Below are positions 1 through 64,000 of a stretch of 64,000 nt of DNA, piece after piece. Position 1 is the first letter of the stretch. Each line of letters begins with the position of its first letter. Origin of the DNA: Uloborus plumipes (lineage: Eukaryota > Arthropoda > Arachnida > Araneae > Uloboridae); NCBI GenBank assembly GCA_038373865.1, contig JAXGGA010001054.1:1-64000 (forward strand), in the 5' to 3' direction. The notes under the pieces are model-generated. The model saw only the letters and a program-made list of their open reading frames with translations, was not told where the DNA came from and did not search any database. The translations under genes were made by a program, and so were the position numbers.

Positions 1-1019
1 AAATAGATTGCTCAATACATAATTTTCATTATTTAAAGCATGGTTTATTTTTATCAGCATTTCTATTGGAAATATTAAACATTATTATTCTTGTAACAAG
101 TTCGCAATTTTTTCCAGTTAAGTTTGAATTATTATATTGAATGAAATAACTAATACACCACCTTTAATTTATTTTTATACACTAATTTAAATTTAAACAA
201 AGCATTCATGTAACAGTAATATATTTTTATATTCATTTAAGGTAGATACATTTTGTTAATAAATTAATTATTTTCATCCCATCCAAACATTCTTAAAAGA
301 CTGATCAAGATTAATAAGCTTTAAAAAGATTAATAGTAAAACTGAAATTATAAATGCAATTTTAACTTTTCTACTTCACACACATTATTTTATTCCCAAG
401 AGTAAATATTTACGAATAATAATAATTTATAATGCAATGCATTTTAATCTTATTCTTACCTTGTACATATAGGGCTCGTATATTTGCGCCATCTTGATTT
501 TTCGAGTTTCTCCTGGAGATTTGTCCCTGAAAATTACCAGATAATTTTACTTCCACAGTTTCGATAGTATATTTCACATGTAATTGTCCCACTGTTAGGT
601 TAAGCTGTCACACCATAAAAAGCTTTACAATGTTTGACAATGCTTTTCTATTTTTCAGTTTTCACAATGACATCTGAAGAGTAATTGATATATAATTACT
701 GTAAGCACAATGTTCTTTGAAAAATCACAATCACAATTTAATATGACAGTTGAAGTGAAAGAAAAACGAGGAAATGAAATTGTTTTTTAATTTCGATTGT
801 ATTTGTTCAAGTCATATTTGTAGCAGTTTTAAAGTACCAATCCTAAAACTCCACAGAAAAATTTGCTAAGTGCTTAAGTCACGTGTAACATTTGTTGAAA
901 GAAAGTTTTCGGTCGTTTCATTTTGAGAAATACGAAGTCAAGGTCAAATGGAAAAGAAAGTAAGCAATGCTCAATTAAATTTAGAAATAAATGTTTTACG
1001 TAGTTGGTTTGTTACTGCG
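1..1019. other. AT-rich non-coding DNA
   Basis: No gene, RNA or recognisable repeat end is visible. The stretch is strongly AT-rich with short A and T runs, and its open frames are short and chance-like. Confidence 0.6.
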
Positions 1020-1760
1020 TTATTTTATCTCAGTCATTTTGTCTCTAAGTTGAAAGAGGAAAAAAGTCCGAGCGCGAAAAATAAAACAAGTCACACAGAT
1101 TGGAAAACAGACAACCGCTAAACCAAAGAAGCGGACAAAAAATGTTCCACATGAGAAAATAAATAAAATAAAAGAATATGGGAGAAAACTGCTCCGATCT
1201 CCAAACGCTTCTTTCCGACGAACGATCGTGTACGGTAAAAAAAAAAAAACTATCGTCTGCCGGCGGCCGGAACAAACAACAAAGAACGCAGCAGCAGCCA
1301 ACAGGTTGAAACACTATTCCCGCCGGTAATACTCAACTCATCTCTTCGTAGTAGTGGAAGTCGTAGTAAATAGCTGAACGGCGGCGGGAAAACGAAACAA
1401 AAGGGAACATCATGGAAAAATAAAACTAGGATGTAAAAGGAAAGGGCGAAAAAAAATGGCGTTTCGATTTCACGTGACGATGTTGGCGAACGCGTCACAG
1501 TAGGCAGTCCTGAATTAAAGCGCAAGACGCGACAAGGCGCTAATCACGGTTTAAGCGAGTGACAGATCGCTAATGATCGGTTTGGTTGGCTTTCCACTGA
1601 ATGGGGATTGTTTTCCGCCGAGCAGGGATTGTCGATTCCGCGGGGGGGAAAAGGAAGAGGGAATAGGGTTGCCGAAATTTTCACCGCCGGAATAAATGTG
1701 CCAATCGTCGTCGCCAACTGTTATGATGGGTTTTTCTGTTGCGTGATGTGATATGCTCAT
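1020..1760. promoter_or_regulatory. CpG-richer island, possible promoter or 5' exon region
   Basis: This block is clearly richer in G+C and in CpG than the AT-rich DNA on both sides. It holds clusters such as gcggcggg, cgcgtcac and ccgccgg, and a cacgtgac E-box-like hexamer near 1470. Overlapping open frames on both strands (60-93 codons) have no recognisable domain and are probably by-products of the lower AT content. In an arthropod genome such a block often marks a promoter or first exon, but no TATA box, splice site or coding exon can be assigned. It could equally be a decayed GC-rich repeat. Confidence 0.3.
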
Positions 1761-2491
1761 GTTTAAATGTATTCTTTTGCTCCCGGAGCATCATTTTGCT
1801 CGGAAAAGGCGTGGCTGTTTGTTATAGCAATAAAACCATTAAAACGATATTTTTATTGATTTACGTATTTTTTTCCAGCGTAGGTTTCTATTTGGGATTT
1901 AAAATTTCTGTAACATATTTATACTAAGCGAATATGCAAATATGGACAAAATGTACAAGTACCATTGTTGAAGAGACCATTATTGAAATATTATTTCATT
2001 GCTTTGAAAAAGTTTAGCAAGTCTTTACCTTGTTGTTTTCTTCAGTTTTCTGTAGTTAACTAACACTTTTTTTTTTTTTTTTTTAATTTCGATCCGTCAT
2101 TTGAAGTACGTTTTTCCACCTGCCATTTCAATTAACTTTTCCCTTAAATTTACATAGGAAGAAAATAACCGTAGTTTTCAGAAGATTTAAAATAGTTGCC
2201 AAAGAATGTTTTAATCATGCATGATTTGAAATAGTCGAAATTTCAACGGCATTGGATTGTTTCTCCTTGCACAAAAATCGAAATTATAATTGTGGAGAAG
2301 TAAAATCGGGAACTTCTTTTTCAGTGGCTCGACAGCTCTGACTTTCTCAAGAATTGTCTTCTAGGCCTATCTTTTTTTTTTTTTTGGCCAGGATCTTTTA
2401 GTTATTAACTTTTATGCTGAAAAACCCATTCTATAGGCCAATGGGTCAAGTTCAAATTTCCTCCCCAAGTTTCTTCTATATAGAAGAAAGC
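1761..2491. other. AT-rich non-coding DNA
   Basis: Only homopolymer T runs (about 2070 and 2370) stand out. No gene or repeat end is recognised. Confidence 0.55.
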
Positions 2492-2740
2492 AATTGAAGG
2501 TGCAAGTGGATAAAAGCGATATGTGACAATTGATCTGTGCAGAAAAATGCGAAAATCTCTAGGTTATGTTTAGTAAACTAAGATACGTCTACTATTCACA
2601 GAAATGGTTGCTAACTAAGAATATGATCCGTTTTACCCGTTGAGAAAAATCCATTAAAAAAATAACGCAACATTTTTTTTTAAAGCTTTTTTTTAGAAAA
2701 AATTGTCTCATATCACCTTTGTCCACTTGTCCCTTCAATT
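2492..2740. mobile_element. palindromic MITE, family with AATTGAAGG ends (copy 1)
   Basis: The ends form an imperfect inverted repeat of about 45 bp: left AATTGAAGGTGCAAGTGGA, right (reverse complement) AATTGAAGGGACAAGTGGA, each followed by a GATATG(T/A)GACAATT block. A second copy in the opposite orientation at 47665-47915 has the same terminal blocks and a similar interior (the 'accatttctgtgactaag' type segment). It has no coding capacity, so it is a non-autonomous element. The superfamily is unknown. Confidence 0.7.
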
Positions 2741-3244
2741 ATGATAGCAAATGATTAGTGTTTGATTTCCAGGTCGCTAATATTTTGTCGTGTAGTCATT
2801 AATAAGAATGGTGTCCTTTGAAGCCAATGTGAAGCACTAAGAATTCAGATGCTAGAAAGTTTGGGAACCACTGCTTAGTGCTTAGGCTATCAACTTTCAA
2901 CCCATCTGAGATTGGGTCGAGTTCTATCTCCAGTTGGTTTAGAAGAAAAAATATGTTGACCGTTTATTATTTAATCCTGTAACTTGACCAGCCTCTTTAA
3001 ATCAGTGAATTTTTATACATTTGACCACATCAGGTTCTTCAAAAGCACGATATAGCTCTAAGTTGGAGCATCTGTGCCAAATACCATCAACTTGTTTTAC
3101 TCCAAAGGTGGTTCTTAATAGAGGTCGATCAAAGATACCAAGAGCCTTTTCATTTTTTTTTTCTATTATTGTCCAGATTTCGATTTCAGATTTTCTTTTT
3201 GATTGAATTTGATTTTTAGTACTTTTCAAACCATAGAAGCATCT

Positions 3245-3950
3245 ATTGGAAGCAGGGCCGCCGAGAGGGGGGGCAGCAGGGGCAAAATCCCCGGGGCCCG
3301 GCCCAAGAGGGAGCCCGGGATGCGAGTAAAAAAAAAGGCAGTTTTTTTGGTTAACTGAACTTCATTTTTGTGTTGGCAAAGCAAAAACATCTCGCATCTA
3401 CATGTGTCCACAGCAACGCAACGAGTGCTTGTAGCCCAATGCCTTAGGGGGCTATCTTCTGTAGTACTTACCAGGCATTTCTTACGGGTACAATAGAAAG
3501 TTTTAATGAACTTTCAAAGTGAGGAATAACGCTTTTAATAGTCAAGAAATGTAATTTTTTTTTCAAAGGATTTTAAAACACATACATGTGTAATTTATGT
3601 AAATATGTATCATTAATTTTGTGAAGTAGTGATAGAATTATTAATAGTTATTAGTAAATTGAAGTAGGAATATTATTTGTAAATTTGTGTTATGTATTTC
3701 TGATTTATTTCATACGCATTTATATCATAGCAGACTTAAGTACAGCACACGAGCTGATTATAAAAATATGAAACACACAAAAGTATAAAATTGGAAGAAA
3801 AATTAGCAAATACGAAATACTGTTATTTTTCTTCTCTGCACCGAACGTAAGTTGACAGAGGATTGAAGATTTTTTTTTGGAAGGGGGGGGGGCGCATGTC
3901 AGTACTTTGCCCCGGGCCCCGGTAAACCTCTCGGCGGTCCTGATTGGAAG
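3245..3950. mobile_element. hAT-type non-autonomous element with 8-bp target duplication
   Basis: ATTGGAAG is present on both sides (3245-3252 and 3943-3950), a perfect 8-bp target site duplication. The 690-bp body (3253-3942) starts CAGGGCCGCCGAGAGG and ends as the inverted complement of CAGGACCGCCGAGAGG, 15 of 16 matching. Terminal CAG plus an 8-bp duplication is the hAT superfamily signature. The termini are G/C-rich (GGGGCCCGG blocks) while the interior is AT-rich and non-coding. The frames at 3226-3411 and 3720-3956 cross the ends and are not genes. Confidence 0.88.
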
Positions 3951-4373
3951 TACCAATTCTCTGTATTTCAGAAGTGGTACTGCTGTTTATGCTAACCTCA
4001 GAGCCTAGATAAATACAGCTATCAACTTTTTCAAATTTTTAGGTACCAATTTGCAAGTGGGAAGCAGAGTCGGAAAATCGTGTATACAAATTCATAAAAC
4101 AAATAAACGTTGATTATGCGCAAACAGTTTAAAAACACAGAAGAAATTGAGGCACAATCTCAAAAATACGAAAATTTAAGTTTCGACTCCAATGTAACAA
4201 GGGTACGCGTACTACGCACGTATGTAATGTGTAGGTTAGAGAGTTTTAAAGTATGGTTGCAGTGCCATATGGCTATTTAAACGAATATATTAACTTGAAT
4301 GACCAGTATTGTGATTGATGCCTCTGAAACGGAACTGACGGCATCTGTTGGACTTTAAAAAGAGGTTGACAGT

Positions 4374-4532
4374 AAGGGCCTAGCTCCACATCAGCAGAAA
4401 CCCGACCGAAACCAAAGGCAGAAACCGAAAATTCGCGTACTTCCCCGGTTCACGAATAGGAAGTATCCGGATTTTCGGTTTTTTACTTCGGTTTCAGTCG
4501 GTTTTCTGCTTATGTGGAGCCTTTAGGGCCTT
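4374..4532. mobile_element. palindromic MITE or hairpin element
   Basis: The 5' half (GCTCCACATCAGCAGAAACC, then CGACCGAAACC) is the inverted complement of the 3' half (GCTCCACATAAGCAGAAAAC, then CGACTGAAACC) with few mismatches. The unit of about 155 bp is thus almost entirely a hairpin. The outermost bases are AAGGGCCTA and AAGGCCCTA. No target duplication is obvious and there is no coding capacity. Confidence 0.65.
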
Positions 4533-6789
4533 CCCTAAGCCTCTGAGAAGCAGGTAACGTATTAGCCAGACTTTGGTCGAATTCGCTCCACGTTTGTGAC
4601 CAGGGAAAGGATAAAGGAAAGGATACTTTTGCAAGATATCAGGGCTTCTTACAAACACAAATGAGCAGGTGGATCCCGTAAGGCCGTTTTCTTCCCCAAA
4701 ACATAGTTAGCATAGATACGATGTTATTTACGTCGCGTCCAATGGTATCAAGAGAAAACATTCGCTGACGACTGGCCTCAATCAGTCAACGATCAATGCA
4801 CACTTGCGTGGGGAAGGGTCAGCTAATCCAACATTTGTTTGTCTACAAACTCCACAAGTTGACGAAGTACATTTTTCTTTTCTCATATGAATTCATAACA
4901 GATTGAGAAAACACATTATTTTCACTAAAATGAAGCTTGAAGATGTTTCTTGGAAAATCTTTATAACGTCGCCTCTGACCAAACTCGAGGACTTACCACT
5001 CTTTCAAGCACAACGAATTGTGCAACAAAAATGGAAAAAAAAGTATAAGAAACGTATGACAAATATACTCAGAGCTGCGAAATGCTACGAAAAAATCGAA
5101 GTTACTACGAACTAAACGCCTGGAACTACGATGCTACAAAAAAGTGTCCAAAACATACAATTTTCTTTTTCCTTTATAATTCCAAGAAACGTCGCAACCA
5201 TTACAGATAAATCCCTTATAATAATTATTTAGATAGTATTGCTTTTCTGCTTATTAAAGTTTAAAATCCTTGTTTAACAAACAAAAAAGAAATTAATTTT
5301 TAGTAATAAATGATAAATAAAAATGAAGTATTTCTTAAAATAATTTCTGTAACTTGTCTTATTGTAAATTTAAATATAAATTATTCATTGTATCAGTTAT
5401 ATGTGCTATTAAATGTGATATTACCCCTTCCCCACAAGGTGTAAACTCTGACTGCGATGATTTTTAGAAGGCAGCTCTGAATATACTATCTAACACGCAA
5501 AAAGCGAAGGATAGAGTGATGAACACCAAATGCACATAACTCTAAACAAATGAATGCCTCATTCTGACTTCCTCTTCTTCTCCCAACACCATCTTATGAT
5601 ATAATAAAAGATGTTTGCATGTATCCACGATCATTGAAAATATGTCAAACAAATATTCCCACCACGTTCCGAATGATTTCTGATTAAAGTCCCGAGTCGT
5701 AACCGGTTCGTTATGCCTGATAATGTGGGAAATGAGAACAAATATGTAAGCCGCAGCGATAACCAGATTCATGCATGTCTTACAATCAAGGAACATTTCT
5801 CGGTATTTGAGTTATTAGCCGCTGCTCAAACTATTCGTTATGTACAGTTATCGTTCGCCTTGCTTAATCAAGATTCGTCTGCATATAATTATTAAGCGAT
5901 TCGCAGCAGCTGCCGCTTTCGCAAAACGAGGGATGATCTGGCAAAATTGATTTCGAACACATTGTCAGTTATTGGTCAGAGTTGATTCTTCTGTTGGGAT
6001 TATTTGTTCCAAATAAATCATTGCGGATGGCTAAAAATGAATTGAATTCAAAGCAGCACCAAAAATTATGTAGTTTATTAATGTTTAGCTACTTGTTTAC
6101 TGACTTTTGTAAATATACTCTAAATATTGCAAGGCGTGATTTGTCTCACTGACATCATGCTTGAAAACAAATAGATATCCTGTAGGTAAGTTAAGTTGAG
6201 AGGCAAAAAATACATAAGTGCCTTCGGTATTAATTTTTTAAAAATGTAAGCTGTATTTTTAAGAAAAAACCATTAATCATTCCTATCACTCACATTCCAA
6301 ATGGAGTTACATTGCTAGGGCCTTAGCATGATTAGCAATCCATATAAAACGTGACAAGGTTTTACTTAAAAAAAGAAACTTCCTTTTTTATAAAAATAAG
6401 TGATTATAGTCATTATCTCTTTCCTGAGAAGCCACGTTTTTGAACGAGGTATGATTCGCTTGCTGGGCGGGTAAGTCTCCAAATATATCAGTCCCCCCAT
6501 TACTCCCACTATTTCTTATTCCCCACTATGACATTTGAACTCACCTAACGTCAGACCACATTTTATCGGAGAGGACTATATATTTTTTAAATGTTCGAAG
6601 TCAATATAGTGAATAGCAGTTTTCTCTAATGATGATCATACTGATCAGACGAGGGCACTAGCTCGTACTGAACAAAGATTAACTTATTTAAAGGATTAGT
6701 AGAGGCGTTCAGACAGTCTATGGGTTCATGTCATCAGATTTTGGCCAAAAGTTTAACGGTTAGATGGGTGGGTGGAAAATTCTTTCTGC
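4533..6789. other. non-coding DNA without recognised features
   Basis: Open frames at 4903-5115, 5542-5796 and 5713-5895 are short and lack recognisable domains. The last two overlap on opposite strands. No repeat ends were found. Confidence 0.5.
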
Positions 6790-6791
6790 TA

Positions 6792-7115
6792 CACTGTTAA
6801 CTTTGCAGGTTGCACAAGGCACCTGTAAGGATGAAACGTTGTAGCACCAAAGACACCACCTAAAGGGTGAAACTTGATTTCCAACGGCATCTTTGAAGGT
6901 GCCATTAGGCTCAACGTGGCACCCTATGGTTGCCTTTCACTTCCTACGGCAGCCTTTGGTTACCATAAGGCACCCTCCCCCAGGGTGCCATGCTGAGCCA
7001 AATGGCATCTTCAGGAGTGCCGTAAGGAGTCAAGTAGCACCCGTCATGGGGTGTCGCTGGTGCTACACCATTTCACTCTTAAAGGTGACTTGTGCAATCT
7101 GTAATTTTAACAGTG
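6792..7115. mobile_element. TA-flanked MITE with CACTGTTAA ends and internal GGTGCC/GGCACC motifs
   Basis: TA dinucleotides flank both ends (6790-6791, 7116-7117). The terminal inverted repeats match at about 28 of 33 positions (CACTGTTAACTTTGCAGG against CACTGTTAAAATTACAGA, then GTTGCACAAG/ATTGCACAAG). The interior is packed with inverted GTGCC/GGCAC motifs, such as aaggtgcc and ggcaccc. This layout resembles the larger element at 24089-26672, which also begins CACT, ends AGTG and carries many GTGCC motifs. It has no coding capacity. Confidence 0.75.
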
Positions 7116-7137
7116 TACAGACATTGGACGAATAATG

Positions 7138-7785
7138 AATATGGACGAATAATAGGTTTCCGATGTCAGGAGGAAAAAGTGGAGTAATCAGCTCCAGGGA
7201 GTCTTCAACTGGGACTTTTGTGAAGAGCGAGACGACGTCAAAACTTACGAGCAAATCAGAAGGTTGGAGAGAGATTGACTTGATTTTTTGAACAAAGTCA
7301 CTGGAATCTTTGACGAAAGAGGACGAAGATCCAATATACGGTTTCAGGAGGCCTGTTATGTATGTAGAAACTTCATACGTAGATGAACCAATGGCGCTGA
7401 CTGTAGGTCAGAGGGGAACTCCAGATTTGTGGATCTTTGGTAATCCATAGAGTCTAGGAGGGAGAGCTTCTGATTTCTTTAGGTTGTGTTGTATCTCAAG
7501 GGGGATTGACGAGTCCTCGATGAGTCTGTTTGTTTCACGAAGAATTTTGGCCGTTGGATCTTTTGGTAGGATCCTGTAGATATCGGGGTCTAACAGTTCT
7601 TTGATCTTGTTCTCGTAGTCCTCGGTATTCAGGACGGCTGTGGCATTTCCTTTGTCAGCGGCTAAGATCACAATATCCCGATTGGACTTCAGCTGCATCA
7701 AAGCACGTCTTTCTTTTGCTGAGATGTTGGTCTTTGGTGACTTGGCTCGTTGTAAGATTCTTGATGCTTCCCTTCGGATATTCTC
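7138..7785 (-). pseudogene. Penelope-like element reverse transcriptase, N-terminal half (inverted fragment)
   Basis: Reading leftwards from about 7785, the minus strand encodes the N-terminal and finger regions of a Penelope-like reverse transcriptase. Visible motifs, in order, are AKSPKTNISAKERRALMQLK, IVILAADKGNATAV, PPRLYGLPKIHKSGVPL and LLVSFDVVSLFTKVPVEDSL. The last contains the first catalytic Asp (SFDVVSLF). One in-frame TGA at 7408-7410 replaces what is expected to be an Arg codon (likely CGA to TGA, CpG decay); the frame is otherwise open through 7150. The remaining palm with the second catalytic motif (YADD-type) is missing. Penelope-like elements code for an RT fused to a GIY-YIG endonuclease; the fused half lies just to the right on the opposite strand. 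The element is therefore dead. Confidence 0.88.
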
Positions 7786-7789
7786 CGAT

Positions 7790-8725
7790 AATAGTCCGAA
7801 TAACAGTAAGCTTCCTTTCCTTGACGTGCTTGTGACGAAAAAGGAAGACGGGACACTTGGTCACCAAGTGTATCGGAAGCCCACCCACACGGACCGATAT
7901 CTTCAAAAAGACTCCAACCACCACCCGAGACAAAAAATGGCGGTCATCAAAACTCTTGCTCGGCGAGCAGAAAGAATCTGCGAGACAACAAAATTGAAGG
8001 AGGAACAGAAACACCTGGAACAAGCTTTTCAAGCGAACGGGTTTACAGCACAAGAAATTAGAAGAGCCCTCCACCCCAGGAGGACCCAAAATAATATACA
8101 GGATACTACACCAGTTGAGCCATTAGGAAAAGTTTTCCTGCCGTACCTGCACAGGATTACAGATCGGCTCGGGAAACTCCTGGAGAAACACAACGTCAAG
8201 ACTGTTTTCACGCCCACCAACCAACTAAGGAACTACTATCGCCCGGTGAAAGACCCCCATGACCCCTTCTCTGCGTCAGGAGTATACAAAATTCCGTGCT
8301 CGTGCGGATCCGTTTATGTTGGAACCACGAAACGCAGCATCAGGACACGCCTTTCCGAGCACGAACGTCATTGCCGGTTAGGACACTATGAGAAGTCAGC
8401 AGTAGCCGAACACAGCCAACAGGAAGGAGTCCACAACATCAAATTTAAAGACACAGAAATCCTGGCCACAACATCCCATTACTATGCCCGTCTTCATCGC
8501 GAAGCAATCGAAATTTTCAAGCATCCGCGTAACTTCAATAGAAAAGAAGAGAACTTCAACTTACCGAAAATATGGCATTCCGCCCTTAGATCCGCTCGCC
8601 ATAACGGTCCAGAAATAGACGGAGGTTCACCCATAAAGGAAAATCCATCCAGAATCCAGAACGCTCCAGAGGCCAAAGAAACAACAACTAATCAGGAGCC
8701 AACACGCCATCAGCAGTTTACTTAA
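7790..8725 (+). pseudogene. Penelope-like element, RT thumb plus GIY-YIG endonuclease (C-terminal half)
   Basis: The plus-strand open frame is 361 codons from 7640, but recognisable homology begins only near 7795. First comes the RT C-terminal region (KLPFLDVLVTKKEDGTLGHQ, VYRKPTHTDRYL), then a helical linker rich in K/E/R. A GIY-YIG-type endonuclease follows: SGVYKIPCSCGSVYVGTT gives the Y..Y..G motif with the CxC that Penelope elements add, then KRSIRTRLSEHE (catalytic Arg), H..R.A.EI.K (RLHREAIEIFKHP) and the final N (NFNRKEEN). This half is uninterrupted and ends at TAA 8723-8725. Codons upstream of 7790 in this frame are antisense to the inverted N-terminal half, so the apparent start is spurious. 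The endonuclease half looks intact, but it has lost the RT palm and cannot act alone in retrotransposition. Confidence 0.9.
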
Positions 8726-8749
8726 ATACCCGAGCGGCCGAAGCTAGCG

Positions 8750-8870
8750 CATCAGTCTCACCAAACTACTCACTGATGATGTCGACCGCAGTGTCCGACG
8801 AAACGTTTGAGACTTATGTTTCTCATCGACCACGGCCTATAAGCCCGGAAATACCTCTTCAGATGCTTAT
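8750..8870 (+). ncRNA. hammerhead-ribozyme-like motif in Penelope 3' region
   Basis: After the endonuclease stop codon there is CTGATGA (8773-8779), a short stem GTCG (8781-8784) pairing with CGAC (8796-8799), then GAAAC (8800-8804). These are the conserved blocks of a hammerhead core. GTCTCA upstream can pair with TGAGAC downstream. Penelope-like elements are known to carry hammerhead motifs in their terminal repeats, so position and family fit. One extra T between CTGATGA and the stem makes the core imperfect, so cleavage activity is doubtful. Confidence 0.5.
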
Positions 8871-9229
8871 CAACTGACTGCTCCATCCATAAATCAATCC
8901 AAACAAGCTTTTGTATATATAATAGTAGTAAGAAGAACATCCACTTAAATGCAGTCCAGGAGCTATCCCACCAAGCGTTTTCCACCTCTCAGCCTCAGAG
9001 GCGTAAAAACTCTTAAGTGACAATCGTTTCTGACAGCTTATCACAGAAATTTCAAGGGAAGTAACGCGTTTGTTTATAATTTACTTCACAAAAAAGTCAA
9101 ATAACACTCAACGCACCGATAACTTACAACCTGTTTACTGCGCTTTGGAAGCTGCCAGAACGTGTGCTTTATTTCGCTCAGCCATGGAGGTATCAAAAAA
9201 GGCTTAGCCAAGAATACAAAAAAACTGGT

Positions 9230-9405
9230 AGCTAAATAGATAATTTGCAATAAAAAATACATTGCCGTCCTAAATTGAGATAAAAACTACCCTATCACTT
9301 AAGTTGGACCAAACTGAAACTGCGTGCAAAATTTGGTTAAAATCGGTTCAGTAGCTGAGGAGTCCATTGGCCAGAAACACAGGGACACGTAATTTTTATT
9401 TAAGA
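9230..9405 (+). mobile_element. 3' tail of an RTE-like LINE (fragment)
   Basis: The segment holds the typical RTE/BovB-type 3' phrase: 'tgcaaaatttggttaaaatc', then 'ggttcagtagctgaggagtc', an 'acacagggacacgta' block and the end 'atttttatttaagatt'. No reverse transcriptase coding is present upstream, so this is a 5'-truncated or decayed copy. Confidence 0.5.
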
Positions 9406-10431
9406 TTAGAGATGGGCTGAAGATTCGGCCATTTCACCGAAGCTTCGGTCTGGCAAAAAGAATAAGGTGTGCTTCGGCCTATAATAATTTATATTGTAAA
9501 TTTGCATTTTACAACTATAATTTCACGAAATATTGTCCTTTAGGCTATACACTGTTATAAACTATACTTAAACATGGCAGAAAATTTTATTTAAATAAAC
9601 TGATTGTGTTTATTGAGACCTTTGAATCAGCAATTGTTAAAGAATTAACAGTACATTACATTTAACTTGTAAATTCGGATGAAATAAATAAGTAAATTGA
9701 GTTAAATTTTATTTTGCTGATAATTATATGAACACTTTAGTTGCTTTAACATAAAACTATTCAAAGTGATTTTCTTACACAGTTCTAGTGTTTCCACTTA
9801 GATATAGAAATGTCAATTTTTAATTTATCAAACTAGGTTTTTTTAAAGCCATATTTATTTAGTAAAGTTGTAAATATACAATTTCAGTTTTTCTTAAATT
9901 TACTAATATGTTGGCAAAATTTAATCATTTTTCTAGGCATTGATGAAAATTATTAATAGGGTCAGGTGTAGGAAAATGGGTCAAGAGGTAAAATGGGCCA
10001 CGTTTATTAGAAAAATCTTTAAAAAATGTATAAATGACATTTTCGTTCTGCATTGCCATTTTTGTGCATTATTGACACCAGGCAGCATTTTATATTCAAA
10101 ATAAGGTGTAACTTCTACATTAAAGTTACAGATACTAGCGATTAAGTTTTTTTCTTAAAAGAAGCTTGACTGTGTTCATCATTAAAACTTTTGATTTAAA
10201 GACAATTAAATAAAAATACACATTAAGTTTTTAACCTACTGCATAAAGAATATTTTCAGGAATAACTTCCTAAAATGGTGAAGAAAAAACAGCAAAACTG
10301 AAATTTTTATAATGTTAAAACAAGCGTGGGGTAAAACGAGTCATTTTTCGCCTTAAGTTAGGCTTAGCATATACTAAAGAGCTAATCATATTTTTTTGCT
10401 AATTAACTCATGCTTTGGTGTCGTGTATGTA

Positions 10432-11756
10432 GGGGAGACTGGGTACGGTTGTGACAATTTTCATTTGCTCCCCCATAGATCCCTTAGCAATGCCTGTGAG
10501 CTGGTTTAAAGTTGTTTTTATGTTAAAGTGTTTATTTGCCTGCTTATAAACACTAAAATTGTCTCCATAAGTACAATAGTTAACTCACAGGACCAAACTA
10601 AACAAAAAAGGAAAAAATGTCACAACCGACCCCACCCCAGGGGCGGTTGTGACAGTGCTTGGGGTCGGTTGTGACAAGTTCAAAAATACAGCAAAACAGT
10701 CTAGATCACTTTTAATTTCAAGTAATATTAAACGTAATTCAGCATAACCTTCATCTGGGAAAGTTTAACATTTAACAATGTGTCTCGTTCAGTTGAAGTA
10801 GCCTTATACCAAGTCTTACAAAAATATCAGGTTTTTGAAATTTCGTAACGTCTGTTTTGGCAACATTATGCACATCCTGTGTGTCATAACCGTGTCTGTT
10901 CATAACAATTCTCAAGTATCAAAGAAAGATTCTACATTTATTTGTTTTATTGAAGCTTGTTACTCTTGAAAGGCTAGTTGCATGAGCTACACGAACAGAC
11001 GTGAAACATTTCTATTCATAAATGAACGGGACCATTTCTCAGTAGCCATTTTACTCTCATATCTTCTTTCAGCGTATATGCAAGCTCAAAAGCACTTTAT
11101 TATGAGCAATATAACCTATGCACACGTTGCTTTCATTGTGACAGCGCCGGCCGGCTCCATCGCGTTTACGAATGAATGTTTCGTAGCAAAGACTTACGAT
11201 AAACGTTGCATTTCCAAAGCTGTCCGAAAGAAAAAAAAAGTTTCATTTCTTTATAAGCGTCTTTATATTTCATTAGGTCACACTGCCCTATTTCTGTCTT
11301 CTCCAAGCGTATTATGGGCATCAAATATGATAAAAACATGCTTTACTCGTGTCACAACCGTCCCCACGCAATTTGTCACAACCGACCCCAACCCACTACT
11401 TTTGAAAACAGCAATCGCCATAGCAATACAAAATAGCCTACATAAAAAGTAATCACTGCTATTTCACTATTAAGCTTCACTACTAACGGGGAGAAAACTT
11501 TCATTTCTCTATCTGTACCCATTCAACAGGAATTACTAAAAGACATCGAACAAAAAAACTTACTTTTGACTGTTAAAAAGTAACCAACCCCTCTGCTAGC
11601 GTTAATTTCGCTCGATGGCTACCGCAATGCTTTGACACACATTCAGACAAACATGCTGATACTCTCTCTCTTTGCTTCAACCAGGTATTAATTATGGTTT
11701 AGCTAATATAACGACTGTCACAACCGCCCCGCGTCACAACCGTCCCCAGTCTCCCC
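10432..11756. mobile_element. TA-flanked element with GGGGAGACTGGG ends and eight GGTTGTGAC motifs
   Basis: The terminal inverted repeats are GGGGAGACTGGGTACGGTTG and GGGGAGACTGGGGACGGTTG, flanked by TA (10430-10431, 11757-11758). The nonamer GGTTGTGAC or its complement occurs at 10447, 10619, 10645, 10667, 11351, 11375, 11717 and 11733. These form clusters at both ends, including a hairpin at 10619-10653. The open frame 10982-11452 inside has no recognisable domain and overlaps two of the motifs, so I do not call it a gene. The element is non-autonomous. Confidence 0.85.
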
Positions 11757-12554
11757 TACATTAGGGTGATTCAAAAAATTTTTTTTTTGAATTTCTCTGG
11801 TCTTACCCCGCAGTTTTTTTACACTATTCATGAATGTGATGTATGTAAAATTTTAGCTCAATTGAATAATATTTAGAGGTCGCTCAACGCGATCGAATTC
11901 TGCTGAAAATTAGCAATTTCGAGAGTTGGAGTATATAGCTTCATTACCCGAAATAATATTATTCTTCATATAAAATGGAATAACTTAAAACCTTAGTTTA
12001 CTCTACTAAGTAATTAGTCAATAAAATAATAGCTCAAAGTGAGTTGTAACGATTACCCCCCCCTCACCCCCCCCCTCCAAAGCTCCATTATCTCTTACCT
12101 GAGTTTGGGTAGAAAATGCAGCTGCAAGCTCGGGCTGTGGTTTCTGTTTTCTTTTTGGTTGTTTGAGGTGTAAGAGTTTATTTGGCTAAAACACCTAGCA
12201 TCCACTCTAGACAGGGCCCAGTATAAGTGACAGAAAGTCACTTTGATAGTAGCTGCTACAGTACAAAGTATGGGTCAAAATGGGGAGGATTTGACAACGT
12301 CCATAAAACGGTAAATGCAAACTATTCGCTCTGAATTGGACGTTAACTTACAAAAGTCGTTTAAATCTAGGATTTCCTTTGATAGTTCACTGGAACGAAA
12401 CACTTATGCAAAATATATTGGGAAAATGAAGGATGATCGGCGGGTTTCATACCAGTATTAGTATCAGGACCACAAGCATTGATGAATTACTTCTGGGTTC
12501 TAGTAAGTTAGTCAGGCATTGGAATTGCTACGGAAAATGCTGCTATACGATAAT

Positions 12555-13345
12555 CAGTTAGATAAATGGGAACTTACTGAGCTCGTACGTGGTATGTGTT
12601 TCAATACGACATGCATTGCCGGTACTAAAGTTGGAGCATGTTTGAACTTGGGGAAAAAAAACTAGGGTAGCAACTTTTATATTGTGCTTTCCGCCATTAC
12701 ATTTTAGACATTGTGTTTTCTGTGGTATTACAACCGAAATCTATTCTACTCTTGGTCTCTCGGTATTTTAACCGATAAACCAAGAAATAGGTAGAATTGG
12801 GGTATTTGATTGCGTGCAATGTCAGATGCGATGTTCACGCAATTGCCTGGAACCATTCACTGCCATTGGATCTACAATACTGCTTTTTAAGCGGTTTTAG
12901 CAATCATAGTCCAGAATAAAACATTCAAATTTTAAACCTGGAGTAACGATGAGGTTGAGGAGTTCGTAACACATTCAGAGCAACGTGCAACTAGTAATGG
13001 AAGTTGCGCAAAGTTAACTTCTGATGACCCATGTAAAAGAAGTGTCCAAGGAAGATACTAGAGCTTAGTGCGATTTTCTTGAGCAGAGCACCTTCTCTTG
13101 GTGTATGTTTTCGTGTCCCAGGAGTGATTCCTCGTGTTATATCTGTGTTAAAGATTCTTTATGGCTTCAAGTTATGGATATTTCCCAACCAGTTCAAACT
13201 TGCAGCTGGACAAACAAAAGGTATTCGTAACATATGAATGTGATTTCTTTCACATTCTTATCGTTAATGGGAAAGAATATCTAAGAGCTGGGTTCCCAGC
13301 AACCCTTTTTGTGCAAGCACTAAGAAATGATTTGGAATATTTTTA
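12555..13345 (+). pseudogene. decayed transposase-like coding region
   Basis: Several frame-shifted pieces line up with a transposase-like protein family common in arthropod and cnidarian genomes. I know this family by its phrases (FDTT.SN.G...GAC.LLE, then A.RHH..E, then a later L.LW.F..QF.L block) but have no name for it. Seen here: 12555-12653 reads LVRGMCFNTTCIAGTKVGAC; about 12677-12760 reads YCAFRHYILDIVFSVVLQPK; about 13108-13236 reads FRVPGVIPRVISVLKILYGF, then KLWIFPNQFKLAAGQTKGIR; and 13240-13345 continues in another frame (AGFPAT..VQALRNDLEYF). Many stops and shifts separate the pieces. The first acidic residue of the FDTT motif is Asn here. It belongs to the surrounding TIR element and is not functional. 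Confidence 0.6.
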
Positions 13346-13789
13346 GCGTCCTAACTCATGTAAAGAAGAAACTCAAAATATATCAGCTGTTTGATCCTGA
13401 GCATTCGAATCTTTAAGATAGCTACCAACAAGGCTTTATACTACCAAAGAAACTGAAGATTGTAAACGACAATACGTAGCGTGGCATGGCCCTTATTGAA
13501 GCATTTGTTAAGACTATCACTAACGACGAAAAACAAAGACAGTGTTTTCTTCAAGTGGTACAGGAACACAGAAAAGGTTTCAAAGTTGCAAAAAAGTAAC
13601 CTTAAAAAGTATTGCAAGAATTAATGAACGAATTACTATATATTCAATGTATTTAAATTTGTTTTTTATATTTTTTCCGTATTTGATTAGTTTTCATACT
13701 TTTCTGCATTTCATTGGTTTTTCAGATATATAGTTCATTTTGTGATTGCACGCTTTTTTCTTCGGAGATAAAAAAAAGCAATAAAGTAA

Positions 13790-14300
13790 CTTTATTATTA
13801 TTATTATTATTATTTACGTTCGCCTTTGTGCCGCTATCACAAAATTTGAAGTACTCCTAAATGTAAATATAGTTTACTAAAATTTTGGGCGAATAATTCA
13901 GTGTATATAAAGGGCCTAAATAAGACGGTAAGACGAATAAAAATACAAAGGCTACTTTTTTCTATAGATATCATTTACGATCACGTTTTTGTCAATATCA
14001 CGAAATTTCAAGGCGTTTGAGCGACCTCTAAATAATAATATATTTGGCCAAAATTTTGCACAAATAATCAGTGTATATAGTGGCACAAAATAAGAGGGTA
14101 AGACGCACAGAAATACAAAGGCTACTTTTTTCTATAGATATCATTTACGATCACGTTTTTGCCAATATCACGAAATTTCAAGGCGTTTGAGCGACCTCTA
14201 AATATTAATATATTTTGCCAAAATTTTGCACTAATAATCAGTGTATATAGTGGCACAAAATAAGAGGGTAAGACGCACAAAAATACAAAGTTTATTTTTT
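13790..14300 (+). repeat. three tandem copies of a 170-bp unit
   Basis: The phrase aaatacaaag recurs at 13941, 14111 and 14281, and gctacttttttctatagata at 13951 and 14121, giving a 170-bp period. Two units are nearly identical, while the first and third are partial or diverged. An (ATT)n run precedes them at about 13790-13815. The array occupies the right subterminal zone of the element at 11759-14327. Confidence 0.8.
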
Positions 14301-15282
14301 TCCATACATTTCTGAATCACCCTAATGTACATACTAATCCAAAACAAATAATGTATTGCTTCGTCATTCTTTTGATATACAAATATATGAACTTATAATG
14401 CAAAATAATTAAATTAAATAAAAAATCCAAAACTAAGAGCACAGCTTTAGTTCGCTGAACTTCCTGCAAGAAATGTTGTTAGGAAGTGAAGCAAAAGTAT
14501 CTTATTTTCCCCAAAAAGAGACTCTTGGGCAACCAAATCATAGACAAACATTCTACAAAACTGAATTCAAATAATGCAGTTAAAAGAACGGGATCAACAT
14601 CTAAGATCTCAATAACAAGTGAGGCTGTATTTCCGATATTAGAACAAGCGAGTCAAGCATGTGTTTCATTTTTATGCATATTAAAACTTCTAATATAAGC
14701 CCACTCTCACCGAAATCAATAACCAAAAGTAAAGAAGAAACTTTAAAAGTTATCAAAAGAGAACACCACAAGCATGCAGAAAGAAACTTGTGAAATGTTA
14801 ACAAGCTTGACAATATTGAAAGAATTGCAATCTGAAAAAGCCTAAAGAGATAAAAAATCAATTAAACTGACACACAGACGTAAAACCAAATAAATTATAA
14901 ATAAACCTTTTATTTAAAAGAATTCATAACTGAATCGAAATGCATTGATAGCAACCTTTAAAAGTTGGAAAGTGGGAGCAAATTACGTCTTTTGAGGAAA
15001 ATGTCAAAAAAGTATATTTTCATGTCATCATTCTTCCCCACAATGTAGAATAACGCGCAATGAAACTTAAAAATATAGTGAAAGTTTTTTGTTCCCGAAG
15101 CATGATGATGTTTGAAAGGATGATGCATCGTAAACAGTGCTAGACATTCCTGGCCCTGAGATGAATCAAGAGGACAATATTGCTTTCTAGAAATGTTTAT
15201 GCACTAATTGTTTTCTCATTAATGAGCAAAAATTTCAAACTACTATTCAATAAATCGTGAAATAAAATCCTTTAAACCATGA

Positions 15283-15343
15283 CTCATTTTACCCCACTAG
15301 TGACCCATTTTACCCCACCCTATGGGGTAAAATGAGTCATTGA
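15283..15343. repeat. subterminal hairpin echoing the element's TIR
   Basis: TGACTCATTTTACCCCACTA and a following TGACCCATTTTACCCCACC are faced by TATGGGGTAAAATGAGTCAT, forming a long stem. The arms repeat the GGGGTAAAATG..TCA phrase of the 9959-15537 element's ends. Confidence 0.8.
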
Positions 15344-15539
15344 CAACACATATTCAAACTTATTTATCAGTATCAATATTTTGTTTTTCCCGAGATATTT
15401 CACTTTATAAATGTCATGAGGAAGAGTCATTTGCATATCCGGAGCAGTTTATTCACTGGTTGAAGCAATATATTTTTTGCTGTCAAAGTCTGATTGTAAA
15501 ATTGCTCTTTCTTGACACATTTTACCCCAATTGACCATA

Positions 15540-17955
15540 GTAGTCCAGTATTATAAAACATCCCAAGAATTAGCAAAAAGTAAATTGAAGCTGATGAATT
15601 TTTATTTTTTAACAAGCAAATTATGAAGACAGTTCCCGTTCCTTGCATATCCACTGTCGAGAAAAGATACTAAGTTGATATTTCATTTGTTTCTTCAAGG
15701 AAAAAGCTTATTTTCAATTTAAGTCCTTTTTAAGTAAACATTTGCAAAACTAATGGTATTAATTTTTTTTAAATATAAATACCGAATGATAAGTAAGGTA
15801 TAATATCTGTGCTTGACTCTTAAATTAAGAATATTTGGATATGTTACACACACAAGATTATGATATAATGTGAATAGCAGCTAATTTCTAATTAAATTTT
15901 TCTATGCTTTAATATTTGATCATATCAGTTGGTTTTATTATAATTAACAACTTAAGTGTAGGAGATGTTTTGCATATTCCAAAAAATGCTTCATGTTGCT
16001 TATTTACAATTAAAAAGAATTGAAATGTCTGCCTTTCTGTGACTACCAGTATAAAGCAAAAATAAATTCTTTAATTAGTGAAATTAAATTAAATATGAGA
16101 CACTAAGCTAAACAGTTTGTGTATAACCACGAATATTAAAATATATGAAGAATAGTACCATATTGTATGCATTTATTAATGCACTCAATCTTAAAATCAA
16201 TATGTGCACAAGCCAAAGCTTCAGCCATTACTAGCTTCGGCCACTGGAACTCGTTTTATTGCTTTAAAATCCTGTCGGTAACGTGTCCTACGTTCAAATC
16301 GCGATGTTAAAAAAAAAAAAAAAACTATGAATAATAAAACATTGCAGCAAAAACGAATATTAAAAGAAATAATGTGATTTACGTTCATCTATGAGGGTTG
16401 ACTCTTATGTTTTGGAAAAAAAATGTACATGGGATAAAAAAAAAAGGATTTATACTCGTCTCAACTTTTTGTCCCATGTTGGTAGCGCAGACTTTCAGAA
16501 TGTTTATTTCTAGTCAAACTTTTATTTGGTGCCAAAGAATTGCGTGGGGTGAAGCCCTGTTATGTGATGAAAATATTCCAGTTGAAAGTTTCCACTTCAG
16601 TTTCAAAGTTTTTCCATTTTTACTTTTATGTCTCTACAAAATGACAAATCATGTCTGTCAAGCAAATTAAAACGCAAAATAAGTTAATTTTTCAAACTGT
16701 TTTTGCATAATAGAAAATAAACTTATTACCATGGACATAATAATGTGCTTTTTTATCTTAAACTAGCGATGTTTAGTTGTCATCTTTCGGAAATTCGTCT
16801 TGTCTGTAACAATTATTAACTGTAACATTGTAAAATTACGTAAGTAGAAACCATCCACTACCGAACTGATGCATACGTTATCAATGTTTTTCCATCATTA
16901 TTTCTTCCAATAATGAGCTTACTGCGTTGATTTTTGTAGTACAAAAATTAGTTTGAACGCGTCGCTTTTCCTGTCAACTATTTCATTTTCTAAAATTAGT
17001 TTAATATTCTGAAATGCTCCAAATACATTATTTTCTCCCCAAATTCAAGTGACTTAAACAAAATTCTCTCTTCTCACGGGACTTCGTTTTGTAGAGCTTT
17101 TCGTGCTGTAGAGTCGCCGTCATGCTGTAGAGCTTTTTCAACTAAAGGATTTCCCAATTCTCACCCACGATTTTATCTTTTAAGCGCTACTATGCAATAA
17201 ATTATTCAAGCTCCACAACTCAGACCTTTAATTTTATTCACAATCAAAGTAAGTAATTGAATATGTTCTCAGAGAGAATGAAAACTTTTGATGTCATTTA
17301 TAAGTTCTACATAGAATTGTAATTTTTGCTTTCTTCCCCCATTCAACTATCAACACAATACTAATCTGCCTCTTATTAACGCCAGCATTCATTACATAAA
17401 ATATAAAATTAATATTTTTCAAGTATTTTGCTGATTTTTAGTGACAGTGTCGCTTTTATTACAATTAACTCATTTCAATCCTTTGAATATTGCTGAATGA
17501 AACTAATGAACTGCATTTTTTAGTACTGTTTGCTATGGGTGTTCATCCCCCCACCTAATTTTAGCATTTTTTGAACGTTGTTGAACATATCATGAAATTA
17601 TCCTGAAAGTTTGATAAAAAATATGATCAATTAAAAAAATTGACAAAATCTTTGCTATTATGGCGTGGTAGAAATAGTGTATTTTCTTGTGTTAAAATTT
17701 GGATGATGGTTATTTTTTTTGAATTCTTTAAAGTTACTACAAGAGATTTAAACTTTTTGCTCCAAAAAACTAGGGCTAAATTTTCGATGTGACTCTGCAA
17801 AACATAAAATGAACTCTCGAAAGCCCAATACTCGAGAACTATGCTGTCAACTTCTTTGAAATTTCAGCTTTTTTTTTTTTTTTTAACACCGTAAACATTT
17901 GGAGATCAGTTCAAAAAACTTTCGATAATTAGCTCTGTCATCCCCCACCCAGCCC
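15540..17955. other. AT-rich non-coding DNA
   Basis: No gene is visible. A short tract at 16205-16250 (caaagcttcagccatta) resembles the inverse of 9411-9432 (atgggctgaagattcgg) and could mark an outer element end. A weak tRNA B-box-like phrase followed by an A17 run lies at 16290-16324. Neither is strong enough to annotate. Confidence 0.5.
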
Positions 17956-18148
17956 CAGGGCCTGATTACTGAATAGGCCAACTAGGCCGTGGCCTAGGCC
18001 CCCTCTACAATTTAGGGGCCCCAAATGGATAAAATTGCTGTTGTCAATATCTTAAATTGTTTTATCCAATGCTTAAAATTATAAAATCTGAATGAAGGGG
18101 GCCCCAAGTATTCGGCCTAGGGCCTTGTACTATCTTAATCGGGCCCTG
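17956..18148. mobile_element. hAT-like MITE with CAGGGCC ends
   Basis: The ends are CAGGGCCTGATTACTGAATA and (inverted) CAGGGCCCGATTAAGATAGT. Both continue into GGCCTAGGCCCC or GGCCCTAGGCC blocks, so the 193-bp unit is largely palindromic. The CAG terminus suggests hAT, but the 8-bp flanks (CCCAGCCC, CCCACAGT) do not match convincingly. Confidence 0.6.
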
Positions 18149-18538
18149 CCCACAGTGGCTTAGCAAGAACAAAATTAAGACTGGCGATTAAATTTTGCGA
18201 GCCCCCCCCCCCCCCCGTTTAGAGATTGATTCCAGTTCAATCTATTCAACTATTCTGTGTAAAAATAATAATAAAAAAGAAGAAAACCTTCTCGTACTTG
18301 TTGTTACTCATAAAAATTAAAATATACATTTTCAAAAATATTTGAGATAAAAACATACAATATGAAATAATTACATACGTTTTGGTGTAGATTGAACAAC
18401 TTTCAAATGCTTGATATATTTAATTTTTTGTCACAATATTTTGATGACCTATGAAATAAATTTATAACTTATAAAACTGCAAATAAATACTTATTCATTC
18501 TGAATTTTATTGATCTGTAAAAGATAGGCTGTGCATTA

Positions 18539-19599
18539 GGGTGTATCACGATTTTTTCTTTCTTTCTTTCTTTTTTTTTTTTTTTTTGGAAATTCAAAAT
18601 TGCAAGTTGATAAAATATTGTCACTATATTCACACAGTTACCAAAAAAAAAAAATTTGTGAAATTGAAAAATGTTTGGTCTGCCGGGATTACCTTGAAGT
18701 TTCAAGTTTTTTTAGTAAAAACGATGATTTTTTTTTTTAAAGTATAAATTATGTGTAATGCAAAAATAATTATTTAAGTGCCAAAAAAGGATTACTTAAG
18801 GAGTAATCTATCAATAAAAAATACATTGGAGCTAAAATTTAACTTTTAGGTTTCCAGAAATAGTTATGAAAAATCTCACATTTTTGCTAGTCAGTTATAT
18901 TTTTAGAATATTTACCTATCCTGCAGAATAATTTTTATTATTGTATTAATAGTGCAAACATTACAGTGCAGCGCTTTGAAATAGCGAGATTGCTCCATTT
19001 TTCCACTCAAATTATTATTTTGCTTTACGTATAATTTATACATTTTTTAAACAGAACCATCGTTTTTACCAAAAAAAAAAACTTGAAACTTCAAGGTTAT
19101 CCCGGTAGACCTAAGTATTTTTCAATTTCAAAATATTTCTTTTAGTAACAATGAACATAGTGACAACTTTTAATCAACTAGAAATTTTGAATTTTCAAAA
19201 AAAAAAAATAATAAATAAAAATCCGTAATCCTATGGGTAAATGAACCCTAAAAATATGACTGACAAGCAAAAATGTGAGGTTTTTCATAACTATTTCTGG
19301 AAACCTAAAAGATAAATTTTAGCTTCAATGCATTTTTTATTGATAGATTACACCTTAAGTAGTCCATTTTCGCACTCAAATAATTATTTTTGCTTTACAC
19401 ATAATTTATACAATTTCGTAAAAAATCGTCGTTTTTTCTAAAAAAAACTCGAAACTTCAAGGTAATCCCGACAGACCAAACATTTTCAATTTCAAAATGA
19501 ATTTTTTTGACGAGAATTTAGTAACAACTTTTTATCAACTTAAAATTTTGGATTTCAAAAAAAAAAAATAAATAAATAAATAAAAATCGGGGTACACCC
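18539..19599. mobile_element. 1-kb foldback element with GGGTGTA ends
   Basis: TA-flanked ends GGGTGTATCACGATTTTT and (inverted) GGGTGTACCCCGATTTTT match 16 of 18. Almost the whole left arm (18540-18960) is found again in inverted order twice. The phrase 'taccttgaagtttcaagttt' type is inverted at about 19080-19100 and again at 19450-19470. The AAATTCAAAATTGCAAGTTG block reappears inverted at about 19170-19200 and 19530-19560. The element thus contains one forward and two reverse copies of a unit, with poly-T or poly-A at the unit joins. It is non-coding. Confidence 0.75.
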
Positions 19600-22301
19600 T
19601 ACTGGGCGTGTGTTGAAGTAAAACATCTTGAGAAGGAAACTTAGAATTTCTTGGTCCAAACAAATAAGCCATTAGACTTATTATTTGGAAAGATGAGGAC
19701 ATTAAAAAGATGAAGAAATTTTTCTTCTAACAGATGTTCAAATACATAGATTTCTTGACTAGAAAGAAGTTCAAGAAGGAAGCCAAATACTATAATTTGC
19801 TTGTAGCTTTCAAATGTTAGATCTAATCAACTGCTTTTGTGAACCAGGAATTTTAAGCGAAATATAACCAAAACAAAGCTCTTTAACTGATTCTTAAGAA
19901 CCTCTATTTTCATCCAATGGCGGTAGTTCTGTTGAGACAATGTAGGTCTGCTTCCTGAATTTCTGTGAAAAGTTTTTGGTGGTAAGTCACTGCTTTACTT
20001 ACAATGTGGAACGTCGAAAATAATATTTCTTTTCTTGGAAAAGTTGAAAATTGATTAATCTAGAACAACTATCACAGAGGAAGAAAATAGTTTTAAATTA
20101 AAAAAAAGAAGGAGTTTTGAAGGATTTAGTTCCAAAATGCATGAGTTTGAAGGGCCCCTTCAACAACAACAACAAAAAAATCTTAAGTTAAGGGGTTTTG
20201 GCTGAGCATACAAACTCCGACACTTCTAAAATTTTTATTTTAGTACGCAACAAGCATGGAGAAGGTAAAGATAAAATCTGGCTCAGCGAGGGGAAAAACA
20301 TCCCCCAGAGGTCTTACATTCAACATTATTGGCAATCCTAAGGGCTCTTTTGACCAAAACACTCTTCCAGATGGTAATTCTAGCAGTGGGTAACATAAAA
20401 GAACATTCAGGTGTCAAACATTAAAATTTTGGACGGAGGGCCTGCATTCCTCCCTTCACTCACCCCAAACTTGTGGGAATTCTATTAAGATGAAATAAAT
20501 GAACATAATTATCAATGATCTTCTGGCTATGCCTTTCGTGTTGATTTCGGAAAACTTCATGTTTAAAAGAGTAAGTGTCCAGCAAAATGAGGAAGGGGGG
20601 GGGGCTTGCCTTCACCCCCTCTCGACTCAACGCTTTTGCTTCTAGGTTTCCATCTATTCAACCTCACAATTTCAGCCATTGGCTAAATTAATTTTAACTA
20701 TTTGGAGGGCCCTTAAAAAGCACGGGGGGCCTGGTCAGTAATCATGTTTTGTAGACCACACCTCTCGGGATTTTTTTTAAATCAGGCCCTAAGTGAAAAA
20801 ATGCTTTTTTTTTTTTAGCTATAGTTGGTAATTTCTAAAACCAATGTATCCGTGTTTCCGATTTTAGTCTTTTTGAGGATCCTATATGGTATCGCCTTCA
20901 AAAAAATAGTGAAACATTGTTCCCCTGGCTAGGTTGGGGGCTTCAGATGTTCTTTAATTGAATGCAGATAAAGATTCAGACAAAAGTGTGATAGTGAACA
21001 AGAAAGCACGCCGAAAGTTCGGAAAAACTTGGATCGGACAGTTCGAAGCGGGACCTCTTCGTTTGTTTTAATTTTTGACGAGAAAAATAGTGGTTTCAAC
21101 TGTGTGATTCGGGAATACGTTGTAAAATTTTGTTTCGGAACAAAGTTTGAATGGAGAAAAATTTCGGGCAAAGTGGAGATGCGAGGCCCCGGGAAGTGCG
21201 AGGCCCTGAGCGGTCGCCCGATTCGCCCACCCCTTGCTACGCCTCTGCCTGCCCACCCCCCAATTTTAAGAGACAACGTTTGCATAAATGTCCTTAAAAA
21301 GGGCAGAAAATTTTCTCACACATACTAATAATGTATAGCATTCGAAAGAGCAGATTTTTATGTGTCAAATGAATTTGTTCTCCAATACTCTAAGTTAATT
21401 ACGGTAAGAGTTATTTGTGTTTTTATCTTTAGTTTTCAAGGTTTCTCTCGATTCCAGTCATTTAAGTAATTCATTAAAACCATCAATAAAAAGTTAACGA
21501 ATTGTTCCGCAGTTTTTTTTTATATCATTCGAAAGAGCGACTTTTTTGTTCATCCAGATTTAATCCTACCTACCGTCGAAGATCAAAATTTCTATCTTAG
21601 TGAGAAATAAAGTTTAAAGGGTAATAATTCAAGTTCGTCAATTTTTATTCCATTCAAGTCAAACGTTATTATGTTGCCATGGTTACATTCATAAGCTTTA
21701 GTTGTTTCTTCCTTCTTGATTTAATTTGTGAAAAGTATTTTATTTCATAGCGATCCACAGCCTTCTATGTTGAAAAAACAGTCAAAATGATGCCTTTTTG
21801 TTGAGGGCAACCCCATATGTGACGAAATGGCAGTTTTGAATTAAAGGGAAAAAATGTTTAAGTGAGTACAGTGACCATCTTTAAATTAAAACATTTTTTT
21901 TCCTTTACATTCTATCTTTAAGAATTAAAATATAAAAAACAAAACTGAAAAATACTTTGATTTTTAAAAAATGTCTATGTTAGCTTTTGCTTCGTGACGA
22001 AATGACGATTTTGTTACCTAAGTTCTTGGGCTACGAAGTAACAAAAAAAAAAATCTGAATTATTCATTAATTCAATTTTTAACTGATAAATACTTTTAAA
22101 GATAGAGAAGTAACAATCAGAAACTGTTAATTAAAATAAATGCATTGGATAAAAATAATTAAACCATATATGTTGTGACGGAATGATAAGACGTTCTAAT
22201 TTCCATTTATTGTAATAAAATTGACTATATTTTTAACGAAATAAAAATAATTATTGCACTTGGCTGATGTAACGTTGATAAAATAAAAACAATGAATGAA
22301 A
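19600..22301. other. non-coding DNA with a possible repeat fragment at 20930-21247
   Basis: No gene was found. The GC-richer tract up to 21247 ends in ttgctacgcctctg, whose inverse (CAGAGGCGTAGCAAGG) looks like a DNA-transposon end. Its partner end was not found. The overlapping open frames at 20929-21328 on both strands are by-products of this tract. Confidence 0.45.
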
Positions 22302-23118
22302 TCTATATACATAAATGATTACTTTTTGTATGTATGTCCGGGGTAATCTTTCAAACTACTGGACCGATTTTAACCATTTTTTCACCGTAGATAGCTACAG
22401 TAATAGGGAGCTGGATAAGCTATAATTTATTTCTAAAAAGATTAGTTTAAAAAAGTTATTACGAAAAATAATAAATTTCATGTCATTTCCTCATTAAATG
22501 ATTAAATTTTCAACCCATTGTTGCAAAATTCGGTTGCCTAGCAACAACAATGTTAATAGTAATCATGATGAAAATTTTGAACCAAGGCTTCTCTGGAGTA
22601 AGTATGAAATTCATTGCTTGCTTAGGGTTTTTATATTCATCTATGCCAATAATCGCTAACGGGGTAAATAAATAAAAAGGGAATTGATTTTGGCAACACA
22701 TAGAAAATGGAAAGTGTTTACAGTCAAAAGAATTTCTTAATCACGTCAGATGTTTTTACCAATTGAGTTTTCACAAATGAAGTCACAAGGATAGAAAGTG
22801 TAATAATGGGACTTATTTAACGTGCAATATTTAGAAATTGTTGACTCCAGTGCAATTGATACTGTAAATATATATTTATTTTAATATACCAAGCTTATAA
22901 CAATTCCTATTTACCTGAACATTATTTATAGCTTGCATTCGTGTTAAGGGTGTGTAATGCAGTTTTTTAAAGTAATACAGACAGAAAAATAGCCATTGTT
23001 TACAGAAGTAGCCATTTATGTATATAGATGTGCACTTTAATGTTGAAAAAATTATGAATGAGTTTCCCTGAAACACATTACCCGGCAGAAACCCGGGCAG
23101 GGCCGGGTACCGGGCTAG
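22302..23118 (+). mobile_element. non-autonomous Helitron (817 bp)
   Basis: The 5' end is TCTATATACATAAATGATTA, with TC right after an A (22301). The 3' end is a hairpin, ACCCGG (23091-23096) pairing with CCGGGT (23103-23108), followed ten bases later by CTAG (23115-23118) and a T (23119). TC at the start, a hairpin near CTAG at the end, no TIRs and insertion between A and T are the defining Helitron features. The 5' region also has the 'ctactggaccgattttaacc' phrase common in arthropod Helitrons. It has no Rep/helicase coding. Confidence 0.87.
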
Positions 23119-24086
23119 TAGTTTATAAAAATATTCTAATGTAGGGAAAAAAAGAATAGCAAAAGTTGTCATTTTCGTTGAATTGCCCATTGCCGAAATT
23201 GAAAGCATGAAAATACATTTTTTCATAAAGTAATGAATGTGTGTGTTTCTCGTACAAATCCGCAGCTTGCGTCAGCTCTTTGCCAAATTTGGTACAAAGG
23301 TGCTTTGTAGAGGAGTTCATACTTTATGGGGAAGTTATCTATACATGGGAGTTTTCTGGCCAAATATAGGTTTTCCCACAGCTTTTTTCTTTTTTTTTTC
23401 ACGGGTAAAAATATAGGGCGAAGTCAAAAAAATCTTTAAAACGGAATATTCATATCCATTAATAACAATGACTAAATTTGTTGAGTCTTAAAAAATCCAA
23501 ACGCATTCTTAATTTTATTTTGATTCCTAAAACTTTTTTTTTTTTGGCAGAATATTGCGCTATTTTATTCCTCACCTTTCTTTAACTTTCGTTCATTCTT
23601 TCTTCCGCTTTTTTTCTTTTTTTTTTTTTTGAGCAACTGATAAATTGCTATACGCTCTCTTTTTGGACCTCATTTGCCCTATAGTTCCTTTTCCAGATTG
23701 GCAAGCTGCAAACGCAAACATCAGTTTACTGCTCAGGAGGTGGTTGCGCGTACTGGCAGTAGATGGGGCTATCTTTTGAGTTGCCGGGTGATCAAAATGT
23801 GGTGTACATATGTGAGCTTATGGAGCATGTAAAGAAATATATTGGAAAAAAAAAAAAAAACTTTCACACACACAAGAACATGTTGCAAAAATAAAAAATA
23901 AAAACAATTTCAAGATGATGTAAAATACACTGTTCGATACCTGAACATGTTCTGAAATGTGCTTGTACATGCGTAAGAAGCCAAAAGAGATGCTGGTTTT
24001 CAAACAAGAATTTTTCAATGACAATTTTTCAATAGAATATTTAGAAATTGAATCTTTAAAAGGCTAATCGTTATCTCTGATTATGT
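23119..24086. other. AT-rich non-coding DNA
   Basis: Homopolymer T and A runs only (about 23390, 23530, 23620, 23850). No feature is recognised. Confidence 0.5.
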
Positions 24087-24088
24087 TA

Positions 24089-26672
24089 CACTCTTAAAAC
24101 TGTGCCTCTGAAATAAGAGGCACATTTTGAATTTTTGTGCCTCTGAAAATTAAGAGGCACATTTAAAATGAAAGGCACTATTTGTGCCTCTGAAATTAAA
24201 AAGCACATACCGTGCCTTTGATTTTAGATTTCAGTGCCTTATATTTGAAAACGTTTCTGCCACTGATATTAGATTTCAGTGCCTTATATTTGAAAACGTC
24301 TGTGTCTCTGATTTTTGATTTCAGTGCCTTACATTTAAAAGGATTTGTGCCTCTTATAGGTTTGTAATAATAATAATGGTTTATTAAGGGGAATTTCAAC
24401 GTTAGTTTATAGTAACTTCTTAATTTTTTACCCCAATGCTTGTATGTTTAAAACTTTTTTTAGGTTTTAATTCTTCATGACACATTAATTAGATACTATA
24501 TCAAAACAAAATGTTTCCCAAAGAATATAAAAATCTTGTGCATAATACTTTATTTCAAACATTTTCTGATTTGATTGTTGTATAAGCTCTTATTTTCGCT
24601 AATCTTGTCAACAGAACCGAAAGTTGGACAAGATAAGAAAAAAAAATGCTATTAAGCTTCAGTTTTTGCCATTGTACTGTACGACATAGCAAAAATTAGT
24701 ACTTCATAACAAATTGTCAGTTTGATCCTGAAACAAAGGTAGTCTTACATGATTGAATTTATTCAATTTTAATTAAAAGGTAACTTTTTGAAAGACAATA
24801 TTGAGAATAGGAACAAAACAAGGTATTTCAACTATTTTCAATTTTAGTTGCTTTAATTTAAATTTATTAAATGTAATAAATGGAAATGCTATAAAATATA
24901 GAGTGATTTCAACCTTTTATGCAAAATAGTATCTTTATAGGGAGAGCAAACACTTGATGTTTTATAATGCTGTAGTTTCAAATTTAGTTATTACGTACAG
25001 GATAATAACCGACCATTCCATACTATCTCGATAAAAATTGCAAGATTTCTTTAATTCACATCTAAACACATTTTAAACTTCTGTTACAATTCAAAAACAT
25101 CATAACAGTTTTTTATAACTACGAACATGTTGCGGATCCAAAAAATGGTTTAAATTGATCACTGAGTACTCGGCCTGCTAGAGAAAAATTGTTTGACAAA
25201 CAAATTTCACTAAAAGTTGTAATTTTGTGTAATAAAATCTCATTAAAAGATAACAAGTTCAATAAATTTGAAGTCAACTGAATCTCGTGATAAAGTATTT
25301 TACCGTAGTAAAGGCCGCATGAAAATTGACAAAGTTAAAATTTATTAAATTTAATAAATAAATGCTGCGATACAGAAAATTAGTGAATTTAAACTTTAAT
25401 GCACAGAGGCAAGTTTCTTTTATAAATCTACTTTTGAATCTGCAATTTCTACGAGAATAGTCTTTTTTTACTTATTTTTGCCTAAAAAAATCCTATTATA
25501 TTTTAACAAGGTCAACAAATTTATATTCAACTGAATCTTGTGAGAATTTATACTTTATCATGATGAAGTACTACGAAATATTATCAAATTGAGTTAAAAT
25601 TAATTTTAAACTTTAAAAAAAATGCTAAATCATAATTTATTATTTTTCAAAAAATCCTACTATATTTTAAAAAGTAGTACAATAAATTTCAAGTCAACCG
25701 AATCTTGTGAGACTATATTTATCATAATAAAGCCCATGCAACTAAAAAATAATTACTTATTTTGTCAATGGAGCTTTTTGCCAGAACAACAAATATTATC
25801 AAATATCTAACATATTAAACCATTATGGCAAATGAGACTAAGATTTTAATTAAAATAACGTTGATAAATCATAATAGAAATAAATTGGACGAGATATTTT
25901 ACATACCTGTCGTAGTACAAAATGTCACCATACAGCACAAAAAAGATCAGCAAAGGAGTATGTAGATTTTAAAAAATACACTAACATACCCTTTTGCTGT
26001 CCATTTTGTTATCGATGTTTCCATAGGAAGACGTTTGAAACAGCAGTTTATGCCTCGGCAATTAATAATGCATAATGGATGGACAGATAAATAAAATCTT
26101 CTTCTGATAATAAATGTTCAGAGCAAACCATAAAATGCTTATTCTGCACAAAATGCGCCCGACTGACTTTTCATTTGCAATTTCTTCAAACGATGTATCT
26201 TGTAAAGGAAAGGCATGGAACGATCAAATTTCTACATTACAACTTGATTTTCGTTCCCTTTTCTTACATCCGCATCAAACAACAATGCAAAATGTAAAAC
26301 TATTTCTCTCAAACTAATAATTTTGCTTGAAAACGTCGAAAGAATACATTTAATCCTGAATTTTAAAAGCGAACTTTCCGCTATCTCCAGCATTGAAAAT
26401 AAACATACGGGTCACGTGATCAGCTATAACCTCAAACGCAAAGCGTTCATCAGCGGCTTACCCGATGTGCCGCTTAAAACTTGCGAAGTGGGAATTTAAA
26501 AGGCACGCCGATTCAGTGTGCCTTTAAAAAGCTTTGCTTTCCTGTCCGTGCCGTTCATCTCGTTGTGCTTTGTAGGTGTCAGAGGCACCTACGCTTTGTG
26601 CCTCTGATATGTAATTAATATAAGGCACAATTCTCTTGTGCCTTACATGTAAGCGGCACACTTTTAAGAGTG
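24089..26672. mobile_element. 2.6-kb TA-flanked element with CACTCTTAAAA ends and GTGCC motifs
   Basis: The terminal inverted repeats CACTCTTAAAACTGTGCC and CACTCTTAAAAGTGTGCC match 17 of 18 and are flanked by TA (24087-24088, 26673-26674). Both subterminal zones are filled with GTGCCTCTGA/TCAGAGGCAC and GTGCCTTA motifs (24105-24350 and 26500-26660). The middle is very AT-rich and has no recognisable coding. It carries GTGCC motifs as the element at 6792-7115 does and has similar outer bases (CACTCTTAA against CACTGTTAA). Confidence 0.82.
24206..24350. repeat. about 57-bp minisatellite inside the CACTCTTAAAA element
   Basis: The unit 'tgatattagatttcagtgcc' plus 'ttatatttgaaaacgt' repeats about three times at 24217, 24264 and 24312 with small changes. 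Translated antisense it gives repeated KYKALKS, which is only a by-product. Confidence 0.65.
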
Positions 26673-26674
26673 TA

Positions 26675-27260
26675 TGGAGAGGGGGCTCGGAAACTGTAGT
26701 CCGAAATTTTTTGAAATTATAGCTCTAAAACGTAGTTCTAGACGATCTTTGATGATGTTTAGGAGAGAGGAGGTTTGGGGGCCCACACCCGATAATTTGT
26801 GAATTTATAGTCTCAAGAATGCATTTTATACCATCTTTGATATCATTAGGGATAGAACAGGTTCGGTGGCTCTCCCCGATATTTTTTTTTTTTTTTTTTG
26901 AAACTGAAATTTTAAACATGCAGCTGTAGAGTATCTAATTATGCTAGGGAGAAACGGGTTCAGCGGCTCTCCCTCGGAAACTTTCCATAGTTGTAGCTCT
27001 AAAAATAGTAGAGGGACGGACCGGAAATGTTTCGCAATTGAAGCTCCAAAAACGTAATTTTAGTCCGCTTTAAATTTCAATGAGGAGTTTTTCAGAAGCT
27101 GACTTTTAATGTGCAATTGTAGTTGTTAAAAAATCATGCAGTGTAGGGTTAATGATGGTAAAGGGGGGCTTCTCGGAGTATGGGTGGGGGATCTTTCTTT
27201 AGACTTCTTGAAATTGAAATCCTAATTGTGCACTGTGCAGTTGCAGTCCATCTTTGATTA
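26675..27260. repeat. degenerate tandem repeats of about 100 bp
   Basis: Phrases such as 'gaccatctttgat(g/a)t', 'ttaggga(t)aga(a)', 'ggttc(a/g)g(c/t)ggctctcc' and 'gaaatt.tagctc.aaaa' recur every 90-130 bp. The theme resumes right after the inserted element at 27758 (aaaggatgaagttcgggta). The copies are old and diverged, so boundaries are approximate. Confidence 0.5.
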
Positions 27261-27766
27261 AATATGGGCAGAGGTGCCCATCCTCCCCAAGCTCAATGGC
27301 GCAAATCCCCGCCCCCCAAAAAAATTTTCACAACCCTCTTGTGCTTTTTATATTCATTTTTACCTCTCTTTTTATTTTAGTTATTTTTTAAAATATTATT
27401 TTTTAAATATTTATTTATTTTTTAAGTATTATTTATTTATTCTTTTTTTTATTTATTTTTTATGTATTATTATTTTTTTAAAAGTACTAATTATGCGTAG
27501 AACAGAATCGCTTTTTTCCTCTTCCAGACATTCCAAGCACACTCACACAAACAAAATAAATAAATAAATAATAATAATAAAGAAATAAAAGAACTAATTT
27601 AAATTGAAAATATTAATTAATGAATAATTTTTATTAAAAAAATCAGTAAATAATTTAAATAAATAAGTAAATAAATAAATTAGTTTTAAAAATCCCCCCC
27701 CCCCAATTTTGATGGCGCAACTTGCGCCATAATCCCCCCCCCCCTGTGGGCACCCCTGAATATGAA
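27261..27766. mobile_element. hAT-like element with CAG(A/G)GGTGCCCA ends (copy 1)
   Basis: The body 27269-27758 starts CAGAGGTGCCCA and ends as the inverse of CAGGGGTGCCCA. The flanks AATATGGG and AATATGAA agree at 6 of 8 positions, consistent with a decayed 8-bp duplication. ATGGCGCAA follows near both ends, once as a small palindrome (ggcgcaacttgcgcc at 27714). The interior is T-rich to A-rich with tattc/acattccaagcacac phrases shared with the second copy at 40215-40707. Non-coding. Confidence 0.7.
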
Positions 27767-27930
27767 AAGGATGAAGTTCGGGTACTCTGCTACAGAATTC
27801 TTTCAAAATTAAAGTTTCAAAAATGCTCTTCAGGGCTACCGTTTTTGCCGTACTTGAAGGTTCTAGGATCTTCCTTCCCCCCCTTCCGCTTCCTTGACCA
27901 CTTCCCTATCTTCTTTTTTGATGTTTTAAA

Positions 27931-28122
27931 TCTATAATAATAAAAGCAAGTGTAATATGTCTGTCTGTCTGTCTGCCTGTCTGTCCATTTGTCTGACCGA
28001 GCTCTCCAGCCAAATCTATCGCACGCAGGGACCTGGAATTTTTTACACGAAAGCACAAAGGGGCTGGCCACCAGACCTCGAAGCCCAATTTTCGATTTTT
28101 TAATTAGAAAAATTTTAAAAAA
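27931..28122 (+). mobile_element. Helitron 5'-end fragment
   Basis: TCTATAATAATAAAAGCAAG follows an A and runs into a TGTCTG microsatellite (27957-27985), a frequent design at Helitron 5' ends. No CTAG terminus is seen before the next Helitron begins at 28123. This is either a truncated copy interrupted by the next one or an alternative 5' end using the same 3' end. Confidence 0.5.
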
Positions 28123-29719
28123 TCTATATATATATAAAGATGACGGTGATTGTTCGTTTGTAACCGCTGACCAGAAGTCTCCACAGCACCTACAGACCTG
28201 AAACTTGGCTCAAAAATTCGAACGTACCTCGCCCTCGTGCACCTCGAAGGCCAAATTTTTAATTTCTAATTAGTTATTTTTAAATTAATTAATTAGTCTC
28301 ACTTTTGTTGTATCCGCTATAATTGAGGGGAGAAAACCTTCCCACACCCCAAAACATTATATATCGTTGGAAAGGGTTTTTTTCTGAAAAAGAAAAGTTT
28401 TAGCACGTTTCTGTCCGTTAATTAGGACAGGAGATATTAATTAATCAAATTTAATCAATTTTCAAGGCCTAACTCTGTACGCAGAACTGAAACACTAGAG
28501 CCATTTTCCTGATCAGCTGCTCTTTTGTCCCTGAAGTTACTTTGTGATTTAAATTTGCGTATAGATTTAAGCCTTGAAAATTTATTCAATTTGATTAATT
28601 AATATCTCCCGTTACTTACTTAACTTTCTGTCTCTTATATTTATTTGGCGAATTGATTTAAACTTTAACATGACTTTAAGTGGAATTTAAAAGGTTGTGA
28701 AGCGCATTTGAACTAAAGAATATAATAATTTGTCTTCAGAGGGGTTAAAGTGAATTTAAATTTATTAAGTTGACTTCCTCAAAATTCGGTGTTACCGAAA
28801 ATGTCACAATGGAACTATTATTGTTAAAAATTTAGGGATGGCTATTCAGTTCCTCTTCGCATTTGGCGTCGTAAAGTTTGGCGACAATCAGGAAATTTAC
28901 CAAACCTCCCAGCCAGTGAAACACTACTTTCTCCAAATCAAAGAAAAAGAAAACTGTCTGGGAAGGAACAGTAGTTGTTTGCAGTCTAAAGAGTATTTTA
29001 TTGCATGTTTAAAACATGTATTTAATGCCGCCATCACTAAATTTTTAATAATAATAGTTCCATTCTGACATTTTCTGTAACACCGCTATTCAGTTACTTT
29101 TCATATTTGGCGTCGTAAATTTTGGCAACAATCGGGAAATTTTCCAAACTTCCCGGCCAGTGAAATCTTGATTATTTGAGGGTCACTGTTAGATTGTAAT
29201 CACTTCAAAGCGATGGTACGAAAGACATTATATTTCTTTCCTTTTAATGTTCACATTAAAATCATGGAAGAATGGTTGTGGCTGATCTACCTGATACAAT
29301 CGGTTCCCTATGTTAATAAATTTAGATTTGGCGACCAATTTTACATTGAAATTACGGTTAAATCGGTGAATTATATTAAATTTCAAGGGCAATATTGCTG
29401 TGGTCGTTGAGAGTTTTCGAAAATCTTGGCTCTACAGTTGTGTCAAAAGTTCCATTGAAACGTAAAAATTTCGCTAAAAATAAATAAGTTCGTCACACAC
29501 ACACGAAAAGAAGAAAAAAGTCTTTAAAACTAAAATAATCCTCGCATTGAGCACTACAAACTGAAATGGCATTAAAAGTGTCATATTTTAAAAGGTCGTG
29601 GTGCACATTTGAATTACAGAATATAATAATTTTACTTAAGAGGGTGGAGTGAATTTAAATTTATTCAGTTGACTTTCTTTACATTTTTCTCACGGGCTTT
29701 GCCGTGCGGGTACTGCTAG
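28123..29719 (+). mobile_element. non-autonomous Helitron (1.6 kb)
   Basis: It starts TCTATATATATATAAAGATG after an A (28122). It ends with the hairpin CACGG (29691-29695)/CCGTG (29702-29706), then cgggtactg and CTAG (29716-29719) before a T (29720). These are Helitron ends with A-T insertion. The interior contains two degenerate copies of a segment around 28840-28920 and 29090-29165 (gctattcagtt.ct..tc.catttggcgtcgtaaa). No Rep/helicase frame is present. Confidence 0.85.
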
Positions 29720-29720
29720 T

Positions 29721-30556
29721 TGTTAATAAAACATGTTGTGGACAAGCCTCTCGATTTTTTTTCTTCTAAAATCATTTTAGTGCTTTCTTTTCCATTTTAA
29801 AAAATCTTTAATTTCCAGATTGATATTATTATTCTTCTTGAAAAACTTGTGTTTGCGGCAAAGTAAAACTTTTAACATTTGAGACTGATGTGGTATTTTT
29901 AAATGATACTTTTAATCTTTTTTTGCCTTTATTTTATTTTAAATACATTGCCGTCTGAATCTTTAGATAGTTTTAGTTAATACTTTCGTTTTTTAATTTC
30001 GAGCATTTAGAACTATTGGTACGACTATTGATTACAATATTTTTAATCTCGCTCAGTGTATGTATTTATTTTTTGCTTTTAAATCATTTTTAGGCGATCG
30101 GTTTACTTTCTCCACTTAGCTGTAGTTTTCGTGTTATTTCATTTTTACGAAATTAGAAATGTAAATATGTTGGTAGCCACTGAATGTATCACGTTTTTTC
30201 TTAATTGATTCTTATCTGACCAATCAAAATACTTTTGTTTCGTTTATTTTTTAAATTTTTTTTTTAAAAAGTGGGGAAAAACTTCACAAATTTTAATTTA
30301 AAATGGATTTTTAAAAACAAATATTTGCTCAAGAGAGGCAAATATCTCCCAGGGCGGCAGAGCCTCTCCTGGCTTATTCCTGCCTACGGCTCAGATGGGG
30401 GGGGGGGGGAGTAAGGCAACGCTCTTGAGATAGGCACCTCTGTGATTAATATATATATTTTTTTTTGTGAGCCCGGCAAGACCTAGGGCCGCCACTGAAT
30501 ACAAAGCAATGTTATTTGAATGTCAATGAATTATGTTCACCAAAATGCATTTTATG
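29721..30556. other. AT-rich non-coding DNA with one possible hAT end
   Basis: At 30480-30496 'gacctagggccgccactg' resembles an inverted hAT end (CAGTGGCGGCCC). A possible partner at 30355 (cagggcggcagagcc) is weak. Nothing else is recognised. Confidence 0.4.
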
Positions 30557-30783
30557 TTAACCCATTAATGCCTAGCGTCCCTTTTTAGGGGCGGTCCAAA
30601 AAGTGTTTGAATTTACTAAAACTGAATATTTTAACCAAATAATAGTGTTCAATTATTGCTTTGGTATTGTTTCAATTCATTATTAACAGACTGCAGCACA
30701 TAACCATTGTAGAGTGTGTTCTGTAGCCGTGTAACCAGCATATGAAATATCTTTGGAAAAAAACTGTCAGACAGTAATAGGTT
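30557..30783. mobile_element. piggyBac-like MITE, internally deleted copy
   Basis: TTAA (30557-30560) is followed by CCCATTAATGCCTAGCGTCC. The first half matches the inverted right half of the element at 60892-61416: aaaaagtgtttgaattt, aaccaaataatagt, cattattaacaga and ttctgtagccgt are all shared. Its far end (tctttggaaaaaaactgtcag) matches that element's other end, but the last bases have decayed (acagtaatagg). TTAA plus a terminal CCC is the piggyBac-type signature. Confidence 0.72.
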
Positions 30784-30891
30784 CCCAAGTAGCACACTTC
30801 GTTTTTTAAAGGTTGTAAAATGGTTATTACCGCTGTGACAACGGATTAAAAACGTTTATATAACGTTTAAACGTTTTTTGTGCTACCTGGG
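30784..30891. mobile_element. 108-bp MITE with CCCA(A/G)GTAGCACA ends
   Basis: The left CCCAAGTAGCACAC and inverted right CCCAGGTAGCACAA pair. TTAA follows on the right (30892-30895); on the left the corresponding bases merge with the decayed end of the previous MITE. Inner AACGTTT repeats form more pairing. It directly abuts the preceding element. Confidence 0.6.
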
Positions 30892-30895
30892 TTAA

Positions 30896-31534
30896 TAAAT
30901 TGGAATTGATTCAATGGCGTTTTGCGTTGAGTTTCAATCCAGCATCTTACTTCGAGATTGGATAAGATGCTGAAATGGAAACGTTTTCAAATTTTTCTGT
31001 TTATAGGGCAAAAAAATGTTTTTCCAAGTGAAACCAAATTTTTAATTTTTTATGAATCAAAAAGTCCATATTTCAATGAGGAATTGGTTGTTTAAGAATA
31101 ACATCAATAAAATAAAGTTGAAAAATTCGGCGTCTGTTCCTTAATATTTTTCTGCGTAAACGCTTTTACCTAGCATTTACTAATTTTTTGAAAAAATTTG
31201 GATATGAGTGCGAAGAAAAAAAAGTTGAACTATAATTGCTTTCAGAAACAGTATTAGGTTAATTATGAAACACAAGATTATCACAATAATATATTTTACA
31301 AATTAAGTAATTTCATTGTATAATTCAAATTTATTAAAACTTTTTAAAAATTCCCGACGAAAAACGACTTTAAAACAGGAAATAAAAAAAACAGTATTCA
31401 TTTCAGAATTTCTGCAATTGTTTTGAATTTTTAAAAATACCTGTGTATTTTGGAGGGAGGGGAAAAAAAAGAAAAAAGAGGGAAATAAAAGAAAACAAAG
31501 ATTTAAGATTTCCGTCGTTTTCTATATTTGGTCT
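30896..31534. other. AT-rich non-coding DNA
   Basis: No gene and no repeat end are recognised. Confidence 0.5.
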
Positions 31535-32345
31535 TTTTAGCCTACTTTCCCGTTAAAAATAAAAGAAAGAGGAAAAAAGTATTAAAAGTGGCTAAATGCA
31601 TCTAAAAAATGTCGCCAAGTCCAAAAAATATCGCCAAGTCGAAAAAAAAATCTAAAAAGAAATAAAAAGGTAAAATGAATATCGAAAAATTAAAAATTTG
31701 AAAGTAGGGTATTGAGATGGGAAATTTGTATGTCGGTCGGTCTGTCTGTCTGTCCCCCCCCTCCCTAATAACTTTTGAATGAACATTCCGACTTTGACAA
31801 ACTTTTTTTTTTTGTTGGAAAGATCTCGGCGAGTACAGCTCATTCCCATATTTGATTTTTCGATTTGAACAATTTTTGGTTCAACTTTGAACCGTTCAAA
31901 CAACCTGTCCCGCGATGCTAACTTTTGAGTGAACAGTCCGATTTGAACAAACTTTTTTTTTGTTCGAAAGATCTTATCAAGGATACTTCATTCCCGTATT
32001 TACATTTCCGATTTGAACAATTTTTCGTTCAACATTGAACCGCTCAAGCAAGCTGTCACCCCTAATAACTTTTGAGTGAACAGTCCGATTTAAATAAACT
32101 TTTTTTTTTGTTCGAAGGATCTCAGCAAGGATACTTCATTACCGTATTTAAATTTTCAATTTGAACATTTTTTCGTTCAACATTGAACCGTTCAAGCAAC
32201 CTTTCCCCACCTAATAACTTCTGAGTGAACCATCCGAATGGAATAAACTTTTTTTTGTTTGAAAGATCTCGGAGAGGCTCATTCCCATATTTCGCTTTTT
32301 GATTTGAACCATTTTTCGTTCAATATTGAACCGTTCAGAAAAAAA
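31535..32345. repeat. dispersed repeat with internal ~147-bp satellite (copy 1, four units)
   Basis: It opens with 'ttagcctactttcccg' and 'gtggctaaatgcatc', then a TGTCTG run. Four tandem units follow, each beginning near 'cctaataacttttgagtgaa' (about 31766, 31915, 32062, 32209) and containing 'gaacaaactttttttt', 'gttcgaaagatct' and 'ttcaacattgaaccgttcaa'. Two other copies lie at 45170-45690 and 54730-55375. No coding was found. It may be the end of an unidentified element. Confidence 0.75.
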
Positions 32346-33739
32346 TTTAACATTAGCGCCTAAGTTGAATGTTGGTCCTAAAATTAAAGTCGGATTTTCT
32401 TCAAACTAATTTTGCAAGAAAATGGTTTTGATAAATAATGTTTGTAAAGTACTTTTCTGAATAATCTTCTGTGAGGACTCTGATTCCGACTCCGACTCCG
32501 CAAACATGGCGGAAATGCAGGCTCAGAAAAAAAATGACTGACTGTGCAGACGATTTTTTGTTTATTTATTCATTTTTTTATAATTACTATTATTTTTTTT
32601 TTTGGCAGACGATTTTTTTTGTAACAAAAATGTTTCATTCACGAGGGCATTTTATTCTTTATTTATATTTAACAACTGGCAACGGATTAAAAGTGAAATT
32701 CGAGACATTTTATCAACGGACGAGTTTTTTTTCTTCTTTCTTTGATAAAATGTGTTTTGATGTACTTTGTACTTTTATTTATTTTTTTTTTTTTTTTGAA
32801 AACGATTGAGGAATTTTTCTACGGAAGAACTGTAACAGTTACATTCTTTAAAAGTTGCGACAAAACTTTATTTATTCGTTAATTTACTTTTATTTACTTT
32901 TTACGTGTCTATTTCATCTGATGAGAGGGGTATATTTTGCTTTTAGGAATCAGCTTTAACTGCTAAAAAGGTACGTTTGACATAATTTTTAGTCTCAGAT
33001 AATCAAGAGAATAATGATCAGATGCTAGAATGCCGATGTCGATGTACGGGAAAGTAGGCTCGTTTAGTTCTTGACAGAACTTCTTGTTTAAATTGTGTTG
33101 TTGCTTCTCAGCTTTTTATTATCTCTTCAAAATGAACCATAGCTTTAGTAAGCTAAGTCATCACTTTTTCTTCACATTTTATTATTCATCATCACTTTTT
33201 CTTTTTCAGTAAATTATTTGCTGGCTATTTTTACTGAACATAAAACCTAATTAAAAGTATATTCAGATCGAACACGGTCAAACTGTGTTTTATTTTAACA
33301 CATGATTTAAATGACAAAAGCAAAAAAAAAAGAGTAATATTTCTTTAATGTTTATAAAATAATTTAAAGTTAAAGTTAAAATTAAAGTTCAATTTTACAT
33401 GCTCCTAAAAACTTCCACTTACTTTTTATCATAGATAATATTTTCTTTGAAAGAGGTGCTAAAAAGTTAATTTCCTCAAAACAGGAAGAAGAAGGAAGAA
33501 AAACAATAGTAAAAGGCTCTTATGTTGAAAAACAAAACCCTCCATATTTTTAACGTATTTAATTTAATTAATTTATTTATTTACATATTCGTCTCGCTAA
33601 ATTGCTAAAATATGATTAATATTTATTTGGCAAAAGTTTCGCAGCAGGTTCGCACGCCAGAGGAAAAAAAAAAATATATATCGTATTAACGTATTAAGGA
33701 AAATATTTTTTATTTTAAATAATGTCTCCAAAACAGAAC
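32346..33739. other. AT-rich non-coding DNA
   Basis: The open frame 32471-32809 is T-rich (poly-Phe/Tyr) and not gene-like. No repeat ends are recognised. Confidence 0.5.
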
Positions 33740-34480
33740 CGTGATTTTTATTCACTTTTCTTTGACATGAACACGGTTCATTAAATTTTCGCCTAATCTT
33801 GTGCCTCGTCTTTCGATCCCAGGTCTCCAGCCACCACGGATGCCCGAGAGCAGCGCCCCCTCGGCGCGAGGTGCCATCGATAGCGCGCTCCGGAACAATC
33901 CTAATGCGTCCTTAAACGTTTTGGCTCTCGGAAACGGTCGCCAAGTGGAGCGGCGTTCACTCAAAGAAAGGGGAAATAAGTTGCCAAATATGGTTTTGGA
34001 GAATTATTAAGACAAGCACACACACACACGAGAGTGCAACGTGGAGGGGGGAAAGCAGCGAAAGAGAAATATAAACGTAATGGTAAAAAGGGAGAGACGG
34101 CGGAGGAGGCGGAGAGGGGAAATCATCCAATGAGCCCGAGGCACGCCCAGGCAACGCCTGCTATTGGCTGTTGCCCGTGGCGATGGTCGAGTCCAAGCGC
34201 GTCGGAGGGGAGTCCGTCTGTCGGGATGGGAGCGATTCGCGATCGCGAGCTCTCAGACTCCTCGGGATGCGGAAAAGGGGGATGTGCGGAAATTGAGGAG
34301 GATGAAGAGGGGATCCGGCGTGATTCCCCTGGCGGGCAAGGAGCCTTTGAGAGGGTGGGGCGGAGGGTGGAGGTCGGACGCCATGGAACATGTGTAGCGC
34401 TCGATGCGCGGAGATGCCGTTTAAAATCGCCTTTTCGAAAATGGACTTGTGCTATTAAAGGTGCGCTGGGATAAGTTTTC
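33740..34480. promoter_or_regulatory. CpG-rich island with CCAAT motifs, possible promoter
   Basis: This is the most GC- and CpG-rich tract of the window (for example gcgccccctcggcgcgagg, gcgcgctccgg, gattcgcgatcgcgag). It includes two CCAAT motifs in opposite directions (ccaatgag at about 34127, and attggctg at about 34164) and purine-rich GGAGGCGGAG blocks. Open frames of 65-146 codons overlap on both strands with no recognisable domain, so coding cannot be claimed. An unmethylated promoter or first-exon region is the simplest reading; an ancient GC-rich repeat is the alternative. An (AC)n run lies at 34016-34030. Confidence 0.4.
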
Positions 34481-35254
34481 GTTCGTTACGCACTTAACCT
34501 ATAACAACAAATTAAAGCTTGAGTGAAAGGTTAAATTAAAGCATGAGTGAAAATGTTAGGCAATTAGAAAGGCCCATGGGAAATTTTCACCCTGATTTTT
34601 TTTCCCCCATTAGAAATAAATTTAAAAAATCTACATTTGAGAAAAAAAAAATCAACTTTTAAAACCTGCAGTTGTTCCCATTTCTCTATTGAGTTGGTTT
34701 TTTAGTTTTATTGGGTTTAATGCAGCGGTAGGCAACCTATCGCTCGAGCCCATTTTAAGTCGATCGTGGCAATATTTTGAACCTTGCTTTTTCTTCCTTG
34801 TTTAATTAATCTCCACTAATTTCTGGTACAAAATGAGGTCAAACGTCTAAATCAAAGTTGTTCGAAAAATTTCCTAACTTTTTATAGTCGCTGGAGCATT
34901 TTAGTCGCCATTTGATCAATTTTAAAACAAGCAATATTCTTGTGTCTTAAAATATTTTGATGTGCGTTAACACAATATTATTTTATGATTTTAAAGTAAC
35001 TAAATATTTTAAAAGCATGAACTTTTTTTTATTATTTATTCAGTTTTTTTTTATAACGCCCTAGCAAAGTATATTTCAATTTGAGCAAAAAATGTTTTAA
35101 AATAATCCTAAATATAGTTTTAAAATACTAAAAAATACGCTTTTTGAGTTAATCAAACTAAAAAGAATATTTTCAAAACTATTGAATATCCGCTCTAAGT
35201 TTACATGCGCTTATACATCAACATGCAACACAGTTTAGCCTTTAGTATTAATAA
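34481..35254. other. AT-rich non-coding DNA
   Basis: A possible lone hAT end (gcagcggtaggcaacct) lies at 34722. No partner end was found. Confidence 0.45.
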
Positions 35255-35764
35255 TACAGTCGACGCTCGATATAACGACCATCTCTTGTTCCATAAAAAA
35301 GTCCATATAACGAGTGGTCGCTATAAGAGGTAGAACAGGGTTATTGGGATAGAGTTCGCAGAGAGAACGTTGGGACTTTTTTCACTGGTCGTTAGGGAGT
35401 GGTCATTTATTATGGCCAAGGGGGGGGGCGGAAGCTAAGCTTCATTTTATGAAAAAATTACATGACCCCTCATCAAGCTGTCATATAATTTTCGTGACCC
35501 CTGTGGGAAATTCTAAATATTTTCATGACCCCCCCCCCTTAATTAACATTGCAAGATTTTTTTTTTTTTATTTTAATTTTTCAATCAGCCTGCAACTTTT
35601 TTCAGCTTATAGATCATAGCGTTGAAAGAACTAATAATAAATTTTATCTCTAACTAATACAAGTAAAATCAAAAACAAAAAAAAAATATTGTATGCATAT
35701 AAAAGAAATCCAATGAACATAAAACAAAAAATTGAAGCAACAAACTAATAGTGTCTCATTAGGC

Positions 35765-35945
35765 CAGGTGTAGCCAACTTTTTGGGAAGAGAGACACTAT
35801 GACTGCAACTATCAATTTCTCCAGCATACTGTACTAGTTATTAAGCAAGTTTTCATTTTTTTTTAAATTTTCAAAGTTTACATGGCACAGTTACTGCTTC
35901 AACTAACTGCATTGCAGCACGCATGCTACAAGTTGGGAATCTCTG
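35765..35945. mobile_element. possible hAT-like MITE
   Basis: The candidate ends are CAGGTGTAGCCAACTT and (inverted) CAGAGATTCCCAACTT. The 8-bp flanks (CATTAGGC, CATTTGAA) agree only in the first four bases. It is weak but lies in the non-coding part of the 4.4-kb transposon, where an insertion would be tolerated. Confidence 0.35.
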
Positions 35946-36392
35946 CATTTGAAAAAAGCACTAACTGATAAACTGTACATAATAAATCGAACCTTCAACC
36001 TGGAAATAAGAGCAGAGATCACAGAAGCCAATAGGCTCTTGGTTTTTTTTATAGGTTTAAGTTTCTTAATATGTTTCTAAAAATTTGTAGTATGCTTTCA
36101 GAAAACAATTAGTTGCATGCAAATTGTCACCATTGAATACATTTCAATGGAAAAAGATTTGTATTATTTTAAAATTATATTTAATGATAATGTTATTGAA
36201 TAAAATTTTTAGTCTGAAATCGTAAGAGAAATATTTTAGCAATTATAATTTAAGCAATTCAAAAAAACAGCCTATGAAAAATGCAATTTTTCTTTTACAC
36301 AACAGAAAAAACAAGACTTTTTAAAAAGCACCACGTACCTTAAGGAATGAGAAGAAGAATCTCTGTACCACACAATGGTCACCAAAAACTAT

Positions 36393-36983
36393 TTAACCTT
36401 TAGCCGACAGCCGATCCTTAACCTTTAACCGATTAACCTTTAGCCGATTATTTTTTAGTTGAATAACAATGGAGAAACAATATAAATTAAGTACACTTTT
36501 TGCAATAAATATGTTCAATAATAACTAAAATGGGTGTATTATTTCATTCAGAGTGAAAACAATCTAATTTATGACTTGAATTTGTCCTTATAGGCAGAGC
36601 CACCACTTTCCCCCACCATGGGGGAAAGTGGTGGCATGAAAACAAGCCTAATTAAATATATCACTGTAAACATACCATGCAGTAAAAAGTAAAATTACTG
36701 CAATAATTTTATTCTAAAATGTTCAAATGTAAGTATTATCAATAAAAGTATTTAAGAAAATAACTTTTTAATATCTTTAATTTTAAGTGTTGATTCAAAA
36801 GTGCCTGATTTATCCCACCACTTTCCCCCACCTGACCATACCACCTGTGTGAACGGATTATCAGTTCGAGGAGTAACAGAGTTGGGGTAGAAAAGCATGT
36901 ATAGATGCTAGTACCACAGGTGTAGCCAGAGAACACTTTTTTTTCTCAGTAACACATGTTTACCGCTGTCGGCTAAAGGTTAA
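36393..36983. mobile_element. piggyBac-like MITE nested in the 4.4-kb transposon
   Basis: TTAA stands at both edges (36393-36396, 36980-36983), bordering a perfect 15-bp inverted repeat, CCTTTAGCCGACAGC. Near the left end the phrase TTAACCTTTA(G/A)CCGA repeats several times. TTAA targeting with a CC(T/C) terminus is typical of piggyBac. Inside it, 36600-36838 carries the hairpin and right end of the GGTCAGGTG element family. The piggyBac-like unit therefore either contains that fragment or grew around it. Confidence 0.85.
36600..36838. mobile_element. right-end fragment of the GGTCAGGTG family with hairpin
   Basis: CCACCACTTTCCCCC (36601-36615) and GGGGGAAAGTGGTGG (36621-36635) form a perfect 15-bp stem with a 5-base loop. 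About 200 bp further, the same CCACCACTTTCCCCC precedes ACCTGACCATA, whose inverse (GGTCAGGTGGGGGAAAGTGG) resembles the left end of the element at 9959. The hairpin-to-end spacing is alike in the two copies. The left end is missing. Confidence 0.6.
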
Positions 36984-37014
36984 ACAATAACAGTCAAATA
37001 TGTTTTGTGTCAAA

Positions 37015-39606
37015 CTATATAAACTTAAATGTTTTCCAAGTCCCTGCTAATCGACCACTTCTAGTGTGGGTCTGAATCTCTTTCCCATAATCTTCTAAAC
37101 TTGCATCACTGTTATCATCATCAGAAGAGGAGTCATTGATAACTTTTAACACTTCATCATAATCGCTTTCTCCAGAATATTCATCGTTATCAGAGTCTGA
37201 CCATTCAGCGTTTTTTTCATTTGTAACTGGAACAGTAGGGAGTAAACTAGAAGCTATATGATTCTCGATAATTTTTAATTTTTGGGACTTAGAAAGTTTT
37301 ATACAGTGAACTAACCCATGATGGTCCAGGTATTTATTTAAAATATTAACGCGAAGTTGCCTCAACTCACGTTTTTCATAGAGATCGACCCAAGGAAACT
37401 CTCCATAATCCTTTTTACTCTCTTCTTCTTTTTGTTGTTCATTTGAAACCTGTTTCTTTTTTTGGAGAAAATCAGATTTTTTGAGTTTTTCGAGGTAAGT
37501 GGTCACAAATTGTTTTTCAACAATAAATTTTGTTGAAAAAGTTTCTACAAAGTTTGGATCTTCAACCTCACCTGCTGCAAAAGCTTTCTTCAATTGGATT
37601 CTTGGTTGAAAGTCATCCACACTCCTGAGTTTACCATTGATACACATTGGCGTGACCCTTACATTCATGTACTTAAAATTGGGCAATTTTGATGTGTCCG
37701 GCATAGGAGCAGGTATATGGCTTAGCTTTGGCCCGATAAAAGGGTATTTCGAGCAATAGGCACAAGAAAAACGTAATTTTATCACGCAGGACTCTTTAAC
37801 AAATTCCAAAAATTTTTCTCCTTTTCTAAAATGCAAATCCATAAAAGATTTTAATGCCTGAAAATATGATAGATCTTTCATTTTTTCTTTAAAATTTTCA
37901 CTATTAAAGAACTGATCGCATGTTTTTTTGGCAATAAAACCTTTTAAGTACCCTCCAGGGCCAGGAGCACCTTCTACACGTTCCGAAACTTCTTCGCAAA
38001 CACTTCTGGCATTGTTTTCGAATCTTTTGAGTTCACTGGCTTCTATTTCAGCCATTGTCAAATTTTTTGCATTTTCTTCATCGAATTTCTGTTTTTCCCA
38101 CTCAATTGTAGCACCATCAGCAATAGCATCTCCAACGTAACTTTGGGCTCTTTCAACTTCATTGCTACAATCACCTGGTGCCAAATGCAAACGAACATAA
38201 TAATCTAAATTTAAAATTTGAATACGCTCAGCAATTCGAAATTGCACTTCGTAATTACCAACACCAACTCCAGGTCCAGCATCTGTGAGTTCAATAAGCC
38301 TCGACTTATTTTGGGGAAGCTTAATTTCTAAGATTTTCTGCAAAACATCTTCACACATTTCAGAGGCATTTTTAATCTCATACGCAGGTTGCTGCAAATA
38401 TGTTATTAGAAAATCGAGGCTTTTAAGTACATCAAAAAGCAATTGCTTCTCATTCTCGTTTGATATCATGTCACTAGAAGTGATGTCCTCAGTAGCATTC
38501 CTGATGTAATTAGTAAAATTTTCAGTAATTTCCTTGGCAAATTCTTTTTCCTTTTGACTTTGAGTAGGGTTGTAATGTTGTAACATAATATGAAAATGCT
38601 GAATTTTATCCTTTACAAGATAACAAAAACCTCGAAAGGGAGCAGAAAGTAACACATCTGAATTATCAGAAACTTCAAATAGATGGGGCAACTCTTTTCG
38701 CATATCCATGTATTCACTAGCCCACACACTGCCTGTACTTCCAACAAAGAATTTTGGTCTTACATAAACTACTGTCTGTTCATCTATGGTCTTCAATTCT
38801 TCAACATTATTTATGGAAGTGATCTTTTTACTCATGAAACGATATGTTCCTGGTGTAACATTAACCATAGAGGTTGGAAAGTCATACTTAGTCAATTTTT
38901 TCTGCTTTTCTTCTTCAACAGGTTGAAATATCTTTTGGTTACGTATGCTGTGAAAACCTGTACTTGTTCCAGGACATAAATAGGCCTTGTCGTCAGCACT
39001 AACGAGAATGTTAAGTTTAGCAGTATCTGGATCATCATATTAACTAATTATGATGTTTTTTTTATGAGCTCTTTGATAATGTGTCAATTCATTATCATTA
39101 TTTTGCGTTTTGGGTGGTTTTTTTGTACAAAAAAGTCCAAGGCCAAGATGTCTACTTGCCTGTACACTTCTTACATTTTGTGCTCGAGCACGATTAAAAA
39201 CAGTTGTTGAAGATTTAATTGTTGGTAAACCTCTCTTGATCCGACTGAAATTTGCTACCTTTAAAAGATCTCTTTTTTTAATCGTATGATTTAAGTACAT
39301 CACAGGATCATGTCTTCTTCCGTGAGGGGTTGATTTGCTCTCTATGCACTGCAAAATAAAATTTTCATCAACTTCATCCAACATTTTTTTCCTACCCGCA
39401 CCTTTTTTCCTTAGACCAATACGATACTTCTTTATTAGTTGCTTATGCATTCTCTTAATCATTCTATTCTTTTTTATCTTGGCGGAATGTGTTTCAAAGC
39501 ATTGGATCTCTTTCATTTCTGCTTGACTCTCTTCCAGAACAAGTATATCTTCTTCCAGGTTTTGTAGTTGTTCAGGTGTCCAAAATCTACCTTGGACACT
39601 AAGCAT
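37015..39606 (-). pseudogene. DDE-type transposase (863 codon positions), one in-frame TAA
   Basis: Starting at the first ATG after the TIR (39606), the frame runs 188 codons to a TAA at 39040-39042. It then continues in the same frame for 674 codons to the stop at 37015-37017, so one stop separates two otherwise open parts. Part 1 is basic: GAGRKKMLDEVDENFILQCI, then HGRRHDPVMYLNH and ASRHLGLGLFCTKKPP, probably DNA-binding. Part 2 has ILVSADDKAYLCPG (first Asp, about 205), LIELTDAGPGVGVGNYEVQF (second Asp, about 442) and CSNEVERAQSYVGDA (Glu, about 485). This is a D..D..E order as in RNase H-fold transposases. Later come CAYCSKY, an acidic Asp/Ser tract and a terminal RSGRLAGTWK. I recognise these motifs from unnamed animal transposase-like proteins but cannot assign a formal superfamily. 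The TAA could be a recent null mutation or a sequencing error. Confidence 0.82.
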
Positions 39607-39768
39607 TGCTTTTTTTGAAGCAATGTTTTTCCCATTGTAATACAATGGGAAAGTTTTTATAATGAGCGGTCGTTATAACGAGCGTTGACGGTAGTAGTAA
39701 ATATATTACTTGTATACTTTCAAAGAACGTCTAACTTTTCGTTTTATCTTTTATTCAGAGTTACATAC

Positions 39769-39956
39769 AAACCCACAAGTGAACGATACCTCTGGGGGTG
39801 CCTGGGCCTAGGGTTTGCTCGACCCTAGGTTCTGGTTCAAAATTAAGAATAGAGCACTCTTCAGGGCCCTATCCCGGTTAAACCACGAAGCTGTGGTAGG
39901 TACGGGGGACCCTGGAGGTGTGAAATGAAATGAAATGAAATGAAACCCACAAGTGA
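39769..39956 (+). mobile_element. 5'-truncated SINE (family A) with 14-bp target duplication
   Basis: AAACCCACAAGTGA flanks both sides (39769-39782, 39943-39956). The body starts inside the SINE (cgatacctctgggggtgcc) and is about 95% like the 3' part of the full-length copy at 52422-52726. It ends in (TGAAA)n. Being truncated at the 5' end and flanked by a long duplication, it is a LINE-mobilised copy. It sits 77 bp right of the 4.4-kb transposon. Confidence 0.9.
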
Positions 39957-40059
39957 GACTAATAAAAGGGTATTAAAAATGTGAATTTGAACATTACAAA
40001 TTCAAATTATGTTTTTCGCAATGATGAATGGCAATAAGTGTGGCGTACGTCCGAGAGGA

Positions 40060-40206
40060 CATAACCGAACGTTGCCCCTGAGCCTTAAAGTCTTTTTGCC
40101 TCAATAGATAAAGCACTGGGTTACCATCACGAAGGATCCCAGATCAAAACCCAGCAGGGACATACATCCATGCGTCAAATTGTTTCCCGGCAACTCAACA
40201 AATGGC
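40060..40206 (+). mobile_element. possible tRNA-like SINE fragment
   Basis: 'gcctcaatagataaagcact' resembles an A box, and 'ggatcccagatcaaaaccc' a decayed B box 40 bases later. No full cloverleaf, tail or duplication can be shown. Confidence 0.3.
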
Positions 40207-40475
40207 ACCATCTACCGGGGGTTCCCCCCCCCCCAAGCTAAATGGCGCAAATTCCTCATCAAAACTATACACACCCCTCTTGTGTTTTTTTATTCTTGTT
40301 TTTACCCCTCTTTTTTATTTTATTTATTAATTTAAATTATAGCTATTATTTTCTTTACATATTATTTATTTTTTAAAAGTACTAATTATGCTAGAATAGA
40401 ATCTACTTTTTCCCCTAGCACACATTCCAAGCACACACACACACTCACTCACACACACACACACACACACACTCA

Positions 40476-40509
<34 letters not shown>

Positions 40510-40715
40510 TAACAATAATAATTATAATAATAACGAAATAAAAAAAATATTTAAATTCAAAAATAAATTGATAAATAATTTAAACTTGAAAAAAATCAGT
40601 AAATAATTTAAATTTAAAAACTAAATTAATAACCTAAATAAATACCGCCCCCATCAAACCTTGGATGGCGCAACGTGTGGGTACCCCCCCCCCCTGTGGG
40701 CACACCTACCATCGA
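40207..40715. mobile_element. hAT-like element (copy 2), with (AC)n expansion
   Basis: The flanks ACCATCTA and ACCATCGA agree at 7 of 8 positions. The right end is the inverse of AGGTGTGCCCACAGGGG, like copy 1 at 27269-27758. ATGGCGCAA occurs near both ends, and the interior phrases tcttgtgttttttattc and agtactaattatgc are shared. The left terminus (CCGGGGGTTCC) is degraded. The internal cacac phrase of copy 1 has become a long (AC)n/(ACTC) microsatellite (40432-40506). Confidence 0.65.
40432..40506. repeat. (AC)n microsatellite
   Basis: Nearly pure CA repeats with a few CTCA interruptions, lying inside the hAT-like copy. Confidence 0.95.
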
Positions 40716-42419
40716 CCGCCAGTCCCGCGCCACCAAGTCCTGCATGGAGGAGGAGCAAAAGCTGGTGGACGTGTCACGTTGGCAGACTGCCAATCTGAAG
40801 AAGGAACCACCCGGCAGCTAAGGTCAAAACAAAAAATGTGTAGCAATTTGTCATTTCTCAATTACAATAATAAAATATCTGACAGTCAGCTAGCATTTAT
40901 TTGAATTCTGAAGTTTTGAACTCTTTTTTTTTTTTTTTTTACAATTACGAAGAGCACCCTTATCGTTAGCTCTCTTGTTTCTACTGTAAAAAAATGGAGT
41001 GGAAACAGTGGAAAAACGGAGAAGGAATCTGAAATTGTCACATTATGACTGGCGATTTTCTGGACTTGATTATACGAGTCATAATGATGTGTTCAAATGA
41101 AATTTCCCTATTTTAATTCATCCATGAAGATGTTTTTCCTGAAAAAACATAATCCCCCCCCCCACACACACACTTACAAATCTAAGAGGAAAATCTGCTT
41201 GAGTTAAACCTTGAACAAATAAATAGATAAATCACATAGAAAAAGGACAATCTTAGGCAATTTGTAACCAAAACGACGAAAATTAGTCTGTCGAAAGAAA
41301 TATTAAAAACAAAGAGCTAGACTTATTCCAATCGTCATAGAAAACCAAAAAATTAAAGGAACAAAGCTGGTCAAGTGATAGCAATAAGCAATACTGATTG
41401 CTTCAAAAATGATGACAAATGATATCTGAAACTTAAATTATGGGCACTACACATTCTATTTTAAAAATAATGAAATATGATGAGTGTACTGAAATATGAC
41501 CATCGATAAACTGAAGGAATGAAGTCGATACTATTTTATCAAAAAAAAAAAGATGTATGTTCAATAATAAAGGAAAAAAGTCACAGATGAAGTAACATAC
41601 AAGCGAAGTTCTTGTTAACTGATATGATCAAATAAGCTTCGTTATGGAAAAATGTTGGTCTCTTTAGTTCTGAATAAATTTTTCATTCATTTTTAAATCA
41701 CATTAACATGAACTTCAATAACTGAGTTGAGTATTTTGGTTCGAAAATATTCTTGTTTAGAATGCAAGCTGGTGTTTCGTCCGTGTATTTTTTACATTTT
41801 TAATTAAAGGTCAATTTTGTGTTATTAATCATTTACTTTTTAATTTTTTATGCAAAATTCTTGTTTTGCAAGGATTTTTTTACCCGATTAAAGAGGAACG
41901 TATAGTTCGCGTCAAGACTGTTGTCGTTCTCCATAGGCAAGATCAAATCAAAACCGGTTAAAAGTAAAAGAAAATAGAGTTAGGTACAATGATCAAGCGT
42001 TAGCAAAACGAGATTTTTTTTTTTTTTATCGTGAAGTGCATTTACAATTTGGCTAATCCAACCTTCTGCAAAAAAAACAAATTTTTAAAAGCTTGATCTT
42101 AAATTCTTGCTTATTCAATGTCCAATTAAGCTATTGGAGGCGGAGGGCCTTAAGCCAAAACCTTTTTCAGGGATCTCCTGCAGCTTGTTCGGGGAATCCC
42201 TTACAATTTTAGCCATTTGGGGGGGGGGGAGGATAATTAAGATTAGGCATGTTCAATAATCAGGCCCTACGACATTGCATCTAATTATGGAAGTCTTGAT
42301 CAACTTAAGTGTTCTCCCCATTTTTAATGAATTCGATGTTTTTGACACTTCCCGTGAGTGCCAACAATTGTGAGAATGGCTACATAGTTAAATGTCTACT
42401 CTTGCTGAATATGTATTAG
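40716..42419. other. non-coding DNA without recognised features
   Basis: No gene or clear repeat end. A G9 run (42219) and a 'aatcaggccctac' phrase (42261) hint at a decayed hAT end. Confidence 0.45.
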
Positions 42420-43013
42420 CAACGCCTCCTAAATACTAAATGCCTACAACTGTTTGGTTTTTAGCACAGAGCAAAATTTCGTCCTTGGTTCACGATACAC
42501 TGCCATCTACCGGAGTTCTTCGAGAAAGAGAAATTAACGATAGGTTCATTTCTAAATTTAAATTTAAAAATCAACCAATCAAAAAGTGTAATTCGAATAT
42601 TGTTTGTATCCAACGCCAATAGCTGCAAAATGCCCTTGGTTCACGTAACACTGCCAACTACCGGAGTTCTTTGAGAAATTAACGATTAGGTCATTTCTGA
42701 ATTTAAATTTAAAAATTAACCAATCAAAAAATAACAACGGCACTTTCGGATTGCCGCAAGGTAGCGCTTAACGTGGAACCAACGACGGCCGTAGCAAAAC
42801 AAATGTACTAAGCATTAAGTACAGTCGACGCTCGATATAACGACCGTCTCCGTCTTACAGAAAACGGTCTTTATAACGAGTGGTCGCTATAAGAGGTAGA
42901 ACATAGAGTATATTGGGATACAGTTGGGGGTTTTCTCACCGGTCGTTATATTAGGATGGTCTTCAAAACGTGTGGTCGTTATAACGAGCGTCGACTGTAT
43001 TTAGGAGGCGTTG
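42420..43013. mobile_element. MITE with CAACGCCTCCTAAATAC ends, split by a second MITE
   Basis: Left CAACGCCTCCTAAATACTAA and, after removing the inserted MITE, inverted right CAACGCCTCCTAAATACTTA match over about 30 bases. TATTAG occurs just outside both ends. The interior has an imperfect tandem duplication of about 151 bp (phrases 'ccttggttcacg' at 42483 and 42634; 'ctaccggagttctt' in both). Non-coding. Confidence 0.78.
42822..42997. mobile_element. 176-bp MITE of the CAGTCGACGCTCG transposon family
   Basis: TA-flanked (42820-42821, 42998-42999). The inverted repeats CAGTCGACGCTCGATATAAC and CAGTCGACGCTCGTTATAAC both continue GACC. Its left 100 bp is co-linear with the left end of the 4.4-kb element at 35257. 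It is therefore probably a deletion derivative mobilised by that element's transposase. It is inserted near the right end of the CAACGCC MITE. Confidence 0.9.
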
Positions 43014-44200
43014 ATATTAGTCAAGAGAACTCAGATTGGCGCATTAGATTTTCTTCTTGCGAATCAGCAGTGTATAGCAAAAATTGGCATTCAGTATTCA
43101 TTTTTACAGAACGAAAACACTTCTCATATTAGCTAATTCAACTACCGTGTGCCCCCAGTATAACTCAATTTGAACTAAGAATCTGTAATGGGCTTAATGT
43201 ACTTCTCCTTTTTGCTTCAGTTTAATTGATCACCATTTATGATGTTTTGTGTTGTTATCAATAGTTTTGTTTCAGTTCAAATGATAATTTAAAAATATTT
43301 ATTTTTCTGCCAATGTTTTGTCTATCGAATCCCTTTTGTGCTTGGAAATCTTGGACTAGCATATTAGCTTTTCCATTAAATCTCAACATTGAATTGTAAG
43401 AACATAATAGTTAAAAAATTTCGCTAAACATACAGCATGCTCTAATTGTGGCAAGTTAATGTTAAATATTTTATACGGTTGTACTGCACTATGTTGTGTT
43501 GTCTTTTATACTGCTAGAAGTAAAGGTGACTCTGAAGAGTAACAGTCACCTTGAGGTGAAAGATAACGGGGCACTGCTGTTTCAGGATGAATTTTTAGCT
43601 AGGTAAAAAGTCGAAACACCAAATGGCACCTTGGATAGTCTGAGCCTGTGCATTGAAACTTCGAGGTATCATCATCATCAACCCTAATTTTAGTGGCGGA
43701 TATTTTGTGAACATCGTCACGACAGAACTATTGGTACAGTGTTGTCAGGGTTGGATTTCACCTTGAGTTTTTACAAAACTGGATTAATTTCTCATTTTCA
43801 TCTTCGAATTCTAGCGTAAATACATACATTTAATCAATGTTCTAAGATTTCTCAACACCCTACAGGTAAAGTCACAGTGATGACAAGAACTGTGGGCTTT
43901 TAAGGAGATAAAGGATGTCTATGGTTAGAGAAATGTGATAAATGCCACCAATATCCTCAAGAGAAAAATATACAAATTAGTTCTAGTTGAACATTTTTTC
44001 AGTTTGAAATAGCATATTCCATAATATAAATACGTTATCGATTATGTGCTTCTTTACACCATTCTTGAGTTGAAAAGCATACTACTAGTTTTGTGTAATC
44101 CACTAATAGTTTAATTTAGCACCAGACAGTGCTGTTGTCCACAACTATACTAACCAGGAAAGTACTCGACTTAAGTAATAATGAAAAAAGTTAAAAATGG
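43014..44200. other. AT-rich non-coding DNA
   Basis: A local palindrome (aaggtgactctgaagagtaacagtcacctt, about 43523-43553) is the only structure noted. No gene. Confidence 0.45.
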
Positions 44201-44202
44201 TA

Positions 44203-46347
44203 CCATTCGAAAGAGCATACTAAGACATGTCTTTGACCCAAAGATCAAGTGCCCTCGTCCCCTCGTTTTCGAGATAAGGGGTCTTAAAGTCGGCCGAAAA
44301 TGAGCCAAATTTGAAGACTTGGCAAGAAATTGAAGCTAGCTCCAGATTCTCCCTGCCGCTGCTTGCTTGGCATCGCATCGTTTCTATGTTCGGTCATTTG
44401 CAAAGAAAGTAAGATGTTTTACGTTAACCCTTTACTTGTATGAACTAAAATAAGAAATGCTGGTTAAGACTATGATGTGGAAAGCAGAGAGTTTTATCCA
44501 GAGGAGCGAAAACTTTACAAAGAAGTTAAAGTTTTATATTTTTACAATTAACAATACATTTTAGAATTTTAGTTATTTGAAGTTTTTTTACTGAACTAAG
44601 TTGTATGTGTTGATTATTATAAGTTAAAATATATTGCATGTGTTTCTAAATGAATACTCCAGAATAATTAAATAAGTATGAAAAGCAGCTAAAATGAGCT
44701 CATGTACAAAAAATGAAAGAAATAATCTTTGGGCTAGAAATTAAGTTGTCTTAGATTATGATATCAGTTCTTATTTTTAAAAAAAATCGATACAATAAGT
44801 TTCACTATCTGCCAACTCTTAGCAAAAACATTTTTTTTTAATTGAAATCGAGAAAAAATAAATAAGTTTTAAAGAAAACGAATTAGTAAATATCAATAGC
44901 TGTAAAATTATATCCGCGTCTGAAATTACATCAATGGTAGAGGGAAATAATTATTTCTATTCTTAAAATATATTAATAGAGTCGGCATTCATCGTAAAAA
45001 CCCCTGCCGTTGAAACAAATTGGTCACTAGCGAAAAGTCTTTGCAACGTAAATTTAAAACATATTGCATGTTAATTTCGTACTGTTTAAAAACACTGGAA
45101 TAACTTTTACTAGTTCTGCTGTACATTCAACGGGTAGGAAAAGACTAAAAAAATTGTAAATCAATCAAGTTTTAGCCTACTTTTCTGTAAAAGTAGAAAA
45201 TAGGTGAAAAAAAATCATGAAAGAAGGCCTGATGCACTAGAAAAAAAAAAACGCTCAAAACAATTGAGTCGAAAAAGTACAACTTAATAAAAATAATTAA
45301 ATACACCTAGAAATTTAAAATAGGAAAGTTGGGGTTTGAGCTGCGGAAACTGTGTACCTGTCAGTCTGTCTATTGGTCAGTTTTCTGCCCCCCCCCCCCC
45401 ACCCCCGCAATAACTTTTGAGTGCATAGTTCGATTCGATTTTTTCAATCGAAAGATCTTAATGAGGACAATACACTCTCACATTCGACTTTTTGATTTGA
45501 ATAATATTTCATTCAATTTTGAATTTCCGATTTTTTCCCTTGTCCTGACTTATAACTTTTGAAGGAACAAGTTCGATTCGAGCGAACATTTTTTTTTTCG
45601 AAATATCTCAGAGAAAACACCTCATTCCTGTTTGATTTTTTTATTTGAACACATTTTCATTAAATTTTGAGCATTTTTTTTTTTTTTTTTGAAAGACCAT
45701 TCTTATATACCCAGTGATGCAATTGACAAAAATGCTTAGGAGAACTCACTTTGAGTTTTAGGGGACCCACCAAAAGAAAAGTGGTTTGAAAAAATTTATA
45801 TTTGCAATTTTTACAATTAAAAACCCCAAATATACCCCCCCCCCCCCCACACTACAGAATTGTACGAACACTTAAAAAAATTAATTGAAGAAAAAACAGG
45901 AGGTTCAGTTGTCACCTCCTGTTGACAAGGGCCCCTTAACAAGAGGGACTCCCCTTAAACAAGGGACCTGCTTTAATCGCAAATAGTACGATAAAATTTA
46001 ATTTTGATGTGTTGTTTAAAATTGTTTTTCCTCTTTAAAAAGCTCTCTGCTTTCCATGTCATAGGCTTGATAGTAGCTTTTTGCTTTAACTCGCACAGGT
46101 AAAGTAAAAGATTATTGTAAAGCCGTCTTTCAAAAGCTTTACAGATGACCAAAAATGGGAATCAAGTTTCCCGTTGGACGCAAATAGTGTAATCGCACCG
46201 CAGCTTCCAGTTTCATTATAACTCGCTAAAATTGGCGATTTTTCAAAAAAAATTAGCTAACTTTAGGACCTTATATTTCGATAACGGGGGCGCGAGGGCA
46301 AAAACGCATGCGTCCAGAAACATGTTTTACAATGCTCTTTCGATTGG
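44203..46347. mobile_element. 2.1-kb element with diverged ~95-bp inverted repeats
   Basis: The left CCATTCGAAAGAGCATACTA and inverted right CCAATCGAAAGAGCATTGTA continue to match through aa(g/a)acatgt, gccctcg(t/c) and ataaggg.tc.taaagt. Both are flanked by TA. The inside includes copy 2 of the satellite-bearing repeat (45170-45690) and no coding. Old and diverged. Confidence 0.6.
45170..45690. repeat. dispersed repeat with internal satellite (copy 2, diverged)
   Basis: It shares 'ttagcctactttt', the tgtctgtc stretch, 'aataacttttgagtgcatag', 'ttcgattc' and 'cgaaagatctt' with copies at 31535 and 54730. Only two or three degenerate units are visible. Confidence 0.6.
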
Positions 46348-46566
46348 TACTCCTTAAAAAAAAATTCATTATTCCATGATGGCGTACTTGCCTGGTAAGA
46401 ATTGAATTCAGAAATTGTTGAAGAAGATGAACGTTCTGGAACTACTGATGAAAACATCACCAAATAATTAAATCGTGTTCAAACACCGACGATTGCTTGT
46501 TCAGAAGTTGTCTGATATTACACTGATCGAGAGACAATAAAAAAAAAAGAAATTTACCCAAGATTT

Positions 46567-46919
46567 GTGCAATATGAAAGATCACGTACAACTGTTACTA
46601 AAAAAGAAAAAAAGAACAAAGACAAGAAAACGAAATCCTCAGCACTTAACACGTTCTCAGTGAAACAGTTTTTGCTTGATAAATGTATTACTGTGCTTGA
46701 TCATCTGCTGTGCTCACCTCATCTCACACCATATGACTTCTACTTGTTTCCAAAAGTGAAGAAATATCGTATTTCCAGCCTGTATGCTTGATGAAATCAA
46801 AAATGGCAAATGTACAAGAGTAGATGATACCAAATGACCTGCAGCTCAGCTTTGAACAGAAGAAAACTCGTATGCAGCAATATGTATTACTAAGGAAGGA
46901 GAGTATGTTGAAGGCCATT
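46567..46919 (+). pseudogene. mariner transposase, decayed C-terminal fragment
   Basis: The frame from about 46636 reads SALNTFSVKQFLLDKCITVL, then DHLLCSPHLTPYDFYLFPKV. This matches the mariner pattern AHTAFSVKQFL..HPPYSPDLTPCDFYLFP, including the third catalytic Asp (TPYD). The second catalytic Asp region (DNAPAH) and everything upstream is lost or unrecognisable. After a TGA at 46789 the frame resumes weakly (DEIKNGK and GEYVEG near 46905), matching the mariner C-terminus. It belongs to a Tc1/mariner DD34D element; no TIRs were found. A Tigger-like MITE lies directly downstream. Confidence 0.85.
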
Positions 46920-46927
46920 GAAAGGTA

Positions 46928-47314
46928 CAGTACACTTTCGATTATCCGCGGAATTGGGTGGCACGGGTACCGCGGATAACGAAAATTGCGGATAATCAAA
47001 AAAAAAAAAAAGCATTAAATAAGGGGTAAAGATAAAAAATGTCCTTTTCCTCAAAATAATTGCATGACACTTAAAACTGGATATGTACAAACCGTGACGA
47101 TAGGCACAGCGTAAAAAATATTTGTATTTGAGATCTTCAAGCATATAAAATCTATAAAGAAGTGTTACATACGACCAGGTAAAATAATTTGTTGGGTGAA
47201 GTACACCGCACTCTTAGGTAAGAAATATTAAGAAAAAAACAAATTTAAATTCGCGCTTTTTCGAAAAAATCAGTTAATTGTGTTTCACAACAGCGGATAA
47301 TTGAGAGTTAATTG
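46928..47314. mobile_element. TA-flanked Tigger/pogo-style MITE, copy 1
   Basis: The ends CAGTACACTTTCGATTATCC and (inverted) CAATTAACTCTCAATTATCC are flanked by TA (46926-46927, 47315-47316). GATTATCCGCGG is the kind of end seen in pogo/Tigger elements. The interior matches copy 2 (51763-52398), including 'catataaaatctataaagaa' and 'cactcttaggtaagaaat'. Non-coding. Confidence 0.8.
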
Positions 47315-47664
47315 TATTTGCACATGTTTTCAATAAAGGTAATACTTAAAACCAGTCCTATCACTTAATTATCATAACCTGTCAGGGACGGATACTAGGG
47401 CTGGTTACGATCGCCACTCCCATGAGGGACTGCTCATCAGTAAATTTTCGATGCTGAAAGTCAAAAAACTTAAATTTAGACAAGTTTTAATGATGATGGG
47501 GGAAGGATGTTTGAGGTTTTCCCAGAAATGTTTCAGAATGTAAGTGCGAATCCTCTGTAATCAAAATTTGCAAACCAGTATACACAGTAAAAAGTGTAAT
47601 AAAAATAAATCGCCTCTCCCTTGAAAATTTCTGGGTCGCCTTGCACCTTCTATCGCTGTTTGTC

Positions 47665-47915
47665 AATTGAAGAAGCAAGTGGATGAAGGTGATATGTGAC
47701 AATTTTTTAAATTTCTAGAAAAAGCATTGAAAAAAAATATTGTGTTATTTTTAATGGATTTTTCTCAACGGGGTAAAATGGGGTCATATTCTTAGTTACC
47801 AACCATTTCTGTGACTAAGGGGACAAGATACTGATGGACTTATTAACCTTCATCCATGGTAAAAAGTAAGTTTCAAAAATTGTAACTTATCACTTTTCCT
47901 CTTGCCCCTTCAATT
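47665..47915. mobile_element. palindromic MITE with AATTGAAG ends (copy 2)
   Basis: Same family as 2492-2740 in inverse orientation. The ends are AATTGAAGAAGCAAGTGGAT and (inverted) AATTGAAGGGGCAAGAGGAA, and the interior 'tggatttttctcaacggg' mirrors 'cccgttgagaaaaatcca' of copy 1. Confidence 0.72.
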
Positions 47916-49316
47916 ACAATATTTTGTAGATATTTTGGGCAAATGCGCAATCGTTAGCAACATTAGTTTTCCCATAAAAACGTTCAGCTTTTATTTGAAA
48001 AAAAAATCAGTGATTGGGTTGAAAGGGGCATCTGTCACAAACAAGTCAAAGACAAATGACGAGAAAAAGTAAGCTCTTCTAGTTCTAAATAAGCTTAATG
48101 ACAAAAATCCATAAATTTTTTTTTCTTATTTCTTTAACAATAATTCTTCATCACGATTACATATTTGACTTAATATTTAATTTTATCCAGAAAGATAATC
48201 AGATATTTATTTAAAATTCAACCATCGTATAAGTAAAATTTCCAACTATTTTAATCTTTTCTTTTATATAATCCCATGTTTTTGACTATAATTTAAATTG
48301 ATGTCAGACGAGAAAATTATTTTTTGCGCTTGAGAAATTCAATAACGTAAATTAGAAACCAGACGAAAAGAGAGAAAAAAATCACATACGCAGATATTCC
48401 TGGGTAAAAGTTTTTTTTTTTCTGAAGTAAGATTAATTTGAATGAAAATTGCTTCGAATAAGCAAAATTTTTAGCCTCGCAAAGAGATTGAAACTATGAA
48501 AAGAAATGGGGAAATAATAAGCGAAAATTAAGAACACGCGGAAAGTAAAGCAAAAAAATATCAACAAAACACAGGAGTCACATCATTAAATTTCGATGAA
48601 TTAACTTAAATTTTTTTTTGCGATGGTAAAAGACGGGAACATACCAGAAACCAATTTAATTATCGCAGAAAACTCAGGAAAAAATGACACGGAGGGGTAG
48701 GGGAGATGGAATCGAGATTTTTTCTTTAATATTTATCCCCATTGCTGACATCAAAAGCTTCCCTTTTTTTGAAGGAAAAAAATGAATTAAAATATTTTTA
48801 AAAACATAATAATAAAACTCCTCTTTTTATCTTTTTTCTCTCCTGAAAAACCCATGTTCGGGTTTCTCTAAAATTAACTTATTAATACTTTTTTGCGACA
48901 AAGTTATTTTATGCTTGAAAGAGCTTAATGTATACATATATAGAAGTATTAGTGATTATTCTATTGAAGAAAAATATTTAAAGGAAAGCTGTAATAGTAT
49001 GCTTAAAGGGTAATGCTTGTGAATGGAGTTTCAGTCGTTGGGTTTTAGGGAAATTAATTACACATTTTGTTTCAACCGTGAATATTTTGTTATTTTGTAT
49101 TCACTGCCACTATTTACAAAGACAGAATTCAATACTGGGGGGGAGGGGGGGAGCATAGAAGGTAAAATTATTTCCTTGGGGTAGATTTTGGTCACACACA
49201 GGGGTGCCTTCCGAAAGAATGCAATTTTGTAGAGTTTTTAAGGGAGTCTCGTTTTTGTGTTGGGGTTGGGGGGTTGCTGTGCTGAACTTGGGGATTTGTA
49301 CTATAGCTCTTAGGAG
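47916..49316. other. AT-rich non-coding DNA
   Basis: G-rich tract at 49136-49151. No gene or repeat end recognised. Confidence 0.45.
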
Positions 49317-49318
49317 TA

Positions 49319-50748
49319 CTGTCGGATCTTCTTAGGTAAAACCTTCCGCGCAGTTACGCATGCGTCAGGTCTTCTCTGATCAAAATAGGGGTGTTAGGTA
49401 AGATAACAATAAGGGGAAGAATAATAAAAAGCATTTTGAGCCGTATCAAACAACGTGGAACGGTACTAATTTCAAATACGTAGTTTAGTTGAATATGTCA
49501 AAAGAATATAGCAAATGCAAGTTTAAAATTGAAAACTTTGGCAAGTTATCATCCACAACATATCTACCCTTTTTTAAGTGGAACTGTTCGCGAGTGCAAG
49601 GAGCGACTTTCAAGGACAGACAGTAAAGTCCATTCGTTGAATAGAGACTAAAAGTAAACAAATAAGTTCCCAGAAAGTTTGCCGCTATACTACTTTTGGG
49701 GATTTCCTCTGGAAGGGAAAAAAGTTAACCAATAGGATTCACCGTCTGTTTGGCACCAACTTATTCTTGTCCAAGCCAAAGACGTGATTGATTGAGCCAA
49801 ATGAGGCGATTCTTTGTTTACATCTAGTCTAGCTTTATTCCGCGAATGAACTGTTTACATACACACGCACACTCCGGGGACCCCCTGTACCTACCACTAC
49901 AAGTGCCTTGACCGGTTGGATGGGGTATGTAATTTACTAATCGAGTATCTTCAGGAGCACAGCATGATCAGATTTACTATGTGACTGACTCGTACCCACC
50001 AATGGTAACGACAATTGATTTGATCAGTTTGAAATAAATGACAGGCCCCAACGAAAAGGCCCCAACGAAGTGAAAGCAATACCTTTTCCTAATTGAACAG
50101 AAAGTAATAAAATAGTTTGTGTTTCCAGCATCAAATAACTAATAAGGTATGTTCAGTAGCGCAGCAAGATCAGATTGACCATGTGATTCGTACCTACCGA
50201 CCGCAAAGATAATATTGATTTGATTTATGATAAACGGCAGGCCCGACGAAGTGAAAGCAATGCCTTTTCTTGATTGCACAGAACAAGTGTAAAAGGAAAT
50301 ACTTTGTGTTTACAGCATCAAAAAACTGATAAGGTATAATATAGTTTATAGCAGTAGCGCAATAAGGTCAGCTACGTCTGTACAAATGTTGACCGAAGAA
50401 ATAAACCAAAAAGTTATTTAAAATTTACACCAGAAATGCTGTGCGTCCGTGAAAGCCGCGCCGAGCACTCGCGAAGCATTAGACTTAAAAAAGGGGTGAT
50501 GGTTTGTGAGTGGAAAATTTCCGAAGTTTTCAATTTAAAACTTACATTTGTTATCCTTTTGACCTATTCAACTAAACTATGTATTTGAAATTAGCATCGT
50601 TCTACGTTGTTTGATACGACTCAAAAAATGCTTCTTAGTATTCTTTCCCTTATTGTTGTCTTACCTATCACCCCTATTTTGATAAGATCAGAGAGGACCT
50701 GACGCATGCGTAAATACGCGGAAGGTATTACCTACGAAAATCAGACAG
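49319..50748. mobile_element. 1.43-kb foldback element with ~270-bp inverted arms and internal tandem repeats
   Basis: The left arm (49319 to about 49590) begins CTGTCGGATCTTCTTAGGTA, and the inverted right arm (about 50480 to 50748) CTGTCTGATTTTCGTAGGTA. Similarity continues through ACCTTCCGCG, ACGCATGCGTCAGGTC, ATCAAACAACGT and GTTTAGTTGAATA. TA flanks both ends. Between the arms a unit of about 200 bp ('agca.gatcagatt.ac.atgtga') recurs at 49961, 50163 and, partially, 50359. Long arms, a TA target and central direct repeats recall foldback-type elements. No transposase is present. Confidence 0.85.
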
Positions 50749-50750
50749 TA

Positions 50751-51760
50751 ATCAAGATGTTGTCTAAGAGTTAATAGCTAAAACAAATTATTAACGAAAT
50801 ACATTAAAATTTACACAGAAAATGGGAGGGGGAGGGGGGGGGGAGAAAGACTAAAAATTTTAATTATTGATCAAAAATTTAGTCTTTCTCAAGATTTTAA
50901 AAATCAATTCTTTTGCTTTCTTCAAATTAATATCAACCCATATAATTATTGAAGCACATCAAACATATTCCATAAATTATTTTGGAGAATTTATTGTGTG
51001 AGGAAAAATTCTCAGCAACAGAGGCGTTAATTAAGATTAAATTAAGAAAGTTAATTTAGATGGGGAAGAATGGAGTGGTACTACAGAAGGAACACTCGTT
51101 TCCCACTTGATTTAAGGAGCACTTCCCATACATAATTAATTATCGAACTAACAGGTTTTGATGCGAGCATGTCAATTTTATTATCATTGTAAATAATCGA
51201 AATTAATTTACGTGTATATCATAAATTTAACAAATAAAAAAAATCAAATTTTGTTCCTACTCTTCGCAATCTACGATTACATTACTACATTATAAATCAA
51301 ATTTTAATGGTGTCACCTATTTTTTTTATTGTTATTTTGAAGCACTCATATTTTGTATTAAAATCTATTACTACCCTTTATTTTTTTAAGAACTGCACTT
51401 ATATGCTTTATAATTGAAGGGTTTGGAGGATGAAGGAGTATATATATTTTTTTTAACACACTCTGGACAATGGCAAGAAATGGATGCAGGTATGCAAATA
51501 AAACTTGGTACATCAAAACGTAGATATCATTAGATCAATTTAATACGCACACTTAACGACAAACCAGAAAGGAAAAAAAACTGCAGCAACTGCAACAATA
51601 TAAAGCTTTGAACTTTAATTACTCTCAATTTCTGTTTTGTCGCACAACCCCTTCATCTCCCAAGCCCTTCAATTGTAATATGTCTAACATGACAACATTG
51701 ACCCTCTGACTGCTCAATGTTCTTAACGAAGTTGCTTCAAAATATACGTATTTTTTAATG
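50751..51760. other. AT-rich non-coding DNA
   Basis: No gene recognised; G-rich tract at 50825-50843. Confidence 0.45.
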
Positions 51761-51762
51761 TA

Positions 51763-52398
51763 CAGTACACTCCCGATTATCCGCGGAATTGGCTGGCGGG
51801 TATCGCGGATAATCCGAAGAAAGCATAAAATAAAGAAGATAAAAAAAATGTCTTTTGCTTAAAAACAATTGCATCTCACTTAAAACATCATATCCCACGC
51901 CTAGAAGAATACTGTCACAACTCAAAAACAGAAAAATTTAAGATGGGGAAAAGAAATTGATATATTAAAGCAATTAGCAATAGTGCAGTCTATGATACAT
52001 TAGGTTAGATCATTTCGGCTCATTTGCTTTCATAATGCTTTTAAAATAAACGTTTCTTTTTGACTTTTAAATCATGGCTCTGGGTACATCTTTGAACATT
52101 CGGAGTTTCGACTTTTGAGTTGTGACAGTATTCTTCTAGGCGTGCGATATGTAAAAACAGTGACGTCATGTACAGCGTTAAAAATTATTTGCATTTTTGG
52201 TTCTCAAACATATAAAATCTATAAAGAGGTAGTACTTACGGCAACGCCCATGTGAAATAATATATTGGATGAAGTACAGAACACTCTTAGGTAAGAAATG
52301 TTGAGGGAAAAAAATTAAATTCGTGCTTTTTCGAAAAAAAACAGTTAATTGTGTTTGTTTCTTTCCCGAGACCCTCGCGGATAATCGAGAGTTTTCTG
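51763..52398. mobile_element. Tigger/pogo-style MITE, copy 2, interrupted by a nested MITE
   Basis: It starts CAGTACACTCCCGATTATCC after TA (51761-51762) and ends as the inverse of CAGAAAACTCTCGATTATCC, where the outer TA is now AA. The interior is co-linear with copy 1 except for the 249-bp insertion at 51896-52144, located where copy 1 reads 'actggatatgtacaaacc'. Confidence 0.82.
51896..52144. mobile_element. nested MITE with perfect 32-bp TIRs
   Basis: CACGCCTAGAAGAATACTGT continuing CACAACTCAAAA (51896-51927) is repeated perfectly in inverse at 52113-52144. ATAT lies just outside both sides, matching the uninterrupted sequence of copy 1 of the host MITE. The perfect TIRs suggest a recent insertion. 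Superfamily unknown. Confidence 0.88.
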
Positions 52399-52409
52399 AA
52401 TGAAAAACT

Positions 52410-52738
52410 AACATGAAATTTTTTTGGGGGCCGTGGTGGCCCGATCGGTAAGGCATCGGACTCGTGTCCGAAAGGACCCGGGTTCGATCCCATCCGATCA
52501 AAGATCCACCGTCTTGATTAATGGTGACTGGGAGGCGTTAAAAATGTCGTGGTCACAAAGTCCTCCAAGTGAAACGATACCTCTGGGGGTGCTAGGGCCT
52601 ATGGTTTGCTCGACCCTAGGTTCTGGTTCAAAATTAAGAACAGAGCGCTCTTCAGGGCCCTATCCCGGTTAAACCACTAAGCTGGTAGGTACGGGGGACC
52701 CTGGAGGGTGAAATGAAATGAAATGAAACATGAAATTT
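52410..52738 (+). mobile_element. full-length tRNA-headed SINE (family A) with 12-bp target duplication
   Basis: AACATGAAATTT flanks both sides (52410-52421, 52727-52738). The head (about 52428-52500) has a tRNA A box (tggcccgatcggtaagg), an anticodon arm tcgga-ctcgtgt-ccga with CGT in the loop (Thr-like), and a B box (ggttcgatccc). The body then runs to a (TGAAA)n tail. The internal RNA polymerase III promoter is therefore present. The tail repeat would match the 3' end of its LINE partner, which is not in the window. It sits 11 bp after the Tigger-like MITE. Confidence 0.93.
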
Positions 52739-53797
52739 ATGTACTAAATTTACACAAATTACTTTAGAAATTTCCTTGAAAAGGCAAAATCTTATAACAA
52801 AATTCCAAGGAAAAGCTCTATACTTCAAGTTCTTTACAACATTCCAAGCAGCATAGTTTTTTTTTTTTTTTTTTTGCCCATTTTTTTTTTGAACAACAAA
52901 CTAAGCACTTTCAATGAAATCCTTTCTTTACTAAATTTGTAAGTATCAGACTTGTAAACTGGCCGAGCGGTCAGTGTAAATACTCCAGAAAACTCATTGA
53001 AACAATGAAGTCACGGAACAAGTTCTTAAATTGCGTCATGCTCCTGAAACTCGTGGGATGAGCAAATTCTGATATTTCTTCGTTGTCCCTGAAAATCGCG
53101 TTATAAGTAGCCAGAGAGTTAAATAAGTTTTGTTCTTAGCTATTTATATGGCCCAATTTTTGTATCGATCTTTTATTAAAATAACCATAATTGTTCCCAA
53201 CAACATGCTCTGTTAAATTGAAATTTAGCGCAATATAACTTATGTAACAAAGATTCACAGTATACGAGTAAAATACAACTTACTGGTACCAAAGATTAAC
53301 AAATGTATTAGCAGTTTTCCTGATACAAAATGAATTGAAATTTCTATAATTTAATATTCAAAGTTTCTAAGATTATAGCTTATAAATGGGATACATTTTT
53401 AATTTAAAGAATTATATGACATGAAATAAAACAATTTGTCTCAAATTATACGAAGTAAATTTCTAACATGAAGAATCACTTACCTTTAACTATATCGAAT
53501 ACATCTGTAAATATAAGCTCAAATTCTACAACGAATAATTCTTTTTCTTTTTACGATTTTTTTAAACCTTAAACCTCTTTCTAGATTTAAACATGACGAT
53601 TACATAAGGTTACGTTTCATGCTTAATTTTTGTTATCACAATTTCGAATATTGCATTAAGAATTTCTGGAGATTTATGCCTCAAATCGAATTTTACTATT
53701 TCGAAGTTTTATTTACATCACACGCCCGCGAGACGGCTACATCACTCACCCCAGCTACAGTTATGGACAGCACGAACAGCTGTTGATTTTATGCATA
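52739..53797. other. AT-rich non-coding DNA
   Basis: Only homopolymer runs (about 52858-52890). No gene recognised. Confidence 0.45.
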
Positions 53798-54087
53798 AGG
53801 CGGGAATTCAAGTGAAACACCATTGCAATCGCTATTGGAAGTGAATTACATTATCATCAACTTAACTTGGCACTGACGTCACTACGGGTGGAGCCAATAA
53901 GAGCTCACAAGCAGTCAGCGATCTCCTCTTATTCGCCAAGTAGGCTGTGACGTTTTATCTAGCTCGTTATTCATAGGCAAACGTCACGCTGACGTCTCGA
54001 TGTTTTTATCAAGAAACGTTCTAATGTAATTCATTTCCAGTAGCGATTGTAATTTGTGGTCGCCTGTTTCACTTGAATTCCTGCCTA
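53798..54087. mobile_element. 290-bp palindromic MITE carrying CRE-like motifs
   Basis: The arms of about 60 bp (left ggcgggaattcaagtgaaac and inverted right ggcaggaattcaagtgaaac, both continuing to caatcgcta.tggaa.tgaattacatta) form a stem. The central part is GC-richer and contains TGACGTCA-type motifs: ctgacgtcac (about 53873), tgtgacgttt (53946) and gctgacgtct (53990). No coding. Confidence 0.75.
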
Positions 54088-54729
54088 AGTTTTAAAGGGC
54101 TGTGCTGAAGTCCATTGGCGGTGTTTGTAATTTCATCCTTTATTCTCAAGTAATATTCGAAATGGGTTTTAAGCATTTGTTGCATCACATACAGTTTTCT
54201 TTAAATAGTACAGTACGGATGAGATTAATATAATTTTACAACGGGTAAATAAATCGCTGCATTATTAAAATACATTTAAACACGCGCACAACAAGAGCTA
54301 ATGGACAGCGTTATTTTTGCTTGTTAGAACAGAGTGCTCTTAAAAAAAGGTTGGCTTTTGAAAAATCGAAAAATTCACACATATTCGGTTTGTTAGCTTT
54401 ATTTCATTTCTGTACAGTCCCAAAGATGTCAATCAAATTGCTTTGAATTGTCTTTTTATCCTCTTTCTCGTATTATTGCTTTTTTTTAAGTTTTTATTTT
54501 AAACCAACGTTGTAATTATCCTCGTTTTTAAGGTCTTTTGCCATCGAGTAATCTATTTAAAATCTCTGATAGATTTTTTTTAATGAATTTTTGGAGCAAA
54601 ATATCTTGAAATGGTATACAAACCAAATTTTCATTTTTTTTTCATGCATAGTTCGCAATAAAGGGAATTCAGACGGTACAATGTAAGGTGAGTATTACAG
54701 ATGAAGCAGCCGAATTTTTTTATTTCCTC
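54088..54729. other. AT-rich non-coding DNA
   Basis: No gene or repeat end is recognised. Confidence 0.45.
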
Positions 54730-55375
54730 CGATATCTGAAACAACTTTTAGCATACTTTCCCGAAAAATGAGAAAGACGAAAAAAGCATAAAAAGTGGCT
54801 TAATGCATCGTAAAACTATCGCCAAGTCCCCAAAAACAGTCAAAAAGGAAAAAAAAGAGAAAGAAATATCGAAAATTCAAAATTTTGAAAGTAGGGTTTT
54901 GAGATTTTAATAAATGTGTGTCTCCCCTAATAACTTTAGACTGATAAATCCGATTTGAACAAACTTTTTTGTTGGAAAGACCTCGACGAGTACACCTCAT
55001 TCCTGTATTTAACTGTTCGATTTGAACAATTTTTCATTCAACATTGAACCGTTAAAACAAGCTGTCATCCCTAATAACTTTTGAGTGAAGAGTCAGATTT
55101 GAACAAACTTTTTTTTGTTTCAAAGATCTCGACAAGGATACTTTGTTACAGTATTTAAATGTTCAGTTTAAACAATTTTTCGTTCAACATTGAACGGCTT
55201 AAACAACCTTTCCCCACCTAATAACTTCTGAGTGAACAGTCTAAATTGAATAAAATTTTTGTTCGAAAGATCACGGCGAGGACATCTCATTCCCATATTT
55301 CGCTTTTTGATTTGAATAATTTTTTGTTCAATTTTGAACCGTTCAAGGAAACTTCGTTTTAGCGCCTACGGTTAA
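54730..55375. repeat. dispersed repeat with internal ~147-bp satellite (copy 3, three units)
   Basis: It opens 'agcatactttcccg' and 'gtggcttaatgcatcg' as copy 1 does. Three units follow with 'cctaataactt' at about 54926, 55070 and 55217. It ends near 'agcgcctac', the same phrase at which copy 1 ends (agcgcctaag). Confidence 0.75.
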
Positions 55376-56876
55376 ATTTAAGTTTAATGTAGATGCAATG
55401 AAATTTCTTTTTTCCCCCTTCCTTTCACTTGCGAGTGGAAAGTATTGAGTAATGGCCGAAATGAGTAAATATTGAACCGTTAGTATTTAATTCTTTATTT
55501 TAAAAATTAACTTGCGTATTTTGCATTATTGTTTTAGCAGGTGGCGCTGTAACGAAGTACCTTTTTGTTGAAATTATAAAATGCGCCACTTGCCGAACCC
55601 CCTGTCATGCAAGATGCATGTGAACGGATATTTTTTTGTTTTGCGTTTTCACGGAGAATAAAGTATTATAAGTTTCAAAAAGTTATACATTTCTTTATCG
55701 AATTTAAAGAATGTTTGTTAGCCATTCAAAGTTTTTGAGTGTTTCGGGGAAATTGGCCCTCTGATTTACGGGGTATAAGGAAAAAAAAATGTCTTTAGAT
55801 TTGATTTCTCCTACAGAAAAGGTTAAATTCATTTCAAAGTGCTTACTCCATTTCCACCTCTTTTATTCACAGCACTAGCAAATTACTATGCAGTGTTTGC
55901 CCAGAGAAAACACGACTTTTCAGACAGAGAGAAATATTTTCTTCAAAAAGAAGGAAAAAAAAGAAAATAAAACACTGCTTTTGTTACCACACCCTAACCG
56001 CTGAAATCAACTCCCAGATCAACCGAATCCAGAAAAACAACCCTCATCGTATCTGAGAATAAAACCCTAATCTAGCCATCTTATCCATAAACGTTTCGAA
56101 ATACGGAAGTAAAATAAGAACTTCTACTTCCACCGCCCCCCTCTCTCTGTATGTGGCTCGTCCTTTCGCGGGAAAAAGCTGGAAATTAATAGCTGAAAAA
56201 TAACGTCTGAACGCGTGGGAGGGAAATATGAATGACGTGTAATACGAATCTCCCTATGCTGGGGATTTTCTCCAACGTTGTCAGTTGCCATTATCGCAGT
56301 TGTAATTCTAAATGGAAGGAACTTATCCGCCATCGTGAAATGATGCGTCTATTCTCGTGATCATTCTTTTTTATTATTCCTCGTGGGTATTTTATGGTCT
56401 TTTAGGCAAAAAATTCGCTTCCGTTTTTTTCTTTCCCACTCTGCTCTGGCACGAATTTGACATTTTTGAGTAGGTTTCGTGATTTTTGTTTTAGATCTTT
56501 AATTGAGGAACAGAAATGTGGAATGTGATACAATTCTCAGGAGGCAGGTTACCGTCGGCAACAGGTGCATAAAAACTATGATGGCTTGTCATCTGCCTTT
56601 CATGTAGGTCCTCTGCTTCCAACAAGTCACTAACCTCCCCGAGAAATGTCAAAGGCATGACAAAAGAAAGGAGGGAAAACAATGCATGCATAATGAAAGA
56701 AATTTAGTTAGAATGGAAAAAAAAATCTTGATTATTTATTTCAGTACATGACAATTTTAAATTCTACTAGAAAGGGATTTTTTAAAACAGCAGAGGCAAT
56801 AAAATGTTGGTTTAAAATAAAAATGACAACAACAACAACAAAAGTAATATGTATAACAATAGCCAATAATGAGTAT
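55376..56876. other. non-coding DNA without recognised features
   Basis: A modestly GC-richer stretch lies at 55980-56340. Frames at 56124-56333 and 56491-56691 lack recognisable domains. Confidence 0.45.
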
Positions 56877-57081
56877 TATTATTTATTATTATTATTGTTA
56901 TGATGCTGATGATTATAACAACAACAACAAACAACTACGGCATCAATAATAGGCATAACAAAAGCAATAATGAGTATTATTTTTAGTAATATTATTGTTA
57001 TGATGCTGATGATTATGATAATAACAACAAAAATAATAACAATAAATAATAACAATAATGATGACGATGATGATAATGATG

Positions 57082-57176
<95 letters not shown>

Positions 57177-57345
57177 TTATCATGACAATAATAACAACAA
57201 ATACAACAATAATAATGATAATGAAAAAATAACATTAACACCAGTGATAATAATGATGATGATAATAGCTATTATAATAATAAGGATTATGACAATGGCA
57301 ACACTTATAATATTAATGATAACACAAGTAAGATACGAATAAAAC
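56877..57345. repeat. (AAT)n microsatellite and surrounding simple repeats
   Basis: A nearly pure (AAT) tract runs 57078-57173, bordered by (AAC), (GAT) and mixed trinucleotide repeats. Two copies of 'aatgagtattattttt'-type sequence (56868 and 56969) precede it. Homopolymeric Leu, Asn and Ile frames here are by-products. Confidence 0.95.
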
Positions 57346-57900
57346 GAAAAAAAAGAGCAGCGTAAACAAAGCAAATTGCCGAGTAAAATCTGTGAAAAGC
57401 TAGTTCAAGGTTACAATGAGTACCCATTTATCTGCGAAAAATGTCAAAACACAAGAAAAAGCCGCGAGGGATCACTAACAGCGGCTTTGTTGCCTCCTCG
57501 TAATAACTAATTGCAGCTTTTGCTTGAATAGTTGCTTTATGTCCGTAGTTTTTTCATTTTATTGATATTTTAGTAAAAACCTTTTTGATCATGTTTCATT
57601 CAATAACATATGTTAAAGTATAAGTTACTGAACGCTTTAATATCACAATCGAACAGTTATTTCTTATTACTCCCTTTAAATTTTAAAAATAAATATACGA
57701 ACAAATGCAATTTATTTAATTTGACAACGTGTCACATTCAACAGCCTAATCATTCCAAAACCTTTAAATAAAAAGGACATTGAACGCACTGTATTTAAAA
57801 TTTTGTTACGTAACATTTCCATGTACGTAATAGTTTAGAACTCTAAATATATAAGCTTTGAATGCAAACTTTCCAAGTAAAAAGCAAAATTTTGACTTTG
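57346..57900. other. AT-rich non-coding DNA
   Basis: No gene or repeat is recognised. Confidence 0.5.
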
Positions 57901-58116
57901 TAACATAACACCCTCTTTTTTTCCAGAAGCCATCAGCTTCAACATACATGAGGACTGCGTGCTATGCGCTTTGCCTCCTGACAAATACAGGATAGATTTA
58001 CGGCACAGAAAGGATGAAGTAACATCCATGGGCAAGGCGGGATTCGAACCCGCGACCACTTGCTTACGAGGAGAGTACTCTACCTCTAGGCCCACGTGGC
58101 CCCCTAACATAACACC
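57901..58116 (-). mobile_element. tRNA-headed SINE (family B) with 12-bp target duplication
   Basis: TAACATAACACC flanks both sides (57901-57912, 58105-58116). Read on the minus strand from 58104, the head has an A box (gggcctagaggtagagta), an anticodon loop ctcgtaa (CGT, Thr-like) with a mismatched stem, and a good B box (ggttcgaatcc). The body is about 110 bp and ends in an A7-GAGGG tail. It differs from family A in body and tail. The damaged anticodon stem and the flanking duplication rule out a working tRNA gene. Confidence 0.9.
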
Positions 58117-58382
58117 TTCATTGAATAAAATAAAAAGCAAGACATGAAATTTTCAGTAAAACTTTGGCTCTGTAACAGAATAGCCACATTCACCGAACCA
58201 TTAAAATGAAAAACAAGCTATTGTAAAGCAACGCAATTAATTGTTATTTTTATCATAATCTTGAGGTTCATAGTAAGATTCAGAGAGAAAGAAAAATGTG
58301 AATTTAAAAGTTGTTTCTATAGAACAATCTGCTAATATTTGTTAAATAAATATTTTGCGCTATAATAACAATTTTTTCCGAG

Positions 58383-59073
58383 GGGTTCCATTTTAACTCT
58401 CATAATCTTTATTTTCGCAACCGTTCGTCCTTGATGCATACTCCCAATTGCAAAAATGATCAGAATGATGTGCAGCGTAAAAATAATAAACGTTTGAAGA
58501 GAAAAAAAATGTCAGGAAATACGAAATCTAACTTTTATAGGATCCTAGGTCCCCTAACTTATGGTTAGGGAAATCAAGAGCATAAGAACAGTCCAAACAC
58601 AAATAGTTTGACATCAGTACGACCAATATTCACTGAGATATGAAAAACAACGTTTTGTGACTTACACCACTTTGCACTTGTTGTCAATAATGCGGATTGA
58701 ATGAAAATATAGCTGCTTACGGCTTCAGCAGAATGACAACTAGTCGTTCTACTGGAAAGGCGATATGTTTCGATCTCATTTTCTGCACGGGTCTGTAAAA
58801 CTCTGACTAGAATGTCTCCTCAAGTTTTAATCGCAAAGCTTTAAAATTATTTGAGTTGCAATTATTTTTCAGTGGAGATTTTTTTCCTGAATGAAAGTTA
58901 GGGAAGCTGGAGTACGTTTGAAAAGTTAGCCTTCGTATTTTTTGCCCAAATTTCGCTTCAAACTTTTACTACCTTAATTCTGCACCTTATTTTGAGAATT
59001 TTTGCAATTGGAAATGGGCATCTAGGACGAACGGTTGCGAAAATAAAGGCCATGGCAGTTTCAACGAACATCC
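58383..59073. mobile_element. MITE with ~90-bp inverted repeats
   Basis: The left arm 'ctttattttcgcaaccgttc' with gtcct.gatgc and ccaattgcaaaaat reappears inverted near 58985-59050. Outer bases are GGGGTTCCATTTTAACT and GGATGTTCGTTGAAACT. The centre is non-coding. Target duplication not clear. Confidence 0.7.
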
Positions 59074-60536
59074 TGCATATTGAAGCGAATGCACCCACAG
59101 CTCGATCATAGCAAGACTGCAGTTACGTCCTTATTGTGGACTCCTCAGTTAGGAATAGCCAATGATCGAGCTGGAGGCAAAGATCCTCTTATTGTAGCTA
59201 AGATTGCCGACAAACTGGAAGATAAAGATAACTCATTGCATGCAAGGTAACTTATGGACGGTAACTCATTGCATACATCCTTTTTTCTTGTTTTTGCATT
59301 TTTAATTCATTCATTTTGAAAGGAATTTCAACAATGTTTAAAGGGCCGTCCATTAACAATGTCACACTCTTTACACTAACACAAAGTGTCACACCTTACA
59401 ATGAAATTTGGCAACATCCAAATTGAACAATCTTAAAAACCTTTGGTTTATTTTCGTATTTATTTGGTACATATTTTTGTAATATAAAAGAAATATAAAT
59501 TTTGTAATATAAAAGAAATATATAAACCTCTTTAAATATGGCTTCACGTGTAAAAAAAAAAAAAAAAAAAGCTTCATTGTACGAAACAGGATGCAGTTTT
59601 TCTCTTTACTTTCAGAAAAAAAAAATCTTTAAAAATCATTTTAACATGAGACACGGGTTTGCGCAGTGGAAGCAGTTGTACCGATTTTGAGATTCAGAGG
59701 TCGATCATTTTCCTTCTGACGCCACATCCTTGCATTAAAACCTGCTCTTCATCATAAATCAAAACTGAACACTTAAAACGATTTACTTTAAAAAACTCCT
59801 TTATTTGAAATATTGTCACTATGGTGATGCCTGGTGTTTTGATTGGTGACTCAATTTGATCATCTAGTTAAAAAATTTGTTCATTTTTAATTCTTTGAAA
59901 AGAAGGTTTATGCCTATGTTAAGTGAATCGAAAAATGATTTCGCCTCACAATACAAAAGGGGAAAAAAAAACATTAACAGTACTTAAAAGTTTCTGCTAA
60001 AACAAGTCGAGAGGTAATTATGCGTGCATGTATTATAAATATTCAACGAGCATTAATTAATTCAATCAAGTAATCGCTAAATCAGTCAACAAATTTGGCA
60101 ACATTTCGCCAAATAAAAGGAGTAAGAAGGAATATCTTAATAACAGCCAAAAGGGAACATTTCGTCCATGAATATTTCCTTTCGCATTCCGCGTTTGGAT
60201 TCAATGGTTCGAAATCAATAACTGGAGGGGGGGGGGGGGCGAACATTACACGAGACCGCTTTTCTCTCTCTCTTTCTCTTGAGTGGTCCCTTTCTGCGGA
60301 TTCGTTTCCATCCATCTTTTGAATGGCATGAATTATTCATGATATGTGCCTTCATTTTAAAATTCTTTATTATCGAAAAGAGGGAAAGGTGCATTTAAAT
60401 TAATGTTAAAGGATGAAAAATCACTTGTTTGAGTAAGAATATTACATAAATAATGCATTATGTTTGTTAGTGTGTGTGTGTGTGTGTGTCTCTGTTCATG
60501 TCTATGCATATCTATATCCATCTATCTACACTGTAA
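59074..60536. other. AT-rich non-coding DNA
   Basis: A weak tRNA-like stretch (about 59655-59725) is too degraded to call. (TG)n lies at 60472-60489. No gene. Confidence 0.45.
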
Positions 60537-60538
60537 AA

Positions 60539-60857
60539 AATGAATGTTGTTTTTACAGTATAATACAGTTAATTTTATAGTAATAAACTGTAAAAATTTC
60601 TAATTTTACAGTAATCAACTGTAAAATTGCAAATTTTACAGTTTATTACAGCGTATTTTACATTTTTAAACTGGACCTAGGCTGCTAGTATTATACTGTT
60701 GATTTTGCAGTATAATATTGCTAAATTTTACGGCAACAAACTGTAAAATTTCTAACTTTACAGTAACAAACTAAATTTCTAGTTTTACAGTTTATTACTG
60801 AGCATTTTACAGTTTTAAATTGAAACCTCGGCTACCAGTATTAGTAAAAATAACAGT
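60539..60857. mobile_element. MITE-like element built of ACTGTAAAAT palindromes, with ~150-bp tandem duplication
   Basis: It starts CACTGTAAAAAATG after TA (60537-60538). ATTTTACAGT or its inverse occurs repeatedly through both halves. The right end (aaaaataacagt) is degraded. Two consecutive units of about 150 bp (60553 and about 60703) share 'tttac(g/a)g.aa.(t/a)aactgtaaaa', 'ttttacagtttattac' and 'ggct(g/a)c.agtatta'. Its CACTGT terminus resembles the element at 6792. Confidence 0.6.
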
Positions 60858-60887
60858 TCCTTTTTTGAAGTATATCCATTTATTTAT

Positions 60888-61420
60888 TCAACCCATTAAT
60901 GCCTGACATTTTTTTCCAAAGATATTTTGTATACTGGTTACAAATAGTGTTTAATGGACAGGAAAAATAATTTAAAAAATATCATGTCAAAAAAAATTTT
61001 TTTATCAAAAAAAAGAAAAATCGTCATTAAAAAAGGGCGATAGGTGCCAGAAAGTACATGCTTTTTTTACAAATTTTTTTTTTCTGCCTACGATATAATA
61101 TTTAAAAACACATTTTACAAGAAGAAATAAAAGCAGCGATTAACATAAGCTGGGAAGTTGGGAATAATTTTAAAAACTTAGCTTTTTGTTTTGCGATTGT
61201 GAACGATGTAATTCTTGATAAAGGTCATAATAAAACGGCTACAGAACGCACTTTACACTGGCTAGGTGCTGCAATCTGTTAATAATGAAATGAAACAGTA
61301 CCAAAGTAATAATTGAAAATTATTATTTGGTTGAAATGTTCATTTTTAATAAATTCAGACACACTTTTTGAACCGTCCTTCCCCCCCCCCCAAAAGGGAA
61401 ACTAAGCATTAATGGGTTAA
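60888..61420. mobile_element. piggyBac-like MITE with CCCATTAATGC ends
   Basis: The body 60892-61416 begins CCCATTAATGCCTGAC and ends as the inverse of CCCATTAATGCTTAG. The right flank is TTAA (61417-61420); the left is TCAA, one change from TTAA. An internally deleted copy lies at 30561-30783 in the opposite orientation. Non-coding. Confidence 0.82.
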
Positions 61421-62985
61421 TTATTCATTTATCTGTATACGCAGGGCAACGCAGTTAGCAGGGTCACCTCGCAATTTTTCAGTTTGTTGAATGAAACTAC
61501 AAATTTTACAGAAATATGAGCATGCACATACATGTATTTAATGGCAAAAGAAACATTGATCACAATTATAGAATTATTTTTTAAGTTGCAATTTCGTAAG
61601 TTGCCGAATCGTCAGATAAAATTTGCAGAATAAGGACATTTTAGGGGAGTCACAGTGGCCTCCCGTGACTTCCCATCGAAGCTCCTCCGTCAGCTAGGAT
61701 AGTAAAAAAAATATCTAGCCCAACTTTTACGCAAGGAAGTGTTCTTGAGTCATGCTGGAATGTTTCTGCACTGCGAATTCTGATGAAAATTCAAATAAAC
61801 AAAACTTTGCGGAAAAGCTGAAAGAGGTGCTCAGATTTTAAAATGCTTCATGAGCAAACAAAACGACTTTTGACACTAAACAAAGACTTGTCCATATTGA
61901 AATGTTGTATTCAAAATTTAATTTTCAATTATTAAAATCGAAAATAAAATGTTTACCGTCATTCCTCGATTTATTTCAAAATAGCCTTTTATGTTTTCCG
62001 AACCTTTTCCCCACCAGACACTATATCGCGTGAAAACATTGCAAAGAAACTCAATAACTATATTCCTTGAACAAGAATATTAAAAATCAGTATCTTCTTG
62101 GGAAAAAAAAAAAAAAAAACAGAAATCCCAGAACTTAGCTTTGTTTAGTTTTTGCTTTTTGCTAACATAAAATCCCCTATTGTCGCCAGCTTTGATTAAT
62201 CCAAATATCTCCTGTTGAAACAGGAAAAAAAAACTTTACTATAGAAAATATGACCAATTTATAAGATATAAGTTCATGATATTTAAATTACTTTCACTAT
62301 ATTGATATTTTTATCAGCTGTCAAGAGAACCTTACTAACTAAAAAATTTAATTTTTAAATGTTGTATTTGGTGCACTGAAAAATCTTCGTTAAAAAATTG
62401 AACTAATATTGAAAACATATAATAAATCTCTAAGACAAATAATAAATCTCATACGTTTGAAAAAATGAAATGAGAAAAGTTTTTTTTTATCTTATACTAG
62501 ATGCTATTTAAGTATAAGCGAGAAAATAAAAAAATCAACTAAGCTATTGCAGAGGATTACAGAAGGTTCAATTATTGCTACATTTTTCATTATAAAATTT
62601 AAACCTTTATTTCAAAATTAATGGGAACTAATGTTTAAAAAAATATGTATTCATGCCCTGTTTCAATCTTTGACGAGGCTTAATTTTCTTCCAATTACCG
62701 GCTTCGAGGAGTTTCTTTGGCATTCTGAGCTAATGACTAATTTTTCAAGAAGCGGAATAATTATTGGATAATTAAGGCTAAGCAGTCCATATAAAATAAG
62801 AGTGTTTCAAAATGGAGTCGTTGATTAACAACACTGTTACCTCATGATCCTTATTACCTTCTTCATTTATTTATATGTTTTCGGTTTTTAAAATGTAATC
62901 GAGAAAATAAAATTTTTAAAAAGTTGCAGGCTTCCAATTGCATCGAATGAGGCTGACTGGAAAAGTTAAATAATAAGAGGGGATT
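61421..62985. other. AT-rich non-coding DNA
   Basis: No gene or repeat end is recognised. Confidence 0.5.
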
Positions 62986-63163
62986 TGGGTCGAGCCCGCT
63001 TATTGGAATATCGGTTAAAAGAATATTCCATTTAATGCAATAAATTTTCAATGCAGAAAAACTGCTGTAATTTGTCATTTTGATCCCTTAAAATAAAATA
63101 TTCCGCTTTTTGGAATATAATTTTGCGTCTTAAATTGACTTCCACAGAGCGGGCTCACCTGTA
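62986..63163. mobile_element. MITE with GAGCCCGCT ends
   Basis: Left GGGTCGAGCCCGCTTATTGG and inverted right CAGGTGAGCCCGCTCTGTGG pair imperfectly. Inner aatattcc/ggaatat motifs add a second stem. TA follows on the right (63164). Non-coding. Confidence 0.6.
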
Positions 63164-63170
63164 TCATCGA

Positions 63171-63455
63171 CATAGAAGCAAGGGGGGGGGGTCCAGAACT
63201 GTTTCAAGGGAGGGGCGATTGATTTTTCTGCTTCCCTTTACTACATACTCTTGTTTGCAAAGCTGGACTAAAACTATTTTGATCTTCGATTTCGAAATGT
63301 TTCCGGAGTCAAGCACCAAATCTCCCTTTCTTTAACATCAAAAATATTCCAAAATATCTTTTTGCTCAAAATTGAAAATTTACTGAGGGAGATTCCCTCA
63401 AGAGAGGGGCGATCGCCCCCGTTGCCACTCCCTTGCATCCGCCCTTCCATAGAAG
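63171..63455. mobile_element. possible hAT-like insertion with 8-bp direct flanks
   Basis: CATAGAAG occurs at 63171-63178 and 63448-63455. The enclosed 269 bp begins caagggggggg and ends as the inverse of gaagggcggatg, both G-rich, with gaggggcgat in both halves. The terminal repeat is weak, so the call rests on the perfect 8-bp repeat. Confidence 0.5.
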
Positions 63456-64000
63456 TATCTCAAAGTCTGGTATGAGTATCCGAAGTAATCGCACCAATAG
63501 ATTATAGGGGTACACGATAGATTTGTTAAATATGCGTAGAAAACCAATCCTAGTGTCACAGAATGCGCGCATGAAAAACCTAAAAAAAAATTTCAAAATT
63601 ATTCCTCATAGTAAAATAGTTGAAACTTTTCACCTTAAGATTACCTTACTATCAGTGAAGCTGTTATTCTACAATAAATAAATGAATGCTCCAGTGTATA
63701 GTATTATACTTTTAATCTCTATTTATTCGCAAAGGACGTTTACACTGAAATGTCACAGACACTAGGTGAGAATAGGACTGTTCTTTCTTTAGAGAAACAA
63801 AAACTTTGTAACGCTTCTCAACTGCACAGTCGTGAAACTTGCTTAAGCCTCTGCCATGTTGATGTTCTACCTCAAATTTGAAATAGCTAATAGAGTGGGA
63901 AACAACTTACATTTCTACAGTAATAATACAAAATAACAAGCTTTCTTATGGTAACACAAGATTTTTCAATTTTCAACTAGAAGGGGGCAAAGCCAGGAAC
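63456..64000. other. AT-rich non-coding DNA
   Basis: No gene or repeat end is recognised. Confidence 0.5.

Follow-up and report, generated by a model that had tools for sequence, protein, structure and literature searches.

A truncated TWA-target transposon with a large gene for a putative DDE-type transposase, probably nested in a pogo-like MITE of Uloborus plumipes

We conclude that the locus between positions 35257 and 39691 of the window (the whole 64-kb stretch of Uloborus plumipes DNA analysed here, within contig C1054) is very probably a gene-bearing transposon nested in a pogo-like MITE, with the right end of the inner element later lost. The gene-bearing element represents a genuine, young transposon family that has TWA targets and an unusual, large, putatively DDE-type transposase, and the copy in the window is a fragment. 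The first-pass annotation had instead joined the two outer inverted repeats and the gene between them into one transposon. The features of the locus are as follows, with the evidence for each in parentheses.

35257-35394, plus strand: left part of the MITE, with TA before it; landing site of the second transposon (MITE consensus alignment)
35392-35394, no strand: TTA bordering the second transposon on the left; its target site of 3 bp (two-ended copies elsewhere)
35395-39630, minus strand: truncated TWA-target transposon, right end missing (shared sequence and a common left boundary with other copies)
35395-35438, plus strand: left TIR, GGGAGTGGTCATTTATTATGGCC... (inverted right ends of other copies, 87-89% identical)
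36392-36984, no strand: 593-bp stretch inside the transposon, with a perfect 20-bp inverted repeat at its borders
37015-39042, minus strand: 674 codons of the putative transposase that follow the in-frame stop (TAA, 39040-39042)
38152-38154, minus strand: proposed catalytic E (NEVER, E296; invariant in 73/73 rows)
38281-38283, minus strand: proposed second catalytic D (TDAGPG, D253; invariant in 73/73 rows)
38992-38994, minus strand: first of the two proposed catalytic D residues (SADDKA; D16 in P0001; invariance in the alignment)
39043-39630, minus strand: putative transposase upstream of the stop, remaining N-terminus missing (frame, relatives and comparison with the C518 copy)
39640-39691, plus strand: right part of the MITE, followed by TA; assignment of the first ~10 bases is uncertain (MITE consensus alignment)
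42822-42997, plus strand: intact MITE of the same family, with TA on both sides (MITE consensus alignment)

The outer repeats and their MITE family

The inverted repeats with TA flanks that were noticed at first pass are real. The left repeat, CAGTCGACGCTCGATATAACGACC, is preceded by TA and has its first base at 35257; the right repeat, CCGTCAACGCTCGTTATAACGACC when read inward, has its last base at 39691, is followed by TA, and differs from the left one at 3 of 24 positions. A search of the 1.42-Gb host assembly (25,906 contigs) with CAGTCGACGCTCG gave 5,135 matches (2569 + 2566), compared to 2 (1 + 1) for the reversed control, and both repeats therefore lie far above chance. In the first 100 of the listed positions, pairs of matches about 163 bp apart are frequent. 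TA was present on both sides in 14 of the 17 MITEs that we extracted from the loci compared, and a 176-bp consensus was built from 16 of these (a 282-bp one was left out) together with the window's own copy.

Window positions 35257-35394 align to this consensus from its first base through ...GGTCGTTA, and thus comprise the end plus the MITE interior, not the end alone. The match at the right (~39640-39691, the end of the consensus) is short and its starting bases are uncertain. Uninterrupted MITEs read GGTCG-TTA-TATTAGG at the position equivalent to the insertion site in the window. By these alignments, the CAGTCGACGCTCG ends are outer portions of a pogo-like MITE that merely flank the gene. 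The first-pass annotation had named this as one of two findings that would tell against a single element; the other, a gene inside a second pair of TIRs, was made in further copies of the gene in the host genome. The outer repeat shares TA flanks, short length, TIR boundaries and a copy number in the thousands with pogo/Tigger-type MITEs (IS630-Tc1-mariner group), and its ends presumably resemble pogo/Tigger ends; the difference is that here the MITE is not the gene-carrying element. Copies of pogo DDE_1 are abundant in the host genome (150 of 1162 candidates were scored, and 150/150 were above the cut-off), and a pogo transposase may mobilize the CAGTCGACGCTCG MITEs.

Boundaries, target sites and truncation of the gene-bearing transposon

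When the 674-aa piece of the putative transposase was used as the query, the genome yielded 16 matches on 12 contigs including that of the window, 15 of them 84-100% identical and one 42% identical. The comparison set consists of the 11 further contigs. At 10 of these 11 loci the left end is kept, and similarity to the window begins at 35391-35395 and runs inward; the C2665 locus has the right end only. An inverted version of the left-end sequence lies at the opposite side, with 87-89% identity across roughly 36-47 bp, and the gene-bearing family has its own TIRs of about 44 bp (GGGAGYGGTCATTTATTATRGC...; GGGAGYGG...). For each end, an exact 22-mer has 15 occurrences in the genome, compared to 0 for the reversed controls. 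The pairing of GGGAG ends with this transposase was observed in this genome only. At 8 of the 11 other loci, both arms of the 593-bp stretch are also present.

Both ends are present in 12 copies (C518, C947, C3374, C4425, C4951, C5445, C10780, C11539, C18206, C19229, C21153 and C25293), two of which have one mismatch in the right 22-mer. The 3-bp flanks are identical on the two sides in 12/12 of these copies, being TTA or TAA (TWA) in 11 and CTA in one. The single flank of the one-ended copies is TWA in five of six (the window, C736, C2665, C22250 and C10442, compared to TTG in C115), a count that leaves out C6624, C19490 and C19139. In the window copy, the right-hand TTA has been lost or is not identifiable. 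We also compared the joined flanks of seven copies with the sequence of the loci compared and found two empty sites. Joined around a single TTA, the C21153 flanks align at 94% identity with two uninterrupted repeats, straight across the junction, and those of C25293, joined around a single TAA, align with a neighbouring uninterrupted repeat at 86%. The C947 copy, which has C948-type tandem surroundings and matches of only 70-79%, is left out of this evidence, and no independent empty site was found for the remaining four of the seven. TIRs combined with a target duplication of fixed length, the general mark of DDE cut-and-paste transposons, are thus both found in the gene-bearing family. In aligned blocks of at least 150 bp, substitutions relative to the window amount to 0.17-0.66% in 10 loci and to 6.4% in C10442; because the copies at those 10 loci are near-identical, their sequences suggest that the family is young and was active very recently.

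The minus-strand frame between the outer repeats is 870 codons long. As annotated, a large gene (given as ~860 codons) is found there, with the SADDKA, TDAGPGVG and NEVERA motifs; it is, however, an N-terminally truncated fragment with one in-frame TAA at 39040-39042. Similarity between the window and the C518 copy ends at 39630, and relatives of the protein extend about 260 residues further at the N-terminus (264 in P0004; 227-288 in P0003-P0006). This part has no counterpart anywhere in the 64-kb window. A tblastn search of the whole window with relatives longer than 900 aa listed no match with E <0.1 outside 36900-39800, a result on which N-terminal exons beyond the ends at 35257 and 39691 were rejected. 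Most of the missing N-terminus, from P0004 residue 72 onward, is encoded by the C518 copy, in frame with the window's start, within the same TIRs and before the right TIR. A genome search with the N-terminal piece found only C518 and, for the last part of the piece, the window; searches of this kind, which give lower bounds, thus found no complete gene in the assembly. The C4425 copy spans 7.8 kb between its ends, has frame breaks, and carries about 2.2 kb of other DNA at the expected N-terminal position. Retrotransposon-like 5' truncation, at which staggered starts hinted, was considered and rejected, the two-ended copies being internal deletions between TIRs.

The window copy, proposed at first pass as the complete source element of the MITEs, is not one: its right end is missing, as are about 260 residues of the N-terminus, and it contains a stop codon. 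It is exceedingly improbable that a single transposon with CAGTCGACGCTCG ends occupies 35257-39691 and gave rise to the MITEs. Inverted ends, TA on both sides and a gene between them invite that reading, but other copies end at the equivalent of 35395 and carry other TIRs and 3-bp flanks, the left part of the locus matches MITE interior, and the gene is cut short at the right. In the nested arrangement that we favor, a short pogo-like MITE with a TA target would have been the landing site, and the second transposon, with its TIRs and large DDE-type transposase gene, would have inserted at a TTA within it. The right end and the start of the gene would have been lost later, probably by a deletion that made the right junction and spared the right part of the MITE. 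The encoded protein may bind the GGGAG ends and move the element by cut-and-paste through its invariant D, D and E. A more general caution follows from this locus: a gene and its nearest inverted repeats do not necessarily make an element, and the true ends emerged here only through comparison of copies.

The encoded protein and its relatives

We found 107 relatives of the protein at E <=0.01 (7,996 candidates scored). Relatives of about 1,100-1,230 aa are spread across animals. Among the 107 are proteins recorded as uncharacterized or left unnamed in Ptychodera flava, Branchiostoma floridae, Mytilus edulis, Pocillopora meandrina, Oculina patagonica and Paramisgurnus dabryanus. An Uloborus diversus gene model contains a 75%-identical fragment that covers 8% of the query. 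The proposed catalytic D, D and E are invariant: D16 and D17 are each unchanged in 59/59 rows with a letter at those columns, and, beside D253 and E296, E294 is conserved in 70/73 rows.

Neither the window protein nor eight relatives matched any transposase model in Pfam, and for 21 members of A1 no transposase match was among the 25 of 35 families listed. The families that were matched by A1 members include a PHD finger in two and SAP in two (best E 0.0015). NCBIfam, searched with three members, returned no relevant match. A search with the A1 profile returned 102 matches, 101 with E <=1.7e-101 and one weak (P0106), and among these 102 there was no bridge to any named family. A sequence search of the PDB gave weak matches only, some of them to SAP-like domains. 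In viral contigs, 31 stretches fit a pattern and 0 were confirmed.

AlphaFold models had a mean pLDDT of 79 for a 1,138-aa relative and 83 for the 350-residue core of the window protein. The predicted order is a strand (SADDKA), two strands, a helix, a four-helix bundle, a strand (TDAGPG), a helix, a strand and a helix (NEVER). The model and the invariant acids both look DDE-like, consistent with the DDE-type enzyme that was proposed at first pass, and no transposase is among the Pfam and NCBIfam matches listed. We read the model as a DDE core of the RNase H type, interrupted by four helices that are inserted between the first and second acids. This fold is inferred, since fold searches named neither a transposase nor RNase H among the 50 rows listed for each; the VIA rows among these cover mainly the helical bundle. 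Enzymes of the hAT, RAG and piggyBac groups carry their insertion after the second catalytic acid and before the third.

The large protein might alternatively be a passenger gene of the GGGAG-ended element rather than its transposase. We found no intact gene copy, many copies have internal deletions and need to be mobilized in trans, and the fold searches do not confirm the fold, all of which would suit a passenger. Set against this are the D, D and E that are invariant in a DDE-like motif context among the aligned relatives, and a predicted strand and helix order that suits an RNase H-type core, and we regard a passenger as very unlikely.

Kinship with known superfamilies

According to PMC10045372 and PMC12730594, Harbinger, Zator/ISAzo13 and AcademX have 3-bp target duplications; PMC10045372 gives a length of 3 bp for Zator/ISAzo13 and 3-4 bp for AcademX. 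Zator/ISAzo13 shares with the gene-bearing family both this target length and the motif order S-x-D-x-K-x5-G, D-F, D-x-G, H-x3-G-x-S-x2-N-x2-E. By hand count, the distance from the second acid to the E is 43-44 in this family and 43 in ISAzo13. The proteins differ in size, at about 1,150 aa with the four-helix insertion compared to about 410 aa in Zator/ISAzo13, and PF07592 (Zator/ISAzo13) is absent from the Pfam matches listed for the 21 members.

For statistical comparison, we collected ISAzo13 transposases by a motif search of archaeal and bacterial genomes; the 80 loci listed gave 46 usable frames, two of which were checked as PF07592. Alignment of the family to ISAzo13 with hhalign gave P=0.39, and 0.099 once the insertion was excluded; the latter score was reached by 6 of 60 column-shuffled templates, and that of the DDE part alone by 42 of 60. 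In hmmsearch, the family profile fails to distinguish ISAzo13 proteins from 414 decoy frames. In the converse search, with the ISAzo13 profile, family members take the first five places, but their scores lie near those of controls (best 4.3 vs 2.4 bits). A PF07592 search of the host genome gave no match, but 14 control genomes were equally silent, so that this negative carries no weight. Kinship with ISAzo13/Zator, at which the motifs hint and for which the statistics give no support, is thus a lead only.

Other superfamilies agree with the family in some respects and differ in others. PIF/Harbinger (PHIS) elements have TWA 3-bp targets, as do 11 of the 12 two-ended copies here, but the distance between the first and second acids is long in this family, unlike in PIF/Harbinger, and neither the Harbinger transposase nor Myb/SANT domains are among the Pfam matches listed for the 21 members. 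The target duplication of AcademX, which we compared by description only, is compatible with the 3 bp seen here, whereas its XPG-type nuclease domain is absent from the same matches. The TA duplication of pogo/Tc1-mariner elements differs from the 3-bp flanks of the two-ended copies, and DDE_1 and CENP-B-type domains are missing from the window protein and from the matches listed for the 21 members, which bears out the earlier remark that the protein is unlike pogo transposases.

The motif strings of the protein were not found in the literature searched, and no description of the gene-bearing family was found in the titles and openings of abstracts listed. The family is apparently unnamed, as judged by Pfam, NCBIfam and the literature rather than by Repbase or Dfam. 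We give slightly less than even credence to the possibility that the nesting is correct and Repbase or Dfam already has a name for the family (such as one under Harbinger, Academ, Zator or unclassified DNA), in which case the superfamily is not new. The known 3-bp targets of those superfamilies and the presence of relatives in well-studied animals speak for an existing name; the lack of a Pfam transposase match, for the window protein or among the families listed for the 21 members, and of the motif strings in the literature speaks against it. We place just under half of our confidence in the proposal that the protein defines an undescribed, animal-wide superfamily with TWA targets and a four-helix domain between the first and second acids, perhaps a deep eukaryotic branch of ISAzo13/Zator. 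If the family is unnamed, large 'uncharacterized' proteins of acorn worm, lancelet and fish gain an identity, along with genuine ends and a rule for their targets. As a minor observation on the window as a whole, ARAGORN reported no tRNA, and Rfam gave one tRNA-like match.

The transposon and its relatives

A right-end TIR at C115:246215 in the host genome (locus L059) is flanked by TTG, and its adjoining arm is just 71% identical; this end is an older or different relative. The following structure lies within the copy in the window:

36392-36984: 593-bp stretch within the transposon, bounded by inverted repeats of 20 bp that match perfectly (TTTAACCTTTAGCCGACAGC)

Both 20-bp arms of this stretch were present in 8 of the 11 other loci, and it may represent either part of the transposon family or an old insertion. 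Pieces of the transposase family are also included in two named gene models: P0106, a mib1-like model of Uloborus diversus, and P0105, a TRPA1 model of Paramuricea clavata. Both are probably chimeric gene predictions.

MITE ends and other features

Outward-facing pairs of the MITE end CAGTCGACGCTCG, spaced approximately 1.35 kb apart, were found on two contigs of the host assembly (C35:242637-244004 and C97:22195-23560), and perhaps mark a single repeated block flanked by two MITEs.

58029-58101, minus strand: tRNA-like stretch that scores 33.3 bits against Rfam RF00005, barely above the cut-off

ARAGORN found no tRNA in the window. An approximately 150-bp repeat at 39776-39925, which may be a SINE, has 85-88% similarity to stretches in two of the compared loci (L053 and L057). 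The region at 31533-33096 is rich in repeats, in part tandem, and its matches to two others, L055 and L056, reach 88%.
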